Shown here: positions 1-64,000 of the stretch, piece by piece
How positions within the stretch are numbered: position 1 is the stretch's first letter
How the letters are laid out: each line of letters begins with the position of its first letter
NCBI RefSeq assembly: GCF_040215725.1
Contig: NZ_CP157968.1
Coordinates: 1,302,001-1,366,000 of the forward strand
Source: Rhizobium sp. ZPR4
Lineage (GTDB): Bacteria > Pseudomonadota > Alphaproteobacteria > Rhizobiales > Rhizobiaceae
Reading direction: 5' to 3'
Length of the DNA: 64,000 nucleotides
Position numbers and translations under genes: made by a program
Notes under the pieces: model-generated
Told to the model about the DNA's origin: nothing
The model's input: the letters and a program-made list of their open reading frames with translations, nothing else
The model's database searches: none

Positions 1-1
1 C

Positions 2-187
2 ATGGCGATGCTGAAGAGCCGGGCCGGCGTCGAACCGATCTTTGCCGAAGATCTCGGCTGGCGCGGCGATGCTGTCGAGGCGGAGTGCTTTGCGTTTCTC
101 GCCGTGCGTGTGCTGCGCGGCATGCCAATCAGCTTTCCCGGCACGACGGGCGTGCCTGCGCCGATGCGCGGCGGGCGCCTCGCGTAA
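2..187 (+). CDS. anmK: Anhydro-N-acetylmuramic acid kinase, C-terminal end (partial)
   Basis: Only the last ~60 codons lie in the window; the gene continues to the left, so the ATG at position 2 is internal and not the start. The visible tail has the AnmK-type ending: a [15 protein letters not shown] helix, then [17 protein letters not shown] and a terminal GGRLA. AnmK phosphorylates and opens 1,6-anhydro-MurNAc to MurNAc-6-P in the cytoplasm during cell-wall recycling. The next gene on the same strand is a lytic transglycosylase, the kind of enzyme that releases anhydro-muropeptides, which fits. The call rests on family memory of the C-terminal pattern. Confidence 0.75.
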
Positions 188-298
188 TAGTAGTCTGCCA
201 GCGACTGTCGTCGCATCTGAGGTTTTCGCCGCTCGCCTTCGATGTTATGAAGAGGCCGCGAATTTGCGATCGGTTGGTTTCGGACGGATATCGCTTAG

Positions 299-1249
299 AT
301 GACAGGCAGGCAGCATAGGGCAGGCTTCGTCGGCACCATCGTTGCCTCTGCGATTGCATGTATCATTGCTGTTTCGGCCTTCGGTCCAGCAGTCGCGCAG
401 CCGGAATGGAGCGTGGCGCCGCCCGTCTGCGTCTCCGGGCCACTAACGACGGAGACGGGTCAAACGCTGTGCCTGCGTAAGGACAGTTACAATCGCGATC
501 TCTGCACTGCCATCGAATATTTCGCGCATGGCAACCATCTGCCGCCGGACTATCTGGCGCGTCTGGTCTGGCGCGAAAGCCTCTTTCGCTCCGATGCGGT
601 AAGCCCCAAGGGCGCGCGCGGCATCGCACAATTCATGCCGGGAACAGCGAAGCTGCGTGGCGTGCGTGACAGCTACGACGCGCTTGAGGCGCTCGGCAAG
701 GCGGCGACCTATCTTGATGAATTGCGGGACCGCTTCGGCAATTTGGGATTGGCTGCCGCTGCTTATAATGCCGGCGAAGCCGGTCTTGCCAATTTCCTGA
801 ACTCCGGCGGACTTCCCTATGAGACGCGCAACTATGTGAGCGCGATCACTGCCCATAGCGTCGAGGAGTGGCGCGATGATCCGCCAGATATCGCAGCTCC
901 CGTGCTGGATAAGAGCAAGCCGTTTGTCGATTCCTGCGTCGCGCTTGCGCAGAGCAGGCGCCTGAAACCCACTCCCCTGGAGCAGGAGCGGCCCTGGGCG
1001 CCCTGGGGCGCGCAATTGGCCGAGCATTTCCAGTTGGATGCCGCTCGCCGTCTGTTTATCGCAAACATAAGAAAACTGCCGTCACCGCTGAATACTGAGA
1101 AGCCGTTGATCGTGCGTCAGCGCAATGCCGACTTCGGCCGCCGCGTCCGTTATGCGGCGCGCATTCCTCGGCAAACACGGGAGGAAGCGGATGCCGTTTG
1201 CACGCAGGTCCGGCAGCAGGGTGGCTCCTGCCTCGTCTTCAAGAACTAG
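299..1249 (+). CDS. Lytic transglycosylase (SLT domain)
   Basis: 316 aa. A hydrophobic N-terminal segment (about residues 9-33, ending AVAQ) looks like a signal peptide or anchor, so the enzyme should act in the periplasm. The SLT fold follows: the catalytic Glu is probably E93 in LVWRESLFR, then SPKGARGIAQFMPGTA and AAAAYNAGEAGLANF. Such enzymes cleave the MurNAc-GlcNAc bond of peptidoglycan and leave a 1,6-anhydro end. The C-terminal ~120 residues are unassigned; paired Cys near the end (VCTQVRQQGGSCLVF) suggest a disulfide. The Shine-Dalgarno before the ATG is weak. A rhizobial palindromic repeat starts right after the stop. Confidence 0.85.
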   Translation: MTGRQHRAGFVGTIVASAIACIIAVSAFGPAVAQPEWSVAPPVCVSGPLTTETGQTLCLRKDSYNRDLCTAIEYFAHGNHLPPDYLARLVWRESLFRSDAVSPKGARGIAQFMPGTAKLRGVRDSYDALEALGKAATYLDELRDRFGNLGLAAAAYNAGEAGLANFLNSGGLPYETRNYVSAITAHSVEEWRDDPPDIAAPVLDKSKPFVDSCVALAQSRRLKPTPLEQERPWAPWGAQLAEHFQLDAARRLFIANIRKLPSPLNTEKPLIVRQRNADFGRRVRYAARIPRQTREEADAVCTQVRQQGGSCLVFKN

Positions 1250-1250
1250 A

Positions 1251-1347
1251 GCAATTCCAGGAAAAGTGCGCAGCGGTTTTCCATCCGGAATGCGAGAACA
1301 AACAAGAGGATAGAGCATTTTCGTGATGCGAAGAAAAGCGGAAATGC
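1251..1347. repeat. Rhizobial paired-palindrome intergenic repeat (RIME-like), copy 1
   Basis: Two adjacent imperfect inverted repeats. The first, 1251-1293, has arms GCAATTCC and GGAATGC round a GGAAAA...TTTTCC inner stem. The second, 1315-1347, has arms GCATTT and AAATGC. The element begins just after the transglycosylase stop codon. The same core recurs inverted at 28260-28299. Such paired palindromes are widespread between genes in Rhizobiaceae; transcribed, they would fold into strong hairpins. Confidence 0.75.
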
Positions 1348-1492
1348 ACTAGCTTGCACATGGCTTCATCACGCTGGGGGATTGTTTGATTTTCTGTCGC
1401 TTGATTGTGCTTTACTCCCTGATGTCGCAAGCTTATTTCTTGTAAGCCCGGCCTTTGGGAGGAAGCCGTTTGGGTAGCCAAAGGAGCGTATC

Positions 1493-3763
1493 ATGGCGCG
1501 GAAGCGTGAAGTCCCCGGTATTCGTCCCTATAACAGCCCTGCTGGCGGTTGGGGCGCGTTGAAAGCCACGGCCAATGCGGTGCGTGAGCAGATGGATATC
1601 ACCGAGGCGCCCGGTCTTCTCCTGCGCACCAATAAGCCTACAGGCTTCGATTGCCCCGGCTGCGCCTGGCCCGACAAGGAACACACCTCCACCTTCCAGT
1701 TTTGCGAAAACGGCGCCAAAGCCGTCACCTGGGAAGCAACCAACAAGCGCGTGACGCCCGAGTTCTTCGCCAAGCATACAGTCAGTGAACTTTTGACGTG
1801 GAGCGATTATGAGCTGGAAAATTCCGGCCGATTGACGCATCCGATGGTCTATGACCGGGCATCCGATACCTACCAGCCAATTGCCTGGGAAGACGCCTTT
1901 GCCCGCATTGGCGAGGTCATGCGAAGCCAGCCCGATCCGGATATGGTCGAATTTTATACGTCGGGCCGAGCCTCCAACGAGGCGGCGTTTCTCTTCCAGA
2001 TCTTTGCCCGCGAATACGGTACCAACAATTTCCCCGATTGCTCGAACATGTGCCATGAGGCAACCAGCGTCGGCCTGCCGCAATCGATCGGCATCGGCAA
2101 GGGTACTGTCTCGCTCGACGACTTCGACGAATGCGATCTGATCATTTCGATGGGGCACAATCCCGGCACGAACCATCCGCGCATGATGGGTACATTGCAT
2201 GAATGCTCGCGCCGCGGCGTGCCGATCATCGTCTTCAACCCGCTGAAGGAGCGGGCGCTGGAGCGCTTTGCCGACCCGCAGGACCCCATCGAAATGGGAA
2301 CCTTCGGTTCGACGCGGATCGCATCGTCCTATTATCAGGTGAAGATCGGTGGCGATGCCGCGGCCCTCAAGGGCATCATGAAAGCTGTTCTGGCGCTTGC
2401 CGAAACGTCGCCGGATGTTCTCGATCACGCATTCATCGCCGAACACACCACGGGCTTCGAGGCTCTCGTTGACGACATCAACCGGACGGAATGGGCTGAT
2501 ATCGAGCGGGTCTCCGGTCTTGCCCGCGCTGATCTGGAGCGGGTTGCCGCCATTTATGCAAAGTCGAAGGCAACGATCGTCGCTTACGGCATGGGCATCA
2601 CCCAGCATGCCAAGGGAACGGCGAATGTCCAGCAGATCGCCAACCTCTTGCTGTTGCGCGGCAATTTCGGCAAGCCCGGCGCCGGCATCTGCCCGCTGCG
2701 CGGCCATTCCAACGTGCAGGGCAATCGCACCGTCGGGATCACCGAAAAGCCGACTCCAGCGCTGATCGAAGGCATCGAACGGGCGTTCGGTTTCACGTCG
2801 CCGGCTCATCATGGTCACGATGCAGTTGCCGCCATGCAGGCGATGGCGGAGGGACGCTCCAAAGTGCTGCTTTGCCTCGGCGGCAATTTCTCGATCGCGC
2901 TTCCCGATCCGGATCTCTGTGCTGAAAGCATGCGCAAGCTCGATCTCGCCGTTCATATGAACACCAAGCTCAATCGTTCCAATCTCTTGATCGGCAAGGA
3001 GTCTTTCCTGTTTCCCGTGCTCGGCCGCACCGAGCAGGACATTCAGGCGACCGGCGCTCAATCGGTCACGATCGAGGATTCGATGTCGATGGTGCATGCC
3101 TCGCGTGGTCGGCTGAAACCGGCCTCGGATCAACTGCGTTCGGAGCCTGCCATTGTTGCTGCGATGGCGCAGGCGACCCTGCCGAGCAGCAAGGTTGCAT
3201 GGATGGAGCTCATCACCGACTACGATCTGATCCGCGACAAGATTGAAATCGTTTACCCGGATTTCGCCGATTACAATGAGCGTATCCGCGTGCCGGGTGG
3301 CTTCCGTCTGCCAATCGGGCCGACGGAGCGCGTCTGGAAGACACCGTCGGGCAAGGCGGAGTTCAAGCTGTTTTCCGGCCTCAACGAAGATATCTTGCTT
3401 TCGGATGGAACCATCCTCAAGCTGGCCACCATCCGCAGCCACGATCAGTACAACACGACGATCTATGGCCTCGATGACCGCTATCGCGGCGTATTCGGCC
3501 GCCGCGACGTCCTGTTCATGAACGACAAGGATTTGAAGGCGAAAGGGCTGGAGCATGGCGATCTGGTCGAGATCGAGACCGCACTTCCCTCCGGCGGCAA
3601 GCGGCTCTTGAAGCTGACGGCGATTTCCTACGATATTTCCGAGGGCTCTGTCGCCGCCTATTACCCGGAGGCAAATTGCCTGATCCCGATCGACTACCAG
3701 GACAAAGAAAGCGGCACACCGTCCTATAAATCCGTTCCGGTGCGGGTCAGCAAAGCGGCTTGA
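1493..3763 (+). CDS. FdhF/YdeP-family molybdopterin oxidoreductase, alpha subunit
   Basis: 756 aa, the usual length for the YdeP/FdhF-like branch of the molybdopterin oxidoreductases. Near the N-terminus is a Cys-rich patch, C54-P-G-C57-A-W-P and later F-C71-E-N-G, typical of this branch. NFPDCSNMCHEAT (Cys183, Cys187) lies where the metal-ligand residue of the family is expected. Later come SMGHNPGTNHPR, GMGITQH and LLLLRGNFGKPGAGICPLRGHSNVQG, pterin-binding stretches. The C-terminus has the MopB-CT beta-barrel look. No signal peptide, so cytoplasmic. The substrate is unknown: relatives are annotated as formate dehydrogenase or acid-resistance oxidoreductase. A good Shine-Dalgarno (AAAGGAG) precedes the ATG. 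No fdhD or electron-transfer subunit is adjacent. Confidence 0.85.
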   Translation: MARKREVPGIRPYNSPAGGWGALKATANAVREQMDITEAPGLLLRTNKPTGFDCPGCAWPDKEHTSTFQFCENGAKAVTWEATNKRVTPEFFAKHTVSELLTWSDYELENSGRLTHPMVYDRASDTYQPIAWEDAFARIGEVMRSQPDPDMVEFYTSGRASNEAAFLFQIFAREYGTNNFPDCSNMCHEATSVGLPQSIGIGKGTVSLDDFDECDLIISMGHNPGTNHPRMMGTLHECSRRGVPIIVFNPLKERALERFADPQDPIEMGTFGSTRIASSYYQVKIGGDAAALKGIMKAVLALAETSPDVLDHAFIAEHTTGFEALVDDINRTEWADIERVSGLARADLERVAAIYAKSKATIVAYGMGITQHAKGTANVQQIANLLLLRGNFGKPGAGICPLRGHSNVQGNRTVGITEKPTPALIEGIERAFGFTSPAHHGHDAVAAMQAMAEGRSKVLLCLGGNFSIALPDPDLCAESMRKLDLAVHMNTKLNRSNLLIGKESFLFPVLGRTEQDIQATGAQSVTIEDSMSMVHASRGRLKPASDQLRSEPAIVAAMAQATLPSSKVAWMELITDYDLIRDKIEIVYPDFADYNERIRVPGGFRLPIGPTERVWKTPSGKAEFKLFSGLNEDILLSDGTILKLATIRSHDQYNTTIYGLDDRYRGVFGRRDVLFMNDKDLKAKGLEHGDLVEIETALPSGGKRLLKLTAISYDISEGSVAAYYPEANCLIPIDYQDKESGTPSYKSVPVRVSKAA

Positions 3764-3771
3764 TATACCGA

Positions 3772-3807
3772 CATCCAGCCAACGATTTTTACCTTGTTGG
3801 CTGGATG
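3772..3807. terminator. 12-bp perfect hairpin between convergent genes, probable bidirectional terminator
   Basis: Arms CATCCAGCCAAC (3772-3783) and GTTGGCTGGATG (3796-3807) are perfectly complementary round a 12-nt loop holding a T-run. It follows the oxidoreductase stop and faces the end of the minus-strand ABC operon. No U-tract follows the stem on either strand, so intrinsic termination is likely but not certain. Confidence 0.5.
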
Positions 3808-3883
3808 ATGCCTACTTTGGTGAGGTCGCAGACAGCCCGCCGGCCATCGGGCAATGAGTATGTGGGTTGGCTAGGCAAAGCAT

Positions 3884-4957
3884 CTACCGCAGCCGTCCTC
3901 CCTGTTTGTCGAAATAGCGCCGGCGTTCGGGCGGGCAATGCAGGTGGAGCGTGTCGCCGCGCTCGATCTCCGGTCCGTCGCGATATTCGGCAATGATCGC
4001 CTGGCCGTCCTCTGTCTGGCAGTAGAGATAGCGGGTGCCGCCTAGATATTCGGTGACGTCGACCGTGACTCGCACGGCATCGTCCGCATTTGACGTGACG
4101 ACGAAATGTTCGGGGCGCATGCCAAGGAGGATCTTTTCGCCCGCTGATGGCTTGGTCTGTAAAAGGTCTACCTTGATGCTGCCGTTTCCGACCTTCGCCG
4201 TCCCGTCATCGGACCACGTCGCTTCGATCATGTTCATCCTTGGCGAGCCGATGAAGCCGGCGACAAAGCTGTTGGCCGGATCTTCATAGACCTCGCGTGG
4301 GCTGCCCACCTGTTCGATCCGGCCGTCTCTCAGCACGACGATCTTGTCGGCGAGCGTCATGGCCTCGGTCTGGTCGTGCGTGACATAGATCATCGTATTG
4401 CCGAGCTCGCGATGCAGTCGGGCAATTTCGATGCGCATCGAGACGCGCAGCTCCGCATCGAGATTGGAGAGCGGCTCGTCGAAGAGAAAGACGTCCGGCT
4501 CGCGAACGATGGCGCGTCCGATGGCGACGCGCTGGCGTTGGCCGCCGGAAAGCTGTCCCGGCCGGCGGTCCAATAGATGATCGATCTTGAGGATCGCGGC
4601 GGCGGATCGCACGCGTCTTTCGATTTCGGATGCATCAGTTCGGGCCATTTTCAGCCCGAAACCGAGATTGTCGCGCACGCTCATATGCGGATAGAGCGCA
4701 TAGGACTGAAAGACCATGGCGATGCCGCGCTCGGAAGGATCGAGATCGGTGACATCCCGGCCCTTGATGGCGATCTCGCCGTCGGTGACTTCCTCCAGCC
4801 CGGCAATCATGCGCAGCAGCGTGGATTTGCCACAGCCGGAGGGGCCGACGAAGACGACGAAAGCGCCTTCCGGTATGTCGAGATCGATGCCGTGAATGAC
4901 CTCCAGCCCGCCAAAACTCTTGCGGACGCCGGTCAGGCGCATGCTGTTCTTTGTCAT
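3884..4957 (-). CDS. Sugar ABC transporter ATP-binding protein (UgpC/MsmX type)
   Basis: 357 aa from the ATG at 4957, which starts 1 bp after the glycoside hydrolase stop. It has every ABC motif: Walker [11 protein letters not shown]-loop [10 protein letters not shown], signature LSGGQRQR, Walker [13 protein letters not shown], the D-loop and the switch His in [10 protein letters not shown]-terminal TOBE/MalK-like domain ([10 protein letters not shown]...GMRPEHF) follows. It powers import by the two permeases encoded upstream in the operon and acts on the inner face of the membrane. ATPases of this class may serve several importers. Longer N-terminal readings lack family similarity. Confidence 0.9.
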
Positions 4958-4958
4958 G

Positions 4959-6890
4959 CTAGGCTCCGCGCTGCATCTGATCGGCGCGGATCCAGACAAG
5001 CATTTCACCGGGTTCGCGATTGTCCCAGAGATGATAGGGGACGAAGCGCGCCGTGGAAACAGCGCTTTTCGGTGGCGCCGTGCGATAGAGATCGGAACCC
5101 CAGTCAGACGTCTCGCGCGTCACGGGAACGTCGAGCGCGACCGCTCCTTCCAGCGCGGCGATTTCCGCGGTTTTGGCGGATGCCGGATCGCTGGAAAGCG
5201 AAATGCCGTTGAGATCGTGACCGTTGTCCGTGGTCTCGACGCAATAGACGAGCGGCCCGCGCATCAGGGCAGCACGCCCGGCATCCTGGCGGACTTTCGG
5301 GTTGGCAAACAGCGTGCGGGGGATGAGCGGAAGGATGAGGTCGACACGATCGCCTGCCTGCCATTCCCGTTCGATGCGGACATAGCCATCGACGGTGATT
5401 GTTGCCAGATCGACCGGCGCGCCATTGATCGCGAGCGTCGCGCCTTCGGCCCATTCAGGAATGCGCAGCGACAGCGCAAATTTGGCCGCACGATCGGGGC
5501 TGACGTCGAAGCGGATTGCGCCGTCCCAGGGGTAATGCGTCGTCTGGGAAAGCTGTACGGTCACGCCGCCGGCGAGCGGCACGCGGGCCTTGCTTTCGCC
5601 ATAGAGATGGACGGCGATCTCGTTGTCGGCTGCGGCATACATATAAGAGCCGACCGAGGCGAGCAGGCGCGCGATGTTCGGCGGGCAGCAGGGGCAATGA
5701 TGCCAGGTCCAGCGATGATGCTTGCCGGCGCTCTCCAGCGGGTTTTCGTAGAAGAAGGTCTTGCCGTCCTGCGACAGTCCGACCATGGCGCCGTTATAGA
5801 GCGCCACTTCCATGATATCGGCGTAGCGGCGGTTCGGACCGCGGCCGAGCATGCGGTTGGCCCAGAAGACCAGACCGACGGAGGCGCAGGTTTCGGCATA
5901 GGCGCTTTCGTTCGGCAGATCGTAGTAGTCGGTAAAGCCTTCGTTGGAGGCGGCCGGTCCGATACCGCCGGTCACATACATCTGCTTGGTCGTCAGGTCG
6001 TCCCAGAGCGTCTCGAGTGCCGCGGTCAGGGTATCGTCATTATATTCCGTGGCGATATCGGCCATGCCGGAATAGAGGTACATGGCGCGCACGGCATGGC
6101 CCACGACCTTGGTCTGATCGCGCACCGGCTCGTGCGACTGGCTGTATTCATAGGTCTTCTGCACGAATTTTTTCGGATCGCGGCCGTCGCGCAGCGCTTC
6201 ATCGGTGAAGAAATGCGGTTCCTGGCCGCGCTCGTCGATGAAGTATTTTGCGAGATCGAGATACTTCTTCTCGCCCGTGACGCGGGCGAGCTTGACGAGC
6301 GCGAGCTCCACCTCCTCGTGGCCGCAATAGCCGCGCAGCTGGCCTTCTCCATGTCCGAAGACGGTGATCATGTAATCGGCAAAGCGGCTCATGATGTCGA
6401 GCAGCTTGCGCTTGCCCGTTGCCTGATAATAGGCGACGGCCGCCTCGATCAGATGGCCGGCGCAATAAAGCTCGTGATGATCGCGAAGGTTGGTCCAGCG
6501 GCGGCCGGGCTGGACGCGCTGGAACCAGGCGTTCAGGTATCCGTCCTCCTGCTGCAGCTTTTCATACATGTCGATGATGGCGTCCGCACGCGCTTCCAGC
6601 TCGGCATTGGGGCGGCGATAAAGGGAATAGGCGATGGTTTCGATCGACTTGCCGAGATCGCTGTCCCAGAACATCTGCGTCGAGCCCGACCAGGTCTGCA
6701 AGGGAATGACGATACCGGGGCTCGGCTGGCTGACGTCGATGGCCTGGATCATCCCGGCTTCGACGCAGCGGTCGAGCAGCGTTGCCGCGGTGGAATTGCA
6801 GATTGCATCCTGGCGCGCGCCGAAAAGGCCTGCAAGCTCGACATTCGGAACGGGCAGGGGGCGGAACTGGCGGTTTTGCTTGTCAGACAT
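4959..6890 (-). CDS. GH127 (DUF1680) beta-L-arabinofuranosidase
   Basis: 643 aa, full family length. The catalytic and zinc-site pattern known for GH127 (HypBA1) is visible: E333-T-C335 in [14 protein letters not shown] and the Cys pair C401-C402 in [13 protein letters not shown], with the likely acid/base Glu just before (NES). The family removes beta-L-arabinofuranose, for example from hydroxyproline-linked arabino-oligosaccharides of plant extensins, using a Zn-bound Cys as nucleophile. There is no signal peptide, so it should act in the cytoplasm on imported di- or oligosaccharides. It sits between importer permease and ATPase genes and is translationally packed with both, so its substrate is probably what the importer brings in. 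Confidence 0.88.
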
Positions 6891-6913
6891 GGCTTTGATC
6901 CTTGCTTAAAGGG

Positions 6914-7777
6914 TTATTTCACCGCGCCGGCCATCAGCCCGCGCATGTAGTAGCGTTGCAGAAGCAGAAAGACGATGACGCAGGGGATGGTCATGACGGC
7001 GATGCCGGCCTGGACCGCACCCCAGTTGACGGCGCCAAGCCGACCGGTCCTGACGGCGATCATCAGCACCGGCAGGGTGAATTTCTCGTTGCTCGACAGG
7101 AGCACCAATGCTGCCAGGAATTCGTTCCAGGCATTGAGGAAGGCAAAGATCGCAACGGTCGCGACGCCAGGCAGCACCAGGGGGAAAAGAACCCGGAACA
7201 GCAGCTTCAGATCGCGGGCGCCATCGATGCGCGCCGCTTCCTCGATCTCCTTCGGCACGGCGTCGAAGGCGTTGCGCATCATGAAGACCGAAAAGGGAAG
7301 CTGCAGCGTCACATAGACGAGCGTCAGCCCGATCAGTGAATTGTTGAGGCCGAGCCGTGCCAGGATGATGAAAAGCGGCGTCAGGATCGACTGGAAGGGG
7401 ATCATCAGCGTCGCGATGATCAGGATGAAGAGCGCGCCCTTGAAGGGGAAGCGATAGCGCGAGAAACCGTAGCCGGCGAGCAGGCTGACGATGACGGTCA
7501 AAAGCACGGTTGCGACCGAGACGAAAAGCGAGTTCAGCGTATGCTGCACCACGCCGGCGCCGAAGCCATCGAGCGAGCGATAGGCATCGAAGCTGAAGCC
7601 GGTCGTCGGCCATGGCGGCAGCGGCGGAAGGCTCGCCTCGGTTCCATGCCGGAACGATGACAGCAGGGCAATTGCGAACGGCGCGAAGAAGAAGATAACG
7701 ATGACGACGCCGATGCCGTGATAGCCGATGCCATCTAAGAGCTTGCGCCTTGCGCGGCGCTCCTTTGCAGTGGTCAT
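6914..7777 (-). CDS. Carbohydrate ABC transporter permease (MalG type)
   Basis: 287 aa from the ATG at 7777, overlapping the previous permease stop by 4 bp. A hydrophobic N-terminal helix (GVVIVIFFFAPFAIALLSSF), about six membrane spans and the EAA loop EEAARIDGARDLKLLFRVLFPLVLPGV are visible; the ending MAGAVK is typical of MalG-type inner-membrane permeases. It forms the channel with the neighbouring permease and couples to the ATPase through the EAA loop. Reading on upstream in the same frame gives only non-membrane, Arg-rich sequence antisense in character, so the ATG at 7777 is the start. Confidence 0.9.
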   Translation of the reverse strand: MTTAKERRARRKLLDGIGYHGIGVVIVIFFFAPFAIALLSSFRHGTEASLPPLPPWPTTGFSFDAYRSLDGFGAGVVQHTLNSLFVSVATVLLTVIVSLLAGYGFSRYRFPFKGALFILIIATLMIPFQSILTPLFIILARLGLNNSLIGLTLVYVTLQLPFSVFMMRNAFDAVPKEIEEAARIDGARDLKLLFRVLFPLVLPGVATVAIFAFLNAWNEFLAALVLLSSNEKFTLPVLMIAVRTGRLGAVNWGAVQAGIAVMTIPCVIVFLLLQRYYMRGLMAGAVK

Positions 7778-8691
7778 GGCTTGTCCTCCCCGACACGCAG
7801 CAGCCAGAGCTGGACGATGCTGATCAGCACCAGGATGACGAGGAGCGCGATCGAAAGTGCTGCGCCATAGCCGAGATTGAAGGACACGAAGGACTGGTTG
7901 AAGATGTAATAGACCACCGAGATCATCCGGTTTTGCGGGCCGCCTGATGTCATGATGTAGAACTGGTCGAAGGCGAGCACCGATCCGGTGATGGAGATGA
8001 TGAGCGCAAGCGCGATGGTGCGGCGCATTAGCGGCAGGGTCAGATGCCGGAAACGCTGCCAGCGCTTGGCGCCATCGATCCGCGCGGCCTCGGTCAGTTC
8101 GGAGGGGATCGCCTGCAGGCCGGTCAGCAGAATGATCATCGTGAAGCCGGCGATCTTCCAGACCACCATGACGATGATCGTGGCAAATGCCATGTCGAAA
8201 TCGGCAAGCAGGTTCGGCCTCTTGTCGACGAGACCGAGCGCCAGCGCGACCGGTGCGAAGAAGCCGCTGTCGACATTGGCAAGCCAGACCCAGAGCAGCG
8301 AGGCCGTCGCAAGCCCGACGACAACGGGAAGGAAGATGATGGTTCGGTAAAAGCCGACGAACGGCCGATGCTTTTCGACGAAGAAGGCGAGCGGGAAGGC
8401 GACGGCGAAGATCGCAATGGTGACGATGACGGTGTAATAGGCGGTAAAGCGCAATGCAGCCATGAAACGGACGTCGGAGAACATGCGTGTGTAGTTGCCG
8501 AAGCCGATCCAACGCGGATTGCCGAGCAATGGCCAGTTGTGGAAGCTCATCCAGAAGGTAAAAACCACCGGCAGGACGAAGAAGATCAAGACCAGCGCCA
8601 TGGCCGGCGCGATATAGAGAAACCCGTGCCAGCTGGCACGCCGTCGCCGTTTTCGCGGACGCACGGTTGCGATAGCTCCAGGGCCAGCCAT
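7774..8691 (-). CDS. Carbohydrate ABC transporter permease (MalF type)
   Basis: 305 aa. The ATG at 8691 is preceded by GGGAG at good spacing and followed by a basic stretch (RPRKRRRRASWHG) before the first membrane helix, as is usual for MalF-type permeases. Six helices and the EAA motif LTEAARIDGAKRWQRFRHLTLPLM are visible. It partners with the MalG-type permease downstream. Upstream in-frame codons lack permease character and overlap the intergenic stretch after the binding-protein gene. Confidence 0.9.
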   Translation of the reverse strand: MAGPGAIATVRPRKRRRRASWHGFLYIAPAMALVLIFFVLPVVFTFWMSFHNWPLLGNPRWIGFGNYTRMFSDVRFMAALRFTAYYTVIVTIAIFAVAFPLAFFVEKHRPFVGFYRTIIFLPVVVGLATASLLWVWLANVDSGFFAPVALALGLVDKRPNLLADFDMAFATIIVMVVWKIAGFTMIILLTGLQAIPSELTEAARIDGAKRWQRFRHLTLPLMRRTIALALIISITGSVLAFDQFYIMTSGGPQNRMISVVYYIFNQSFVSFNLGYGAALSIALLVILVLISIVQLWLLRVGEDKP

Positions 8692-8758
8692 GGAATGCTC
8701 CCGATGTTGCGATGGAGGAACCGGGAAGCCTTGAGGCTCCCCGGTGTTGATGGATCGA

Positions 8759-9997
8759 TTACTGTTGGGCGTTGTCGATGATCGACTGCATTTCCGATTG
8801 GGCATTGGAGAAAGCGCCATCGACATCGCTTCCGAAGATGGCGGCGTTGGTAAAGCCGGCCCAGGGGCCGTTGGCGCTGTTGATCAGGTCGTTGAACTGC
8901 AGCGTATAGGGTGTCTTGGCGATGGAGATCGCCTTCAGCCCGACCTGCATGCGCGGATCAAGACCCTGAAGCACCTGATCGGCAATATCGCCCCGTGTCG
9001 GCAGGCTGCCATATTTCGCCATGATCTTCTGCCCCTCGAGCGAATAGGTGTATTCGAGGAACTTCTTCACCGCATCGAGCTTCTTCGTGCCCTTTGAGAT
9101 GACGAAATTGTCGCCGCCCGCAAAGGAAGACGGCTTGCCGTCGACGCCGGGGATCAGCGTCACGCCGAAGTGGATATCGGGATATTGGGTGATCAGTGTA
9201 CCGATCGAGAAGGCGCCGATGCTCTGCTGGCCGATCTTGCCGTTGCTGATGCTGAGGAAATTGGCGCCGGTGTCGCTTGCGGCACCCGCCGGCACCAGAT
9301 CCTTCTTGACCATGTCGCGATAGAAGCCGACAGCCTTGCGCATCTGCGGTGTGTCGAGGGTCGCCTTCTTGCCGTCTGCCGAGAGAATGTCGGCGCCTGC
9401 GCCCCATACGAGCGGCGTAAACGTGAAGATCATGCAGCCACCGCAGCCGCCACCCGAGAAGTAGAAGCCATAGGTATCGCCGCCGAGTGCGCGTATCTTT
9501 TCAGCATTCTGCTCGATCTCTTCCCAGGTCGTCGGAGCCTTTTCAGGATCGAGGCCGGCCTTCTTATAGAGGTCCTTGTTCCAGGCAAAGACTGAAGTCT
9601 CGACGGACAAGGGCAGGCCGTAGATGTGGCCGTCATAGGTGCCGAGCTTCACATGTGAGGGCGACAGAGAATTGAAATAGGGCAGGCTTTTGGCCCAGTC
9701 CGTCAGGTCCGCGAGCTGGCCGGCGGCGGCAAAGGCCGGCGTATAGATGAGGTCCATCGACAAGGCGTCAGGCGCCTGACCGCCGGCAATGGCGGTCGCA
9801 TATTTCTGCACGAGTTCGCCGAAGGGCACTTCGGTCAGCGTGACCTTGTCGTCATGGCCGGCATTATAGGCCTCCACGACTTTCTTGAAGGAATCGCCGA
9901 TGCCGCTTCGAACCCACATGGAGATGTTTTCGGCAGATGCACCGGATGCAAGCATTAAGGATATGAGGCCAGTCGCGGCCAGAAATCGCTTCATCAT
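8759..9997 (-). CDS. Extracellular sugar-binding protein (family 1 SBP)
   Basis: 412 aa with a clear Sec signal peptide (MMKRFLAATGLISLMLASGASA, cleavage near residue 22). The mature protein has the family-1 binding-protein look: WVRSGIGDSFKKVVEAYNAGHDDKVTL near the start, DLIYTPAFAAAGQLADLTDW, YGLPLSVETSVFAWNKDLYKKAGLDPEKAPTTWEE and GDNFVISKGTKKLDAVKKFLEY. GGAGGAG precedes the double ATG. It captures the ligand in the periplasm for the two permeases. Context with GH127 suggests an arabinofuranoside, but specificity cannot be read from sequence. An unusual GGGCGGCM stretch lies mid-protein. Confidence 0.9.
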   Translation of the reverse strand: MMKRFLAATGLISLMLASGASAENISMWVRSGIGDSFKKVVEAYNAGHDDKVTLTEVPFGELVQKYATAIAGGQAPDALSMDLIYTPAFAAAGQLADLTDWAKSLPYFNSLSPSHVKLGTYDGHIYGLPLSVETSVFAWNKDLYKKAGLDPEKAPTTWEEIEQNAEKIRALGGDTYGFYFSGGGCGGCMIFTFTPLVWGAGADILSADGKKATLDTPQMRKAVGFYRDMVKKDLVPAGAASDTGANFLSISNGKIGQQSIGAFSIGTLITQYPDIHFGVTLIPGVDGKPSSFAGGDNFVISKGTKKLDAVKKFLEYTYSLEGQKIMAKYGSLPTRGDIADQVLQGLDPRMQVGLKAISIAKTPYTLQFNDLINSANGPWAGFTNAAIFGSDVDGAFSNAQSEMQSIIDNAQQ

Positions 9998-10042
9998 GTT
10001 CTCCTCCCATGGGGCTACTCCCGTCAGCCCCTTTTCCTTTAA

Positions 10043-11062
10043 TCAACGACGGGGGCTTCCCCCGCATGATTGCCGTACGACAAGTTCGCACGGCAAAGTT
10101 CTGATGCCAGGTTCGACGTCGCGTCCTTCCGCGAGAGCCAGAACCGTGAGCCCGGCCTCGCGGCCGAGGGCTTTAAGATTCATGTCGACCGTCGTCAGCG
10201 GCGGCCGCGTCTGGGCGGCAACGATCTCCCAATTGTCGAAACCGACTACCGAGACATCCTCCGGCACTTGTACGCCGCGCTCGCGAAGCGCGTCGACGAC
10301 TGCGCGGGCGATCTGGTCGTTGCCACAGAAGATCGCATCCGGCTTTTCTCCGGCCATACTCCATAGCCGTGCCACAGCGTCGTGACCCCAGGCCTCCGAC
10401 CACATGCCGTACATGACCGGCAACTTGTCCCCGGCGAGATCGCGATAGGCCCTGGCGCGCTCCCGCACCGAAACGAAACTGTCCGGGCCGGTCACATGCG
10501 CAATCCGGCGCCGGCCAAGCTCTTGCAGCCATTCGACAGCAAGCGCGGCTCCCTGGTAGTCATCTGCGCAAAAGGTGACGCTTCCCGGCGCGCCCTCGGT
10601 GAATGCATAGATGACCGGGACCGGCAGATTGGACAGATCGACTGGCAGGCGGCGGTCGATCCGCTTCCCCGAGGCGATGATGCCGTCCACATGCTTGTCC
10701 AACATGGCGTCCACATGAACCTTTCCAAGTGCCGGGTCGTCCTCGATCGTGCAAAGAAAGACCGAGACGCCGTGATCGACGAGTGCCTCCGTGATGCCGG
10801 CCATGACCGGCAGCGTGAAGCGCCCGTATGTATCGTTGGTCAGAAGACCGATCGTAAACGTGCGATTGCTGAGCAATCCTTTGGCGAGCGCATTTGGACG
10901 GAAGCCGATGTCGGCGGCGGCGCGCTTGACCCTTTCGCGGGTCTCATCGCCCATACGGCCGGTATTGTTCAAGGCCTTGGATGCCGTTGAAATGCTCACA
11001 CCCGCAGCCGCCGCAACGTCGTGAATCGTTGCGCGTCCGCTCTTCGCACGCTGATTTTCCAG
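10043..11062 (-). CDS. LacI-family transcriptional regulator of the arabinoside operon
   Basis: A LacI helix-turn-helix (TIHDVAAAAGVSISTASKALNNTGRMGDETRERVKRAA) plus hinge is followed by a periplasmic-binding-protein-like effector domain (FTIGLLTNDTYGRFTLPVMAGI...DGIIASGKR...FCGNDQIARAVVDALRERGVQVPEDVSVVGFDN). It lies 45 bp before the binding-protein gene on the same strand, so it probably represses its own operon. The start is uncertain. The frame opens at TTG 11110, but that codon lacks a Shine-Dalgarno and would put a perfect palindrome inside the gene. I chose CTG at 11062, which has GGGAGAAG about 4 nt upstream and leaves the operator outside the gene (339 aa). Confidence 0.8.
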   Translation of the reverse strand: MENQRAKSGRATIHDVAAAAGVSISTASKALNNTGRMGDETRERVKRAAADIGFRPNALAKGLLSNRTFTIGLLTNDTYGRFTLPVMAGITEALVDHGVSVFLCTIEDDPALGKVHVDAMLDKHVDGIIASGKRIDRRLPVDLSNLPVPVIYAFTEGAPGSVTFCADDYQGAALAVEWLQELGRRRIAHVTGPDSFVSVRERARAYRDLAGDKLPVMYGMWSEAWGHDAVARLWSMAGEKPDAIFCGNDQIARAVVDALRERGVQVPEDVSVVGFDNWEIVAAQTRPPLTTVDMNLKALGREAGLTVLALAEGRDVEPGIRTLPCELVVRQSCGGSPRR

Positions 11063-11087
11063 ATGTCTTCTCCCATTCGAGTTTCTC

Positions 11088-11105
11088 TGAGAAAAGCTTT
11101 TCTCA
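11088..11105. promoter_or_regulatory. LacI operator candidate 1
   Basis: TGAGAAAAGCTTTTCTCA is a perfect 18-bp palindrome with a central GC, the usual form of a LacI-family operator. It lies about 25 bp before the likely regulator start. Its 16-bp core is identical to the site centred 33 bp away, about three helical turns, so two dimers could bind on the same DNA face. Confidence 0.75.
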
Positions 11106-11121
11106 ATCAAAGAGTCAACTA

Positions 11122-11137
11122 GAGAAAAGCTTTTCTC
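11122..11137. promoter_or_regulatory. LacI operator candidate 2
   Basis: GAGAAAAGCTTTTCTC, a perfect 16-bp palindrome identical to the core of candidate 1. The flanking bases (A on both sides) do not extend the symmetry. The pair suggests cooperative binding over the regulator/ABC operon promoter. Confidence 0.75.
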
Positions 11138-11245
11138 AAAAATTTTTGCGTGGAAGGGGAGGAGGCTGAGAGAAGCGGGGTGAAGGCGTCGTGGATGTGC
11201 AGGTCACCGCGGAATGCCCATCGAATGCGTATAGTGAAGACAAAT

Positions 11246-11279
11246 GCGGCGGCTGAGACCTTGTCGGTCCGGCCGCCGC
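11246..11279 (-). terminator. Hairpin after putA, possible terminator
   Basis: Arms GCGGCGGC (246-253 of the 11-kb block) and GCCGCCGC (272-279) with an 18-nt loop, 25 bp after the putA stop. On the minus strand the stem is followed by ATTTG, a very short U-stretch, so it is a weak intrinsic terminator at best. Confidence 0.4.
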
Positions 11280-11303
11280 GTCAATTTCAGATTGTTGGTG
11301 GTG

Positions 11304-14300
11304 TTATCCGATCGTCATCAGGCTGGCATTGCCGCCGGCTGCGGCAGTGTTGATCGACGTCGTCACTTCTTCAAGCAGCCAGTTGAGGCAATAGGCGTCG
11401 GCGCTTTTGGCGATTTCTTCGCTCGAGGCCGCCTGCGTCAGAACCAACGGGCCCGGAATTGCCGAAATCACCTTGATCGCCTGCTGGACCCTTTCGGCAT
11501 CACCTTCGATGAGCGCGCCGGCGAAAGGTCCGTCTGCTGCCCAATCCTTTGTCCAGGAGATGCGGTTTGCGACTGGTGCCGGCAGGTTGCGAAGCTCGTC
11601 CTGCAGCCCGGATGCCGCATCGATGACGATCGAATTGCCTGTCGCAAGCCCGGCAGCGATCTGAACATGGAGGCCAAGTGCCGTCTGCGGAGCGAGCAGG
11701 ATCCTGCCACGCAGATGCAGCGCATAGAGGTTCAGTTCGCCGACCGGACCTTGAAGCTCGGTATTAAAGCCGAGCGACGACTGGGCGGCGACGGCACGGG
11801 CCTGTTTGGCCGCATCCGCGGCACCCTTGCTTTCGAGCCAGCCAATGAACTGCTGTGCAGCCGGATCGGTCTGTACCGAGGCGTCGCGCAGCGCTTCGGT
11901 GGAGGAGGCGACTAGGCGGCGCAGATACATCGGACCACCGGCCTTCGGGCCGGTGCCGGAAAGGCCGCGCCCGCCGAAGGGCTGGACGCCGACGACTGCG
12001 CCGATGATGTTGCGGTTGACATAGAGATTGCCGGCGCGCACGCGCTCGGTGACATGGGCGATCGTATCGTCAAGGCGAGTATGCAGGCCGAATGTCAAGC
12101 CGTAGCCGGAGGCATTGATATCGGCAATCAGCTTGTCGAGCCCCTTGCGCTTGTAGCGGATGATATGGAGGACGGGGCCAAACACTTCGCGCTTGAGATC
12201 GCTCAGCCTCTTCAACTCGATGATTGTCGGAGCAACGAAAGTGCCCCTGTCGGTGGTCGAGGGAAGATCGAGCTGTTCGACGTTGCAGCCGAGCTGGCGC
12301 ATGCGCTCGATATGGTCATCGATGCCGCGCTTGGCGTTGTCGTCTATGACCGGGCCGATATCGACGGCAAGCCGGTCGGTCTTGCCGACCGAGAGTTCGC
12401 GAAGCGCGCCACGCAGCATTGTCAGGGTACGATCCGCCACCTCCTCCTGCAGGCAGAGAACCCGCAATGCCGAGCAGCGCTGGCCGGCGCTGTCAAAGGC
12501 CGAGGCGATGACATCGCCGACCACCTGTTCGGCAAGGGCCGAGGAGTCGACGATCATGCCATTCTGGCCGCCGGTCTCGGCGATCAACGGGATCGGCTTG
12601 CCGAACTTGGAGAGGCGCTCGGCAAGCTGCGCCTGGATCAAGCGGGCAACCTCCGTCGAGCCGGTGAACATGACGCCGGCGGTTTCGGGAGCGCCGACGA
12701 GGGCGGCACCCATTCTGCCGCTGCCGGGTGCGAATTGCAGCACGTCGCGGGGAATGCCCGCCTCATGCAGGATGCGGACACCTTGCGCGGCAATCAGCGG
12801 CGTATTGCCAGCCGGCTTGGCGACGACGGGATTGCCGGCAACCAAAGCTGCCGCAACCTGGCCGGTGAAGATCGCCAGCGGGAAATTCCATGGGCTGATG
12901 CAGACGACAGGGCCAAGCGGCACGCTCTCCGGCGTCAGCACCTTGCGGGCCTGAGCGGCATAATAGCGAAGGAAGTCGATCGCTTCCCGGATTTCGCCGA
13001 CGGCGTTGGCGGCGGATTTGCCGGCTTCGCGGATGGTCAGGCCGACAAGAACGGGCATCTCGCTCTGCATGAGATCGGCGGCGCGCTCAAGGATCGCGGC
13101 GCGCTCGTCGGGGCGCACGGCTGCCCAGCGCTCGGCAGCGGTTGCTGCGAGCCGCATGACATCAGGCGCATCCTGTGGTTCGAGTTCGGTGACGTGGCCG
13201 ACGACGTCGGCATGGTCGGCAGGGTTGAGAACGGGGCGGGCCACGCCGCGTTCGGAGCTATCGGCAAGAAGTGGCTTTGCGATCCGATCACTGGCCGCAG
13301 AGGTCTGCAACTGCTTGGATAGCTCGGTAAGTGCGGTTTCATTCGACAAGTCGATGCCGCCGGAGTTCTGCCGCGCGGCACCGAAGAGGTCCACCGGGAG
13401 AACGATCTTGTCGTGCTGCGCGCCGACAACGGTCATCGCGCGCACGCGCTCGACGGGATCGGCAATCAGCTCGGAGACCGGCACTGAGGGATCGGCAATC
13501 TTGTTGACGAAGGAGGAGTTGGCGCCATTCTCAAGCAAGCGCCGGACGAGATAGGCAAGCAGCGTCTCATGCGTGCCGACGGGGGCATAGATGCGGCAGG
13601 GTCGGTTGAGATTCTGTGCGCCGACGACCTCTTCATAAAGCGGTTCGCCCATGCCATGCAGGCACTGGAATTCATACTTGCCGACGGAAAAATCGTCTCC
13701 GGCCATCTGATAGATGGTGGCCAGGCTCTGGGCGTTGTGAGTGGCGAATTGCGGGAAGACCACGTCGGTTGCCGCCAGCAGCTTTTTGGCGCAGGCGATA
13801 TAGGAGACGTCGGTGTAGATCTTGCGCGTATAGACGGGGAAGCCTTCGAGGCCATCCAGTTGCGCGCGCTTGATCTCGGCGTCCCAATAGGCGCCCTTGA
13901 CGAGGCGGACCATCAGGCGATGCTTGGAGCGGCGGGCAAGGTCGATGATGAAATCGAGGACGGTGGGGCAGCGCTTGCCGTAGGCCTGCACGACGAAGCC
14001 AATGCCGTCCCAGCCGGAAAGATCCGGATCGAGGCACAGTTCTTCCAGCAGATCGAGCGAGAGTTCCAACCGATCGGCTTCTTCAGCGTCGATGTTCAGG
14101 CCGATATTGTAGCGCTTGGCAATCAGCGCCAGCGCCTTCACCTTCAGCAGAAGCTCGCCCATGACCCTGTCGGCCTGCGAGCGCGAATAGCGCGGGTGCA
14201 GCGCGGAAAGCTTGATGGAGATACCGGGGCCTTCATAGATGCCGCGCCCGGCCGATGCCTTGCCAATCGCATGGATCGCGTTCTCGTAGTCAAGATAGTA

Positions 14301-15008
14301 GCGCTCGGCGTCGGCATGCGTTGTCGCGGCTTCGCCGAGCATGTCGTAGGAATAGCGGAACCCCTTTGCTTCCAGCGCTCGTGCGCGCTTCAACGCTTCA
14401 TCGATGGTTTCGCCGGTGACGAACTGCTCGCCCATCATGCGCATGGCCATATCGACGCCACGGCGGATGACCGGCTCGCCGGCACGCGCGATCAGCTTTG
14501 TCAGCGAGGCGGACAGTCCGCTTTCGCTGACAGTTGAAGTCAGCTTGCCGGTGACGACGAGACCCCAGGTTGCGGCGTTGACGAACATCGAGCGGCCGCC
14601 ACCGATATGTGACTTCCAGTCGCCGCCGGCGATCTTGTCGCGGATTAGCGCATCGCGGGTTGCCGTATCGGGAATGCGCAGCAGCGCCTCGGCGAGGCAC
14701 ATGAGCGCAACGCCTTCCTGGCTTGAAAGGGAATATTCCTGCACCAGCCCTTCGACACCATCGCCCCTGTGCTTGGCGCGCAGCGCTTCGATCAGCTTCT
14801 TCGCGGTCTTCTTTGCCGCATCGCGGGTAGCCTCCGGCAAGGTGGCCGCCTCGATCAGGACCGGCAGGCACTCGGTTTCGGGACGTCTATAGGCGGCGGT
14901 GATTGCTTGGCGGAGCGGGCTTTGCTCACGGATCGGAGGCGCGAAATGCGAAAATGGGGCAGCGTCTGGAGCTGGTTCTTCGGTGGCGAGCTTGGCAGAG
15001 ACAGTCAT
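11304..15008 (-). CDS. putA: Bifunctional proline dehydrogenase / glutamate-semialdehyde dehydrogenase PutA
   Basis: 1234 aa. Order: helical N-terminal part, FAD-dependent proline dehydrogenase barrel (about residues 190-480; ISIKLSALHPRYS, NIDAEEADRLELSLDLLE, RLVKGAYWDAEIKRAQ, FPQFATHNAQS), linker, then aldehyde dehydrogenase (CISPWNFPLAIFTGQ, Glu811 in AETGGQN, catalytic Cys845 in DSAGQRCSALR), and a C-terminal ~200-residue domain of the long PutA class. It oxidises proline to glutamate in two steps at the membrane face. It lacks the N-terminal ribbon-helix-helix DNA-binding domain of enterobacterial PutA, so control should come from divergent putR. The start is the ATG at 15008; the upstream in-frame codon adds six unlikely residues. 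Confidence 0.95.
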   Translation of the reverse strand: MTVSAKLATEEPAPDAAPFSHFAPPIREQSPLRQAITAAYRRPETECLPVLIEAATLPEATRDAAKKTAKKLIEALRAKHRGDGVEGLVQEYSLSSQEGVALMCLAEALLRIPDTATRDALIRDKIAGGDWKSHIGGGRSMFVNAATWGLVVTGKLTSTVSESGLSASLTKLIARAGEPVIRRGVDMAMRMMGEQFVTGETIDEALKRARALEAKGFRYSYDMLGEAATTHADAERYYLDYENAIHAIGKASAGRGIYEGPGISIKLSALHPRYSRSQADRVMGELLLKVKALALIAKRYNIGLNIDAEEADRLELSLDLLEELCLDPDLSGWDGIGFVVQAYGKRCPTVLDFIIDLARRSKHRLMVRLVKGAYWDAEIKRAQLDGLEGFPVYTRKIYTDVSYIACAKKLLAATDVVFPQFATHNAQSLATIYQMAGDDFSVGKYEFQCLHGMGEPLYEEVVGAQNLNRPCRIYAPVGTHETLLAYLVRRLLENGANSSFVNKIADPSVPVSELIADPVERVRAMTVVGAQHDKIVLPVDLFGAARQNSGGIDLSNETALTELSKQLQTSAASDRIAKPLLADSSERGVARPVLNPADHADVVGHVTELEPQDAPDVMRLAATAAERWAAVRPDERAAILERAADLMQSEMPVLVGLTIREAGKSAANAVGEIREAIDFLRYYAAQARKVLTPESVPLGPVVCISPWNFPLAIFTGQVAAALVAGNPVVAKPAGNTPLIAAQGVRILHEAGIPRDVLQFAPGSGRMGAALVGAPETAGVMFTGSTEVARLIQAQLAERLSKFGKPIPLIAETGGQNGMIVDSSALAEQVVGDVIASAFDSAGQRCSALRVLCLQEEVADRTLTMLRGALRELSVGKTDRLAVDIGPVIDDNAKRGIDDHIERMRQLGCNVEQLDLPSTTDRGTFVAPTIIELKRLSDLKREVFGPVLHIIRYKRKGLDKLIADINASGYGLTFGLHTRLDDTIAHVTERVRAGNLYVNRNIIGAVVGVQPFGGRGLSGTGPKAGGPMYLRRLVASSTEALRDASVQTDPAAQQFIGWLESKGAADAAKQARAVAAQSSLGFNTELQGPVGELNLYALHLRGRILLAPQTALGLHVQIAAGLATGNSIVIDAASGLQDELRNLPAPVANRISWTKDWAADGPFAGALIEGDAERVQQAIKVISAIPGPLVLTQAASSEEIAKSADAYCLNWLLEEVTTSINTAAAGGNASLMTIG

Positions 15009-15106
15009 GATAACCTCAAGGTGCAAGGGTCCCGATGGCTTGAGTGGACGTCAGCGATTGCCACACGCAGCCCTCCCGTTGCTTCGACGAGAACATAGTG
15101 CATTCC

Positions 15107-15139
15107 AAAAAAGCGTTCCGCCTTGAAACTGCGTTTTTT
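15107..15139. promoter_or_regulatory. Interrupted inverted repeat in the putA-putR intergenic region
   Basis: AAAAAAGCG (15107-15115) and CGTTTTTT (15132-15139) form a dyad with one unpaired base between the divergent genes. A/T-rich dyads are typical Lrp-family targets, so this is a candidate PutR site. Weak evidence by eye. Confidence 0.35.
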
Positions 15140-15191
15140 CAGTCATATTGAACTTCAATAGACGTATTTTCAAATGGGAATGCCTGCAAAA

Positions 15192-15653
15192 ATGACCAAA
15201 TCCAGTGAAATTGACCAGTTCGACCAAAAGATTATCGACGCACTCGTCGAAGACGGCCGCATGTCGATCACTGAGCTCTCAGAGCGGGTCGGCCTTTCCA
15301 AGACGCCATGCCAGGCACGTCTGAAGAAATTGATCGATTCCGGTTATATCGACGGCTTCAAGGCCATCCTCAATCCGATCAAGCTTGGCCTCGACCATGT
15401 CGCCTTTGCCGAAGTGAAGCTCACGGATACCCGCGAGGAAGCTTTGCTCAGCTTCAACAATGCCGTCAAGAAGATCAAGGAGATCGAAGAATGCCACATG
15501 ATCGCCGGCCGCTTCGATTATCTCCTCAAGGTGAGGACCTCTGATATCCGCCGCTACCGCATCGTTCTCGGTGAAAAGATCTCCAGTCTGCCGTTTGTGG
15601 CCAGTACATCGACCAATGTGGTCATGCAGTCGGTCAAGGAAAACTGGTCGTGA
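15192..15653 (+). CDS. putR: Lrp/AsnC-family regulator PutR, activator of putA
   Basis: 153 aa from the ATG at 15192 (MTKSSEIDQFDQKIIDALVEDGR). The ATGs at 15174 and 15180 are in frame but give a short extra leader, and no start has a clear Shine-Dalgarno. The Lrp HTH (MSITELSERVGLSKTPCQARLKKLIDSGYI) is followed by a RAM/AsnC effector domain (VAFAEVKLTD, IEECHMIAGRFDYLLKVRTSDIRRY). In Agrobacterium and relatives a protein of this type next to putA activates it in response to proline. The divergent layout with 165 bp between supports the same role here. Confidence 0.9.
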   Translation: MTKSSEIDQFDQKIIDALVEDGRMSITELSERVGLSKTPCQARLKKLIDSGYIDGFKAILNPIKLGLDHVAFAEVKLTDTREEALLSFNNAVKKIKEIEECHMIAGRFDYLLKVRTSDIRRYRIVLGEKISSLPFVASTSTNVVMQSVKENWS

Positions 15654-15797
15654 ATCCGCGTTTTATTTCATACACTTCGTTGCACAGCTGATGAGGCTGC
15701 CACTCTCCAAGCCATCTTGCCGGCTAAACAATGACCTAGATTTCGCCATTCGAATCGGATCATTGCGAGACGCTAAAATAAGTAGGATGGAGTACGC

Positions 15798-16064
15798 ATG
15801 GAGACCAGTGCAGGCGACCGCGACCTTGTCGAGGTCATGAAGCGATACTTTGCCGTGAAGGCCGAGGTCGAGGAAATGAAGCTTCGCCTGGAGGCGGCAA
15901 GGCGGGAAAGCGGTGAAGAGATCGGCGCATTCTACAATCCGCGCATCAATCTGAACCACGCTGCCGATATCATCCATTCGCATGCTCTCAGGCAGGAGAT
16001 GGCGCGCCTGATGGATTGGGCCGAAGCTTGGGGTAGGCAGAGCCTGGCGCCAAACGAGGCCTGA
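15798..16064 (+). CDS. Small conserved-looking protein of unknown function
   Basis: 88 aa; I do not recognise the family. A good Shine-Dalgarno (GGAG, 5 nt before the ATG) supports translation. The N-terminal half is a charged amphipathic helix, likely coiled coil (RDLVEVMKRYFAVKAEVEEMKLRLEAARRESGEE). Then comes YNPRINLNHAADIIHSHALRQEMARLMDWAEAWGRQ. No membrane segment or signal peptide. The Lys/Glu-rich helix and short length suggest a dimerising or adaptor protein. It lies alone between putR and the tautomerase gene. Confidence 0.6.
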   Translation: METSAGDRDLVEVMKRYFAVKAEVEEMKLRLEAARRESGEEIGAFYNPRINLNHAADIIHSHALRQEMARLMDWAEAWGRQSLAPNEA

Positions 16065-16110
16065 CGGTCGCATAAGAACCGCCAGGCCACGATCATGAAA
16101 TTGGGTCGTG

Positions 16111-16296
16111 TCAGCTATCCGATTTCAGCTTGCCTGCCGTCGCCCAGGTGTCCTTCGATATCTCGGTGATGATGATTTCCACCGATTCTGGCGGGCAGAC
16201 GAGCGTTTCGACGGCGGCTCTCGTCGCTTCCCGAACGAAGGCGCGCTTCTGGTCTTGTGTGCGGCCGGGATGCATTTCCAAGCGCAGGATGGGCAT
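16111..16296 (-). CDS. 4-oxalocrotonate tautomerase family protein
   Basis: 61 aa, the standard length for this family. After removal of Met the catalytic Pro1 is exposed (PILRLEMHPGRTQDQKRAFVREATRAAVETLVCPPESVEIIITEISKDTW). Such enzymes use the N-terminal proline for keto-enol tautomerisation of small oxo acids; the actual substrate cannot be read. AGGAG lies 5 nt before the start. It is divergent from a LysR gene 115 bp away, so that regulator probably controls it. Confidence 0.85.
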   Translation of the reverse strand: MPILRLEMHPGRTQDQKRAFVREATRAAVETLVCPPESVEIIITEISKDTWATAGKLKSDS

Positions 16297-16317
16297 GGTA
16301 ACTCCTTGAGAAAATGT

Positions 16318-16333
16318 CGCCTGACGTTAGGCG
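16318..16333. promoter_or_regulatory. Imperfect palindrome in the tautomerase-LysR intergenic region
   Basis: CGCCTGACGTTAGGCG, symmetric except at one base pair, lies about 20 bp upstream of the tautomerase start. Candidate LysR-type activation or recognition site. Confidence 0.4.
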
Positions 16334-16393
16334 CCATGAACTATCTTGCAAAACCAACCGGCGATAAATACGCTCCTATTTGCTTCATTCCGA

Positions 16394-16403
16394 ACCTATA
16401 GGT
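16394..16403. promoter_or_regulatory. Perfect 10-bp palindrome before the LysR gene
   Basis: ACCTATAGGT ends 8 bp before the LysR start codon. It may be an autoregulatory half of the LysR binding region, or chance. Confidence 0.35.
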
Positions 16404-16411
16404 ATGCAATC

Positions 16412-17296
16412 ATGGACAAATTGGCCGGAATGGCGATGTTCGTCAGGGTGGTCGAGCATGGCAGCTTCGCCGCGGCAGCCGATGTCAGCCAGGTGTCGTC
16501 AGCCATGGTCGCCAAGCATGTGAGGACGATCGAACAGCGGCTCGGTGCACGTCTGCTTCATCGCACCACACGGCGTCACCAGCTGACCGAAGTCGGCAAG
16601 CTCTACTACGAGCGTTGCAAAACGGTGCTGGCAGAGGTCGATCTGGCCGAGCAATCGGCATCCGAACTGCAATCGGCGCCACGCGGCCGCCTGCGGCTCG
16701 TCGCTCCCGTCAGTTTCGGGACGCAAAGCCTCGTGCCGGCGCTTGTCGACTATCTGCATGAGAATCTCGACGTCAGTGTCGATCTGGCGCTCGACAACAA
16801 TCCGCATGATCTAATCGGCGAAGGTTACGAACTCGGCATTCATATCGGCGACTTGACTGACACCAGTCTCGTGGCGCGTCCGCTAAAACCCTATCGGCGC
16901 ATTCTTGCGGCATCGCCGGATTATCTTGATCGCTGCGGCAGGCCGCAAAGTCCGGACGATCTCGTCAATCACATGTGCCTTGGCCATTCCTATTGGCGAC
17001 TTCAGGGGCGCTGGCATCTCGTCGGTCCGGAAGGGGAAACGCGCGAGATCGCCATCAAGGGCAGATTCACCACCAATCAGGGTGGAGCTCTGCGTGTTGC
17101 CGCCCTGCACGGAGCAGGTATCGCGTTGCAGCCGGAATTGCTTTTGGCTGCTGATCTCGATGCCGGCCGGCTTGAGGCGGTATTGCCTCTTTGGTCGTAC
17201 AAGCCGACGCCCATGCACCTGGTCTATGCGCCGGATCGACGTCCGACGGCTATGCTGCGTAGCGCCATCGACTTTCTCGTTGCCCGCTTCGGCTGA
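16412..17296 (+). CDS. LysR-family transcriptional regulator
   Basis: 294 aa from the ATG at 16412 (MDKLAGMAMFVRVVEHGSF); the longer frame adds 22 residues without LysR similarity. The winged HTH AAAADVSQVSSAMVAKHVRTIEQRLGARLLHRTTRRHQLTEVG is clear, followed by an LysR substrate domain (GRLRLVAPVSFGTQSLVPALVDYLHENLDVSVDLALDN). The N-terminus resembles the CrgA/DmlR-like branch, which often controls a divergent enzyme gene. That would be the tautomerase next door. No effector can be inferred. Confidence 0.9.
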   Translation: MDKLAGMAMFVRVVEHGSFAAAADVSQVSSAMVAKHVRTIEQRLGARLLHRTTRRHQLTEVGKLYYERCKTVLAEVDLAEQSASELQSAPRGRLRLVAPVSFGTQSLVPALVDYLHENLDVSVDLALDNNPHDLIGEGYELGIHIGDLTDTSLVARPLKPYRRILAASPDYLDRCGRPQSPDDLVNHMCLGHSYWRLQGRWHLVGPEGETREIAIKGRFTTNQGGALRVAALHGAGIALQPELLLAADLDAGRLEAVLPLWSYKPTPMHLVYAPDRRPTAMLRSAIDFLVARFG

Positions 17297-17327
17297 TATT
17301 CACCCTCTTTCATCGGCTGCGATTCCG

Positions 17328-17343
17328 TGATCAAATCTGATCA
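17328..17343. promoter_or_regulatory. Dyad TGATCA-N4-TGATCA, candidate autoregulatory operator
   Basis: Two copies of TGATCA separated by AATC give an inverted repeat centred about 30 bp before the LacI-family start codon, in a 68-bp gap. The position suits autorepression. Confidence 0.45.
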
Positions 17344-17364
17344 TGGATTGGAAGCGAGGGGAGC

Positions 17365-18369
17365 ATGGTCAAGGTCACGCTGAAGGATGTGGCGGCTGCT
17401 GCGGGTGTGGGAGCGGCCACCGTCGAGCGTGCGCTTAACGGCCGTGGCAACGTTTTGCCGGAGACGGCGGAAAAGATATTCATCGCGGCCAAGCGGCTCG
17501 GCTACCGCGCGCCGCTTGCCGGCACCAGGCACGGTCTGGTGCGCATCGAGGTCGTGCTGCTCCGGCCCGAGACCTATTTCTACTCAAGGCTCAATCGCGC
17601 TTTCGAGCGGATCGCTGCCCTGCTCGACAAGGATATCCAGATCCAGCGAACCTTTGCCAGGGAAGACGATCCCGCCGACTTCTCGCGCCACATCGCCAAT
17701 CCGCAGGCACGGCGCTCCGCATTGATCGTCGTTGCGCCCGGTCACCCCGATGTGGTCGGCAGCGTCCGCAAGGCTTCGAGCGGTGGCACACCCGTCGTCC
17801 AGATCATGACGCGACCGGCGCTGGAACTGCCTTACGTCGGCATCGACAATGAAGCGGCTGGTCGCACCGCAGCCTTCTACATGGCGCGCATGCAGGCGAA
17901 TATCTCCGGCACTTTCGTCGCGCTCTGCCACAGCGGCACCTATGAGAACCACAAGGCACGTATCCGCGGCTTTTCCAACTATCTGCATGATCATGCAAAC
18001 CCGTCGCATCGCTTCGTCGAAGTCATGTTCGATGAGGACGATGAAATGAAGACGATCGAGCTGCTGACGAGTGCCTTTGCGAGATATCCCGACATTGCCG
18101 GCCTCTACAGCGCCGGCGGCGACAATGCCGCGATCGCGACGGTTTTGCGTCGATATCGTCAGCGGCCGGTCTTCTGGGTCGGGCACGAATTGTCCGATGC
18201 GACGCGCTCCTATCTCAAAGAGGGGCTGATGACGATCGTTCTTGATCAGGCTCCGGAGGTTCAGGCGCGTCGCGCCATTGATCTGACGTTGAAGCGGCTG
18301 GGTCTCATCGACACCGATATCGACCCCGAGCCGGTCCGTTTTCTGACGGTTACGGCCGAAGGCCTCTGA
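17365..18369 (+). CDS. LacI-family transcriptional regulator (orphan)
   Basis: 334 aa. N-terminal LacI HTH (VTLKDVAAAAGVGAATVERALNGRGNVLPETAEKIFIAAKRLGY) then a sugar-binding-protein-like effector domain (SALIVVAPGHPDVVGSVRKA, VQIMTRPALELPYVGIDNEAAGRTAAFYMARM, AGLYSAGGDNAAIATVLRR). The HTH has GAATVERALN where most family members have S-STVSRALN, which could mean unusual operator recognition. No transport or sugar gene is adjacent, so its targets are elsewhere or it controls only itself. A GGGGAG Shine-Dalgarno precedes the ATG. Confidence 0.88.
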   Translation: MVKVTLKDVAAAAGVGAATVERALNGRGNVLPETAEKIFIAAKRLGYRAPLAGTRHGLVRIEVVLLRPETYFYSRLNRAFERIAALLDKDIQIQRTFAREDDPADFSRHIANPQARRSALIVVAPGHPDVVGSVRKASSGGTPVVQIMTRPALELPYVGIDNEAAGRTAAFYMARMQANISGTFVALCHSGTYENHKARIRGFSNYLHDHANPSHRFVEVMFDEDDEMKTIELLTSAFARYPDIAGLYSAGGDNAAIATVLRRYRQRPVFWVGHELSDATRSYLKEGLMTIVLDQAPEVQARRAIDLTLKRLGLIDTDIDPEPVRFLTVTAEGL

Positions 18370-18410
18370 TTCAGGCTTGTCGCAACTCCGGATTTCGTGC
18401 CCTTCGCAGC

Positions 18411-19271
18411 CTATCTGCTAACGGAAATCAGCCAGTCGCGAAATATCTCCGCTTCGCTGGAAAGGCGGCCGGCCGGCAGCAACCAGTAGCTTTTGTCCGT
18501 ATCCAACGGCGTGTCGGACAGGGTGACCAATGTGCCATTTGCCAATTCGTCTGAGATCAAGGCGGTCGGACACAGCCCGATGCCCTGGCCGCCGATAACG
18601 GATCCGATCATCAATCCGAAATCGGCGAAGATCGGACCGGGTTTTAGAGGTCTATGGATATTCTCAAGTGCAAACCAGCGCGTCCAGGCGGCGGTCGTTT
18701 CGTCGTGCAGGAGGTCGAGATCGAGGAGATCGGCTGGTTTTCCGATCGGTCCGTGACGGCGCTCATACTCCACCGAACAGGTTGGCCGCGTTTCGGCGGG
18801 CAATAGGGAAACTGCATTGACCGCCGGCCTTGATCCATGGCGGATCAACAGATCAACGCTCGCCGCCTCCGGCGTCTTCGCATCGAGTGCGTAGACGATA
18901 TTGATCTGAATTTCGGGGTATTCCTTCTTGAATGCCTGCAATCGCGGTATCAACCAGCGGGTGGCGACGGAAGCAATGCAGGCCACACTGACCGGCCGAC
19001 TATTGCTGGCAAACCGCAGCTGCCGGGCAGCGATGTCGATATGCCCAAGGCCGTTTGCAACGGCAGCCCCAAATTCACGGCCCGCCATTGTTGCCGTGAC
19101 GCCGCGGGCATGACGCGCAAAGAGCTTGATACCGAGCCATTCCTCCAGGGTATGCACATGCTGGCTAACACCCGCGGCGGTGAGCTTGAGTTCAGCCGCC
19201 GCCTTGGCGAAGCTCTCGTGACGAATGGCGGCCTCGAAGGCGCGAAGGGAGGCGAGCGGGACATGTTGCAT
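18411..19271 (-). CDS. LysR-family regulator (GcvA-like)
   Basis: 286 aa. The HTH (LASLRAFEAAIRHESFAKAAAELKLTAAGVSQHVHTLEEWLGIKLFARHARGVTATMAG) and substrate domain (VSVACIASVATRWLIPRLQAFKKEYPEIQINI) match the GcvA-type branch. Divergent from the DUF1989 gene, with a perfect 19-bp dyad between them. It probably controls that gene and itself. Confidence 0.9.
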   Translation of the reverse strand: MQHVPLASLRAFEAAIRHESFAKAAAELKLTAAGVSQHVHTLEEWLGIKLFARHARGVTATMAGREFGAAVANGLGHIDIAARQLRFASNSRPVSVACIASVATRWLIPRLQAFKKEYPEIQINIVYALDAKTPEAASVDLLIRHGSRPAVNAVSLLPAETRPTCSVEYERRHGPIGKPADLLDLDLLHDETTAAWTRWFALENIHRPLKPGPIFADFGLMIGSVIGGQGIGLCPTALISDELANGTLVTLSDTPLDTDKSYWLLPAGRLSSEAEIFRDWLISVSR

Positions 19272-19278
19272 TCCACAA

Positions 19279-19297
19279 GGCTAAGTAAGACTTAGCC
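19279..19297. promoter_or_regulatory. LysR-type box: perfect 8+3+8 palindrome
   Basis: GGCTAAGT-AAG-ACTTAGCC is perfectly symmetric and holds a T-N11-A core, the classical LysR recognition form. It ends 8 bp upstream of the lysR start and lies about 90-105 bp upstream of the divergent DUF1989 start, right for an activator bound at its target while repressing itself. Confidence 0.7.
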
Positions 19298-19385
19298 AAA
19301 GCGCAAGCCCGATCACCGTTGCGCAAGGGCCAGGTATCCTTACAGTGCTGCTGAAACGAATGTCTCCCTTTCAAATCGGTGAGGA

Positions 19386-20258
19386 ATGAAAACCGACATG
19401 AACAATATTTTTGATATGCCCGTTCCCGCCGATGCCGAGGAGCGGCGCGGGAAACCACCCGTTGTCGTCTATCCGAACGGCGCGCTGCCGCCGGCTGATA
19501 TGGATGTGCTGCGTGCGGCAAGGCAAACCATGACCAAGATTGCCGAAGTCATCGTGGCCCCGCGCGAAGGTGGTAGTTTTCGCGTGCCGAAGGGACATTT
19601 CTTCCGTATCGTCAGCGTCGAAGGATCGCAGGTCGGCGATCTCAATCTGTGGAATGCAGAGGATCTTTCCGAGCGCTTCTTCAGCGGCAAGACGCGGGCT
19701 TTGCACGCCACCCATGTCGGTGTCGGCGATCGGCTATGGAGCACGCTACCCTATCTGCGGCCGATGGCGACGATCACCCATGATACGCTTGGCTGGTACG
19801 TCTGGGACGCGGATGGAGCCGGCGTTCACGACGTCATCGGCACGCGCTGCGATCCCTACACGAACCGGCTATTGAAAGGTGATGACTATCATCATTGCTG
19901 CCATTCGAACCTGTCGCGTGCGCTCGCCAAGGAAATGAACATCCCCATCCAGGAGGCGGAGTTCCATGTACACGATGTGCTGAACGTGTTCATGTGCACA
20001 GGTTTTACCCGCGACACGCACCAATATTTCATGAAGGCAAGCCCCGTGCGGCCGGGCGATTTCATTGAGTTCTTCGCGGAGATCGATCTTCTCGGCGCAC
20101 TCTCAGCCTGCCCGGGTGGTGATTGTGGCAGCGAGCATTCGAGCGACACGGTGCCCTGTTATCCGTTGCTGGTCGAAATCTGGCGGCCCGAGACCGAAAG
20201 CCTTGTCGGGCGAATATTTCCGGAGCCCAATGCCTATCCGAGGACGCACGGACTATAA
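19386..20258 (+). CDS. DUF1989 / urea carboxylase-associated (UCA) family protein
   Basis: 290 aa. The family core is visible: ATVGVGDRLWSTLPYLRPMATITHDTLG-like segment, HDVIGTRCDPYTNRLL, CCHSNLSRALAKEMNI, DVLNVFMCTGF, ASPVRPGDFIEFFAEIDLLGALSACPGGDCGSE. Conserved Cys and His suggest a metal site. Family members occur beside urea carboxylase/urea amidolyase genes and in amine or amino-acid catabolic clusters; the exact reaction is unsettled. No urea carboxylase lies in this window. The ATG at 19386 sits almost on a GAGGA sequence; the in-frame ATG at 19398 has more room and could be the true start. Confidence 0.82.
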   Translation: MKTDMNNIFDMPVPADAEERRGKPPVVVYPNGALPPADMDVLRAARQTMTKIAEVIVAPREGGSFRVPKGHFFRIVSVEGSQVGDLNLWNAEDLSERFFSGKTRALHATHVGVGDRLWSTLPYLRPMATITHDTLGWYVWDADGAGVHDVIGTRCDPYTNRLLKGDDYHHCCHSNLSRALAKEMNIPIQEAEFHVHDVLNVFMCTGFTRDTHQYFMKASPVRPGDFIEFFAEIDLLGALSACPGGDCGSEHSSDTVPCYPLLVEIWRPETESLVGRIFPEPNAYPRTHGL

Positions 20259-20276
20259 TTTGCCAGCCAAAAGCAG

Positions 20277-20304
20277 TTTGCCGGCGGTTTTGGCCGCCGG
20301 CAAA
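20277..20304. terminator. Bidirectional hairpin terminator between convergent genes
   Basis: TTTGCCGGCGG and CCGCCGGCAAA form a perfect 11-bp stem with a 6-nt loop, 19 bp after the DUF1989 stop and facing the end of the small exported-protein gene. The stem base is A/T-rich on both sides. Confidence 0.6.
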
Positions 20305-20359
20305 TCCAAATCATCAATCAAACGATACGCCCATTCAGGACAGAAGCATCGTTGATCGG

Positions 20360-20713
20360 TTAGTTACAAACGCGAATGCGCTCGTAGTGCCAGCCGTCAT
20401 CATACTGGTTCTGAACCTGACGGTCCTCGAACCAGCATCTCGGCGGCGGGGGCGGTGCTTCGTACACCGGGCCTCTGTTGGCAAGGGCACCGCCGACGAT
20501 CAGGCCGCCGAGGAGACCTGCGGCAACACCGCCGGCAATAGCACCGCCATTGCCATGGTGATGATGGCGACGCCAATCGTCATGGCCACGCCAGTCACCG
20601 CGATAGGGTGGGCGGCCATCGTAATACTGCGCCTGTGCGCTGCTGACGGGCGCCAATGCGCCGCCTACGACCGTAGCGGCCAGCAAAACCGTAAGAACCG
20701 TCTTCTTTATCAT
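20360..20713 (-). CDS. Small exported His/Gly-rich protein, glycine-zipper type
   Basis: 117 aa from the ATG at 20713 (MIKKTVLTVLLAATVVGGALAPVSSAQA, a Sec signal peptide), with GGAGG upstream. The mature part is short: Tyr/Arg-rich YYDGRPPYRGDWRGHDDW, a HHHH run, a glycine-zipper hydrophobic segment (GGAIAGGVAAGLLGGLIVGGALA), a PPPPP stretch and a C-terminal CWFEDRQVQNQYDDGWHYERIRVCN with two Cys that may pair. Such proteins are common in rhizobial envelopes, with unknown function. The His-rich patch could bind metal. Confidence 0.75.
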   Translation of the reverse strand: MIKKTVLTVLLAATVVGGALAPVSSAQAQYYDGRPPYRGDWRGHDDWRRHHHHGNGGAIAGGVAAGLLGGLIVGGALANRGPVYEAPPPPPRCWFEDRQVQNQYDDGWHYERIRVCN

Positions 20714-20874
20714 GACTACCTCCAAAGCAGCCTTTATGCTCAGCGAATACGCGAGTCATCTAATCAACGTCTTAAGCATGATTATGTTCAGCTGAATATT
20801 TTATGAATGCCCCGTTCATCGGGCAATAGACGGCAAAATCGCGCGTTAGCATGGCTTCTGCCGCCGCAATCTTG

Positions 20875-21486
20875 TCAATTTGGAGGCAATCGTCGCGCAG
20901 CTTTGATCCATTCGAGCGTTCGCGATTCGGGGTCATGATTGCGTGTGATGTCGGTCACGACCGCAGCAATATCAGCGCCGTGCTCGAATACACCGGCAAG
21001 GCGCTCGACGCTCAGGCCGCCGATTGCCACAAGCGGCAGGCTGCCGATGCGGGCTTTCCATCGGCCGATGCGCTCCAGACCCTGGGGTGCCCAGGGCATT
21101 GCCTTGAGGATGGTCGGATAGATCGGCCCAAGCGCTATGTAATCGGGTTCGGCCGCAAGCGCTGTCGCCAATTCCGCCTCGTCGTGCGTCGATAGCCCAA
21201 GCTTCAATCCAGCCGCGCGAATGGCCGGGAGGTCGGCAAAGGCAAGATCCTCCTGGCCGAGATGGATGAAATCGCAACCCTCCTCGATCGCCAACTGCCA
21301 ATAGTCGTTGACGATCAATTGGCACTCATGCGCGGCGCAAATCGCCTTCGATTCGCAAATTTCCACACGGATCTCAGCCGTTGAACGATCCTTGATGCGC
21401 AACTGCACCAGCTTGACGCCGAGTGGCACGAGCCGCCTTATCCAGGCAGCGTTGTCGACGATCAGATAGAAGGGATCGAGTGTCAC
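20875..21486 (-). CDS. thiE: Thiamine-phosphate synthase
   Basis: 203 aa from a GTG at 21486 that overlaps the thiG stop (GTGA). Motifs: [10 protein letters not shown] start, [92 protein letters not shown]. These are the phosphate- and pyrimidine-binding loops of ThiE. It joins HMP-pyrophosphate and the thiazole phosphate to make thiamine phosphate. At the 5' side the same frame continues into non-ThiE sequence, so the overlapping GTG is the start. It is the last gene of the thiC-O-S-G-E operon. Confidence 0.92.
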
Positions 21487-22256
21487 GCAAAAACCGCCTT
21501 TCCAATCACGGGTGTCGACGGCACGGCCATGTCGCGCGGCTCCAGCATGCCGGCGCCGAAGGCTTGCCTGCCGGCATCGATCGCTTTGGCAAAGGCTTCC
21601 GCCATAGCGACCGGGTCGCCCGCGCCGGCAACCGCTGTATTCAAGAGCACGGCATCGAAGCCAAGTTCCATGACGGTGGTCGCGTGCGACGGCCTGCCGA
21701 TGCCGGCATCCACAATCAGCGGCACCTCGGGAAAATGTGCCCGCATCGAGCGCAGAGCTGAGAGATTGAGCGGTCCTGCCGCCGTTCCGATCGGCGCGCA
21801 CCAGGGCATCAGCACCTTGCATCCGGCTTCCAGCAGCCGCTCGGCGACGACGAGATCGTCCGTCGTGTAAGGAAAGACCTCGAATCCCTCGTCGGTGAGG
21901 ATTTTTGCCGCTTCCACCAGCGCGAAGACATCGGGCTGCAATGTATCGTGGTTGCCGATCACCTCGAGCTTGATCCAGTTGGTCCGAAAGACTTCGCGCG
22001 CCATTTTCGCCGTCAGTACCGCCTCGGATACGCCGTGGCAGCCGGCGGTATTGGGAAGAACGCGAACGCCAAGCCCGCGAATCATCTCGAAGAATGCGCC
22101 GCCATTGCGTCCGCCCGCGGTTTCCCGGCGCAGCGATACGGTTACGATCCCGGTTTGCGAACGTTTGACTGCTTCCGCCAGCACCGCCGGGGAGGGATAG
22201 CGCGCCGTGCCGAGAAGGAGGTGCGATGCGATTTGGGTTCCGTAAAGTTCGAGCAT
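21483..22256 (-). CDS. thiG: Thiazole synthase
   Basis: 257 aa. Begins [29 protein letters not shown], then [20 protein letters not shown] with the Schiff-base Lys region, [22 protein letters not shown] and [42 protein letters not shown], all characteristic of ThiG. It makes the thiazole ring from 1-deoxyxylulose-5-P, the ThiS thiocarboxylate and the glycine imine from ThiO. Three bp separate it from thiS and it overlaps thiE. Confidence 0.95.
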
Positions 22257-22259
22257 GGG

Positions 22260-22457
22260 TCAGCCTCCCTGCATTGGCGTGAGGATTTCGATCCTGTCAT
22301 TGTCGGCTAGGGTATGGTCGTTGCGCTCGTCGCTATGGACGAGCTCGCCGTTGACGGCGGTTGCCAGCCACTCACCCTCATATTCGAGTGCGGCGAGAAG
22401 CTGCGAAAGCGTGGTTGCTTCGACAATCTGTGCTTCGCCATTGATGATCAGGCGCAT
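22260..22457 (-). CDS. thiS: Sulfur-carrier protein ThiS
   Basis: 65 aa, a ubiquitin-fold carrier ending in the required Gly-Gly (RIEILTPMQGG), which is adenylated and thiocarboxylated. The start MRLIINGEAQIVEATTLSQLLAALEYEGEWLATAVNGELV fits the family. It overlaps the thiO stop by 10 bp, which implies coupled translation. No thiF-like adenylating gene is in the window. Confidence 0.93.
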   Translation of the reverse strand: MRLIINGEAQIVEATTLSQLLAALEYEGEWLATAVNGELVHSDERNDHTLADNDRIEILTPMQGG

Positions 22458-23425
22458 CGGCGGCTCCTGTTGTTGTGTCCGGAAAAGATGAGATCGGCGG
22501 CTTCTTCGGCCATCGCCGGCGCCAGCAGGAAGCCGTGGCGATAAAGGCCGTTGACGCAGACGGTTCTTCCCTCGCGTGTTACGCGGGGAAGGTTGTCAGG
22601 AAAGGCAGGGCGGATGCCGGCGTCTGTTTCGACCACGGCTGCTTCGGCAAAGGCCGGGTGCAACGCATAGGCTGCGTTCAAGAGCTCCATCAGCGAACGG
22701 GCGGTGATCGGTCCATTGAAGTCGGTCTCGATCATCGTCGCGCCGATCATGAACAGGCCTTTGCCGCGCGGCACGATATAGACGGGAAAGCGTGGATGCA
22801 GCAGGCGGACAGGCCGTGAAAGCGAGGTCTCCTCGCTTTGCAGATAGAGCATTTCGCCGCGAACCCCGCGCAAATCACGGATGCGACCGATGCGGGCAGC
22901 TCCCGTACAGTCGACGATTTCAGAAAAGCCATCGTCATCCATAAGTTCGTCGATGAAGGTGACACCTTTTGCAGACAGATCGTCCTTCAATGATTGCAGG
23001 ACCTTGCGGGGATCGAGATGCGCTTCCTGTGGAAAGAAAAGGCCCTGGCGGAACCGGCCGGCAAGCGAAGGCTCGAGGGCGGCGATTTCGCCTTCGTCCA
23101 CCCAGCGATAGTCCGCTGTGCGGCCGGCGAATCGCTTAAGCTCGTTTTGATCGCGGTTCGGCGCGACGACGAGCGTTCCGTTGCGGACGACCTTGCCGGG
23201 CAGAATCGCCTCCCACCGATCGGCCGAATCGCGGCCGTGTTCCAATACGGCCTCATCGGCGCTTTCGCGCTCGCACCACGGCGCCAGCATGCCGCCGGCG
23301 AGCCAGGAGGCGGCACGGTGGAAGTTTCGGCTTGGCTCAAAGATCGTGACCTCTGCTCCGCGCCGGATCAGCTCGTGGGCGACCGTGAGGCCGGCAATGC
23401 CGGCCCCTTTGACGAGGATACGCAT
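22448..23425 (-). CDS. thiO: Glycine oxidase ThiO
   Basis: 325 aa from the ATG at 23425, 1 bp after the thiC stop. It has the FAD Rossmann start MRILVKGAGIAGLTVAHELIRRGAEVTIFE (GxGxxG), AASWLAGGMLAPWCE typical of ThiO, and the C-terminal RHGFLLAPAMAEEAADLI. The enzyme oxidises glycine to the imine used by ThiG in aerobic bacteria. The frame is open ~110 codons further upstream, but that stretch is antisense-like and overlaps thiC; it is not part of the protein. Confidence 0.93.
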   Translation of the reverse strand: MRILVKGAGIAGLTVAHELIRRGAEVTIFEPSRNFHRAASWLAGGMLAPWCERESADEAVLEHGRDSADRWEAILPGKVVRNGTLVVAPNRDQNELKRFAGRTADYRWVDEGEIAALEPSLAGRFRQGLFFPQEAHLDPRKVLQSLKDDLSAKGVTFIDELMDDDGFSEIVDCTGAARIGRIRDLRGVRGEMLYLQSEETSLSRPVRLLHPRFPVYIVPRGKGLFMIGATMIETDFNGPITARSLMELLNAAYALHPAFAEAAVVETDAGIRPAFPDNLPRVTREGRTVCVNGLYRHGFLLAPAMAEEAADLIFSGHNNRSRRCA

Positions 23426-23426
23426 C

Positions 23427-25468
<2,042 letters not shown>

Positions 25469-25482
25469 GGTGAATGTCAAAA

Positions 25483-25512
25483 AGGCTATGCCTTACCCTT
25501 GTCCTCTGTCAA
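25483..25512 (-). promoter_or_regulatory. Probable sigma-70 promoter of the thi operon
   Basis: TTGACA (25512-25507) then 18 bp then TAGCCT (25488-25483), the latter a poor -10. Transcription would start a few bases before the riboswitch aptamer, as expected for a riboswitch leader. Perfect -35, weak -10. Confidence 0.5.
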
Positions 25513-25611
25513 CCCCGCAGCGATGGTCGCATTTTTCGCAAGATTGACCATTGCCGCGTTCGTCGAATTTACAACTTTATCGTGTGGATCGTTATGTCGA
25601 CTTGCCGCGCC

Positions 25612-26355
25612 TCAATAACGTGGTGCGGTATTGCCGACGAAACGATGAGGGCCGGTATGGGAAAGCTTGCTGGCGGTATCGAGCCAGATCTTGCCGCCGA
25701 GGGCTCGCCAGCGATGACAGAAGGCGAAATCCTCGCTGAGATAGATTCCCGTGCCCTCCTCGACCATGCATTCGAACAGGGCGTATTGCGTGCCAGGCGA
25801 GCGTTTGGTGCTGGGATAGGCATGGATTGCGTTGTAGCGCAGCTCCGGATAGGCGGCGATCATTCTCTCTATGACGTTGCGCTTGATCAGAAGCATGCCC
25901 GTGCCGGCATAGACGGCGCTGACGAAATCGCCGTCTCGCTCCGCGACCTGGCCGACAAGCGGCGTGCCGACATAGTGAAGCGCGGCGGCGGCAAGTGCCT
26001 CGCCGTCGCGAGAATTGGTGCGGGCGGCCGTACCCCAATCATAGTCCTTGATCGGATACATGGCGGCGACCACATCCTTATCGGCGTCCAGCAGTCTCAT
26101 GACCTGATCGGGCTCGAAGCTGATGTCGGCGTCGATGAAGAGCATATGCGTCGCCGTCGTATCGTTCAGGAAGGACGAAACAAGCGTGTTGCGGCTGCGG
26201 GTGATCAGGGCGTCATTGCCGAGCAGAGCAAGCGTCAGTTGTATGCCGGCCTGCGCGCCTGTCTGCATCAGTGAAAAAATGGACTGCATATAGTCCTTGG
26301 TGACGAGGCCGCCGAAGCAGGGGGTCGCTATGAAGATCAGCCGGTTCTCATTCAT
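25612..26355 (-). CDS. Glycosyltransferase-like (GT-A fold) protein
   Basis: 247 aa. Start RLIFIATPCFGGLVTKDYMQSIFSLMQTG, then LITRSRNTLVSSFL and the metal-binding MLFIDADISFEPDQV (DAD motif), YPIKDYDWG, and a tail with GIYLSEDFAFCHRWRALGGKIWLDT. That is the pattern of a GT-A fold nucleotide-sugar transferase related to family 2. No membrane segment. Substrate unknown; no other glycan genes are nearby, so its role is open. Confidence 0.75.
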   Translation of the reverse strand: MNENRLIFIATPCFGGLVTKDYMQSIFSLMQTGAQAGIQLTLALLGNDALITRSRNTLVSSFLNDTTATHMLFIDADISFEPDQVMRLLDADKDVVAAMYPIKDYDWGTAARTNSRDGEALAAAALHYVGTPLVGQVAERDGDFVSAVYAGTGMLLIKRNVIERMIAAYPELRYNAIHAYPSTKRSPGTQYALFECMVEEGTGIYLSEDFAFCHRWRALGGKIWLDTASKLSHTGPHRFVGNTAPRY

Positions 26356-26973
26356 TCGCGATTTTCCCTCTCCGATGGCGCGACTCGGCGGAATCTAGAA
26401 AAATTCAATATTTCTGTGTGTAGCGAATTGTTGAATTTTATTGCTGAACTTTGCTCAAGCCGGCTGGCCAAGGCCTCCCCGCCATTTTGCCGCGGAATTC
26501 TCGATGGCCGGGCCACGATCGGATGGGGTTGCGATATCATTATCGATCGCCGACATCGCGCTGGCATCAGATATGGCGACACTCCTGGCTGGCAAGCGTT
26601 TCATGGACACGTACCTCTTTGCGATCCATGCCGGATGCCGCTGTGGCCTGCGGTCGCGAGTTGCATTTAAGCAACATCGGCCAAGACTAACGTCTCAGCG
26701 CTTTTCACATAATTGACAAACATACGGGCTGTTTGTAAATCCAATACAGGACATAAGTTGTCTTACGGTCGAGCAATCGGTCGGATCGGTAGAGGCATTT
26801 CAAAACCTTTTACCGCGGGGGTAATCATGAAGGTTCGAGGGGACTCAAGCCAACATCAGGTGCGTATTTGCCGGGCTGCCCGGTCGTGTTTAGACCAAAC
26901 CGACCTTCAGGGTGTGCTCCAGTTCTGCGCTCGCGGTAAAATAGAAGTGCATATTACAACCAGGAGTTTAATT
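26356..26973. other. 618-bp intergenic region holding the porin promoter and leader
   Basis: No gene-like frame with a Shine-Dalgarno was found. Seen: a dyad ACAAAC-N9-GTTTGT at 26716-26736 overlapping a TTGACA-like box (AATTGACAAACA at 26711). The rest is a long leader before the porin. The porin frame happens to be open upstream from 26713, including an ATG at 26827, but that part has no signal-peptide or family similarity. A small RNA cannot be ruled out. Confidence 0.5.
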
Positions 26974-28065
26974 ATGAACATCAAGAGCCTTCTTCTCGGC
27001 TCCGCTGCTGCGCTGGCAGCAGTTTCCGGTGCCCATGCGGCCGACGCCATCGTTGCCGCTGAGCCGGAGCCGCTGGAATACGTCCGTATCTGCGATGCAT
27101 ACGGCGCTGGCTACTTCTTCATCCCGGGCACCGAAACCTGCCTCAAGATCGGCGGCCGCGTCCGTACCGAAGGCGAGTGGTATGATGCCTACAACCCGAA
27201 CAGCAAGAACGGCACGCTCTGGCATACCCGTGCAGAGCTGAGCGTCGACACCGCGACCGACACCGAATACGGCCCGCTGAAGACCAACACGGTCATCCGT
27301 TGGGACTGGAACGACGGCAACTCCACCTCCACGAAGCTGCTGTTCGCCAACATCAGCCTGGGTGGTTTCCTCGTCGGTAAGGCAGACTCGCAGTATAATT
27401 CCTATATCGGTTATGCCGGCGACGTCATCAACGACGACGTGATCTATGACGGTCCGTACGAACTCAACCAGTTGACCTACAACTACGATGCCGGCAACGG
27501 CTTCACGGCCATGGTCTCGGTTGAAGACTCGAACTCCAGCGGCTCGGACGCTTCTTACGGCGCAAGCTGGTGGTCTGACGACAAGGGCAACCACTACGCT
27601 CCTGACGTTGTTGCCGGTGCTGGCTTCAAGTCCGGCGCATGGGGCTTCAAGGTCGTCGGCGGTTACGACTCGATCGTCGAAGAAGGCGCTGTCAAGGCTC
27701 GCGTCGATGCTGACTTCGGTACGTTCTCGGCCTTCTTGATGGGCGGCTGGAACACCAACGGCGACAAGCTGAACAAGTATGCAGGCACCAACCTCGATCG
27801 TTCGGCTTGCCCTGTTAACGATCCGTCGAAGTGCGGCTGGGGTGACTGGGCAGTTTGGGGCGGCGTTGGCGTTCCGATCAACGAAAAGCTGAAGTGGAAC
27901 CTCCAGCTCGCCTACACCGACTCGAAGATCTTCGCAGCGACCACGAACCTCAAGTTCAACCCGGTCAAGAACCTGCTCATCGAGCCGGAAGTCTCCTACA
28001 CCAACTTCGATTCTGTGAACCAGGATCAGTGGGCTGGTATCCTGCGCTTCGAACGCGCCTTCTAA
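26974..28065 (+). CDS. Outer-membrane porin, RopA type
   Basis: 363 aa. Sec signal peptide MNIKSLLLGSAAALAAVSGAHA, then the hallmark mature start of alphaproteobacterial porins: ADAIVAAEPEPLEYVRICDAYGAGYFFIPGTETCLKIGGRVRTEGEW. Alternating beta-strands with the terminal Phe (WAGILRFERAF) needed for outer-membrane insertion follow. A Cys pair near ACPVNDPSKCGW marks a surface loop. Codon use is strongly biased to favoured codons, fitting high expression. AGGAG precedes the ATG. It makes a general diffusion channel. A strong terminator follows. Confidence 0.93.
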   Translation: MNIKSLLLGSAAALAAVSGAHAADAIVAAEPEPLEYVRICDAYGAGYFFIPGTETCLKIGGRVRTEGEWYDAYNPNSKNGTLWHTRAELSVDTATDTEYGPLKTNTVIRWDWNDGNSTSTKLLFANISLGGFLVGKADSQYNSYIGYAGDVINDDVIYDGPYELNQLTYNYDAGNGFTAMVSVEDSNSSGSDASYGASWWSDDKGNHYAPDVVAGAGFKSGAWGFKVVGGYDSIVEEGAVKARVDADFGTFSAFLMGGWNTNGDKLNKYAGTNLDRSACPVNDPSKCGWGDWAVWGGVGVPINEKLKWNLQLAYTDSKIFAATTNLKFNPVKNLLIEPEVSYTNFDSVNQDQWAGILRFERAF

Positions 28066-28096
28066 TATTGAATTATCCGGCTCAATGCCGGGTAAG

Positions 28097-28131
28097 AGAA
28101 GCCTGACGTTCCAATCCGTCAGGCTTCTTTC
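28097..28131 (+). terminator. Intrinsic terminator of the porin gene
   Basis: 12-bp perfect stem AGAAGCCTGACG / CGTCAGGCTTCT with an 8-nt loop, then TTT. It lies 32 bp after the stop. Confidence 0.85.
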
Positions 28132-28158
28132 ATCGATCGGTTGACCTCCGATCAAAGC

Positions 28159-28191
28159 AAAGGATCTGGCTTTCCCTCCGGATCCTTTTTT
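28159..28191 (+). terminator. Second terminator after the porin gene
   Basis: AAAGGATC / GATCCTTT with a 14-nt loop and a six-T run (28186-28191). Back-up terminator in tandem with the first. Confidence 0.65.
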
Positions 28192-28259
28192 ATTTCCAGC
28201 TTTTGGGAATCGGTTCAGCTCTCGGCAGAAGCTTAAAGCCGCTCCCGTTGGTTTTCATA

Positions 28260-28299
28260 GATTCCGAAGGGAAAACCGCTATGCGCTTTTCCCGGAATC
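28260..28299. repeat. Rhizobial palindromic repeat, copy 2 (inverted relative to copy 1)
   Basis: GATTCCG...CGGAATC arms round a GGGAAAA...TTTTCCC inner stem; reversed, it closely matches the first palindrome at 1251-1293. It ends 1 bp before the TetR stop codon. Confidence 0.7.
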
Positions 28300-28300
28300 G

Positions 28301-28942
28301 TCAGATCGCGGTAATCGCCAGTTCCTGCGTCTGGGCCAGTGGGAACCAGGTCTTCAGCACCATCCTTATGAACATCTGTCCGCACGGGACTAGCTCGAAA
28401 CTGCCCCGGTCGAGCGTCCATTCGGTGATCAGGCCGCCGATGACCGCCGTCAGCGCGGAAGCGGCCGTATCCGGCGTCCAGGGAGCCGGAAGTTTCGTCT
28501 TTTCATCCATCAGGGTGAAAATGCGTTCGAAATTTTCATGCATGTCATGCCGGAATGAGCTCGCCCGGCTTGTTGTCCCGTCGCAAAATGCCATGTCGAG
28601 ATGCATCATCACCTTCAACATGCTGCGCTTGCGCGGATCGCCGTGAACGTCGTCGAATATCGCAGCTATGGTATCGGCGATCAGGTCGAGTGGATTGGGC
28701 GGCAGCTCCTTGGACATCCGCTCCGCCAATTCCTGAAACGGTTGCTGGGCCTCGTCGCGAATCGCAAACATCAGCCCCTGCTTGTTCTTGAAATGCCAGT
28801 GCACTGCCCCCCGCGTGACACCGGCGGCTACGGCTATCTCTTCCAGGCTGACATTCTCGTAGCCCTTGTCGAGAAACAGAGCTTTTGCAGATTGCAAAAT
28901 GTCGTTCCTCGTTTCAGCCGCCTCCTCCTTAGTTCGCCTCAT
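28301..28942 (-). CDS. TetR-family regulator (AcrR/AmeR-like)
   Basis: 213 aa. N-terminal HTH: RRTKEEAAETRNDILQSAKALFLDKGYENVSLEEIAVAAGVTRGAVHWHFKNKQGLMFAIRDEA, very close to repressors of RND efflux pumps such as AcrR/AmeR. The C-terminal ligand domain includes MHLDMAF and LITEWTLDRGSFELVPCGQMFIRMVL, an ending often seen in that group. No efflux genes are beside it, so it is orphaned or controls distant genes. Its stop codon abuts the repeat. Confidence 0.88.
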   Translation of the reverse strand: MRRTKEEAAETRNDILQSAKALFLDKGYENVSLEEIAVAAGVTRGAVHWHFKNKQGLMFAIRDEAQQPFQELAERMSKELPPNPLDLIADTIAAIFDDVHGDPRKRSMLKVMMHLDMAFCDGTTSRASSFRHDMHENFERIFTLMDEKTKLPAPWTPDTAASALTAVIGGLITEWTLDRGSFELVPCGQMFIRMVLKTWFPLAQTQELAITAI

Positions 28943-29440
28943 TCACCTCTCCACAGAAACCGATGTTCAAGCTGTGCCCCTCTTCTTCGTATTGTTTTCC
29001 ATCAATGCCGCTCAAGTGCTGGAGCCCATATACCAGCAATGCTCAACAGAGTGGCGGAATTTATATATTCCCTAAAAATTGAGGAAGAAAATCGCAACAG
29101 GATGTGTTCGTCAAGCGTCTATAAGCCACGCGCAAGTTTCCTTGTGCAATTTCCCCACGTTGGGAAGTGAAAATCGAAAATGTGCAGATGCCAATATAGC
29201 CATGATGGCGACAGAGATATTGGTGGGGTGATCCCGGGTACGCTTGCTCTGGAAAAGATGCGTCGGTCAAGTTGGGGCGCAAGACGCGTTTGATCGGGGC
29301 ATCCGCAAGTCCATCCGCTCATATCGATTATCGAAGCCATGCCTCCGCCTCAACGCGGCCGGGCCTGGCATCGATTGTGTTCAAGTCGCGTAAGCATAAG
29401 CCATCTGAGTTCCTCTCAACGCTCGTATCTGGAGGCCCCA
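28943..29440. other. 498-bp intergenic region, no gene seen
   Basis: Divergent promoter region between TetR and EF-hand genes. Visible structure: TGCTGG-N10-CCAGCA (29017-29038), a candidate regulator site; an A/T-rich stretch near 29055-29075 that could hold a promoter; a small hairpin GCGCAAG/CTTGTGC near 29130. I recognised no RNA gene. Confidence 0.4.
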
Positions 29441-30274
29441 ATGACGAGCATCTACTCGATCTCATCGAGCAATTACTATCAATACCAGACCTCGCGCTCG
29501 ACAGCGTCGACGGCTGATGATTCCATCGCATCCCTGCTGTCTGACAGCTCCTCCGGCAATTCGTCGGGCAGCTCTTCCGGCACGAGCTCCTCTTCGTCTT
29601 CGGACGATCAGTCTCAGATCGCTTCGGCAGAACAGCTCGTCGCGCAGCTGATGAACATGATTCTCAATATGCAGGCCGGCACCGGCAGCGATAGCTCGAC
29701 ATCGGATTCCGACAGCAACTCCACCAGTTCGACGTCAAGCACTCAGCAGGCTTCCGCAACCGGTACCCAGGATAGCAGCCAAAGCGATATGATCAGCGCC
29801 ATGGACACCAATGGCGACGGCAATGTCAGCGAGGCGGAATTCGTGGCCGCGCGCCCGTCGGACGTCAGCGAAACTCAGGCGCAGCAATTGTTCCAGAGCT
29901 TCGACACCAGCAATACCGGCTCTCTCACCGAAGCGCAGCTTGCGAAAGCCATGCAGGCGGGCCAGCAGCAACCCCCACCACCGCCGGGTGGCCAGATGAG
30001 CGACGATGACCTCTCTGCCGCGTTTTCCTCCATGGATACGAACGGCGACGGCAGCGTCAGCGAATCCGAATTCGTGGCTGCCCGTCCTTCCGACGTAAGC
30101 GAAGATCAGGCAACGTCGCTGTTCAAGAGCCTCGACACGTCTGGTTCCGGGTCGTTGACGCAGACCCAGTTCGAACAGGCCATGAAGGCACAGCAATCGC
30201 AGATGCCGGATTTCGGAAGCTTCTACTCGAACAATGAACAGGATCAGACGACGAGCGATCTGCTGACGCTCTGA
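29441..30274 (+). CDS. Ser-rich EF-hand calcium-binding protein
   Basis: 277 aa from the ATG at 29441 (GGAGG just upstream). Residues 1-110 are low complexity, mostly Ser/Thr/Gly/Asp/Gln. Then come two EF-hand pairs: canonical loops D122-TNGDGNVSEAEF and D199-TNGDGSVSESEF, each followed by a degenerate partner (DTSNTGSLTEAQL from 155; DTSGSGSLTQTQF from 232). Both canonical loops continue VAARPSDVSE, so the pair is an internal duplication. A P-rich linker (QQQPPPPPGG) separates them. No signal peptide; secretion through another route is possible but unproven. Function unknown, probably calcium sensing or buffering. Confidence 0.85.
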   Translation: MTSIYSISSSNYYQYQTSRSTASTADDSIASLLSDSSSGNSSGSSSGTSSSSSSDDQSQIASAEQLVAQLMNMILNMQAGTGSDSSTSDSDSNSTSSTSSTQQASATGTQDSSQSDMISAMDTNGDGNVSEAEFVAARPSDVSETQAQQLFQSFDTSNTGSLTEAQLAKAMQAGQQQPPPPPGGQMSDDDLSAAFSSMDTNGDGSVSESEFVAARPSDVSEDQATSLFKSLDTSGSGSLTQTQFEQAMKAQQSQMPDFGSFYSNNEQDQTTSDLLTL

Positions 30275-30636
30275 TCGAGCTTGAGCTTTCGCATTTCACC
30301 ATGCGAAGTGCCGGCAAGCCCGGGTAGGGGAGGTTCAAACTCCCGCCTCCGGGTGAGCCGGCTCTTCTGTTTTTGCCTGATATTTTTAGCTGATAGATGG
30401 CCTTTGGGCTCGAAAAGAAAATTCGAAAACCCTCGACATGAAAGCGACGGAATTCGGCAAGTGCAGCGTTCAATCCCTGTGAGCCTGTGTTTGATGTCGA
30501 AGGATGATACGCTGACCGAGATGCTGCGATCTGAATGGCGCCGCTTGCCGGAGTTGGCGGCGAGGCGGGATCTGCCGGCCAAAAGGTCAAGGCCCGCATG
30601 TCATGCCGGTATCGCAGGAAACTGGAGCGGTAGCGA
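30275..30636. other. 362-bp intergenic region before the ECF sigma gene
   Basis: Holds a small hairpin TTCGCAT/ATGCGAA (about 30292-30307), the multi-segment hairpin at 30310-30374, and about 260 bp that should contain the sigma-factor promoter. I see no convincing GGAAC-N16/17-CGTT ECF promoter. No gene seen. Confidence 0.5.
30310..30374 (+). terminator. Multi-segment hairpin with U-tract after the EF-hand gene
   Basis: Three stacked complementary segments: GCCGGC (310-315) with GCCGGC (357-362), CCCGG (319-323) with CCGGG (349-353), and GGGAG (328-332) with CTCCC (340-344) round a 7-nt loop; then CTTCTGTTTTT. The T-run ends the stem on the plus strand only. Probably the terminator of the EF-hand gene, but more elaborate than usual. 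Confidence 0.6.
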
Positions 30637-31215
30637 TTGTCGATGAAGTGGGATCGCGTGCCCAAGAGTGGCGACCCGGATGAGGACCTGCTCGGTCGTA
30701 TCGCTGCGGGCGATGTTCCAGCGATGCGCATGATGATAACACGGCAGTTGCCGCGCATCGTTGCCGTGGCGACCCGCATGCTTGGCGATGCCGCCGAGGC
30801 CGAGGATGTGGCGCAGGAGACGTTCCTGCGCGTCTGGCGGAATGCCGGCGGCTGGCGCCAGGGCAATGCCCGCTTCAGTACCTGGGTGCATCGCGTGGCG
30901 ACCAACCTTTGTTATGATCGCCTGCGGCGTCGCAAAGACGTTCTTGCCGAGCATCCACCCGATATCGAGTATGAAGGGCCGGCGCCGGATGCGGGTTTGA
31001 TGAGCGAGGACGATCCGTCCAAGCGCGTGGAGCGGGCCATGCAGATGATCGCGCCCAGGCAGCGTGAGGCGATCATTCTGGTTTACTATCAGGCGCTGTC
31101 GAATGCCGAGGCAGCTGAGGTCATGGATGTCAGCGTCGACGCACTGGAAAGCCTGCTTGCGCGTGGAAGGCGCTCCTTGCAGGTGCTTTTGTTGAAGGAA
31201 CAGGGCGATGGTTGA
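30637..31215 (+). CDS. ECF-type RNA polymerase sigma factor
   Basis: 192 aa. Region 2: DLLGRIAAGDVPAMRMMITRQLPRIVAVATRMLGDAAEAEDVAQETFLRVWRNAGGWRQGNARFSTWVHRVATNLCYDRLRRRK. Region 4: AMQMIAPRQREAIILVYYQALSNAEAAEVMDVSVDALESLLARGRRSLQVLL. Regions 1.1 and 3 are absent, as in ECF sigmas. The 3' end overlaps the next gene by 8 bp, and the product downstream is a single-pass membrane protein, the usual sigma/anti-sigma layout. I chose the TTG at 30637 with GGAG 9 nt upstream; the ATG at 30643 (GGAG 15 nt away) is the alternative. Confidence 0.9.
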   Translation: MSMKWDRVPKSGDPDEDLLGRIAAGDVPAMRMMITRQLPRIVAVATRMLGDAAEAEDVAQETFLRVWRNAGGWRQGNARFSTWVHRVATNLCYDRLRRRKDVLAEHPPDIEYEGPAPDAGLMSEDDPSKRVERAMQMIAPRQREAIILVYYQALSNAEAAEVMDVSVDALESLLARGRRSLQVLLLKEQGDG

Positions 31216-31660
31216 GAATATCGCGGGTCCGATGAATGCCGAACGGTTTGAGGCGCTGACCGCGGCCTATGGCGGCGATATCGGCCGATGGCCGCAGGCG
31301 GAGCGCGCGGCCGCACGGGATTTTGCCAGGAGCCACGCCGCCACCGAAATGCTGGTACGCGCGGCCGATCTCGACGCATTGCTCGACACCTACGTCGTGA
31401 AGCCTCGCCACGCTGGCCTGGAAGAGCGAATCCTCGCAAAGCTCGTTCGCCGCCTGACGATACGAAACTGGTTCCGCTTCGGCTCTGCCGGCATCGGCCT
31501 CGTGGGGGTCGGCATAGCCGGCGCGCTTGCCGGCAGCATTGCCATCGCCATCTTGGCCCCGAGCTTGACGTCCGATACCTCAGTCGTCTCCGACGGAACC
31601 ACGACCATGTTCGGCGATATCGGGCCGGACGCGGGTATAGCGCAGCAGGACAGCCAATGA
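31208..31660 (+). CDS. Single-pass membrane protein, probable anti-sigma factor
   Basis: 150 aa. A cytoplasmic N-terminal ~90 residues (NAERFEALTAAYGGDIGRWPQAERAAARDFARSH) precede a membrane helix at about 93-116 (GSAGIGLVGVGIAGALAGSIAIAILAP) and a short periplasmic tail. The gene overlaps the sigma gene and its stop overlaps the next start (ATGA), so all three are translated as a unit. The layout is that of an ECF anti-sigma, but there is no zinc-binding HxxxCxxC motif, so it is not of the ZAS type. The role is inferred from position and topology. Confidence 0.65.
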   Translation: MVENIAGPMNAERFEALTAAYGGDIGRWPQAERAAARDFARSHAATEMLVRAADLDALLDTYVVKPRHAGLEERILAKLVRRLTIRNWFRFGSAGIGLVGVGIAGALAGSIAIAILAPSLTSDTSVVSDGTTTMFGDIGPDAGIAQQDSQ

Positions 31661-32106
31661 CGGATCGCAGCTTTCGAATAGTGGTCATTTCTCTTTTGGT
31701 GCTGAACACCTTCCTGATCGGGGCATTGGCCGGCGGCGGGCTGACCTGGATACGCAAGACGCAGGCGCGGGCCGGAATGATGCCGCTAGCCGGCGAGCAA
31801 TTGCCTTCGGCGCAGAAGAAGGCTTTGCGCGCGGCGCTCAATGAGGCACGCAAGGACGAACGTCAGATCATTCTCGAGGCACAGCAGGCCAAGGTCGACG
31901 CCGCCTCCATTCTTGGGCAGCCGACGCTGGACAAAGAGGCACTCTCGGCGGCGCTGGCAAGGGCGCGCGACGCCGATATCGCCTTGAGGGCGAAGCTGGA
32001 GCAGCGTGCGGTCGATTTCGCAGCAGGGCTCTCCTATGACGAGCGCCGGGCACTTGCCGGAAGCCTGGTCCGCCGTGTCGTCCCCAAGGCAGCCGCCACA
32101 AAATGA
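31657..32106 (+). CDS. Periplasmic metal-sensor-like protein (Metal_resist/CnrX type)
   Basis: 149 aa from an ATG overlapping the previous stop. An N-terminal membrane anchor (RIVVISLLVLNTFLIGALAGGGLTWI) is followed by an all-helical periplasmic domain: LPSAQKKALRAALNEARKDERQIILEAQQAKVDAASILGQPTLDKEALSAALARARDADIALRAKLEQRAVDFAAGLSYDERRALAGSLV. This resembles the four-helix hooks of the Metal_resist/CnrX/Spy-like families that sense periplasmic stress or metal next to an ECF sigma and anti-sigma (as in CnrYXH). Few His, Met or Cys are seen, so metal binding is doubtful. It may instead sense misfolding or another signal. Confidence 0.65.
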   Translation: MTDRSFRIVVISLLVLNTFLIGALAGGGLTWIRKTQARAGMMPLAGEQLPSAQKKALRAALNEARKDERQIILEAQQAKVDAASILGQPTLDKEALSAALARARDADIALRAKLEQRAVDFAAGLSYDERRALAGSLVRRVVPKAAATK

Positions 32107-32181
32107 TCATAGTTGCCGAGCGACGGATCGAAACCAGGCCTGCGTTAAAGGAGCATGTTTGAATCAGGAGTTGCCAAGGCC

Positions 32182-33723
32182 ATGGCTGAGCAGTCCAATG
32201 ATGTTTATGCCGCGCTCGCTCTTTCCCGCTTTGGGCTAGGGGCAGACCATAACGGCACCACGTCGATCGCAGCCGATCCGCGCGGTGCGCTGCTGGAAGA
32301 AATAACCGAGCGCTTCGTCCCGGTTCCGGTCGGGCCTCAGCTACAATCGACAGCCGATCTTCTCGTTTCTCTCTACGCATTCCAGGAACAGCGCAAGGAA
32401 GCCAGACAGCAGGCTTCGGCCGCTGTCGCCGCCGTGCCGCAGGACAAGCAGATGCAAGGCCCGCAACAGCCGCAGAAGCCGCCGGTACAGCCTTCCGGCG
32501 CCATGGCAGGGCAACCGAGCAGCCAGGCAATGGCCACTCAGCCGAACAACCAAGCCATGGCGGCTGTCATCGGCAAAGCAGTCGAGAAGCTGGAAAAGCC
32601 CGCAATGCCTTACCTTCCACAGCAAATCCTGCTGGCGGAAGTGGATGCCCGCTTCAACGGCACCATCCGGCAGCCATTGATCGGCTTTGGCGAGCGTCTT
32701 GCTATGTTCTGGGCAAATCATTTCGCGGTCGCCGTCTCGAAGAGCGAGGAAGTTCATATCGTTGCCGGCGCCTTCGAGCGCGAAGCGATCCGGCCGCACG
32801 TCTTTGGGCGTTTCGCCGATATGCTGCTTGCTGTCGAGACCCATCCGGCCATGCTCGGCTATCTCGACAACCAGCAATCGATCGGGCCGAACTCCAAGGC
32901 TAACGCCAACAAGAAGCGTGGTCTGAACGAGAATCTTGCCCGCGAGACGTTGGAGCTCCACACGCTCGGTGTCAACGGCGGCTACACGCAGGCCGACGTG
33001 ACGACGCTTGCCAAGATCATCACGGGCTGGACGGTGGCACGCGCCGAGGGCAAGCTTGGGACACCCGGCACCTTCGTCTTCAACGCCGGCGCCCACGAGC
33101 CCGGCGACCAGACGTTGCTCGGTCTCACCTATGCCGACAATGGTGTGGGGCAGGGGCGTGAAGCGCTGCGCGATCTCGCCCGCCATCCGGCGACGGCGCA
33201 GCATATCGCCACCAAGCTTGTCCGGCATTTCGTTGCCGACACGCCGCCGCCGGGACTCGTGCAGGCCGTCGCTGCGACCTTCAGCAAGACCGACGGTGAT
33301 CTTTCGGCCGTCTATCGGGCGCTCATCGGCTCCGAAGATGCATGGAACCCGACACTTTCGAAGGTGCGTTCACCGCTGGAATTCATGACCGCGCTTCTGC
33401 GGGCAAGCGGCGAGACGCCGAAGCCGAATGTCATTCTCGGCGCTTTGACCGCCATGGGTCAGCCCTTCTGGGCGCCGGCGGGTCCCAATGGCTTTGCCGA
33501 TACCGTCGATGTATGGGCCTCCAGCGAGAGCCTCAGCATGCGCATGGATGTCGCCAATATGATCGCCAATGCGGTGCCGCCCCAGATCGATCCGCGCCGC
33601 TTCGTTTCAGACAGCCTGGGGCCGCTTCTCTCGAAGGAAACGCTGCAGGCGGTATCGCGCGCGGAGACCCGCAATCAAGGCCTGACGATCGCTTATCTTT
33701 CCCCCGAATTTCAAAGGCGCTGA
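32182..33723 (+). CDS. DUF1800-family protein
   Basis: 513 aa from the ATG at 32182 (AGGAG 11 nt upstream); the ATG at 32155 has an AAGGAG too close to use. The family core is plain: ALALSRFGLGAD near the start, ERLAMFWANHFAV, NENLARETLELHTLGVNGGYTQADVTTLAKIITGWTVA, HEPGDQTLLG, HIATKLVRHFVAD. It has an inserted low-complexity Gln/Pro/Met/Ala stretch of about 60 residues (ASAAVAAVPQ...NNQAMAAV). No signal peptide is visible, though the partner protein downstream has one. DUF1800 and DUF1501 genes are nearly always adjacent and have no known biochemical activity. Confidence 0.85.
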   Translation: MAEQSNDVYAALALSRFGLGADHNGTTSIAADPRGALLEEITERFVPVPVGPQLQSTADLLVSLYAFQEQRKEARQQASAAVAAVPQDKQMQGPQQPQKPPVQPSGAMAGQPSSQAMATQPNNQAMAAVIGKAVEKLEKPAMPYLPQQILLAEVDARFNGTIRQPLIGFGERLAMFWANHFAVAVSKSEEVHIVAGAFEREAIRPHVFGRFADMLLAVETHPAMLGYLDNQQSIGPNSKANANKKRGLNENLARETLELHTLGVNGGYTQADVTTLAKIITGWTVARAEGKLGTPGTFVFNAGAHEPGDQTLLGLTYADNGVGQGREALRDLARHPATAQHIATKLVRHFVADTPPPGLVQAVAATFSKTDGDLSAVYRALIGSEDAWNPTLSKVRSPLEFMTALLRASGETPKPNVILGALTAMGQPFWAPAGPNGFADTVDVWASSESLSMRMDVANMIANAVPPQIDPRRFVSDSLGPLLSKETLQAVSRAETRNQGLTIAYLSPEFQRR

Positions 33724-33725
33724 CC

Positions 33726-34946
33726 ATGACCTGCGAACTCATGACCCCCACCCGTCGTGCCGTGCTTGGTGCTTCAGGCGCCTTGTTTGCCTGGGCTTTC
33801 ATCCCACGCTTTGCCCATGCCGCCGGCGGACGCGACCCGCGTTTCATCACGATCATCCTGCGTGGTGCGCTCGATGGCCTGACCGCTGTTCCGCCGGTCG
33901 GCGACCCCGATTATCAGGCGCTGCGGCAGTCGATCGCGATGACGACGAGCGGCCCGGAGGCGGCTCTTCCGCTCGACAGTTTCTTCGCGCTGCATCCGTC
34001 GATGCCGAATTTCAACCGGCTCTATCGAGCCGGGCAGGCAGCAGTCGTGCATGCCAGCGCGACACCCTATCGCGACCGGTCGCATTTCGACGGCCAGGAC
34101 GTGCTCGAATCGGGCTATGAAATGCCTGGTCGCGTTGAATCCGGCTGGCTGAACCGGATGCTGGAGGGCCTGCCGAAGGGCGACAAGGTTTCTCCTGGCG
34201 CATCGGAGATTCGTGGACTGTCCGTCGGTGCCAACGCACCGCTCGTCATTCGCGGCAAGGCGCCGGTGCTCGGCTGGTCGCCGTCCAATCTGCAGCCGGT
34301 CAGTGACGATCTGCCGCCGCGTCTGATGGATCTTTACAATCACACCGACCCGCTATTTGCAAAGATCCTCGCCGAAGGCATTTCGACCGGCAAGATCGCC
34401 GCTGGTCTTGATGTCAAGGCAAGAGGCGGCCCCGGCGACCCCACCGGCATGGAACAGATGGCGAGAGGTGCCGCCCGGCTGTTGGCGCAGGACGACGGCC
34501 CCCGCGTCGCGGCATTGGCCTTCGAAGGATGGGATACCCATGCCGGCGAGGTGGACCGGCTGAACAAGCTTCTTGTCGGGCTCGATAATTCCTTTGCGGC
34601 GTTCCAGCAGGAACTTGGCCCAGCCTGGAAGGATACCGCCATCTTCGTTGCGACCGAATTCGGCCGTACCGCACAGGTCAATGGCACGCAGGGCACCGAT
34701 CATGGCACTGGCACCGCCGCCTTCCTCGCAGGCGGCGCGATCAAGGGCGGTCGGGTGATTGCCGATTGGCCTGGTCTCAAGCAGGCGCAGCTGCGCGATG
34801 GCCGCGATCTTGCCGCCACCACGGATCTGCGCGCTGTCGTCAAGGGGATCGCGGTCGATCTGTTGGGGGCCTCGCCGGCTGTCTTGACGCGGGATGTCTT
34901 TCCCGGATCCGACCATGTCCTGCCGATGAAAGGGCTGATCGTCTGA
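33726..34946 (+). CDS. DUF1501-family protein with Tat-type signal
   Basis: 406 aa. N-terminus TPTRRAVLGASGALFAWAFIPRFAHAAGG has the twin-arginine, hydrophobic core and AxA cleavage site of a Tat substrate. The mature part shows the alkaline-phosphatase/sulfatase-like fold: FITIILRGALDGLTAVPPVGDPDY, SRHFDGQDVLESG-like (RSHFDGQDVLESGYE), FEGWDTHAGEV, FVATEFGRTAQVNGTQGTDHGTGTAAFLAGGAIKGG. The Asp/His residues in those motifs suggest a metal-dependent hydrolase. It follows the DUF1800 gene by 2 bp. Enzymatic substrate unknown. Confidence 0.85.
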   Translation: MTCELMTPTRRAVLGASGALFAWAFIPRFAHAAGGRDPRFITIILRGALDGLTAVPPVGDPDYQALRQSIAMTTSGPEAALPLDSFFALHPSMPNFNRLYRAGQAAVVHASATPYRDRSHFDGQDVLESGYEMPGRVESGWLNRMLEGLPKGDKVSPGASEIRGLSVGANAPLVIRGKAPVLGWSPSNLQPVSDDLPPRLMDLYNHTDPLFAKILAEGISTGKIAAGLDVKARGGPGDPTGMEQMARGAARLLAQDDGPRVAALAFEGWDTHAGEVDRLNKLLVGLDNSFAAFQQELGPAWKDTAIFVATEFGRTAQVNGTQGTDHGTGTAAFLAGGAIKGGRVIADWPGLKQAQLRDGRDLAATTDLRAVVKGIAVDLLGASPAVLTRDVFPGSDHVLPMKGLIV

Positions 34947-34956
34947 TCGGTGCACC

Positions 34957-34980
34957 AGCGGCCCGGTGTTAAGGGCCGCT
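34957..34980 (+). terminator. Hairpin after the DUF1501 gene
   Basis: AGCGGCCC and GGGCCGCT form a perfect 8-bp stem with an 8-nt loop 10 bp after the stop. No U-tract follows, so it may act with Rho or only protect the 3' end. Confidence 0.45.
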
Positions 34981-35129
34981 GCCTTCAAATAGAGATTGCC
35001 GGCCAACGAAGTTGGCGCATAGATCGGGCACTGCGCGGTGCGGCCCGTTGCATGAATGCGAGCGACCGCTTTGGGCTGGCAAGCGATCTATGTCCTGGCC
35101 AAACACGCCAAATCTGGAAGCCGGCGAAA

Positions 35130-36311
35130 TCAGGTGAGAGCTGCATGCGGCGGGAGGACGCCGCTACGCCTCTCGCGCGCTGCCGAGAGGATGGCGACCA
35201 CGCAGGCCAAGGCAAGTGCGCCTGCGCCAAGTACGGGCAAACTGCGATAGCCATATCCGCTCTCGAGTAGGGCGGCACCGACGCTTGCTGCAATCGCAAT
35301 GCCGATATTGAAGCCTGACGGGATAAGCGAGGAAGCCAGGCTTGGCGCATCGGCGGTCCACATCAGGATGCGAGCCTGGATAGGAGTGCCGATGGCGAAA
35401 TTTAAGGCACCCCAAACGAAGATCGTCAGGCTCATCGGCAAGGGATAGGGGCTCACCAGGTAAAGGGCGACAAGTACGGCGGCCTGAACGGCGAGCATGA
35501 CAATCAGCGACGGCATCAGCTTCCAGTCCGACAGCCGGCCACCAATGAAAACGCCCAGTGTTGCCCCGACGCCATTGAGCAGAAGCACCCAGGGAATAAG
35601 CATGGCATCGAGGCCCGTCACTTCGCGCAGGAGCGGTGTTATGTAGGTAAACGGCACCATCTGGCCGATCATCAGGGCGAGCATCATGATGAGTGAAGTC
35701 CAGACCTGCTGGCGGCCGAGAACGCGCACTTCACGGCCCAAATGGCTGGCTTGCTGAGGTTCTGCTTTCGTTGGCGGGATCAAGGCCCATATCGCGACCA
35801 ATGCGAGAATGCCGACCAAGGTCATTGCCCAAAAAGTCGTACGCCATCCCCAAAGTCCACCGATTGCCGCACCGACCGGGACGCCGATGATATTAGACAC
35901 CGTCAAACCTGCAAGGATGACGGAGACGGCGCGTCCTCGAAATGCCTGCGGGACGAGACCGACCGCAACCACCATGGCAATGCCGAAATAGGCGCCATGA
36001 GCGATGGCGGTTGCGACGCGAAAGAGGAGCATGGTGGCGAAGTCAGGTGCGAGCGCGCAGGCGATCTGCCCCAGGCAAAAGGCTATCGTAAGGGCGAGCA
36101 GAATGGTACGGCGCGAAACCTGCCGTGTCGCCATGGTGAGGAAAGGTCCGCCGAGCGCAATTCCCAACGCATAGCCGGAAACCAGATAGCCGGCAAAAGG
36201 GATCGAGACGCCTAAGCCCTCAGCGACATCTGGAAGAATGCCGGCGATGACAAATTCGGTCGTGCCGAAAGCGAACGCAGCCAGAAACAGGGCGAAGAGG
36301 GGTAAGGGCAC
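35130..36311 (-). CDS. MFS transporter (DHA1/AraJ-like)
   Basis: 393 aa with twelve hydrophobic segments and a short loop between halves (HLGREVRVLGRQQ). The start FALFLAAFAFGTTEFVIAGILPDVAEGLGVSIPFAGYLVSGYALGIALGGP is characteristic of the DHA1 drug/sugar-efflux branch (AraJ, YdhP, CmlA-like). Likely a proton-coupled exporter of small hydrophobic molecules or sugars in the inner membrane; substrate unknown. An 8-bp-arm dyad lies just before its start. Confidence 0.88.
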   Translation of the reverse strand: MPLPLFALFLAAFAFGTTEFVIAGILPDVAEGLGVSIPFAGYLVSGYALGIALGGPFLTMATRQVSRRTILLALTIAFCLGQIACALAPDFATMLLFRVATAIAHGAYFGIAMVVAVGLVPQAFRGRAVSVILAGLTVSNIIGVPVGAAIGGLWGWRTTFWAMTLVGILALVAIWALIPPTKAEPQQASHLGREVRVLGRQQVWTSLIMMLALMIGQMVPFTYITPLLREVTGLDAMLIPWVLLLNGVGATLGVFIGGRLSDWKLMPSLIVMLAVQAAVLVALYLVSPYPLPMSLTIFVWGALNFAIGTPIQARILMWTADAPSLASSLIPSGFNIGIAIAASVGAALLESGYGYRSLPVLGAGALALACVVAILSAARERRSGVLPPHAALT

Positions 36312-36322
36312 GTCCAGCTCCG

Positions 36323-36350
36323 ATATAAAGGAATAAGGATTTCTTTATAT
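36323..36350. promoter_or_regulatory. Dyad ATATAAAG-N12-CTTTATAT before the MFS gene
   Basis: Perfect 8-bp arms separated by 12 bp, ending 12 bp upstream of the MFS start codon on the minus strand. It covers the probable core promoter, so a repressor bound there should block transcription. No divergent regulator of obvious match lies next to it except the GntR gene. Confidence 0.55.
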
Positions 36351-36500
36351 TGCCATGAAGGGGACATCAAGTGCGAGTTGTCGCCGGCAATACTCTCCAC
36401 ACAAAGCCGGCTCTTTCGAATGGTTTTGAGCCAGGCGGACATGCACCATTTCTTGGACCGATCCTTGACAAGCGAAGAATGTTTGTGAAGTTTGGCTGTC

Positions 36501-37214
36501 ATGAGTGAGGTGGCTGATTGGTTATCTTATACAAGTCCGATCAGTCGGAAAAACGCTGCCGAGGCAGTGTTTGAGGATATTCGTTCGGCAATCACATCGG
36601 GACGGTTGGCGGTCGGGACACGGCTGCCCGCCGAGTCGCAGCTTGCGACGCGTTATGGTGTCAGCCGCCCGATCATTCGTGAGGCGCTCCGTTCGCTTCA
36701 GACACTCGGTCTCACCCAGACGCGCACCGGCAGCGGCACATATGTCGTGACCTCGACGTCAGGTCCGGAGCTCCGTTACGGCGGTTATTCAGCCCGCGAC
36801 CTGATAGAGGCGCGTCCATTCATCGAGGTTCCGGCCGCTGGCTGGGCGGCGTTGCGGCGCACGGAGCAGCAGCTGACGCGTCTGCTAGAACTCTGCGATG
36901 AGATGGATCGGGAAGAAGATCCTTTGAAGTGGGTGAACCTGGACTCGGAATTCCATTCGACGATCGCGCAATCCTCGGGAAATGCCGTGTTTGCCAAGAT
37001 CGTCGCCGATGCCCGTGATGCGCTGATGCGGCAATCGGAGCTGGTCAATATGATGGCGCAGCGCCGCGTTGCCTCGAATGTCGAGCACCGCCGCATCGTC
37101 GAGGCGATTGCGGCGGGATCGGAAGAGGAGGCCATCGCGGCGATGGAAGCCCATCTCGGTCAGGTCAAGCAGGTTGTGACGACCATCATCGGCGAGGGTC
37201 AGCCGCATCATTGA
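36501..37214 (+). CDS. FadR-type GntR regulator, probable asparagine/aspartate operon repressor
   Basis: 237 aa from the ATG at 36501; a TTG at 36492 is also in frame. HTH: AAEAVFEDIRSAITSGRLAVGTRLPAESQLATRYGVSRPIIREALRSLQTLGLTQTRTGSGTYV, then an FCD effector domain (LIEARPFIEVPAAGWAALRRTEQQ, NLDSEFHSTIAQSSGN, EHRRIVEAIAAGSEEEAIAAMEAHL). FadR-type proteins bind GT-N3-AC sites, which are found upstream of the aspartase and permease genes. Its 3' end overlaps the convergent aspartase gene by 29 bp. The R. etli asparagine operon has a GntR gene, ansR, of this kind. Confidence 0.85.
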   Translation: MSEVADWLSYTSPISRKNAAEAVFEDIRSAITSGRLAVGTRLPAESQLATRYGVSRPIIREALRSLQTLGLTQTRTGSGTYVVTSTSGPELRYGGYSARDLIEARPFIEVPAAGWAALRRTEQQLTRLLELCDEMDREEDPLKWVNLDSEFHSTIAQSSGNAVFAKIVADARDALMRQSELVNMMAQRRVASNVEHRRIVEAIAAGSEEEAIAAMEAHLGQVKQVVTTIIGEGQPHH

Positions 37215-38613
37215 GAGCGGCGGGCAGGTTGGCGAGCCGCTCCGGCCGGAGCGCCTCGAAGAGCTGCTCGGCAGTCAGATATCCATGGTCGAGCACGATT
37301 TCCGGCACCGTACGTCCCGTTGCCAGCGCCTCGCGGGCAACTTTGGTCGCCGCCTGATAGCCGATCAACGGATTGAGCGCCGTGGCAAGGCCGATCGATT
37401 CCTGCAGGCGCTGTGCCATCAGAGCCGGATTGGCCGTGATGCCAGCGACGCAGCGCTCGGCAAGGATATTGCAGGCCGCGGTCAGATGCACGATGCTTTC
37501 CGACAGCGAACGCACGATGATCGGTTCGAAGGCGTTGAGCTGCAGCTGGCCTGCCTCCGCCGCCATGGTCACGGTGATGTCGTTGCCGATGACGGAGAAC
37601 GCCACCTGATTGACCATTTCCGGGATCACCGGATTGACCTTGCCGGGCATGATGCTCGAACCCGCCTGCATCGCCGGCAGCGTGATCTCGCCGATGCCGG
37701 CCCGCGGCCCGGACGATAGCAGACGCAGGTCGTTGCAGGTCTTCGACAGCTTCACTGCGACACGCTTCAGTACGCCGGAGAGATGGACGAAGGCGCCGGG
37801 ATCCTGCGTTGCTTCGATGAGGTCGCTTGCCGTGACCAGGGGGCGGCCTGTCAACTCAGCCAGATGAGTGCACGCAAGTGCTGCATAGCCGGCAGGCGCA
37901 TTGAGGCCGGTGCCGATGGCGGTGGCACCGAGATTGACCTCATGCAGCAGGGCTGCCGATTCGATCAGGCGGGACCGGTCTTCCCCGAGCATGACGGCGA
38001 AGGTTCTGAATTCCTGGCCGAGCGTCATCGGCACGGCATCCTGCAACTGAGTGCGACCGACCTTCAAAATGCCGTCGAACTCCTTGGCCTTGCACTCGAA
38101 AGCTTGCTGGAGCGTCTCCATTGCTGTCGCCAGATCATCGATCGCTTCGATCAGCGCGACATTGACGGCCGTCGGGTAGGCGTCGTTGGTCGACTGACTG
38201 AGATTGACGTGATCGTTCGGATGAAGGTGAGCATAGTCACCCTTGGCATGGCCGAGCAATTCGAGCCCGCGGTTGGCGATGACCTCATTGGCGTTCATGT
38301 TGGTGGAGGTGCCGGCGCCACCTTGAATGACGTCGACGACGAACTGATCGTGAAGCTCTCCGGCGCGGATTTCGCGGCAGGCGCGCACGATGGCGTCGAG
38401 CTTTTCCTTGCTGAGCAAGCCGAGTTCATGATTGGCGACGGCCGCTGCTTCTTTGACGAAGGCTAGGCCGCGGATGAGATGCGTATAGCGTCCGATCGGC
38501 GTTCCCGTGACCTGGAAGTTCTCAACCGCTCTTGCCGTGTGTACCCCCCAATAAACCTCAGCCGGAATATCCTTTTCGCCCAGCAGGTCATACTCGCTTC
38601 GCGTCTTGACCAC
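37186..38613 (-). CDS. aspA: Aspartate ammonia-lyase
   Basis: 475 aa from a GTG at 38613 with AGGAGG 5 nt upstream. The fumarase/aspartase signature GSSIMPGKVNP is at 318-328, and HPNDHVNLSQSTNDAYPTAVN and VIQGGAGTSTNMNANEVIAN are present. GSSIMPGKVNPVIPEMVNQ is of aspartase, not argininosuccinase, type. It deaminates L-aspartate to fumarate and ammonia. It is divergent from the permease and asparaginase genes, which would feed it aspartate. Two matching operator-like sites lie in the shared 275-bp promoter region. Confidence 0.93.
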   Translation of the reverse strand: MVKTRSEYDLLGEKDIPAEVYWGVHTARAVENFQVTGTPIGRYTHLIRGLAFVKEAAAVANHELGLLSKEKLDAIVRACREIRAGELHDQFVVDVIQGGAGTSTNMNANEVIANRGLELLGHAKGDYAHLHPNDHVNLSQSTNDAYPTAVNVALIEAIDDLATAMETLQQAFECKAKEFDGILKVGRTQLQDAVPMTLGQEFRTFAVMLGEDRSRLIESAALLHEVNLGATAIGTGLNAPAGYAALACTHLAELTGRPLVTASDLIEATQDPGAFVHLSGVLKRVAVKLSKTCNDLRLLSSGPRAGIGEITLPAMQAGSSIMPGKVNPVIPEMVNQVAFSVIGNDITVTMAAEAGQLQLNAFEPIIVRSLSESIVHLTAACNILAERCVAGITANPALMAQRLQESIGLATALNPLIGYQAATKVAREALATGRTVPEIVLDHGYLTAEQLFEALRPERLANLPAALNDAADPRR

Positions 38614-38653
38614 ATTATCCTCCTATGGTCGAAATCAAGTCATATCTGTCAAG

Positions 38654-38664
38654 CTGTAAGACAG
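38654..38664. promoter_or_regulatory. FadR-type operator candidate A (aspartase side)
   Basis: CTGTAAGACAG, a CTGT-N3-ACAG dyad fitting the GT-N3-AC pattern of FadR-type regulators. On the minus strand it sits beside a TTGACA hexamer in front of the aspartase gene. Read on that strand, 19 of 22 bases match candidate B. Confidence 0.65.
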
Positions 38665-38755
38665 ATTATTAGTCTGTTATCCGCTGTATCGAACTGCGTC
38701 AATAAGGTGGCAACCGGCTTGACAGGGTGGTGTTTCTATCACTAAGAGGAAAAAT

Positions 38756-38766
38756 CTGTCATACAG
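38756..38766. promoter_or_regulatory. FadR-type operator candidate B (permease side)
   Basis: CTGTCATACAG, again CTGT-N3-ACAG, 102 bp from candidate A and in opposite orientation. It is downstream of a TTGACA at 38719, where a bound repressor would block the permease/asparaginase transcript. Confidence 0.65.
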
Positions 38767-38888
38767 CATTACAGCATGACCGGCGATCGTTAGGCTCGAT
38801 CGGCGGCCTGATGAAGGCAACGGCATCCTGTCGGGTGCAAACGAGCACCCCGGACCCGTCCACGGACAAACGGCTCAAGGGAGGAGCA

Positions 38889-40340
38889 ATGTCAGTCGAC
38901 CCCATTCAAAATATCCCGGCGGATCGCCGGCCGCCGGTCAATGAGGATCTTGGCTATCATAAGGCGCTCAAGCCACGGCAGATCCAGATGATCGCCATCG
39001 GCGGCGCGATCGGCACCGGTCTTTTCCTTGGTGCGGGCGGACGTCTAGCCGCAGCCGGCCCCGCGCTCATCTTCGTCTATGCGCTGTGCGGTTTCTTCGC
39101 CTTCCTCGTGTTGCGCGCGCTCGGCGAACTGATCATGCACCGCCCGAGCTCCGGCTCCTTCGTCTCCTACGCCCGCGAATTCTACGGTGAGAAGATGGCC
39201 TTTGCGGTCGGCTGGATGTACTGGCTGAATTGGGCCATGACGTCGGTTGCCGATGTGACGGCCGTCGCCCTCTACATGAACTTCTTCAAGCACTATGTTC
39301 CCTGGCTTGCCGGCATCGACCAGTGGGTCTTTGCGCTGGTTGCGCTGATGGTGGTGCTGGCCATGAACCTTTTGTCGGTAAAGGTCTTCGGCGAACTGGA
39401 ATTCTGGTTCAGCCTGGTCAAGGTTCTGGCGTTGGCCAGCTTCCTCGTCATCGGTATCTATTTTGTCGTCTCCGGCACTCCGATTGCCGGTCATTCAGCA
39501 GGTTTCAGCATCATCAGCGACAGCGGCGGCTTCTTCCCCAATGGCATTTTGCCCGCCTTCGTCATCATTCAGGGCGTCGTCTTTGCCTATGCGTCGATCG
39601 AGCTGATCGGCACGACGGCAGGTGAAACCGAGGATCCCCGCAAGGTGATGCCGGGTGCGATCCGCACGGTGGTCGCGCGCCTGCTGATCTTTTATGTCGG
39701 TTCGGTGCTGCTTCTGTCGCTGCTTTTGCCTTACACGGCCTATAAGGCCGGTGAGAGCCCGTTCGTCACCTTCTTCGGGACGATCGGCATCCAAGGCGCC
39801 GATATCATCATGAACCTCGTCGTGCTGACTGCCGTGCTCTCCTCGCTGAATGCAGGCCTTTACTCCACCGGCCGCATCCTGCATTCGATGGCGGTCTCCG
39901 GCTCGGCGCCGGCAGCGCTTGCCAAGATGAACAAGGCCGGCGTGCCCTATGGCGGCATTGCGGTGACGGCCGCCGTCACCGTCATCGGTGTGGCATTGAA
40001 CGCTGTCGTGCCGTCGGCTGCTTTCGAGATCGCCCTTAATCTCTCGGCACTCGGGATCATTTCGGCCTGGGGCGTGATCGTATTGTGCCAGCTGAAGCTC
40101 TGGAAGCTTTCCAAGCGCGGCGAGATGGCGCGTCCGGATTTCCGCATGTTCGGCGCGCCCTATACCGGTATCCTGACGCTCATCTTCCTCTTTGCGGTGC
40201 TGGTATTGATGGCGCTCGATTATCCGGTCGGCACCTGGACGATCGCGTCCCTCGTCCTGATCGCGCCGGCCCTCGTCATCGGCTGGTATCTGTTGCGTGA
40301 CCGCATCTATCGGCTCGCGGCCGAGCGGGGCCAGTCGTGA
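38889..40340 (+). CDS. ansP: L-asparagine / amino-acid permease (AAT family)
   Basis: 483 aa from the ATG at 38889 (GGGAGGAG upstream), 12 membrane spans. The AAT-family signature at the first helix is complete: [45 protein letters not shown], with [39 protein letters not shown] following. This is most like AnsP/GabP-type permeases of proton-coupled amino-acid import. It is cotranscribed with an asparaginase gene through a 4-bp overlap, so asparagine is the likely substrate. Upstream in-frame residues before this ATG are not permease-like. Confidence 0.87.
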
Positions 40341-41299
40341 CGGCAGCGCAAGTCAATCCGCTGGTGGCAGTCATTGCCACCGGCGGTACCATTGCAAGCG
40401 AACGCACCGACAGCGGCGCCAGCATCCCGTCATTGACGGGAGAAAGCCTGCTGGCGCTGCTTCCCGACATGCCTGTCGATCTCAAGCCCATTGAACTGAT
40501 GGCAAAGGATTCGGCGAGCCTCACACTCGCCGACATGCAGGGGATCAGCGACAAGGTCGGTGAATTGCTTGGCGATGCCGCGGTCAGCGGCATCGTCGTT
40601 CTGCATGGCACGGACGCGATGGAAGAGACGGCGCTGCTCGTTCATCTGCAGCATGGACTGAGCAAGCCGGTCGTGTTCACGGGCGCACAATTCACTGCCG
40701 ATCACCCCAGAGCCGATGGCCCTGCCAACCTCGCAGCGGCCGTTACCGCCGCCATCGAGCCGACGAATGCGGGCCGTGGCGTGCTCGTCTGTTTCGGCGG
40801 CCGGCTGTTGCCCGCATGGGGACTCTATAAGCGGTCCTCGGATGTCGGCGATGCCTTCAGGCAGTCGCGGCCGCTCGAAAATCCGCCAAGCCCGCGCCTT
40901 GCGGCAGCCCTCGATAGCGTGCGTGTCGATATCGTTGCGATCTATCCGGGGTGCGATTCGGTACATGTAGATGCGAGTCTCAGGGCCGACGCGCATGGTA
41001 TCGTTCTGGCGGCCCTCGGTTCGGGCAACGCCAATCCGCGTCTGGTCGAAGCCATCAGGCGCTGTGCCGGTGTCGGCGTGCCGGTTGTGGTCTCCAGCCG
41101 CGTGCCGGATGGGTTCCTTGTTTCAAGCTATGGCGGTGGTGGTGGCGGACATGATCTTGCCGAAGCCGGCGCAATTCATTCCTCCACACTGCGCCCGGGG
41201 CAGGCGAGAATCCTGCTGGCGGCGCTTGTCGCATCCGGTGCCGGCGCCGAGGCGATCGAGCACGCGTTTGCGGACTTCAGCGGCAGCGCGACGCCCTGA
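40337..41299 (+). CDS. ansA: L-asparaginase (bacterial type)
   Basis: 320 aa from a GTG overlapping the permease stop. The first catalytic motif [12 protein letters not shown] (Thr15) is near the N-terminus and the second, [15 protein letters not shown], near residue 88; [17 protein letters not shown] and SYGGGGGG follow. These place it in the classical bacterial asparaginase family. No signal peptide, so cytoplasmic. It makes aspartate, which the divergent aspartase turns to fumarate. The induced asparaginase of R. etli is a different fold family as far as I recall, so the operon may have recruited another enzyme here. Confidence 0.9.
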
Positions 41300-41309
41300 T
41301 CGCGCCATG

Positions 41310-41342
41310 AAAAAGGGCCGGCCGTCGATGACGGCGCGGCCC
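41310..41342 (-). terminator. Intrinsic terminator of the isocitrate lyase operon
   Basis: A 12-bp stem with one bulge (GGGCCGGCCGTC / GACGGCGCGGCCC) and a 3-nt loop; on the minus strand it is followed by five U. It lies 26 bp after the small gene downstream of aceA. Confidence 0.8.
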
Positions 41343-41367
41343 GAACATTGGCTGGGTAGTGTCTTCG

Positions 41368-41613
41368 TCAGGCCGTGTGCGCAGCCTTGGCGACGACGAC
41401 GGGGATCAGGAGATCACCCCAGTTGCCGTTGCCGCCATGGTGGCGGGCCGAGCGGACGAGTTCGACCGAAACACCGGCTTCGACGGCATTCATGACGGCC
41501 TGGTTGAGACGATGCAACTCATTGGCCAACATGCGGATGACGGCCTGCTGGTCGGCATTCATGGTGAGAGACTGCTCCTCGGCCCTCTCGCGAACGCGTG
41601 CTATCGATGCCAT
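41368..41613 (-). CDS. Small protein encoded downstream of aceA, function unknown
   Basis: 81 aa from the ATG at 41613 with AAGGAG upstream. Sequence: MASIARVRERAEEQSLTMNADQQAVIRMLANELHRL, an amphipathic helical region, then NQAVMNAVEAGVSVELVRSARHHGGNGNWGDLLIPVVVAKAAHTA. I do not recognise a family. It lies 26 bp after isocitrate lyase and before the operon terminator, so it is probably cotranscribed and may be linked to C2 metabolism. No signal peptide or membrane span. Confidence 0.65.
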   Translation of the reverse strand: MASIARVRERAEEQSLTMNADQQAVIRMLANELHRLNQAVMNAVEAGVSVELVRSARHHGGNGNWGDLLIPVVVAKAAHTA

Positions 41614-41639
41614 TTCATTCTCCTTCTGTGATCCCGATA

Positions 41640-42929
<1,290 letters not shown>

Positions 42930-42986
42930 GCGATTCTCCCGATACTTCCTCTCGATCCTCCGATCGATCTCGATTGCATGACTAGT

Positions 42987-43124
42987 TTTACAATATTGAT
43001 GCTGTGGGAGCGAGAGAAACTAGAAAATCCCGTTAGATAAAAGGGTTATGATGTGTTATCGTTGACATTGGTCCACAGTAAAGTTGTAAATATTGTAAAA
43101 AATTGTTGGCTGGAAAATTGTAAA
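42987..43124. promoter_or_regulatory. Four TTGTAAA/TTTACAA motifs in the aceA-regulator intergenic region
   Basis: TTTACAA at 42987-42993 near the aceA side; TTGTAAA at 43084-43090, 43093-43099 and 43118-43124 near the regulator start, the first two spaced 9 bp apart. The pattern suggests an AT-rich recognition element for the divergent regulator. Confidence 0.6.
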
Positions 43125-43135
43125 AGGTATGACAT

Positions 43136-44548
43136 ATGGTTGAGCGCAAGATCTTTGCCGGTCCGAAGGTTCGACGAATCCGCATGGGTCTCGGTCTGAC
43201 GCAAACGACGATGGCGCAGGCCCTTGATATCTCGCCGTCCTATCTCAATCTCATCGAGCGCAATCAGCGGCCGCTGACCGTGCAACTGCTGTTGAAGCTG
43301 GCGTCGGTCTATAAGGTCGACCTCGACGAATTGCAGGGTGAGCAGGGCGGCAGCGCAGGGCAGTTGCGGGAAGTCTTTGCCGACCCATTGCTTGCAGGGG
43401 AGATTCCAGGCGATCAGGAGCTGATCGAACTTGCCGACGCGGCGCCGAATGCGGCAAACGGCATGATCCGGCTCTACCGCGCCTATCGCGAGCAGGCGGC
43501 AAGGCTATCCGATCTCGCCGAGCTCCTGTCGCGCGAGGGCAGGGTTGCCGATGTCGCCGGACCGCGTCTGCCGCTCGACGAGGTTCACGACCGGCTGCAG
43601 TCGCGTCCGAATTTCTTTGCTCGCATCGAAGATGCGGCAGAGACCTTTCATGAACGCCTGTCGCCCGGTGACGATATCGTAGGCGCGCTGAAGGCATGGT
43701 TGAAGGGTGAGCATGGCATAGCGGTGCGCCTATTGCCGGTCCGCTCCATGCCTGGCCTGCGGCGGCGCTACGACCGGCATTCGATGCGGCTTTTCTTGTC
43801 GGAGCGTCTGTCGCCCTTCGATCAGATCCGGGAGATTGCGACTGAAGTTTCTCTTTTAGCCCTGCGTGAGGAGATCGCCGTCGAGCTGAACACCCTTGCG
43901 CTTTCGACGCCTGAGGCCAACCGTATCGCCCGTTTCGAGCTGGCGCGCTATGCTTCCCATGCGCTTCTTATGCCCTATGGCGCCTATCTCTCGGCAGCGC
44001 AGCGAATGCATTATGATATCGATGGTCTAGGTGCCCGTTTCGGCGTTTCCTACGAGCAGGCCGCCACGCGGCTGACCAACCTGCAGCGTCCAGGCACATC
44101 TGGCATTCCGTTTTTCCTGATGGAGATCGACAATGCCGGCCATCGCCTGCGCAAGGCCGGGGCACAAGGCTTTCCACAGGCGCGCTTCGGCGGTGCCTGT
44201 CCGAAGCTCAATATCCACGCCGCCTTCGCTCAGCCCGGACAGATATTGGTGGACGCTGCCCAGATGCCTGACGGTACCGGCTTTCTGACCGTATCGAGGA
44301 CGATCGAGGGACCGCGGGCCGACTTCGGAGAAAGGGTGCGCCGCACGGCACTTCTCATCGGCTGCGATATCGCCCATCGCGACGAGGTGATCTATGGAAA
44401 GGCGCTGGGTACCAATCAGGTCATGATCGGTCCTGCTTGTCGCCTATGCGAACGTCAGGGCTGTCTGGCAAGAGCCGAACCGCCGGTTACGCGTCCGCTT
44501 GGTCTCGATGAAATGGTGGCCGGTCTGAGTGTATTCGATTTTCAGTGA
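43136..44548 (+). CDS. ScfR/RamB-like XRE-family regulator of short-chain fatty-acid metabolism
   Basis: 470 aa. N-terminal XRE HTH (KVRRIRMGLGLTQTTMAQALDISPSYLNLIERNQRPLTVQLLLKLASVYKVDLDEL), a middle IrrE-like region (ELNTLALSTPEANRIARFELARYASHALLMPYGAYLSAAQ) without the HExxH of active proteases, and a C-terminal DUF2083-type domain ending with a Cys cluster (CPKLNI ... GPACRLCERQGCLARAEPP). This is the ScfR/RamB family that controls glyoxylate-shunt and acyl-CoA genes. The Cys cluster may bind metal or sense redox. Divergent from aceA, its likely target. Confidence 0.88.
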   Translation: MVERKIFAGPKVRRIRMGLGLTQTTMAQALDISPSYLNLIERNQRPLTVQLLLKLASVYKVDLDELQGEQGGSAGQLREVFADPLLAGEIPGDQELIELADAAPNAANGMIRLYRAYREQAARLSDLAELLSREGRVADVAGPRLPLDEVHDRLQSRPNFFARIEDAAETFHERLSPGDDIVGALKAWLKGEHGIAVRLLPVRSMPGLRRRYDRHSMRLFLSERLSPFDQIREIATEVSLLALREEIAVELNTLALSTPEANRIARFELARYASHALLMPYGAYLSAAQRMHYDIDGLGARFGVSYEQAATRLTNLQRPGTSGIPFFLMEIDNAGHRLRKAGAQGFPQARFGGACPKLNIHAAFAQPGQILVDAAQMPDGTGFLTVSRTIEGPRADFGERVRRTALLIGCDIAHRDEVIYGKALGTNQVMIGPACRLCERQGCLARAEPPVTRPLGLDEMVAGLSVFDFQ

Positions 44549-44572
44549 CTGCGTTGATCATTGTCGTTCAGA

Positions 44573-44606
44573 AGGGGAGCCGGGCGCCAAGCCTCGGCTC
44601 CTTTCT
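44573..44606 (+). terminator. Terminator after the regulator gene
   Basis: GGAGCCG / CGGCTCC stem (44576-44582 with 44595-44601), extended by wobble pairs, followed by TTTCTT. It sits between two converging genes. Confidence 0.65.
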
Positions 44607-44626
44607 TATCCGCTCGTGCGGGCAAA

Positions 44627-46348
44627 TCAGGCATAAAGCCCGAATTGTGCATTATGCAGCCGCGCATAAGCGCCGTGGCGGGCGAGCAATTCATCATGCG
44701 ATCCCTGTTCGACAATGCCGTTGTCGCCCATGACGATGATGCGGTCGGCGTTGCGGATCGTCGACAATCTGTGAGCGACGACCAGGGTCGTGCGGCCTTT
44801 CGCAAGCTCCGATAGAGCCTGCTGGATTGCGTATTCGGTTGCTGTATCGAGCGCGGACGTGGCCTCATCGAGAATGAGGATCGGCGGATCTTTCAGGAAG
44901 ATGCGTGCGATCGCGAGGCGCTGCTTCTGTCCGCCGGAAAGCTTGACGCCGCGCTCGCCCGTCGGCGTATCGAGGCCGGCGGGCAGGGATCGGACGAATT
45001 CGTCCAGCGAGGCGCGCTGCAACGCCGTCATGATGTCTTCGTCGGTCGCGCCGAGCTTTCCATAGGCGATGTTCTCGCGAATGGTCGAGCCGAACAGGAA
45101 GACGTCCTGCTGCACGATACCGATCTGGTTGCGTAGCGAGGCCTGCGTCATGTCGCGGATGTCGATGCCGTCGATCGTGATGCTGCCGGCTGTTACGTCG
45201 TAAAAGCGCGGCAGCAGCGAGCAGATCGTCGTCTTGCCGGTGCCCGAAGCGCCGACGAAAGCGACGGTCTCGCCAGGCGCGATCGTCAGAGAAAGATCTT
45301 GGAAGATTTCAACATGGTCGGAATAGCCGAAGCCGACATGCTTATAGGCGATATCACCCTTCAAATAATCGACTGCGATCGCATTCGGCCGGTCGGCAAG
45401 ATCGGGTTCCGTATCGATCAGCGACAGGAAGCGTTTGAAGCCGGCAATGCCCTTGGGATAGGTTTCGATCACCGATGTGATCTTGTCGATCGGGCGGAAG
45501 AAGACATTGATGAGCAGCAGGAAGCTGATGAAGCCGCCATAGCTCAGTTCGCCCGATATGACGAACCAGGTTCCGCCCATCATCACGATAAGCTGCACCA
45601 GACGCGTGCTGAAATAGCTAAGCGCGATGCTTGCAGTCATATAGGCGTAACCATCGAGCTTGGTCGCCTTGTAGTCCTCGTTGTCGCTGGCAAACAGCTG
45701 GCTTTCATACCGTTCATTGGCGAAAGCCTTGACCACCCGGATACCGCCGACAGTTTCCTGCATCCGCGTATTGAAGTTGCCGACCTTGCCGAACAGGCTG
45801 CGCGAATTCAGCGTCATCTTCGAGCCGTAGCGGCTGACGAGCCAGGTCATGAACGGCACGATGGTCGTCGTCAGCAGCGCCAGCTTCCAATGAACGCTGA
45901 ACATCAGCAGGAAAGCGCCGATGAAGGTCATGATCGCGATGAACAGGTCCTCGGGGCCATGGTGGGCGATCTCGCCCACTTCCTCAAGATCCTTGGTGAC
46001 GTGGGTGATCAGATGACCGGTGCGGTTGTTATCGAAGTACCGGAAGGAGAGCTTCTGGATATGATCGAAGGCCTGGCGGCGCATGTCGGATTCGATCGAG
46101 ATGCCGAGCGCATGGCCCCAATAGTTGACGATCGCCGAGAGGCCCGTCGCCACAGCATAGACGACAAGCAACACAGCTGCCGTTGCAAAAATGAGACCCC
46201 AGTCGCGCCCTGGCAGGAGCTGATCGATGAAGAGCTTGATGGCCAGCGGAAAGCCGAGTTCCAGCAGGCCCGCGAGCACGGCGCAGCCGAAATCAAGGAA
46301 GAACAGCGTCTTGTAGCGGGCATAATAGAAAAAGAAACGACGTAGCAT
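44627..46348 (-). CDS. ABC exporter half-transporter (MsbA-like)
   Basis: 573 aa. Six membrane spans in the first ~310 residues (YKTLFFLDFGCAVLAGLLELGFPLAIKLFIDQLL, GLIFATAAVLLVVYAVATGLS), then the NBD: GETVAFVGASGTGKTT (Walker A), Q-loop QQDVFLFGSTIRENIAYG, LSGGQKQRLAIARIFLKDPPILILDEATSALD, HRLSTIRNAD. It works as a homodimer; likely a lipid, drug or peptide exporter, substrate unknown. A possible tiny leader peptide with a strong ribosome site lies just upstream. Confidence 0.92.
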   Translation of the reverse strand: MLRRFFFYYARYKTLFFLDFGCAVLAGLLELGFPLAIKLFIDQLLPGRDWGLIFATAAVLLVVYAVATGLSAIVNYWGHALGISIESDMRRQAFDHIQKLSFRYFDNNRTGHLITHVTKDLEEVGEIAHHGPEDLFIAIMTFIGAFLLMFSVHWKLALLTTTIVPFMTWLVSRYGSKMTLNSRSLFGKVGNFNTRMQETVGGIRVVKAFANERYESQLFASDNEDYKATKLDGYAYMTASIALSYFSTRLVQLIVMMGGTWFVISGELSYGGFISFLLLINVFFRPIDKITSVIETYPKGIAGFKRFLSLIDTEPDLADRPNAIAVDYLKGDIAYKHVGFGYSDHVEIFQDLSLTIAPGETVAFVGASGTGKTTICSLLPRFYDVTAGSITIDGIDIRDMTQASLRNQIGIVQQDVFLFGSTIRENIAYGKLGATDEDIMTALQRASLDEFVRSLPAGLDTPTGERGVKLSGGQKQRLAIARIFLKDPPILILDEATSALDTATEYAIQQALSELAKGRTTLVVAHRLSTIRNADRIIVMGDNGIVEQGSHDELLARHGAYARLHNAQFGLYA

Positions 46349-46670
46349 GAATGCCCTCCATGGGCATTGAAGAGGATAGAAGAGACAAGAACGGACCGAA
46401 CGACAGCCCGAATTCGGCGTCGCCGTTCAGCGTCAGTGGGTGCCGAAATTTCTCATCTGGCGATCCTCCTGCTTGAGTCGCGCGTTTGGTATAACCGAGG
46501 CGTGCAACCTTGTCACCTTTATAACGATGAGTAACTGCTGCCGTGCGGAGACTGCGGTTTGGAGGCGGAAAGATGTGCGTTTTGAATGGCGGCGCTGCTC
46601 CGTGACGGATCTCTGCCTGCAACCATGAACTCGCAATATGTGCCGACGAGAATGTGGCTCGTTCTAGCTT
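46349..46670. other. 322-bp region upstream of the exporter gene
   Basis: No conventional gene. On the minus strand a GGAGGATC ribosome site is followed by a seven-codon frame, MRNFGTH, at 46456-46433, then 84 bp to the exporter ATG. The rest should hold the exporter promoter and the 3' end of the sugar-kinase operon. An imperfect inverted segment near 46411-46441 could form a hairpin after the tiny frame. Confidence 0.4.
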
Positions 46671-47615
46671 TCAAAGTGAATGAGATCGGCGGATCACGTC
46701 GGCCCGCGTCGGTGCCCCGGATCTTCCCCCAAACATCTCGCACTTGATGGCGGCAGCGATGGAGGAAAAGCGGATTGCATCTGCCGGCGGCATTCCTTCC
46801 GCGATTGCGAGAGCGAAGGCGCCGTGAAAGATGTCCCCGGCGGCGAGCGTATCGGCGGCCTTGACGGAAATGGTCGGGCAATGCGCGACTTCGTTGTTTT
46901 GTTCGCCGAACCAGTAGCTACCGGCCGCCCCTGCCGTCACGCAGATGAAAGCATGATTGAAGCGCTGTTTCAGAAGATGCGTCATCTCGGACACATCGCT
47001 CGTTCCCGTCAGGCGATGCGCAGCCGGTTCGGAGAAAACAATATGGGTGGCTTCCGGCGCCAGTTGCTCGATGATGCCGTCAGGCGCCACGTCGCCGTCG
47101 AGAATGGCCGGCTTGCCCATCGCTTTGGCAGCTTTGAGAACCTGCAGTGCCAATGCTGGCCAGCGTACGTCGACCAGCGCGGCATCGAATACAGCGATAT
47201 CTTCGGCCGTGAATTCCTTCACCGTATGGTGCAGCTTTGGATCGTAGAAGGGAACGATCAGCCTTTCGCCGTCATCGTCCACCAGGATGGTCGAGACGGC
47301 GGAGCGTGCGCCCTCCACCTGCGACATGCCGCTGACATTGATGCCGGCGACATCCAGATCGCGGATAATGCGCTCGCCAGTATCGTCGCGGCCAACGGCA
47401 CCCCACAGGCTTGCCTTACCGCCGAGCCGGACAATGGCATAGGCTGCGCTCGAGGCCATGCCTTCGGCGATCTGCAGCATGTCGTAAGGCAGCACCTTCC
47501 CCTGACCTTGGGGGAGGGCGCGGACGCGAAAGAGCGTATCCAGAACGGCAGCGCCGACGCATAGAACATGCTTGGGATCGCCGGCCGGCGGATCGAGGAT
47601 CGATGGAGCGTTCAA
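46671..47615 (-). CDS. PfkB-family sugar kinase
   Basis: 314 aa from a TTG at 47615 that overlaps the ATPase stop (TTGA). PfkB features: VLCVGAAVLDTLFRV start, GKVLPYDMLQIAEGMASSAAYAIVRLGGKASLWGAVGRDDTG, and the C-terminal signature DTLAAGDIFHGAFALAIAEG with the catalytic Asp. The classical second motif reads DTLAAGD instead of DTxGAGD, one change. The longer in-frame extension is antisense to the ATPase. It phosphorylates the imported sugar or sugar acid; a DapA-like aldolase is at the other end of the operon, so a ketodeoxy sugar acid is a fair guess. Confidence 0.87.
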   Translation of the reverse strand: MNAPSILDPPAGDPKHVLCVGAAVLDTLFRVRALPQGQGKVLPYDMLQIAEGMASSAAYAIVRLGGKASLWGAVGRDDTGERIIRDLDVAGINVSGMSQVEGARSAVSTILVDDDGERLIVPFYDPKLHHTVKEFTAEDIAVFDAALVDVRWPALALQVLKAAKAMGKPAILDGDVAPDGIIEQLAPEATHIVFSEPAAHRLTGTSDVSEMTHLLKQRFNHAFICVTAGAAGSYWFGEQNNEVAHCPTISVKAADTLAAGDIFHGAFALAIAEGMPPADAIRFSSIAAAIKCEMFGGRSGAPTRADVIRRSHSL

Positions 47616-48670
47616 AGCCGCTTTCCGCTCGCCTTGTCGAAAAGATGGATACTTGTCGGGTCGATGGCGATTTCGATCTTGTCGCCGAAGCGGATGTTCA
47701 GCCGCTCGCGGAACAGGCAGGAGATTTCCTCGCCGCTGCAATCGAGCTTGGCATAGATCTCAGACCCCGTGCCTTCGACAATGCCGACACGGGCGGACAG
47801 GCCGCTTGCCGCAGCGCGGATATGTTCGGGCCGGATGCCGTAGACGAGCGGACGCCCACCGTGCTGTGCGATCGGAAAGCCTTCCGGCAAGGGCAGGATG
47901 AGACCTTTGTCGCTGCGGAAGACGCCTTCCTCGATCTTGCCGTCGATGAAGTTCATCGAGGGCGAACCGATGAAGCCGGCGACGAAAAGGTTGGCGGGTC
48001 GATCGTAAAGATCGAGCGGCGCGCCGACCTGCTCGATGAGGCCGCCATGCAGCACGACGATCTTGTCGGCCATGGTCATCGCCTCCACCTGGTCATGCGT
48101 CACGTAGATCGTCGTGGTGCCGATGCGCTGATGCATGGACTTGATCTCGCCGCGCATTTGCACGCGCAATTTTGCGTCGAGATTGGAGAGCGGTTCGTCG
48201 AACAGGAAAACCTGCGGATCGCGCACCAACGCTCGCCCCATGGCGACACGCTGGCGCTGGCCGCCGGAAAGCTGGCGAGGCAGGCGATCCAGCAGATTTT
48301 CGAGGCCGAGGATGGCGGCAGCCTTTTGCACCTTGGCGGTGATCTCCGAAGTATTTGCCTTCTTCAGCTTCAGCGCAAAACCCATGTTTTCGGCCACCGT
48401 CATATGCGGATAGAGCGCGTAGTTCTGGAACACCATCGCAATGTCGCGATCGCGCGCCGGAAGATGGCTGACTTCGCGCCGGCCGATGCGGATCTCACCA
48501 TCGCTGACCTCTTCGAGCCCGGCGATCATGCGCAGCAGCGTGGACTTGCCGCAGCCCGAGGGGCCGACGAGGACGACGAATTCGCCGTCAGCGATATCGA
48601 CGCTGATATCGTGAATGACCTTCACCTGACCGTAGCGCTTCTGGATATTCTGTATGTTGACGGGTGCCAT
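47612..48670 (-). CDS. Sugar ABC transporter ATP-binding protein (UgpC type)
   Basis: 352 aa from the ATG at 48670 (ACAGGA upstream). Complete ABC motifs: [66 protein letters not shown], plus a C-terminal MalK/TOBE domain (GIRPEHIRAAASGLSARVGIVEGTGSEIYAKL). A second copy of the family in this window, about 50% or more similar to the product of 3884-4957. It serves the two permeases encoded just upstream. Confidence 0.92.
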   Translation of the reverse strand: MAPVNIQNIQKRYGQVKVIHDISVDIADGEFVVLVGPSGCGKSTLLRMIAGLEEVSDGEIRIGRREVSHLPARDRDIAMVFQNYALYPHMTVAENMGFALKLKKANTSEITAKVQKAAAILGLENLLDRLPRQLSGGQRQRVAMGRALVRDPQVFLFDEPLSNLDAKLRVQMRGEIKSMHQRIGTTTIYVTHDQVEAMTMADKIVVLHGGLIEQVGAPLDLYDRPANLFVAGFIGSPSMNFIDGKIEEGVFRSDKGLILPLPEGFPIAQHGGRPLVYGIRPEHIRAAASGLSARVGIVEGTGSEIYAKLDCSGEEISCLFRERLNIRFGDKIEIAIDPTSIHLFDKASGKRL

Positions 48671-48701
48671 GAATGTGATCCTGTCCAAAAGGTGAGGCGG
48701 G

Positions 48702-49517
48702 TCATTTGACGGCGCCGGCCGTCAGGCCGGCGATGATCTGGCGCTGCGCGAACATCGTCAGCACGAGAACCGGCAGCGTCACGATCAAGGCGGCCGCAGC
48801 AAGCGGTCCCCAGCTCACCTGCTCGAAGGAGAGCATGTTGTAGACGGCAACGGGCAATGTGCGGGTCTCGCGGCTCGCAAGCACGATGCCGAAGACGAAA
48901 TTGTTCCACGAGAAGATCACGGAGAGAATGAACGCGACGACGATGCCGGGCCGGGCGATCGGCAAGGCGACCAGACGGAAAACCTGCCATGGCGTTGCGC
49001 CATCGATGCTTGCTGCCTCCTCGAGCTCCATCGGCGTCGTCTCGAAATAACCGATCATGATCCAGACGACGATGGGGACCGTGACGACGAGATGGATGAT
49101 GATCTGCGGCCAGAGCGTTCCGAGCAGATTGAGCCATTGGAACAGCAAAAACAGCGGGATGAGGAAGGAAAGACCCGGCGTCATGCGGGCAATCATGATG
49201 ACGATTGCCGATTTTTCCGCCTTCAGCCGGGCAATGCCATAGCCGGCCGGCACGCCGATGATAAGCGCGAGCAGGGTGGCTGCTCCCGTCACAAGAATGG
49301 AGTTCCAGAAATAAAGGAAGAAGTTGTTTTCCTGGAAGACATTGACGTAGTTCGTCCAGGCAATGCGATCGGGAATGAGGATCGGCGGATAGGCCCCGTT
49401 GTCGATCTCATATTTCAGCGACAGCGAGATCATCCAGAGAAAGAACAGGACAACCGGCGAGACGATGACCAGGGCCACGAAGAACAGGCCGATGCGGTTG
49501 AGTGTCGAGCGCTTCAT
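48702..49517 (-). CDS. Carbohydrate ABC transporter permease (MalG type)
   Basis: 271 aa, six spans, EAA loop LEEAASIDGATPWQVFRLVALPIARPGIV, ending AGLTAGAVK as in MalG-type permeases. It begins 1 bp after the MalF-type permease stop, so the two are coupled. Inner-membrane channel half for the unknown sugar. Confidence 0.92.
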   Translation of the reverse strand: MKRSTLNRIGLFFVALVIVSPVVLFFLWMISLSLKYEIDNGAYPPILIPDRIAWTNYVNVFQENNFFLYFWNSILVTGAATLLALIIGVPAGYGIARLKAEKSAIVIMIARMTPGLSFLIPLFLLFQWLNLLGTLWPQIIIHLVVTVPIVVWIMIGYFETTPMELEEAASIDGATPWQVFRLVALPIARPGIVVAFILSVIFSWNNFVFGIVLASRETRTLPVAVYNMLSFEQVSWGPLAAAALIVTLPVLVLTMFAQRQIIAGLTAGAVK

Positions 49518-49518
49518 C

Positions 49519-50454
49519 TCAATGTCCCTCCGCGTCCGTCCATTTCGTCCGCTGCCGCATCATCAGGAGGATGAAGGAGAGCGCGACGATGAGGATGAAG
49601 AACACCACCGCCATGGCCGAGCCATAGCCGATGTCGTAATAGGAAAAGGCGGTATTATAGAGGTAGATGTTGATCGTCTCGGATGCCGTTCCCGGGCCGC
49701 CCTGCGTCATCGCGTAGATGATGTCGAAGCTCTTGATCGCGTCGATGCCGCGAATAATGACGGCGATCATCAGGAAGGGTGAGATCATCGGCAGCGTCAA
49801 ATAACGGAATTTCTGCCAGGCATTGGCGCCATCGATTTCGGCGCTTTCATAGGGTTCGCGCGGCACGGAGGCGAGGCCGCCGAGCACGATCAGCATGACC
49901 AGCGGCGTCCATTGCCAGACCTCGACCAGAACGAGCGAAGGAATGACGCTGGACTGATTGTAGATCCATTCCTGCGGTCCGATCCCGACCAGGGACAGCA
50001 GGTAGTTGAGCACGCCGAGCTGTGGGTGGAACATCATCGTCCAGACCAGAGCCACGGCGACGGGTGTTGCCATCATCGGCATGACGAAGATGCCGCGCAG
50101 GAATCCGCGCAGCGGAAAGTTTGCATCGAAGATCAGCGCGGCCAGCGTGCCGAAGATCAACGGGCCGACGACGGACAGCACGGTATAGAGCACCGTGTGC
50201 CATAGCGATTCCCAGAAGCGCATGTCGGTCGCCAGTCGGACATAATTGTCCCAGCCGACGAAGCTCTGCGATTGGCCGAGCGTCCATTTGTTCACGCTCA
50301 TCCACAGGGTGAAGACCCAGGGAAAGACGATGACGGCGGCAATCACGATCAGCGCGGGAACGACGAAGGGCCAGTAGTTGGGAGCAAGCCGATGCGGCTT
50401 GCTCCTTCCTTCAGCCGCTTTGGCGGCGTTATCTTCGATACTCACGGAGGCCAT
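49519..50454 (-). CDS. Carbohydrate ABC transporter permease (MalF type)
   Basis: 311 aa. The ATG at 50454 shares one base with the binding-protein stop (TAATG). A cytoplasmic N-terminus is followed by six spans (FVVPALIVIAAVIVFPWVFTLWMSV first) and the EAA loop EPYESAEIDGANAWQKFRYLTLPMI. The frame is open far upstream, but that part is not permease-like. Confidence 0.92.
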   Translation of the reverse strand: MASVSIEDNAAKAAEGRSKPHRLAPNYWPFVVPALIVIAAVIVFPWVFTLWMSVNKWTLGQSQSFVGWDNYVRLATDMRFWESLWHTVLYTVLSVVGPLIFGTLAALIFDANFPLRGFLRGIFVMPMMATPVAVALVWTMMFHPQLGVLNYLLSLVGIGPQEWIYNQSSVIPSLVLVEVWQWTPLVMLIVLGGLASVPREPYESAEIDGANAWQKFRYLTLPMISPFLMIAVIIRGIDAIKSFDIIYAMTQGGPGTASETINIYLYNTAFSYYDIGYGSAMAVVFFILIVALSFILLMMRQRTKWTDAEGH

Positions 50455-51785
50455 TATCCCTCGCTTCGTGCCAGCACCGGCTCGAACTGGGCGGTTGCTG
50501 TTTTCAGTTCGACTGCCGGATCTGCACCGCCGATCATGTTCGTCAGCCCAACGCCATAGATGTCGCGGAACTCGGTGACCGGGATGATAACGGGTAATGC
50601 CAGCTGGGAGACCTTGGCGGAGCCGGCGACGGCATCGAGCCAGGCGCCCGGCATCTTCACGCCCTCGCGAACCTTCTGATCCTCCAGAATGGACTGGCGG
50701 AAGGGAACGCCGGCGCCGGCCTGCAAGAGGCGCGCGCCCATGTCGTGCGAGATCGCCCATTGGCAGAAGAGGTAGGCGGCTTCCTTCTTCTGGCTGGCGG
50801 CAGTGACGCCGATGCCATCGCCGGTCGTGGCGGCTGCCTGTGCATTCGGCCCCTTCGGCATGATGCCATAGCCGACCTGGCCGACGACGCGCGACTTTTC
50901 CGGGTTTTCGATCGGCGGCGCAAAGCCGACGCCATCGAGCCACATGCCGATCTTGCCCTGCAGGAAGGCCGATTGCGCTTCTGCCCAGTTGAAGCCCGAA
51001 ACGCCGGGAGGTGCGGATTTCGTCATCAGGCGCTGATAGAGCTTGGCAGCATCCACGGCCCCTTGCGATTCCGTCTGGAGCTTACCGTCGGCCGAAAGTG
51101 GCGTCGCGCCATAGCCGAGCATGAAGGTCGTCCAGACCGGCGTATTGGCGTTCTTCAGGCCACGGGCGACAAAGCCATAAGTGTTGGTCGATTTGTCCGT
51201 CAGCGCCTCGGCGGCCTTGGCCATATCTTCGAAAGTTTCGGGATAGGCAAGGCCCTTCTTCTCGAACAAGGCCTTGTTCCAGTAGATGATCCAGTAGTCG
51301 ACCGAGAAGGGCAGCGAGCGCATGACGCCCGAGGAGTCCTTGGCGAACTTCAGGCCTGCCTCGGCAAAGTCGCTTTCCGTCAGCGAGGGATCGGTGAGCG
51401 ATGGGTCCTTCATGAAGCCGCTGATATCGGCAAGCCAGCCGCCCTTTTCGAACTGGCGCTTCTGGACGTGATAGCTCAGATGCACGACGTCAAAGCTCGG
51501 CTTGCCGGAGCTGAGCTCGATCGTGGTCTTCTGGCGCTGCTGCTGTTCCGGCGTTGCCTCGGCGTTGACCTTGATGCCCGTCAGCGCCTCGAACTCGCTC
51601 AAATATTTGAGGATCGTTTCGCTGCGCGGGCTTTTGATCAGATTGACCTCGAGCGTCGTGCCGGAAAAGCGCTTCCAGTCGACGGCGGCCGAGGCGGTGC
51701 GCGCACCGAAAAGGCTCGCTGCTCCGAGTGCTGCCGTGCCGGCCATGAAGCCGCGACGTGTCGGATTGAAAAATGATGATGACAT
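50454..51785 (-). CDS. Extracellular sugar-binding protein (family 1 SBP), Tat-type signal
   Basis: 443 aa from the ATG at 51785 (GGAGGAGG upstream). The N-terminus NPTRRGFMAGTAALGAASLFGARTASA is a twin-arginine signal, so the protein may be folded before export, unlike the Sec-type binding protein of the other operon. The mature part: LEVNLIKSPRSETILKYLSEFEALTGIKVN, KPSFDVVHLSYHVQKRQFEKGGWLADISGFM, RSLPFSVDYWIIYWNKALFEKKGLAYPETFEDMAKAAEAL, FLQGKIGMWLDGVGF. Ligand unknown. Confidence 0.92.
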   Translation of the reverse strand: MSSSFFNPTRRGFMAGTAALGAASLFGARTASAAVDWKRFSGTTLEVNLIKSPRSETILKYLSEFEALTGIKVNAEATPEQQQRQKTTIELSSGKPSFDVVHLSYHVQKRQFEKGGWLADISGFMKDPSLTDPSLTESDFAEAGLKFAKDSSGVMRSLPFSVDYWIIYWNKALFEKKGLAYPETFEDMAKAAEALTDKSTNTYGFVARGLKNANTPVWTTFMLGYGATPLSADGKLQTESQGAVDAAKLYQRLMTKSAPPGVSGFNWAEAQSAFLQGKIGMWLDGVGFAPPIENPEKSRVVGQVGYGIMPKGPNAQAAATTGDGIGVTAASQKKEAAYLFCQWAISHDMGARLLQAGAGVPFRQSILEDQKVREGVKMPGAWLDAVAGSAKVSQLALPVIIPVTEFRDIYGVGLTNMIGGADPAVELKTATAQFEPVLARSEG

Positions 51786-51845
51786 TCCGTTCCTCCTCCT
51801 TTGGCCGAGAATCTCCTCATTCGCGGCGTCGTTATGCAAAGCTGT

Positions 51846-52505
51846 TTACATCTTCAATGCGCGATCCCGTGCTCCGCTGATGTGGGATACGAGAGCGGTA
51901 ACGGCTTCCTCGGCGGATCGTCGCTCAATGGCCTCAAGCACTTTCAAATGCTCTTCCATGACGGGACCGACATGGCCGTTGATGCGGAACCTGTCCTGGC
52001 TGATCAGCCGCATCTTGATCGAATTGACCCGATAGGCATTCGAGATGATCGTATTGCCAAGCGCGTCGATGAACGCGTCATGCATGCCCCAATCCACCGA
52101 CTGCGCATGGATCTCCAGTTCCTGCGAATTGTCGCCGGAACGGATCGCATCGGCAATATCGCGATGGTCCTTCAAAAGCTTGGCAATCGTCTCGTCGGAG
52201 GCCGAATAGGTGAACAGCGCGACGGCCTCCTTCTCCAGAAAAAGACGAAGCTGGAAGGCCTCACGGATCAGGTCGAGATCGATATGGGCGATCTGCAAGC
52301 CGCGCTGTGGAACCGTCTTGATCAGCCCTTCCGCTTCCAGGCGCGGGATCAATTCGCGGATCGCGCCAAGCGTCAGTCCCGTCAATTCGACCAGCCGTCG
52401 TTGCGAGATGAATTGCCCAGGGCGAACGTCGCGCGCCAAAAGATGGCGCGTGAAGCTCTCATAGGCCTTCTCTCTCAACGTCGGCTGTTCGCCTGGTCCG
52501 TCCAT
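51846..52505 (-). CDS. GntR-family regulator with FCD domain
   Basis: 219 aa. HTH: REKAYESFTRHLLARDVRPGQFISQRRLVELTGLTLGAIRELIPRLEAEGLIKTVPQRGLQI, FCD domain: DLIREAFQLRLFLEKEAVALFTYSAS and MHDAFIDALGNTIISNAYRV...MEEHLKVLEAIERRSAEEAVTALVSHI. It lies between the DapA-like gene (22 bp) and the binding protein (60 bp) in one operon, so it probably represses this sugar-acid operon. Metal-binding Asp/His residues typical of FCD domains are seen only in part. Confidence 0.9.
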   Translation of the reverse strand: MDGPGEQPTLREKAYESFTRHLLARDVRPGQFISQRRLVELTGLTLGAIRELIPRLEAEGLIKTVPQRGLQIAHIDLDLIREAFQLRLFLEKEAVALFTYSASDETIAKLLKDHRDIADAIRSGDNSQELEIHAQSVDWGMHDAFIDALGNTIISNAYRVNSIKMRLISQDRFRINGHVGPVMEEHLKVLEAIERRSAEEAVTALVSHISGARDRALKM

Positions 52506-52526
52506 CGGCAGCTCCGGGCTGTTCGG

Positions 52527-53411
52527 TTAGGCCGCCTTGGCGCGAAACAAGGCGCCAAAGGAAGCAAAGAGCGTGTCAGAATCTTGACTGTTCAATGCCA
52601 CGAGTGGTGGGCGCACGGCAAGCCAGCTATCGTCTTCCGTCAAACGGGCGAGAATTGCCTTGATCGAGGGAATGATCGGATAGTTCAGCAGCTGCTCGAC
52701 GAAGCGCTCGACATTGGCGTCATCGATGCCCTTTTCCGCCATAGCCTGGACTTCGCGGGGAAGGAGATTTGCCATGCCGGAGATGGCACCTTGTCCGCCG
52801 AGGCGAACTCCACGGGCCAAGTGCCTCTCGTCGCCGATCAGAATGATGAGATCGCCATGGGTTTTCAGCAATTCCTCGGTATAGGGCCAATCGCCGGAGG
52901 AATCCTTGACGCCGACGACGACATCCGGAAATGCCGTGCGCAGGCGGCCGACGAGGGAAATGGAAAGCGGCACCATCGTCACCGACGGAATATTATAGAC
53001 GATCACGTCGCGGGCATGCGTGCCCAGCATGATGAAAACGGCTGCGAACCATTTGAAGAGGCCATCGTCGCTGACGTTCTTGAAGTAGGAGGGCGGTGCG
53101 AGAAGAATATTGCGGACGCCCTGTGCCAGCGCATGCCCAGCCTGGGCTGCGGCATCTTCGGCAGCATCGACGAGCACGCCCATGACGATCTGTTCAGGCG
53201 CGATACCGGCGGCCATCATGGCGGCGAGAACCTGCTGGCGCTCCTGCATCCCGATCGAGGCGCCTTCGCCGGTGGTGCCAAAAAGCGTGACGCTTTTGCA
53301 GCCATTGGCAAGACTATGCTTCGCCTGTTCGATCACGCCCGGAATTGCGATCTCGCCATCCGCATCGAAGGGCGTTGTCAGGGCGGCCGACAGGCCAAAA
53401 TTCTCACTCAT
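52527..53411 (-). CDS. DapA/KDG-aldolase superfamily protein
   Basis: 294 aa, a full-length class I aldolase barrel: LFGTTGEGAS with GTTGE at 45-49, Tyr139 in VIVYNIPSVTMVPLS, and the Schiff-base Lys169 in VVVGVKDSSGDW. Enzymes of this superfamily split 2-keto-3-deoxy sugar acids, N-acetylneuraminate or make dihydrodipicolinate. With a sugar ABC importer and a PfkB kinase in the same operon, a catabolic keto-acid aldolase is far more likely than lysine synthesis. First gene of the operon. Confidence 0.87.
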   Translation of the reverse strand: MSENFGLSAALTTPFDADGEIAIPGVIEQAKHSLANGCKSVTLFGTTGEGASIGMQERQQVLAAMMAAGIAPEQIVMGVLVDAAEDAAAQAGHALAQGVRNILLAPPSYFKNVSDDGLFKWFAAVFIMLGTHARDVIVYNIPSVTMVPLSISLVGRLRTAFPDVVVGVKDSSGDWPYTEELLKTHGDLIILIGDERHLARGVRLGGQGAISGMANLLPREVQAMAEKGIDDANVERFVEQLLNYPIIPSIKAILARLTEDDSWLAVRPPLVALNSQDSDTLFASFGALFRAKAA

Positions 53412-53510
53412 ACGATCCTCCCGATCTTGTGGGATTAGTGCGTATCACACTGACATGTTAGTTGTAAAGTGAAGTTCGTTTCAGTGACGAATATGTGATT
53501 TACTGCTGTG

Positions 53511-53540
53511 AAAAAAGGGCGGCGAAGGAACGTCCGCCGC
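53511..53540 (-). terminator. Terminator of the nucleobase-import operon
   Basis: GCGGCG (53519-53524) pairs with CGCCGC (53535-53540), and on the minus strand the stem is followed by CC and six U. It separates the operon ending at 53668 from the DapA-like operon that begins at 53411. Confidence 0.7.
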
Positions 53541-53667
53541 GACGAATATCGGATATGCGGCATGTTCTTGCCATCGAAACCTTGGAACAGACGATGTTAA
53601 GCTCGGCCGTGTGAAGAAGCACGATCAGCGACATCGCAATGGTATAGCCTATCAGGCAAAAGAGAGG

Positions 53668-54960
53668 CTATTTCCCGACAGGCACGTAGTCGAGCCCGCC
53701 ATCGATCTTTGACGGTCGGCCATCGAGAAAGAGTTCGCCGATACGAGGTGCTGAGCGGGCGATGACCTTGCCGCGCTTGACGACGGCAAGACGATTGGGT
53801 TTCAGGCGGAGCGCTTCCAGCGTATCGACGGCCTGCAGCACAACGAAATCGGCATTGCAGCCCTTTTCCAGGCCGTAACCTTCAAGGCCAAGCGTCTTGG
53901 CGGAGTTGACCGTGAGTGCGTCGAAGATCTTCTTCTTGTCTTCGATGCCGGCCATTTGCGCGACGTGGATGGCCATATGCCCGACTTCGAGCATGTCGCC
54001 CGAGCCCATCGAATACCAGGGGTCCATCACGCAATCATGGCCGAAGGAAACGTTGAGCCCGGCTTCCATCAATTCGCGCACGCGCGTCATGCCGCGACGC
54101 TTGGGATAGGTGTCGTGCCGGCCCTGCAGCATGATGTTGATCAGCGGATTGGGAATGACGTTGATCTTCGCTTCCGCCATCAGGGGAATAAGCTTGGAAA
54201 CGTAATAATTGTCCATCGAATGCATCGAGGTCAGATGCGAACCGGCAACGCGGCCCTGCAGCCCGAAGCGGACCGTTTCTGCCGCGAGCGTCTCGATGTG
54301 GCGAGACATCGGGTCGTCGGTCTCGTCGCAATGCATATCGACAGGCAGGCCGCGGTCGGCGGCAATCCTGCACAGCGCTTCGACCGACGCTCTGCCTTCA
54401 TCCATGGTGCGCTCGAAATGCGGAATGCCGCCGACGATATCGACGCCCATGTCAAGCGCGCGTTCAAGGGAAGCTACGCCATCCTTGGCACGGTAATAGC
54501 CATCTTGCGGGAAAGCCACGAGCTGCAGGTCGATATAGGGTTTGACCCTGTCCTTCACCTCCAGAAGCGCCTCAGCCGTCACCAGCTTGGGATCGGAGGT
54601 GTCGACATGGCTGCGGATGAACAGCAGTCCTTGCGTGACGGCCAGATCGCAATAGCGCAGCGCACGCTCGACGAGCTCTTCGTTCGTCACGATCGGGCGC
54701 AATTCCCCCCAAAGGGCGATGCCCTCCAGAAGCGTGCCGGAAACATTCATACGCGGCAGGCCGAGTGAAAGCGTTGCGTCCATATGGAAATGCGGATCGA
54801 CAAAGGGTGGGCTCACCAGCCGGTTGGTCGCATCGATTTCGTCCTTCGTCTCGGCGGTGATCGAGGCTTCGACTGCTGCGATCTTGCCATCCTTGACCGC
54901 GATGTCGATGCCTTTGCGGCCATCGGGCAGATTGGCATTGCGAATGATCAGATCGAACAT
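53668..54960 (-). CDS. Cytosine-deaminase-like amidohydrolase
   Basis: 430 aa. Amidohydrolase motifs: PPFVDPHFHMD (H57, H59), SHVDTSDPKL, MHCDETDDP (H210, with E213), SFGHDCVMDPWYSMG (H308-D309). These match the cytosine/isoguanine deaminase (CodA) branch, a metal-dependent deaminase acting on ring amino groups. With a Nup-type ABC importer and an amidase in the operon, it may deaminate an imported N-heterocycle and release ammonia. The exact substrate is unknown: related enzymes act on cytosine, creatinine and similar rings. It begins 15 bp after the permease stop. Confidence 0.85.
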   Translation of the reverse strand: MFDLIIRNANLPDGRKGIDIAVKDGKIAAVEASITAETKDEIDATNRLVSPPFVDPHFHMDATLSLGLPRMNVSGTLLEGIALWGELRPIVTNEELVERALRYCDLAVTQGLLFIRSHVDTSDPKLVTAEALLEVKDRVKPYIDLQLVAFPQDGYYRAKDGVASLERALDMGVDIVGGIPHFERTMDEGRASVEALCRIAADRGLPVDMHCDETDDPMSRHIETLAAETVRFGLQGRVAGSHLTSMHSMDNYYVSKLIPLMAEAKINVIPNPLINIMLQGRHDTYPKRRGMTRVRELMEAGLNVSFGHDCVMDPWYSMGSGDMLEVGHMAIHVAQMAGIEDKKKIFDALTVNSAKTLGLEGYGLEKGCNADFVVLQAVDTLEALRLKPNRLAVVKRGKVIARSAPRIGELFLDGRPSKIDGGLDYVPVGK

Positions 54961-54975
54961 GAAAGGCTCCTCGGA

Positions 54976-55917
54976 TTATCTCTCGCCACGGCGATAGGGT
55001 TGCATCAGCGCCTGCGGCACGCGCGCTCGCCTGCTCATGATGGCAAGGGCGACAATGGACAGAATATATGGCGTCATCAGGAAGATCTGATAGGGCACGC
55101 CCTGGACTGCGGTCTGCAGGCGCAGTTGGAAAGCGTCGAAGAAGGCGAAGAGCAGGGCGCCGAACAGCGCTCGGCCCGGCCGCCAGGATGAAAAGACGAC
55201 GAGCGCGATGCAGATCCAGCCGCGGCCCTGCACCATGGTCGGAAAGAAGCTGTTGAAGGCCGACAAGGTCAGGAAGGCGCCGCCCATGCCCATCAGGGCG
55301 CTGCCCGCAATGATGGCACCATAGCGGATCCTCATCGGATTGAGGCCCTGAGCCTCCGCTGCATGTGGATTTTCGCCGGTCATGCGGATAGCAAGCCCGA
55401 TCGGCGTGCGGAAGATGAGATAGGCCATGACGAGCGCGACCAGGATCGCCAGATAGGTTGGCGCCGTCTGTGTGAAAAGCGCGGGACCGATGAAGGGCAG
55501 GGTGGAAAGCCCTGGAATGGCGATCGGTTGGAACGGCGTGATAGTTGGCGGCGTTCCGGCAACCGGCACGATTAGCCGGAAGACATAATAACTGAAGCTG
55601 GATGCGAAAAGCGTGACGCCGAGGCCAGAGACATGCTGCGACAGGCCAAGCGTGACCGTCAGTACCGAATGCAAAAGCCCGAAAATACCGCCGGCGATCG
55701 CTGCGACAAGGAGGCCGGTCCACAGGTCCGCGCCATGATAAACCGAGAGCCAGCCGATCATCGCGCCGAAGGTCATGATGCCCTCGATGCCGAGATTGAG
55801 GACGCCGGCTCGCTCGCAAAGCAGCGCGCCGAGCGTGCCGAAGATCAGGGGCGTTGCAATCCGCAATACGGCAGCCCAAAGTCCGGCTGAAGCAATGATG
55901 TCGATCAGGGTGCTCAT
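54976..55917 (-). CDS. ABC transporter permease (NupQ-type)
   Basis: 313 aa, eight to ten hydrophobic segments. RIATPLIFGTLGALLCERAGVLNLGIEGIMTFGAMIGW and GAIIAGSALMGMGGAFLTLS are characteristic of purine/nucleoside ABC permeases (NupQ, BPD_transp_2). The gene overlaps the other permease by 4 bp. Confidence 0.9.
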   Translation of the reverse strand: MSTLIDIIASAGLWAAVLRIATPLIFGTLGALLCERAGVLNLGIEGIMTFGAMIGWLSVYHGADLWTGLLVAAIAGGIFGLLHSVLTVTLGLSQHVSGLGVTLFASSFSYYVFRLIVPVAGTPPTITPFQPIAIPGLSTLPFIGPALFTQTAPTYLAILVALVMAYLIFRTPIGLAIRMTGENPHAAEAQGLNPMRIRYGAIIAGSALMGMGGAFLTLSAFNSFFPTMVQGRGWICIALVVFSSWRPGRALFGALLFAFFDAFQLRLQTAVQGVPYQIFLMTPYILSIVALAIMSRRARVPQALMQPYRRGER

Positions 55918-56963
55918 CGGCGGATCCTGTACTGCGTAAAGAACAAGGCGATCAGCATGGTCAGCAGCGACAGGGCGACCGTGACGTCGGCGATATAGGT
56001 GGGAATGCCGAGGCTGCGGCTCATGCCGTCAGCGCCGACGAACATGGTCGCGGTGAAGATCGCCGCAAGCACCACCCCAAGCGGGTTGAGGTTTGCAAGC
56101 ATCGCAACGACGATGCCGGCATAGCCGAAGCCGGGCGACAGATCGGTAGTGACATAGCCTTTGACGCCCATCACTTCGATCGCGCCGGCAAGGCCTGCAA
56201 GTCCGCCCGAAAGACAGGCGACCTTGACGAGGGTCGAGCCGAGGCGAACCCCTGCAAAGACGGCGCCCGACGGGTTGAGGCCGGCCGCCCGCGATTGCAT
56301 GCCGAAAACGGTGCGCGACTGGACGAAATAGACGATCGCTGCAATGACAATCGCAATCACAAAACCGATATGGAGGCGCGAGCGCGCGATCAGCTTTGGC
56401 AGCATGGCGTGGTCGACAAGAGCCTGGGACTGCGGCCAGCCGAATGCCGTCGGGTCTTTCAGCACGCCGTCGATCAGCATGGAGACGAAGAGAACGGCGA
56501 TGAAATTCAAAATGAGGCTCGTCACGACTTCATCGACGGAGAAGCGAAGTCGCAGCCATAAAGGCACCAGGATCAGGATCATGCCGGCAATGGCGCCGAT
56601 CACCATCAGGAGCGGGATGAGGATAGGTCCGGGTACTCCGGCGAGCATCTTCGACCCGAAGGCTGCAACGGCGATGGCGCCGAAATAGAATTGCCCTTCG
56701 GCGCCGATGTTCCAGAGGCGGGCGCGAAAAGCGACTGCGGCGGCGAGCCCCGTCAAAATCAACGGCGTCGCGCGGGTCAGCGTCTCCGTGGCCGAGAGCC
56801 GAGAACCGAAGGCGCCCAAAAGGATTCTGCGGTAGGCTTCCAGGACCGGAGCGCCCGCAATCGCAATCAGGATGCCGGCTAAGGCGAGCGCTGCGACGAT
56901 CGCGAGCAGAGGGGCAAGGATCATCATGTGGATTGGGCGGTGTTCGCGCCGTTCAAACCGCAT
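55914..56963 (-). CDS. ABC transporter permease (NupP-type)
   Basis: 349 aa with about ten hydrophobic segments: MMILAPLLAIVAALALAGILIAIAGAPVLEAYRRILLGAFGS, TRATPLILTGLAAAVAFRARLWNIGAEGQFYFGAIA, LDEVVTSLILNFIAV-like (SVDEVVTSLILNFIAVLF). NIGAEGQF is a hallmark of NupP-type permeases of nucleoside importers. It overlaps the ATPase end by 11 bp. Confidence 0.9.
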   Translation of the reverse strand: MRFERREHRPIHMMILAPLLAIVAALALAGILIAIAGAPVLEAYRRILLGAFGSRLSATETLTRATPLILTGLAAAVAFRARLWNIGAEGQFYFGAIAVAAFGSKMLAGVPGPILIPLLMVIGAIAGMILILVPLWLRLRFSVDEVVTSLILNFIAVLFVSMLIDGVLKDPTAFGWPQSQALVDHAMLPKLIARSRLHIGFVIAIVIAAIVYFVQSRTVFGMQSRAAGLNPSGAVFAGVRLGSTLVKVACLSGGLAGLAGAIEVMGVKGYVTTDLSPGFGYAGIVVAMLANLNPLGVVLAAIFTATMFVGADGMSRSLGIPTYIADVTVALSLLTMLIALFFTQYRIRR

Positions 56964-58479
56964 TGTCGGCTCCGCTCTTCTCTTTCCATTCTCCGGCCAT
57001 CATCAGGCCCAGCAGGCGTGCATCCGCTTCACCAGCGTCGACCGGCGCGGAGAGGCGGCCGCCGACGATCGCCTGGATGCGATCGGCCAAGGCAATGACT
57101 TCGTCCAGGTCTTCCGAAATCAGCAGAACGGCGGTCCCCTGGCGACGGGCTTCCAGAATGCGCCCGTGAACGGCGGCAACCGCTCCTTCGTCCAGTCCTC
57201 GTGCGGGCTGGGCAGCGATGAGGATGCGCGGGCGGTCGTAAAGATTGCGGCCAAGGATCAGCTTTTGCATGTTGCCACCGGATAGCAGCCGGATGCGGCT
57301 TGCTGCATTGCCGCCGCGCACATCGAACGTTTCGATGATCTTCTGCGCAAAGGCCATGCCGGCGCTGCGGTCGACCAGGCCGTGCTTCGAATAGGAGGAC
57401 AGGCGCTCCAGCACGGCATTTTCCCAGATCGCCATTTCGCCAATCGCGCCATCGCGGTTTCGGTCTTCCGGAATGCGCCCGATGCCTGCATCGATGACCG
57501 CGGCGACGTCGAGATCGCCGACAGATTCTCCGAACAATAGAAGCTCGCCGGATGAACGGGCGAGCGTGCCCGATAGGATCTGGCCCAAAGTCGCCTGGCC
57601 GTTGCCGGATACGCCGATGATGCCGAGAACCTCACCGGCATGCAGATGAAAGCTCACATGTTTCAATCGCTCGACACCGCCAATTTTCACGGTGATATCG
57701 CGAGCTTCCAGCGCAATTTCACCTGGCGTTGCCGCTTCGCGGGTCGGGCGCGTCACGCGATGGCCGACCATGAGCTCGGCAAGCTCGGATTTGCTGGTTT
57801 CGGCCGCCCGCCGCTCGGCGGCGACCTTGCCGCCGCGCAGGACGATGATGCGGTCGGCCGTGGCCATGACCTCATCGAGCTTGTGGGAGATGAAGATCAG
57901 AGACAGGCCCTGTGCCGCCATCTGCTTCAGCGTCGAGAACAGCTTCTCCGCTTCGATCTGCGTCAGAACTGCGGTCGGCTCGTCGAGGATCAGGATGCGG
58001 GCATCATTGTAGAGCGCTTTCAATATTTCCACCCGCTGCTGCTCGCCGACCGAAAGGTCGCCGAGGCGTGCATCGGGATCGACCTTCAGGCCGAAGCGCT
58101 CGGAGATCGATAGCAATTTCTTGCGGGCTGCCATCGTTTGAGATCTGAGCGACCAGAGCTGTTCCGTGCCGGTCATGACGTTTTCCAGCACGGTCAGATT
58201 GGGCGCCAGCGAGAAGTGCTGGTGGACCATGCCGACACCGGCCCGGATCGCGGCGCGTGGCTTGCCCGGCGGCAATTCCGCATCATCGACAAGGATGCGC
58301 CCGGTGTCAGGCACATAGTGGCCGAAAAGGATGCTCATCAGCGTTGTCTTGCCGGCGCCGTTTTCGCCGAGCAGAGCGACGATCTCGCCTTTCGCCAAGG
58401 TGAGGGAAATATTGTCGTTGGCAATGGTGCTGCCGAAACGCTTGCTGACGCCTTCGATGGTGAGAACGGGTGCGGTCAT
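56953..58479 (-). CDS. ABC transporter ATP-binding protein with two NBDs (NupA/BmpB type)
   Basis: 508 aa from an ATG overlapping the amidase stop (ATGA). Two NBDs in tandem. The first is complete: GENGAGKTTLMSILFG, SVGEQQRVEILKALYNDARILILDEPTAVLT, FISHKLDEVMA. The second has LLSGGNMQKLILGRNLYDRPRILIAAQPARGLD and LLISEDLDEVIALADR, but in place of Walker A it has VSGNGQATLGQ, so it is degenerate, as in this family. Drives nucleoside/nucleobase-type import. Confidence 0.9.
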   Translation of the reverse strand: MTAPVLTIEGVSKRFGSTIANDNISLTLAKGEIVALLGENGAGKTTLMSILFGHYVPDTGRILVDDAELPPGKPRAAIRAGVGMVHQHFSLAPNLTVLENVMTGTEQLWSLRSQTMAARKKLLSISERFGLKVDPDARLGDLSVGEQQRVEILKALYNDARILILDEPTAVLTQIEAEKLFSTLKQMAAQGLSLIFISHKLDEVMATADRIIVLRGGKVAAERRAAETSKSELAELMVGHRVTRPTREAATPGEIALEARDITVKIGGVERLKHVSFHLHAGEVLGIIGVSGNGQATLGQILSGTLARSSGELLLFGESVGDLDVAAVIDAGIGRIPEDRNRDGAIGEMAIWENAVLERLSSYSKHGLVDRSAGMAFAQKIIETFDVRGGNAASRIRLLSGGNMQKLILGRNLYDRPRILIAAQPARGLDEGAVAAVHGRILEARRQGTAVLLISEDLDEVIALADRIQAIVGGRLSAPVDAGEADARLLGLMMAGEWKEKSGADNAV

Positions 58480-59900
58480 GCCGGAAATCCTGCAATCGGA
58501 AAGCGGTGCTGCCAACGTTGCTCTGCTTCCAGTTCGGCCGCAAGGCGAAGCAGCAAGGCTTCTTCACCCATCGGCGCCATCATCTGGATCGGCAAGGGCA
58601 ATCCGTCGGCATCTTCGCCGAAGGGCAGCGTCAGTGCCGGAAAGCCGGAAATATTGGCCAGAGATGCAAAGGGGGCAAAAGCCGTCATGCGCTCGAGGTG
58701 CAATTCCGTGTCGGAATGATCGGTCGGAAAGGATCCGATGGGTGGGGGCGCCGTCGCCAGCATCGGCATAATGATGACGTCTATCGCGTCGAAAATATCC
58801 CAGAGAGTGCGGCTTGCCTGAACGGCTCCGTTGAGCGAACTCCAGAGCCTCGTCGCTGTCATCGCGCGTCCGCGTGCAATGAATGCCTGTGTCATCGGCT
58901 CGGCCGCAAGAATATCCAGTCCGAGATCGTCGACCAAGCCGGCGATATTGACGGAAATGATATCGCCAAAGGCGCGGGCGCTCGCCTGAACGGCACTTTC
59001 CATCTGCTCCCAGGTGAGGGAAACCAGATCGTTTCCACGCTTCTCCAGAAAGCCGGCCGCGGCTTCAACGGCTTGCGCCCGGTCTGGTCCGATCGCGTAG
59101 TGCTGTCCGGCGTCCGTCAAAAGTCCAACGCGCAGCTTAGCCGTCTTGGTCGGGGATTGGACGATATCCGCGAACGGTCCTCTTGTTCGACCTCGCACGA
59201 CCTCGAAGATCCGCTCGGTATCGCGCACGGAGCGGGTGACGGCGAGCTCGCTGGCGATGCCGCCGAGATGATTTCCGAAGGAGGGGCCGGCGGGCACGGC
59301 GCCGCGCGTCGGCTTCAATCCCACGAGGCCGCAACAGGCGGCCGGCACGCGGATCGAGCCGCCAGCATCCGTCGCATGCGCGATCGCCACGATGCCGGCC
59401 GCGACTGCGGCGGCGGCACCGCCCGAGGAGCCTCCGGCGGTCCTGTTTCGATCCAATGGATTTCGACAGATCGGACCGATTGCCGGCTCCGATGCGAGCG
59501 AGAAGCCGAATTCCGGGCTGGTAGTCAAGCCGAAGGCGCAGAGGCCGGCGTCGCGGAAACGGGCTGCCAGATCGCTGTCTGAACCTTTACCGACACGGCT
59601 GAACAGGCGCGACCCCGCCGTTACCGGCAGCCTTGGAAAGGGGCCGCCGAGATCCTTGGCAACGGTCGGCGCGCCGGCAAACGCGCGTTGCGCAAAGCGC
59701 TCCGGGCGTTCCGATGCCTCCCGATCCAGGGCTTGCGCGGCGGCAAGTCCCGTCTCGGGGTTGAGATAGGTGATTGCGCCAAGCGCTTCGTGCTTGGCGC
59801 AGGCGGCTAGAGCCGCCTGCATGGCATCCGTGCAAGTGAGCTTGCCGGATTTGATGGCGCCGGCCAGCTCAGTGGCGTCGGCGAATAACGAGCTGCTCAT
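58476..59900 (-). CDS. Amidase (amidase-signature family)
   Basis: 474 aa. The Ser-cisSer-Lys triad is readable: K82 in TVAKDLGG, S158 in TAGGSSGGAAAAVAAG, S182 in ATDAGGSIRVPAACCGLVGLKPTRG. Enzymes of the family hydrolyse an amide and release ammonia. The operon suggests the substrate is a ring-opening or deamination product of the imported compound; it could equally be an unrelated amide. Cytoplasmic. It begins 15 bp after the BMP-binding-protein stop. Confidence 0.9.
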   Translation of the reverse strand: MSSSLFADATELAGAIKSGKLTCTDAMQAALAACAKHEALGAITYLNPETGLAAAQALDREASERPERFAQRAFAGAPTVAKDLGGPFPRLPVTAGSRLFSRVGKGSDSDLAARFRDAGLCAFGLTTSPEFGFSLASEPAIGPICRNPLDRNRTAGGSSGGAAAAVAAGIVAIAHATDAGGSIRVPAACCGLVGLKPTRGAVPAGPSFGNHLGGIASELAVTRSVRDTERIFEVVRGRTRGPFADIVQSPTKTAKLRVGLLTDAGQHYAIGPDRAQAVEAAAGFLEKRGNDLVSLTWEQMESAVQASARAFGDIISVNIAGLVDDLGLDILAAEPMTQAFIARGRAMTATRLWSSLNGAVQASRTLWDIFDAIDVIIMPMLATAPPPIGSFPTDHSDTELHLERMTAFAPFASLANISGFPALTLPFGEDADGLPLPIQMMAPMGEEALLLRLAAELEAEQRWQHRFPIAGFPA

Positions 59901-59915
59901 GATCGAGCCTGGCGG

Positions 59916-60902
59916 TTACTTCGGCTGATCCATAACCTTCGGCACTTCGAAGGTGCCGGCCTTGATGTCGGCACGAACCTTCTCCATCGCAGCTTCCGCT
60001 TCTGCGGGGGCAACGCCCTTCACATAGACGATGTCGCTGCCGCCTTCCTTCATCAGGCCATAAGCCGTGTAGCTGCGGCCGACCGGCTTGCCGGCGGCAA
60101 CATCGGCGATCGCCGCATTGAGAATGGGGCGGAAGTACCACATGGCATTGGCAAAAACGGTATCCGGATAGCGCGGTGTGTAGTCGATCAGCGATCCCAC
60201 GGACTTGATATGGCGCTCCTTGGCGGCGTCCGCCGTGCCGATGCGCTCACCAAAGAGAACGTCGGCGCCAGCGTCGATCTGTGCGAGACCTGCTTCACGC
60301 GCCTTCGGTGGATCGAAGAAGGTGCCGATGAAGGAGACGAGGTGCTTGCAGTCGGGATTGACCGCTTTGACGCCTGCAGCAAAGGCATTAATCAGCATGT
60401 TGACTTCGGGGATCGGGATGGCGCCGACCGAGCCGACGACGTTCGACTTGGTCATCTTGCCTGCCAGCATGCCGGCGAGATAGGCGCCGTCATAGTTCCA
60501 GGTGCCGAAGACACCGAAATTGCTGCCGGCAGCCTCGCCGCTCGAGCCGAGAACGAAGGCGGTATCCGGGTAATCGGCGGCGACCTGACGTGCTTCCTTC
60601 TCCACGGCATAGGCCTCGCCGATGATCAGCTTGTTACCCTGTTCGGCATATTCGCGCATGGCGCGCGGATAGTCGGTGCCGGAAACACCCTCGGAAAAGA
60701 CATATTCGATGACGCCTTCCTTGGCTGCGTCCTGCAGCGCCTTGTGAAGACAGGAATTCCAGGCGTTTTCCACCGGCGAGGCGTGTATGCCCGCCACCTT
60801 GAGCGGCGCAGCAGCGCGAGCGGCTGGCGCCAGCGCACTGACACCGAGAGCGATGCCGGACGCAATGATAGCGCGGCGTGATATCATGATTTCATTGGTC
60901 AT
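59916..60902 (-). CDS. BMP-family ABC transporter substrate-binding protein
   Basis: 328 aa. A signal with a twin-arginine-like ISRRAIIASGIALGVSALAPAARA precedes the BMP domain: LKVAGIHASPVENAWNSCLHKALQDAAKEGVIEYVFSEGVSGTDYPRAMREYAEQGNKLIIGEAYAVE, DTAFVLGSSGEAAGSNFGVFGTWNYDGAYLAGMLAGKMTKSN, GAIPIPEVNMLINAFAAGVKAVNP. BMP proteins bind nucleosides, nucleobases or related rings. First gene of the operon, with a Shine-Dalgarno GGGGAA before the ATG. Confidence 0.92.
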   Translation of the reverse strand: MTNEIMISRRAIIASGIALGVSALAPAARAAAPLKVAGIHASPVENAWNSCLHKALQDAAKEGVIEYVFSEGVSGTDYPRAMREYAEQGNKLIIGEAYAVEKEARQVAADYPDTAFVLGSSGEAAGSNFGVFGTWNYDGAYLAGMLAGKMTKSNVVGSVGAIPIPEVNMLINAFAAGVKAVNPDCKHLVSFIGTFFDPPKAREAGLAQIDAGADVLFGERIGTADAAKERHIKSVGSLIDYTPRYPDTVFANAMWYFRPILNAAIADVAAGKPVGRSYTAYGLMKEGGSDIVYVKGVAPAEAEAAMEKVRADIKAGTFEVPKVMDQPK

Positions 60903-60939
60903 TTTTTAGTTCCCCTGCTTTTTGATCGTTTGGTAAAAA

Positions 60940-60968
60940 ATCATAGGAGGGGGCTAAAAAAGTGTCAA
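60940..60968 (-). promoter_or_regulatory. Near-consensus sigma-70 promoter of the BMP operon
   Basis: On the minus strand TTGACA (60968-60963), 17 bp, TATGAT (60945-60940); five of six -10 bases and all -35 bases match. Start would be about 30 bp before the coding region. The clearest promoter in the window. Confidence 0.8.
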
Positions 60969-61104
60969 GCAATAGCCGTGCTTAAATAATATGCGAGAGC
61001 GCTCGATATCCGATCGTCGCATGTATTAACAGATAGCCCCAGCGGCCCATATTCAAGTGTCTTTCAGGCTAGCACCGCTTGTGGTCTGGCGCTCAAGCAT
61101 AATA

Positions 61105-61686
61105 TCAGCCTGCAATACGTTCGATCATATGTGCAATGGCTGTGCGATAGCGATCTGCATCGCCGCCCGCATCGACGGCAAGGGCAGCACGATCGAATGC
61201 GGCAGACAGGATATCGGCAAGCGCATCGACGGGAATATCTGGTCCGCGACCACGACTAAGCGCCGCTTCTAGCCCGTGCTTCAGCGTGAGTGTGGTGGTT
61301 TCTTCGTCCAACTGCTTCATGTCGACGAAGCCGAGGACGGTTGGCCCCTCGATCAGCAGAAGTCGCGTGCGGCCGACAACCCGCATCGCTTCGAGATAGG
61401 CATTGCTGCCGGCGATCAGGGCAGCGCGGGGCGCAAGATGGTCAGGCGTTGCCTTCTCTATGGCGGTAGTCACTGCGAGTGCCTCCTCCCTGACGACGGC
61501 CCGGAAGAGGGCACGCTTGTCCTCGAAATGATGATAGAGCGCTCCGCGAGTGATGCCGGCTGCGGCAACGATCTCCGGCGTCGATGTCTCGGCATAGCCC
61601 TTTTCCACGAACAAGGCGCGTGCGGCCGCGATGAGTGCAGCCTTGGTCTTTTCGGTTCTCTCACGATTGGAGCGAGGATCTTGCAT
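61105..61686 (-). CDS. TetR-family regulator
   Basis: 193 aa from the ATG at 61686; the longer frame includes operator DNA. HTH: RTEKTKAALIAAARALFVEKGYAETSTPEIVAAAGITRGALYHHFEDKRALFRAVVREE; C-terminal ligand domain with GRTRLLLIEGPTVLGFVDMKQLDEETTTLTLKHGLEAAL. It diverges from a glyoxalase-family gene whose promoter carries a dyad, so it most likely represses that gene and itself. Ligand unknown. Confidence 0.9.
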   Translation of the reverse strand: MQDPRSNRERTEKTKAALIAAARALFVEKGYAETSTPEIVAAAGITRGALYHHFEDKRALFRAVVREEALAVTTAIEKATPDHLAPRAALIAGSNAYLEAMRVVGRTRLLLIEGPTVLGFVDMKQLDEETTTLTLKHGLEAALSRGRGPDIPVDALADILSAAFDRAALAVDAGGDADRYRTAIAHMIERIAG

Positions 61687-61715
61687 GCATGCAGCCTGTA
61701 TGTTATTTGAAAAGA

Positions 61716-61736
61716 ATACAGACAGATTGTATGTCT
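61716..61736. promoter_or_regulatory. Overlapping dyads, TetR operator candidate
   Basis: ATACA-N7-TGTAT (61716-61732) and AGACA-N7-TGTCT (61720-61736) overlap within 21 bp of the divergent promoter region. Overlapping dyads of this size are typical TetR targets where two dimers bind. Confidence 0.6.
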
Positions 61737-61756
61737 TTTCGGGGAGGAAGTGAAGC

Positions 61757-62188
61757 ATGAAGGTAACAAGCTACTATCCTGTCATCATAACTGAGCAGGT
61801 GGCGGAGACCGCAGCCTTTTACATCGAGCATTTCGGCTTTCAGGAAAACTTCGCGAGCGACTGGTACGTCCATCTGCAATCGGCCGAAGACAGCGGCATC
61901 AATCTTGCCATTCTGGATGGCCGGCATGAGACGATTCCGCCGCGAGGGCGCGGTCGGGTGGCCGGACTATTGCTCAATTTCGAAGTGGAAGACGTCGACA
62001 CGGTCTATGACCATGCGCGGGAAGCCGGATTGCCCATTTTGCTGGCCATCCGCGACGAAGATTTCGGTCAACGTCATTTCATAACGTCCGATCCGAACGG
62101 TGTTTTGATCGACATTATCAAGCCGATACCGCCAAGCGCGGAGTTCGCATCTCTCTATGCCGAGAATGCCTTGCCGCAGGATCGTTAA
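61757..62188 (+). CDS. Glyoxalase/bleomycin-resistance/dioxygenase (VOC) superfamily protein
   Basis: 143 aa: [106 protein letters not shown]. Two beta-alpha-beta-beta-beta modules of the VOC fold, with the terminal DPNGxxIDI motif. GGGGAGGAAG precedes the ATG. Members bind metal and either detoxify or sequester small molecules. Controlled, it seems, by the divergent TetR, so a role in resistance to a toxic compound is plausible. Confidence 0.83.
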
Positions 62189-62304
62189 AGTGTTGGGTGC
62201 AATCGATAAAATCGAACGATGCAACTCTATCTTTGATTAACTAGGTCGCTTCACCCAATATTTCGCTTTTCATGCGACAAAACCGGCCAAAGGTAAGGTG
62301 ACCC

Positions 62305-62511
62305 ATGCAAGAGCTCCCGGTTTCGTCAAAAATCATCAAATCAGTCTATTTTCGCCCGGACGACGGGCGGCTTTATATCCGCTTCAGAAATGGCGAGGAG
62401 CGTCAATTCACCGGCGTTCCGCAGAAGGCGGCGATCGCCATGGTGAAGGCGTCGTCGCCCGGCCAGCACTATATCGAGCATATCCGCACCCAGTTCGAAC
62501 GCGTCGCTTGA
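62305..62511 (+). CDS. KTSC-domain small protein
   Basis: 68 aa: ELPVSSKIIKSVYFRPDDGRLYIRFRNGEERQFTGVPQKAAIAMVKASSPGQHYIEHIRTQFERVA. This matches the KTSC domain (the S-S-x-I-x-x-x-x-Y... Y-x-x-F... SxGxYFN-like pattern), a short domain of unknown biochemical role found alone or on tRNA synthetase-related proteins. The segment SPGQHYIEHI replaces the usual SxGKYFN. A Shine-Dalgarno-like AAGGTGA lies 5 nt before the ATG. Confidence 0.7.
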   Translation: MQELPVSSKIIKSVYFRPDDGRLYIRFRNGEERQFTGVPQKAAIAMVKASSPGQHYIEHIRTQFERVA

Positions 62512-62603
62512 AGCGCGAGATGAGCTTTGTTTCTTGGCGCATTGATAAACGCTGAGTTGCGCTATCTATATCAATCATAACCATCTTTCAGGGAGGAAGA
62601 GGC

Positions 62604-63914
62604 GTGATTGATGAGAAGCAGCTTATATCCAAGATCACCTGGAGGCTCATGCCCTTTCTGGGCATCCTCTACCTGATCGCCTATATCGACCGTCAGAACG
62701 TCAGTTACGCCAAGCTTGAGATGGTCGATGCGCTCGGCATGAGCGAATATGCCTATGGCCTTGGCGCGTCGCTGTTCTTTATCGGCTATTTCATCTTCGA
62801 GGTGCCGAGCAACCTGCTTCTCGACAGGTTCGGAGCCAGCAAGTGGTTCGCGCGTATCCTGATCTCTTGGGGAGCGGTGACGGTCGCACTGGCCTATACG
62901 CAGAATGCGACCATGTTCTATATTCTGCGCTTCCTGCTCGGTGCCTGCGAGGCCGGCTTCTTTCCAGGCGTGCTCTATCTGCTGACCCTTTGGTATCCTT
63001 CGGCCTATCGCGGCACGATGGTCGGGCTTTTCATGATTTTCAGCGCCTTTGCCAATGCGATCGGCGCACCGCTCGGCGGGGTGCTGCTGGATTTGAATGG
63101 GCTCTATGGTATTGCCGGTTGGCAATGGGTCTTTCTGGTGACCGGCATTCCCGCCATCATTGCCGGCTTCATCACCCTGTTTTATCTGCCGGACCTGCCA
63201 TCCAAGGCGACGTTCCTCGACGATACGGAAAAGAATTGGCTGAAGGATCGGATCGCGGCGGAAAATTCCGGCATGGAGCAGAACGCCGCCGATGGCTTCA
63301 AGGCGCTGATCAATCCGCGCGTATTGCTGATGTCGCTTTGCTATATCGGTTTTCCGCTGGCAGCCTATGGTCTCAGCTACTGGCTGCCGACCATCGTCAA
63401 GAATTTCGGTGTCAGCAATACGACGAACGGATTCCTGAACATCATCCCCTGGATTCTCGTCGCCATCGCTCTTTATGCCGTCCCGCGGGCGGCTGATAGG
63501 GCTGAGTCCAAGACGCCCTATATTGTCATTCCGGCACTGATCGGTGCCGCGAGCCTGGTCTTATCCGCCGTTATTCCAGACCACACGCTGCAATTTGCTT
63601 TCCTCTCCGTTGCCGCCGCCGGCATCTTTGCGGGCCAGCCGGTATTCTGGAGTCTTCCCTCGCGCTTCCTGCAGGGAGCGGGTGCCGCAGCGGGCCTTGC
63701 CGCGATCAATTCCGTCGGCAATCTCGGCGGCTTCATCGCCCAGAACGTCGTCCCTTGGATCAAGGATTCCACAGGAAGCACGATCGCACCGATGTTCTTC
63801 CTGGCTGCCTGCCTTCTGATTGCGGTGCTGTTGGTCCTTGTGATCGGACGCATGATACCGCGTGCGCCGCAGCCGGAAGATCTTGGCAATCCGAACGCAG
63901 CCCGCGTGAAGTGA
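62604..63914 (+). CDS. MFS transporter, anion:cation symporter (ACS) family
   Basis: 436 aa from a GTG with GGAGGAAGAGGC before it. Twelve spans. KITWRLMPFLGILYLIAYIDRQNVSYAKLEM at the first helix and FFIGYFIFEVPSNLLLDRFGASKWFARILISWG are characteristic of the ACS family (phthalate, tartrate, glucarate and similar organic-anion permeases). A hydrophilic loop (SKATFLDDTEKNWLKDRIAAENSG) splits the halves. Likely an importer of an aromatic or sugar acid. A clear terminator follows. Confidence 0.9.
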   Translation: MIDEKQLISKITWRLMPFLGILYLIAYIDRQNVSYAKLEMVDALGMSEYAYGLGASLFFIGYFIFEVPSNLLLDRFGASKWFARILISWGAVTVALAYTQNATMFYILRFLLGACEAGFFPGVLYLLTLWYPSAYRGTMVGLFMIFSAFANAIGAPLGGVLLDLNGLYGIAGWQWVFLVTGIPAIIAGFITLFYLPDLPSKATFLDDTEKNWLKDRIAAENSGMEQNAADGFKALINPRVLLMSLCYIGFPLAAYGLSYWLPTIVKNFGVSNTTNGFLNIIPWILVAIALYAVPRAADRAESKTPYIVIPALIGAASLVLSAVIPDHTLQFAFLSVAAAGIFAGQPVFWSLPSRFLQGAGAAAGLAAINSVGNLGGFIAQNVVPWIKDSTGSTIAPMFFLAACLLIAVLLVLVIGRMIPRAPQPEDLGNPNAARVK

Positions 63915-63952
63915 TTGCGCTCAGGTTTGCAAAGGCAGCTTCCAAATGAGAA

Positions 63953-63981
63953 GGGCGGCCTGATGGCCGCCCCAATTTTTC
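63953..63981 (+). terminator. Intrinsic terminator after the MFS gene
   Basis: GGGCGGCC / GGCCGCCC stem with TGAT loop, then CAATTTTT. Confidence 0.85.
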
Positions 63982-64000
63982 AGATCGCTGCTGATACCAA

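Follow-up and report, generated by a model that had tools for sequence, protein, structure and literature searches.

Related systems and comparison with the locus

In CnrYXH of Cupriavidus, an ECF sigma factor is combined with a one-helix anti-sigma factor and with an anchored sensor of the Metal_resist type, CnrX, which carries His/Met metal ligands. General stress sigma factors of the EcfG type have GGAAC as the -35 box. DUF1800 and DUF1501 are widespread families for which we know of no function, and DUF1501 presumably belongs to the alkaline phosphatase superfamily by clan membership.

Caulobacter SigV is induced by acid and by calcium chelation (PMC13171946, published in 2026), and deletion of sigV strongly lowers the activity of the SigV-dependent cabp promoter, which was mapped by 5' RACE and assigned the boxes GGAAA-13-CGTTCA (PMC13171946). 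No anti-sigma factor is known for SigV, a membrane component carries a question mark in that paper, and its available text names no anti-sigma factor, sensor or DUF target for the circuit (PMC13171946). Rhizobial ECF sigma factors with anti-sigma partners were described in S. meliloti as RpoE1-10 and FecI, and the subset of their motifs given in the available text (ECF26, GGAATA/GT; ECF29, GGGAAC/GCATCCAA) differs from the CGACGGA/CGTT boxes found here (PMC6180224). In some bacteria, the genes for DUF1800, DUF1501 and chitin synthase form a conserved operon (PMC5122149).

The window, i.e. the whole stretch of 64,000 nucleotides of Rhizobium sp. ZPR4 DNA that was analysed, holds a locus with the sigma group and the promoter type of the Caulobacter vibrioides CaBP-SigV circuit (PMC13171946). 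An EF-hand CaBP gene precedes sigma in Caulobacter, Mesorhizobium and others, whereas the Rhizobium sigma operon is without a CaBP gene and has DUF1800-DUF1501 attached to its locus. The locus is read here as an ECF sigma module of the SigV type whose dedicated output is DUF1800-DUF1501, and the probability of this whole explanation is put at about three in four.

Organization of the locus

Checked base by base, the plus strand carries in order the genes for an ECF sigma factor of the SigV group (30643..31215, start at ATG 30643, alternative start TTG 30637), a one-helix putative anti-sigma factor (gene 2, 31208..31660), an anchored Metal_resist (CnrX/Spy-like) protein as putative periplasmic sensor (gene 3, 31657..32106), DUF1800 (32182..33723) and DUF1501 (33726..34946). 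The 8-bp overlap of sigma gene and gene 2, the 4-bp ATGA overlap of genes 2 and 3, the 75-bp gap (32107-32181) and the 2-bp spacing within the DUF pair are exact to the base as given in the preliminary description.

Two exact matches to CGACGGA-N15-CGTT(C/A)AA were found in the window, against 0.01 expected per 64 kb, both on the plus strand: CGACGGA-N15-CGTTCAA at 30445..30473, as the promoter-like site of the sigma gene, and CGACGGA-N15-CGTTAAA at 32121..32149, inside the 75-bp gap, as that of the DUF1800-DUF1501 genes. A scan of 30200-35300 gave no sigma-70-like site and no terminator-like site in the gap, and the numbers over the scanned region were near shuffle level (2 sigma-70-like sites versus 0.7 in shuffles; 4 terminator-like sites versus 4.0). 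A separate promoter in the gap had been held in advance to speak against the proposal; a promoter-like site does lie there, but it shares its ECF type with the site in front of sigma and thus supports the link between sigma and pair. Since the sigma half and the DUF half each carry their own ECF-type site, a single five-gene transcript was rejected as the sole arrangement; read-through is possible.

The DUF1800-DUF1501 pair

The two products match PF08811 (DUF1800; E=6e-117, 391.9 bits against a gathering score of 26.1) and PF07394 (DUF1501; E=3e-36, 125.8 bits against 27), respectively. The window DUF1501 protein begins with a twin-arginine (Tat-like) N-terminus (TRRAVLGASGALFAWAF). By a motif scan, not a dedicated Tat predictor, the RRx-hydrophobic motif was found in 46/46 DUF1501 proteins and a hydrophobic 15-mer in 38/46, and Pfam TAT_signal matched 3/46; an N-terminal hydrophobic stretch was absent from the window DUF1800 protein and from all DUF1800 proteins compared (0/46). 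The earlier wording of a secreted DUF pair, like the term export module, is unsupported, a Tat-like signal being confined to DUF1501. No convincing relative of DUF1501 was obtained from the PDB by sequence search.

In the proposed module, DUF1501 would be Tat-exported and probably an envelope metallohydrolase; DUF1800, its partner, would be a maturation factor in the cytoplasm or else a subunit exported along with DUF1501. For this last step only, an accessory role of the pair in the synthesis of exopolysaccharide or a chitin-like polymer, instead of a free hydrolase, is conceivable but the less probable choice. The conserved chitin synthase operon resembles the locus in the adjacency of the two families and in the twin-arginine motif on DUF1501 (PMC5122149), and a Caulobacter cabp mutant has increased extracellular matrix (PMC13171946). 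Against this role, no glycosyltransferase was present among 8 proteins scanned at the locus. The locus differs from that operon (PMC5122149) in that the scanned neighbours hold no chitin synthase and an ECF sigma gene adjoins.

Sigma factor, putative anti-sigma factor and putative sensor

The ECF type claimed earlier for the sigma factor was confirmed by matches to PF04542 (E=1e-21, residues 33-100) and PF08281 (E=8e-13, residues 130-181), i.e. regions 2 and 4 only; NCBIfam NF004113 also matched. In the sigma tree, a 66-row set (support 100/98) unites 27 pair-linked sigma factors with those of Caulobacteraceae, and loci L223, L225 and L226 have one mismatch to the published sigV-5 primer (PMC13171946). 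The window sigma thus appears to group with Caulobacter SigV, the group being read from Caulobacteraceae sigma factors and the primer, with the CCNA_02837 (Caulobacter sigV) sequence itself outside the compared set. The locus had been called a candidate undescribed module; this is true only partly, as the sigma group was published as Caulobacter SigV in 2026 (PMC13171946). The new elements are the likely anti-sigma factor and sensor, the promoter consensus and the DUF pair as target.

The gene 2 product had no match in Pfam or NCBIfam, and 100/100 of its listed homologues had none in Pfam. As described before, it has one membrane helix (residues 91-121 by a simple hydropathy scan), which follows a presumably cytoplasmic N-terminal part of about 90 residues and precedes a short tail. 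A gene 2 homologue stands behind sigma in 59/59 sigma loci examined (profile match, E<=0.01, some matches being weak, 18-20 bits in L159 and L167), and a sensor homologue was present in 54/59. The examination took in the 29 best-scoring of 40 class-wide matches, besides the window, and the 30 best-scoring of 119 Caulobacteraceae genomes with a match. Position, topology and co-conservation together make the gene 2 product a likely anti-sigma factor.

The gene 3 product matches PF13801 Metal_resist (E=1e-20, 74.7 bits against a gathering score of 29.2) and has an N-terminal helix (residues 4-32), in agreement with the anchored Metal_resist-type protein of the preliminary description, and is regarded as a putative periplasmic sensor. 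A literature search for Metal_resist proteins with anti-sigma factors found nothing, and PDB sequence searches with five alignments gave no useful match.

A metal sensor of the CnrYXH type, in which the Metal_resist protein would bind a transition metal and the sigma factor would drive metal defence, is improbable. The same three component classes are present, with a one-helix protein beside sigma and sensor as in CnrYXH; sensors with at least 3 His were counted in 4/22 named, 5/30 Caulobacteraceae and 11/24 class-wide loci (best-scoring loci), and two Mesorhizobium genomes have an exact site at a gene judged by eye to be SCO1-like (copper chaperone). The window sensor, however, contains 0 His, 0 Cys and 3 Met and so has no CnrX-type His ligands, in line with the earlier remark on missing His/Met/Cys clusters, and M1 is the only invariant residue among His, Cys and Met in five aligned sensors. 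The gene order differs from that of CnrYXH, a PDB search with the gene-2 alignment returned no CnrY chain at E<=1, and no efflux gene lies downstream of the sites inspected. At the SCO1-like genes, the sites run into the probable start codon region, which makes them unlikely promoters of these genes.

Co-occurrence of the genes

Among the named loci (the best 80 of 581 relatives, biased toward close kin), all five genes stand together in 22/80 and DUF pairs without the trio in 58/80; 9 of these 58 have <3 kb of upstream DNA, so trio and site are not fully judgeable there, and for one of the nine, L063, sigma and anti-sigma genes lie at another contig end. In a wide Rhizobiaceae survey, which covered 21 of the 22 DUF1800 genomes including the window (G120 was left out), 5/21 loci hold all five genes. 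The five-gene arrangement is more than chance, because all five recur together in other loci; the conservation to be checked in other Rhizobiales is limited to certain lineages, the majority of pairs being without the trio. Seven of 121 Rhizobiaceae genomes carry the sigma gene, all 7 with DUF1800, which is present in 22/121 (Fisher p=2.7e-6, an optimistic value because the genomes are related). Most pair-only genomes checked have no such sigma, so that the DUF pair can do without it.

Promoter-like sites before sigma and DUF1800

In the 22 five-gene loci (among the best 80 of 581 relatives), the exact site was found before DUF1800 in 21 and <=1200 bp before sigma in 21, and both sites were present in 22/22 at <=1 mismatch, which answers the earlier suggestion to look for a shared ECF promoter in relatives. 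In the pair-only loci of the same 80 with >=3 kb of upstream DNA, the exact site was found in 0/49 and a site with one mismatch in 1/49, L129, whose genome carries the sigma gene; shuffled sequences, as the control for the named loci, gave 0/880. These counts and those over 14 genomes were made with spacer 14-16 and CGTTnAA. A looser pattern (spacer 13-17, CGTTnA), which gave again 0/49 exact and 1/49 with one mismatch, was used for the sigma-locus surveys, counted without shuffle control, and for the unlinked Caulobacteraceae pairs.

The other linked Rhizobiaceae loci besides the window have the exact site before DUF1800 in 4/4 cases. In 14 genomes the exact site occurs 35 times, with 26 occurrences in the sigma neighbourhood (counted from coordinates); the other 9 are fewer than the 14 of a reversed-pattern control, and most of them, those at the SCO1-like genes of Mesorhizobium included, were dismissed as chance. 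Unlinked Caulobacteraceae pairs carry the exact site in 4/9 cases, 65-67 bp upstream of a start codon at a common position, and a further 3 have it with one mismatch; the four exact cases fall in one 8-row tree set of close relatives and therefore count as one lineage. The sigma module of Labrys is accompanied by a DUF pair without the site, 2/3 Asticcacaulis genomes carry sigma and pair without a site (<=1 mismatch) before DUF1800, G107 and G088 have no exact, correctly oriented site before sigma, and the -10 boxes of G009 and G113 are altered. Taken across genera, and with the site retained where Caulobacter-type pairs are unlinked, the common site strongly supports the earlier proposal that the sigma factor, which would read this site, regulates the DUF1800-DUF1501 pair.

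In the window genome, sites also occur before a GCG_CRPN gene and a PsiF-repeat gene, and a spacer-16 site before an ORF that by eye resembles a secreted hydrolase; these are weak leads.

The cabp forward primer of PMC13171946 ends gcgcgacgga, and the cabp promoter therefore fits CGACGGAAA-N13-CGTTCA; the -35 box assigned in that paper differs, and SigT control is also claimed there (PMC13171946). The published primer had no exact match in 149 Caulobacteraceae genomes.

Reading of the site by a general stress sigma factor of the EcfG/SigT type, with other targets for the adjacent sigma, is hardly likely. The EcfG promoter also has CGTT as its -10 consensus (PMC7083833), and activation of sigV by SigT has been reported for Caulobacter (PMC13171946), but the -35 box here is CGACGGA and not GGAAC, the exact site occurs mostly at the sigma locus and is missing before pairs in checked genomes without this sigma, and the strong drop in cabp promoter activity on sigV deletion in Caulobacter speaks for SigV. 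A chance or hitch-hiking neighbourhood with the DUF pair regulated otherwise, as might be read from the many named pairs not beside sigma (58 in the best 80 of 581), is very improbable in view of the gene co-occurrence and of a common site conserved over genera and retained in unlinked Caulobacter-type pairs.

Calcium and CaBP

A signal-peptide EF-hand CaBP gene at the head of the sigma operon is absent in the window, which therefore has a SigV-type sigma and not the full CaBP-SigV module. The best CaBP match in the window genome is a poor one (E 0.0018), and therefore the calcium reading may not transfer. The EF-hand gene upstream of sigma in the window (29441-30274) was rejected as a calcium link, because it has no signal-like stretch and no site and lies upstream in only 5/10 Rhizobium-type loci examined (L052, L054, L055, L059 and L062), the EF-hands in relatives' loci being called by pattern, not by Pfam.

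Proposed mechanism and significance

In the SigV-type module proposed here, the membrane anti-sigma factor would sequester sigma, and the periplasmic helical sensor would maintain this holding state or release it. Sigma would be freed by a signal at the envelope, by analogy with Caulobacter most likely acid pH or calcium lack, and with RNA polymerase would initiate at CGACGGA-N15/16-CGTTnAA. Its own promoter would give positive feedback on sigma, anti-sigma factor and sensor, and the second promoter, in the gap, would drive DUF1800-DUF1501. More tentatively, and with doubt, the pair might be a principal effector of a calcium/acid envelope stress pathway in Alphaproteobacteria, in which a Metal_resist protein, at this locus without His/Cys, would sense calcium or protons in the periplasm (together with CaBP where that protein exists), the gene-2 family would be the anti-sigma factor, and DUF1501, as a metallohydrolase exported by Tat, would together with DUF1800 remodel phosphate- or polymer-linked material of the envelope.

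The gene 2 family is a likely candidate for the question-marked membrane component of the Caulobacter SigV paper (PMC13171946). The predicted sigma with its short, nearly private promoter would provide a handle on the function of DUF1800 and DUF1501, and, with the same promoter signature before the switch and before the DUF pair, the role of the pair would be directly testable.

Conservation of the five-gene locus

The five-gene make-up of the locus, as given in the preliminary description, was borne out by the gene coordinates and domain matches in the window: on the plus strand lay the genes for an ECF sigma factor (30643-31215), a putative anti-sigma factor (gene 2, 31208-31660), a Metal_resist sensor (gene 3, 31657-32106), DUF1800 (32182-33723) and DUF1501 (33726-34946). 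The 7.7-Mb genome contained one DUF1800 match, and the host was taken as Rhizobium because the nearest DUF1800 relative was a protein of Rhizobium rhizogenes 17-2069-2c (99% identity in the best segment). DUF1800 adjoined DUF1501 in the window and in 20 of 20 other Rhizobiaceae loci fetched widely.

With the window DUF1800 as the query, 22 of 121 Rhizobiaceae genomes were matched (E<=1e-10), and with the sigma factor 7 of 121 (E<=1e-38), all seven belonging to the 22. The resulting Fisher p=2.7e-6 is optimistic because the genomes are related and two of the seven sigma carriers represent one genus. The five genes were adjacent in five of the seven; in the other two (genomes G009 and G113) the sigma-anti-sigma-sensor module and the DUF1800-DUF1501 pair lay on different contigs. 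Among 80 named DUF1800 loci (the best 80 of 581), 22 carried the complete set and came from Rhizobium, Mesorhizobium, an Alsobacter and Rhizobiales isolates that bear no genus name.

A common promoter-like site

Reading of the intergenic gaps gave a common sequence, CGACGGA-N15/16-CGTT-n-AA, before both the sigma and the DUF1800 genes. The window held two exact copies, precisely those before sigma (30445-30473) and DUF1800 (32121-32149, in the 75-bp gap), with a shuffle expectation of 0.01. The exact site was present before DUF1800 in 21 of the 22 named five-gene loci and, likewise in 21 of 22, 5' of sigma or of an EF-hand gene heading the sigma operon; with one mismatch permitted, both places carried it in 22 of 22. 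Named loci with the pair only had the exact site in 0/58, or in 1/58 when one mismatch was tolerated (0/49 and 1/49, respectively, where at least 3 kb of upstream DNA was available), and shuffled sequences in 0/880. The window's genome contained seven exact sites versus one in the control (spacer 14-17), and 14 genomes, picked for having the module, contained 35 versus 14 (spacer 14-16); 26 of the 35 were near sigma, one of them (G088) being directed away from the operon. In 92 distinct sites, bases left free by the search pattern were informative as well, with A in 96% after CGACGG and in 91% at the -10 end.

In G009 and G113, the unlinked module and pair (loci L032, L033, L251 and L253) retained CGACGGAT in the sites before both, and the -10 element had drifted to CGTATC before sigma and to CGTCAA or CGTCCA before DUF1800. 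It looks as if the sigma factor and its promoters had changed together.

Pairs unlinked to the sigma gene

Fourteen genomes, namely Caulobacteraceae draws and two from the class search, were used for the unlinked-pair test, and nine contained the pair, with sigma on another contig or more than 400 kb away. The exact site preceded the pair in four genomes (G257, G206, G224 and G261, one lineage because they fall in the same 8-row set of the sigma tree), beginning 67 bp 5' of a common start-codon position; two further genomes had a one-mismatch site there (65-67 bp), and the distance in the window was 61 bp. Of three Asticcacaulis genomes, one had a one-mismatch site 59 bp before ATG and two had none. 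Since gene neighbourhood cannot account for them, unlinked pairs that keep the site are the best argument for sigma control. A Labrys pair without the site, despite a sigma module in the genome, counts against it.

Among 16 genomes with the pair and without the module, 13 had no sigma match (E<=1e-25); the remaining three had one at only 41-44% identity, and the DNA examined around it matched neither anti-sigma nor sensor nor EF-hand proteins, as was observed for the Bradyrhizobium ECF sigma factors at L264, L265 and L266 (41-44% identical to the query). In a second set of nine genomes, L057, L058 and L071 gave no sigma match at E<=1e-20 and L067 gave one at 30%.

Assignment of the sigma factor to the SigV group

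Sigma matches were found in 40/385 genomes class-wide (E<=1e-40) and 119/149 Caulobacteraceae genomes (E<=1e-30). At 59 inspected loci (29 class-wide, 30 Caulobacteraceae), an anti-sigma match followed sigma in 59 (profile E<=0.01) and 54 had a sensor match, some of the loci being cut short; 44 had an EF-hand-like ORF before sigma, and 51 had a site 5' of sigma with no more than one mismatch (18 exact; spacer 13-17). In a tree of 97 sigma factors, the pair-linked and Caulobacteraceae ones formed one 66-row set (support 100/98). Three loci (L223, L225 and L226), with anti-sigma and sensor matches after sigma, showed one mismatch to the sigV-5 primer of the Caulobacter paper PMC13171946. The window sigma factor is classed as SigV-type from this tree set and these primer matches.

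According to the same Caulobacter paper, the only one in the literature search to mention CCNA_02837/02838, cabp is driven by SigV, acid and EGTA affect both, and the membrane link is unknown; the cabp promoter boxes are printed as GGAAA, 13 nt, CGTTCA, and a primer ends in gcgcgacgga (PMC13171946). If the cabp promoter equals the site described here, as the printed boxes and primer end suggest, CGACGGA would be the better -35.

Other sites and neighbouring ORFs

Exact sites also preceded CaBP-type EF-hand genes (Mesorhizobium, Labrys and one more) and genes for GCG_CRPN small proteins. In Mesorhizobium the latter separate the sensor gene from DUF1800, and they also occur elsewhere in the window's genome (NF047412 score, one example in each case); further GCG_CRPN genes, identified by eye, followed the sensor in Labrys and lay beyond the pair in G666. 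In the window's genome, one exact site preceded a GCG_CRPN small secreted protein gene (L134; G000:C2:826373-826401, minus strand) and another a PsiF-repeat gene (PF07769) with a signal-like N-terminus (L137; G000:C2:1611795-1611823, plus strand). Judged by eye, the CaBP-type, GCG_CRPN and PsiF-repeat candidate targets look secreted.

The window lacked the CaBP-type gene that elsewhere heads the sigma operon. A Ser-rich EF-hand protein without a signal-like stretch was encoded 5' of sigma (29441-30274, plus strand), a position that its gene shared in just some of the close Rhizobium loci. The leader from promoter site to sigma contained a 50-codon ORF (MSKDDTLTEMLRSEW...; 30494-30646, plus strand), whose stop overlaps the sigma ATG and whose start was conserved, by eye, in close Rhizobium relatives and not in L056.

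Protein components

No Pfam domain was assigned to any of 100 listed gene 2 homologues (8000 candidates scored), and the names shown were hypothetical or uncharacterized, except one starting 'Transmembrane anti-sigma fact'; five aligned sequences shared RF, YG, WP and a D...TxF tail. Gene 3 matched PF13801. Five aligned sensors had no invariant His or Cys, and 15 of the 22 named-locus sensors had neither residue. Other sensors of the wider group may bind metal, since at least three His occurred in 4/22 named, 5/30 Caulobacteraceae and 11/24 class-wide sensors.

An RRx-hydrophobic motif was present in 46/46 DUF1501 sequences, and an N-terminal hydrophobic stretch in 0/46 DUF1800 sequences. The residues invariant in the 46 DUF1501 sequences (D50, S119-H120-F121-D122, D270, H272, D325 and H326) would fit a metallohydrolase; DUF1501 is presumably a member of the AlkP clan.

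Probable sigma control of the DUF1800-DUF1501 pair

The proposal in the preliminary description that the sigma factor turns on the pair is judged likely from the sequence evidence, with a probability of roughly three in four. No literature link between this sigma factor and the pair was found in a search that most subscription papers lay outside; DUF1800 and 'ECF sigma' were co-mentioned in one paper, a T6SS survey. By analogy with the SigV group, acid or calcium is a plausible signal. The function of DUF1800-DUF1501 is now testable.

What the first reader, a model, noticed from the sequence alone, without database searches (positions are those of the whole stretch)
30637..34946. ECF sigma, anti-sigma and periplasmic sensor upstream of a DUF1800-DUF1501 pair: candidate undescribed stress-responsive export module
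Seen: five plus-strand genes. The first three are coupled by 8-bp and 4-bp overlaps; the last two lie 2 bp apart after a gap of about 75 bp. The sigma is ECF type, the second product has one membrane helix, and the third is an anchored periplasmic helical protein of the Metal_resist/CnrX look. Known: CnrYXH-type trios sense the periplasm, and DUF1800/DUF1501 proteins occur together with no known function. Inference: a periplasmic signal releases the sigma, which turns on the secreted DUF pair. The third protein lacks His/Met/Cys clusters, so the signal may not be a metal.
Basis: partly seen in the sequence, partly recalled or inferred. Interest (0 to 1): 0.72.

Follow-up and report, generated by a model that had tools for sequence, protein, structure and literature searches.

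The report
SigV-type stress switch controlling DUF1800/DUF1501 genes
A soil bacterium carries a conserved membrane-linked gene switch that, judged by a shared promoter signature, turns on itself and a pair of uncharacterised genes, one for an exported enzyme-like protein, and related bacteria use the same signature in a switch reported to respond to calcium shortage and acid.

Summary
The five genes are there as described. These are its only two strict copies in the window (0.01 expected). The 15 trio+DUF loci found in the order carry both copies (29 of 30 sites strict). Of 80 named relatives, 76 have the strict motif before sigma and 67 within 60 bp after the third gene; a reversed-pattern control gives 0. 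Outside Rhizobium, Mesorhizobium and Agrobacterium this is 22 and 15 of 26. The motif fits the RACE-mapped, sigV-dependent cabp promoter of Caulobacter vibrioides, a circuit published in 2026 without an anti-sigma factor; the anti-sigma/Metal_resist pair is the obvious candidate. The own genome has three more sites, before genes for probably secreted proteins. The DUF1800 tree needs three changes of the trio label. The sensor has no conserved His or Cys, so metal sensing is unlikely. 'Export module' is not supported: DUF1501 looks like a Tat-exported alkaline-phosphatase-superfamily protein. Signal and chemistry remain inferred.

The parts
29441..30274 (+). EF-hand protein gene upstream of the sigma promoter (XopAW-like; 115 bits, below the model's cutoff of 120)
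   Evidence: Pfam EF-hand_7 E 2e-27, NF041410; start codon read; an EF-hand gene was found next to sigma in 53 of 80 named loci. No motif found upstream of it in six loci, so its control by this sigma is not shown
30445..30473 (+). ECF-type promoter 1, CGACGGA-N15-CGTTCAA, before the sigma gene
   Evidence: present in 15 of 15 trio+DUF loci of the order and, strictly, in 76 of 80 named loci
30637..31215 (+). ECF sigma factor (SigV-type by context and promoter)
   Evidence: NF004113 281 bits, Pfam r2/r4_2
31208..31660 (+). candidate anti-sigma factor: cytoplasmic RF..YG....RWP region, one membrane helix (by eye), short periplasmic tail with a T.F motif
   Evidence: alignment A1 of 15 orthologues; no known family; role inferred from position
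31657..32106 (+). anchored Metal_resist-family (PF13801) protein, candidate sensor or co-inhibitor without conserved metal ligands
   Evidence: alignment A2
32121..32149 (+). ECF-type promoter 2, CGACGGA-N15-CGTTAAA, 15 bp after the third gene and before DUF1800
   Evidence: 67 of 80 named loci have it strictly within 60 bp of the third gene's stop
32182..33723 (+). DUF1800 protein (open frame from 32155; start at 32182 preferred), mostly helical model, no signal peptide seen
   Evidence: PF08811 E 6e-117; model pLDDT 87.3
33726..34946 (+). DUF1501 protein, twin-arginine N terminus, alkaline-phosphatase-superfamily fold

Best explanation
This is a SigV-type ECF sigma switch with a two-part membrane sensor, plus one of its target operons. 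In rest the one-helix membrane protein holds the sigma at the membrane, and the Metal_resist-like protein, anchored with its body in the periplasm, sets the state of the anti-sigma's short periplasmic tail (inferred). An envelope signal, in Caulobacter reported as calcium limitation or acid, frees the sigma (inferred for this organism). The sigma then transcribes from CGACGGA-N15/16-CGTTNAA promoters: its own operon (positive feedback), the DUF1800-DUF1501 operon, and unlinked genes for a GCG_CRPN protein, a PsiF-repeat protein and an alpha/beta hydrolase, all three with N termini that look like signal sequences. DUF1501 is probably a Tat-exported alkaline-phosphatase-superfamily hydrolase or transferase acting on an envelope or extracellular substrate, and DUF1800 its partner (inferred).
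For: Shown: two strict motif copies in the window, expected 0.01; both sites in 15 of 15 trio+DUF loci of the order, 29 of 30 strict; 76 of 80 named loci strict before sigma and 67 of 80 after gene 3, reversed pattern 0 and 0; outside Rhizobium, Mesorhizobium and Agrobacterium 22 of 26 and 15 of 26; in 47 of 48 named loci with DUF1800 the motif (<=1 mismatch) follows gene 3; only 1-5 strict sites per genome in the 15 trio genomes, reversed control 0-1; the further sites recur before the same genes in other same-genus genomes. DUF1800 tree: the trio label needs 3 changes, 3 forced by starred branches, against a shuffled mean of 21.9. Published (abstract, passages and section 19 seen): in C. vibrioides the cabp promoter placed by 5' RACE is GGAAA-13 nt-CGTTCA; its forward primer ends in CGACGGA, so it fits the motif; activity is low without sigV and high with excess sigV, and rises with EGTA and pH 4.
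Against: No direct assay in this organism. The Caulobacter authors did not show DNA binding, give sigV a different promoter inside cabp, report that SigT excess also raises the sigV promoter, and report cabp and sigV as separate transcripts. I did not see the C. vibrioides genome itself. In a class-wide sample 41 of 66 genomes with an anti-sigma match lack the strict motif, and 16 of 174 without a match have it (counted by hand, genome size not controlled). 54 of the 80 named loci are Rhizobium, Mesorhizobium or Agrobacterium (two titled only Rhizobiales bacterium, one only Bacterium) and overlap the 15 loci from which the motif was read; in the other 26 the second site is often missing (15 of 26). 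L228 has the trio and the DUF pair but neither site. No DUF1800 export signal was seen, so its partnership with an exported protein is unexplained. No EF-hand gene was found in 27 of 80 named loci.
Confidence: 0.74

Rival explanations
1. The CGACGGA/CGTT promoters are read mainly by the general stress sigma (EcfG/SigT), and the local sigma is only one more member of that regulon.
For: The Caulobacter authors report that SigT excess raises sigV promoter activity and liken the sigV and cabp -35 regions to SigT-type targets (PMC13171946).
Against: In the order loci the motif tracks the trio: both sites in 15 of 15 trio loci; in 86 DUF1800 loci without the trio the loose pattern hits 30 times in 1.44 Mb, one of them just before DUF1800. 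Only 1-5 strict sites per trio genome, few for a general stress regulon (recalled). In the published work sigV deletion lowers both promoters.
Confidence: 0.12
2. A CnrYXH-type metal-sensing system: the Metal_resist protein binds a metal through periplasmic ligands and releases the sigma.
For: Similar layout and the same Pfam family, PF13801.
Against: No invariant His or Cys, and no invariant Met beyond the start, in 15 orthologues; no metal efflux gene behind the five strict sites of the own genome.
Confidence: 0.07
3. The sigma trio and the DUF pair are unrelated neighbours whose adjacency is chance or shared descent.
For: The DUF pair mostly lives without the trio (86 of 101 order loci), and the trio often lives without DUF1800 (32 of 80 named loci).
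Against: Same promoter in the gap of 15 of 15 and 47 of 48 joined loci; three label changes on the DUF1800 tree.
Confidence: 0.04
4. The DUF1800/DUF1501 pair is a protein export system, as the title of the finding suggests.
For: DUF1501 is probably itself exported by Tat (invariant RR).
Confidence: 0.03

Closest known systems
CaBP-SigV circuit of Caulobacter vibrioides (PMC13171946, 2026)
   Same: ECF sigma next to an EF-hand gene; the cabp promoter GGAAA-13 nt-CGTTCA fits the motif; positive feedback. A named Caulobacter locus has motif, EF-hand gene, sigma, anti-sigma candidate and Metal_resist gene in a row (L240).
   Different: In the parts I saw the paper names no anti-sigma factor or Metal_resist gene (it marks an unidentified membrane component) and no DUF1800/DUF1501 target; in the window the EF-hand gene lies upstream of the promoter and not behind it.
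CnrYXH of Cupriavidus metallidurans (recalled)
   Same: Sigma, small membrane anti-sigma and anchored periplasmic sensor of the Metal_resist type.
   Different: No metal ligands conserved here; different gene order; predicted targets are secreted and envelope proteins, not an efflux pump.
DUF1800-DUF1501 gene pair (PMC5122149, passages seen)
   Same: Same two families as neighbours; twin-arginine motif on DUF1501 noted there.
   Different: That paper links some pairs to bacterial chitin synthase genes; the passages seen mention no sigma factor.
RpoE8 - hypothetical - periplasmic heavy metal sensor operon of Azospirillum brasilense (PMC12826043, passages seen)
   Same: Same trio by annotation, raised when RpoE6 is overexpressed.
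   Different: I did not compare its sequence or promoter.
S. meliloti ECF26 (RpoE1/RpoE4, sulfite) and ECF16 (RpoE7; like Caulobacter SigF) systems (PMC6180224, passages seen)
   Same: Rhizobial ECF sigma with a partner anti-sigma gene downstream (ECF26).
   Different: ECF26 promoter is GGAATA/GT; no third Metal_resist gene in the passages seen.

Membership tests
SigV-type ECF switch (as in Caulobacter) | ECF sigma with promoters fitting CGACGGA-N15/16-CGTTNAA at its own locus | tested here: met
   published cabp promoter from section 19
SigV-type ECF switch (as in Caulobacter) | EF-hand gene adjacent to the sigma gene | tested here: met
   29441-30274; but upstream of, not behind, the promoter
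SigV-type ECF switch (as in Caulobacter) | Orthology of the two sigma proteins themselves | tested here: inconclusive
   The sigma of a named Caulobacter locus (L240) finds the window sigma at 55% identity; the C. vibrioides protein was not available
SigV-type ECF switch (as in Caulobacter) | Induction by calcium limitation and acid, loss in a sigma deletion | not testable with these tools
   needs reporter assays
CnrYXH metal-sensing ECF system | Anchored periplasmic Metal_resist-family protein in the sigma operon | tested here: met
   PF13801 E 1e-20; 4-bp overlap; topology by eye
CnrYXH metal-sensing ECF system | Conserved His/Met metal ligands in the sensor | tested here: not met
   no invariant His or Cys, only M1, in 15 orthologues
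CnrYXH metal-sensing ECF system | Target genes for metal efflux | tested here: inconclusive
   five strict sites in the own genome, none before an efflux gene; weaker sites were not searched
Alkaline phosphatase superfamily (DUF1501) | Superfamily fold | tested here: met
Alkaline phosphatase superfamily (DUF1501) | Metal ligands and nucleophile in place | tested here: inconclusive
   D50, S119, H120, D270, H272, D325, H326 invariant in 33 of 33, but not superposed, and residues 115-119 and 316-328 have pLDDT under 50
Published ECF group (numbered classification) | Match to a group model | not testable with these tools
   group models are not at hand and the classification paper (10.1093/nar/gkaa1229) is not held

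The most novel reading that the evidence does not exclude
A previously unrecognised proteobacterial envelope regulon, defined by one promoter word (CGACGGA-N15/16-CGTTNAA) and one sensor pair (RWP-type anti-sigma plus a ligand-free Metal_resist protein), reads periplasmic calcium or acid state, often through an adjacent EF-hand protein. It drives small secreted proteins and, in three separate lineages, a DUF1800/DUF1501 pair in which a Tat-exported alkaline-phosphatase-superfamily enzyme with a helical partner modifies an extracellular polymer.
Probability: 0.35. Interest if true: 0.78.

Novelty: new variant of a known kind. Interest (0 to 1): 0.62.

Why it matters
It gives a concrete candidate for the membrane component that the Caulobacter CaBP-SigV authors mark with a question mark, a promoter word by which the regulon can be listed in many genomes, and, as far as my searches of an open-licence library show, the first regulatory handle on DUF1800/DUF1501, a widespread gene pair of unknown function.

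Full report
Observation. Families: ECF sigma (NF004113, 281 bits, cutoff 208), an unnamed one-helix membrane protein (no hit), Metal_resist PF13801, DUF1800 PF08811 and DUF1501 PF07394. An EF-hand gene lies upstream (29441-30274). The closest named relative at the anti-sigma is a Rhizobium rhizogenes genome (99%), so the window is probably from the R. rhizogenes/tropici group (inferred).

Neighbourhoods. DUF1800 occurs in 92 of 297 genomes of the order, with 111 match rows (rows counted by hand). I examined 94 of those rows (93 fetched plus the window; 17 not fetched) and 7 same-genus loci found through the anti-sigma search: 101 loci. DUF1501 lies directly downstream of DUF1800 in 98 of 101; the exceptions are L086, L099 and L110. 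The sigma/anti-sigma/Metal_resist trio stands upstream in 15 of 101: 8 of the same genus including the window, 4 of another genus of the family, and 3 of two other families. Seven of those 15 were picked because they have the anti-sigma gene; among the 94 DUF1800 rows the trio count is 8. In the genus the trio is patchy: 8 of 37 same-genus genomes, the own one included, had a strong anti-sigma match.

Promoter. In the 15 trio loci the same bipartite word occurs upstream of sigma and again between the third gene and DUF1800: 30 sites, 29 of them strict CGACGGA-N15/16-CGTTNAA and one with a single mismatch; the spacer is 15 in 28 and 16 in 2. Some of these loci have a few further hits to the looser pattern elsewhere. 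In the window the two are the only strict sites, with 0.01 expected from shuffles. In the 86 loci without the trio the looser pattern hits 30 times in 1.44 Mb; one of these (L071) is just before DUF1800. Genome-wide, the 15 trio genomes hold 1-5 strict sites each, against 0-1 for the reversed pattern; G308, searched because of L071, has none.

Named relatives. A profile of the 15 anti-sigma candidates found 292 relatives, of which the best 80 were kept: Rhizobium, Agrobacterium, Mesorhizobium, Alsobacter, sphingomonads, Caulobacter and Phenylobacterium, Burkholderia, Pseudomonas and some metagenome bins. All 80 have the trio. The strict motif lies upstream of sigma in 76 of 80, and in two more (L243, L247) further up, before an EF-hand gene; of the other two, L250 has almost no DNA upstream and L228 has no site. 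Within 60 bp of the third gene's stop the strict motif is in 67 of 80, 69 with one mismatch; the reversed pattern gives 0 and 0. DUF1800 is present in 48 of 80, and 47 of these have the motif (<=1 mismatch) after the third gene. Split by taxon: 54 loci of Rhizobium, Mesorhizobium, Agrobacterium or kin, 54 and 52 strict, 43 with DUF1800; 26 others, 22 and 15 strict, 5 with DUF1800. The first group overlaps the loci from which the motif was read; the second is the more independent part.

Class-wide. In 240 genomes drawn from the class, 66 have an anti-sigma match, and 25 of these hold at least one strict motif, against 16 of the other 174 (counted by hand, genome size not controlled). So the anti-sigma profile reaches beyond the group that uses this exact promoter, or the promoter drifts.

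Other targets. In the window's genome the three remaining strict sites precede genes for an 84-residue GCG_CRPN protein (NF047412), a PsiF-repeat protein (PF07769) and an alpha/beta hydrolase (PF12697), all with N termini that look like signal sequences by eye. In the shown part the GCG_CRPN gene follows the motif in 7 of 8 same-genus trio genomes, the PsiF gene in 5 and the hydrolase in 4. In Mesorhizobium a GCG_CRPN-like gene sits between promoter 2 and DUF1800; by a simple pattern this holds for 19 of the 80 named loci, and 11 more have such a gene there without DUF1800 nearby. In two Pseudomonas loci read in detail, small WxxGxW-type exported proteins follow the motif (the family name is recalled). 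By pattern, an EF-hand gene lies between motif and sigma in 37 of 80 named loci and just before the motif in 16; none was found in 27.

History. On a tree of 110 DUF1800 proteins (24 with the trio; quick method) the trio label needs 3 changes, all 3 forced by well-supported branches, against a mean of 21.9 for shuffled labels. The three groups are Rhizobium/Agrobacterium/Alsobacter plus one other family; Mesorhizobium; and family f11 with sphingomonads and Burkholderia. Repeated joining is the simplest reading; gain plus losses is not excluded.

Link to published work. PMC13171946 (abstract, passages and section 19 seen) describes in C. vibrioides a periplasmic EF-hand protein, CaBP, beside an ECF gene named sigV. 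Its cabp promoter, placed by 5' RACE, is GGAAA-13 nt-CGTTCA, and the cabp forward primer ends in CGACGGA. Read together these give CGACGGAAA-N13-CGTTCA, which is the motif found here (my inference; I have not seen the C. vibrioides sequence). Promoter activity is low without sigV, high with excess sigV, and rises with EGTA and acid. The authors leave the membrane link open. Against a simple transfer: the paper's predicted sigV promoter inside cabp is a different sequence, it reports separate transcripts, and it also implicates SigT.

Verdict.

Noticed in passing
29441-30274: EF-hand protein resembling the XopAW family (115 bits, cutoff 120), found upstream of sigma in 16 named Rhizobium-type loci, without the motif before it in the six loci checked.
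   Followed up: partly
L071:9600 (minus strand): A motif-like site (CGACGGA-N16-CGTTAAG) directly before DUF1800 in a locus with no trio; the strict pattern finds no site in that genome.
   Followed up: no
L241:8850 (minus) and 8947 (plus): Many of the Pseudomonas loci carry a second, divergent strict motif about 100 bp from the sigma-side one; small WxxGxW-type exported proteins follow motifs in the two loci read.
   Followed up: partly
L270:12506 and 15406 (minus): Sphingomonas locus with strict motifs before a GCG_CRPN-like gene and before a small exported protein followed by a sulfatase-like gene (names by eye).
   Followed up: no
32155-32182: DUF1800 start: the first ATG is too close to the promoter's -10 box; the next in-frame ATG (32182), behind a GGAG, fits better and agrees with a 512-residue homologue.
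   Followed up: partly
G000:C2:826373 (L176): Behind the GCG_CRPN gene lie a small DCC-like protein and a dehydrogenase-like protein in several genomes; names are my guess, and whether they share the transcript is unknown.
   Followed up: no
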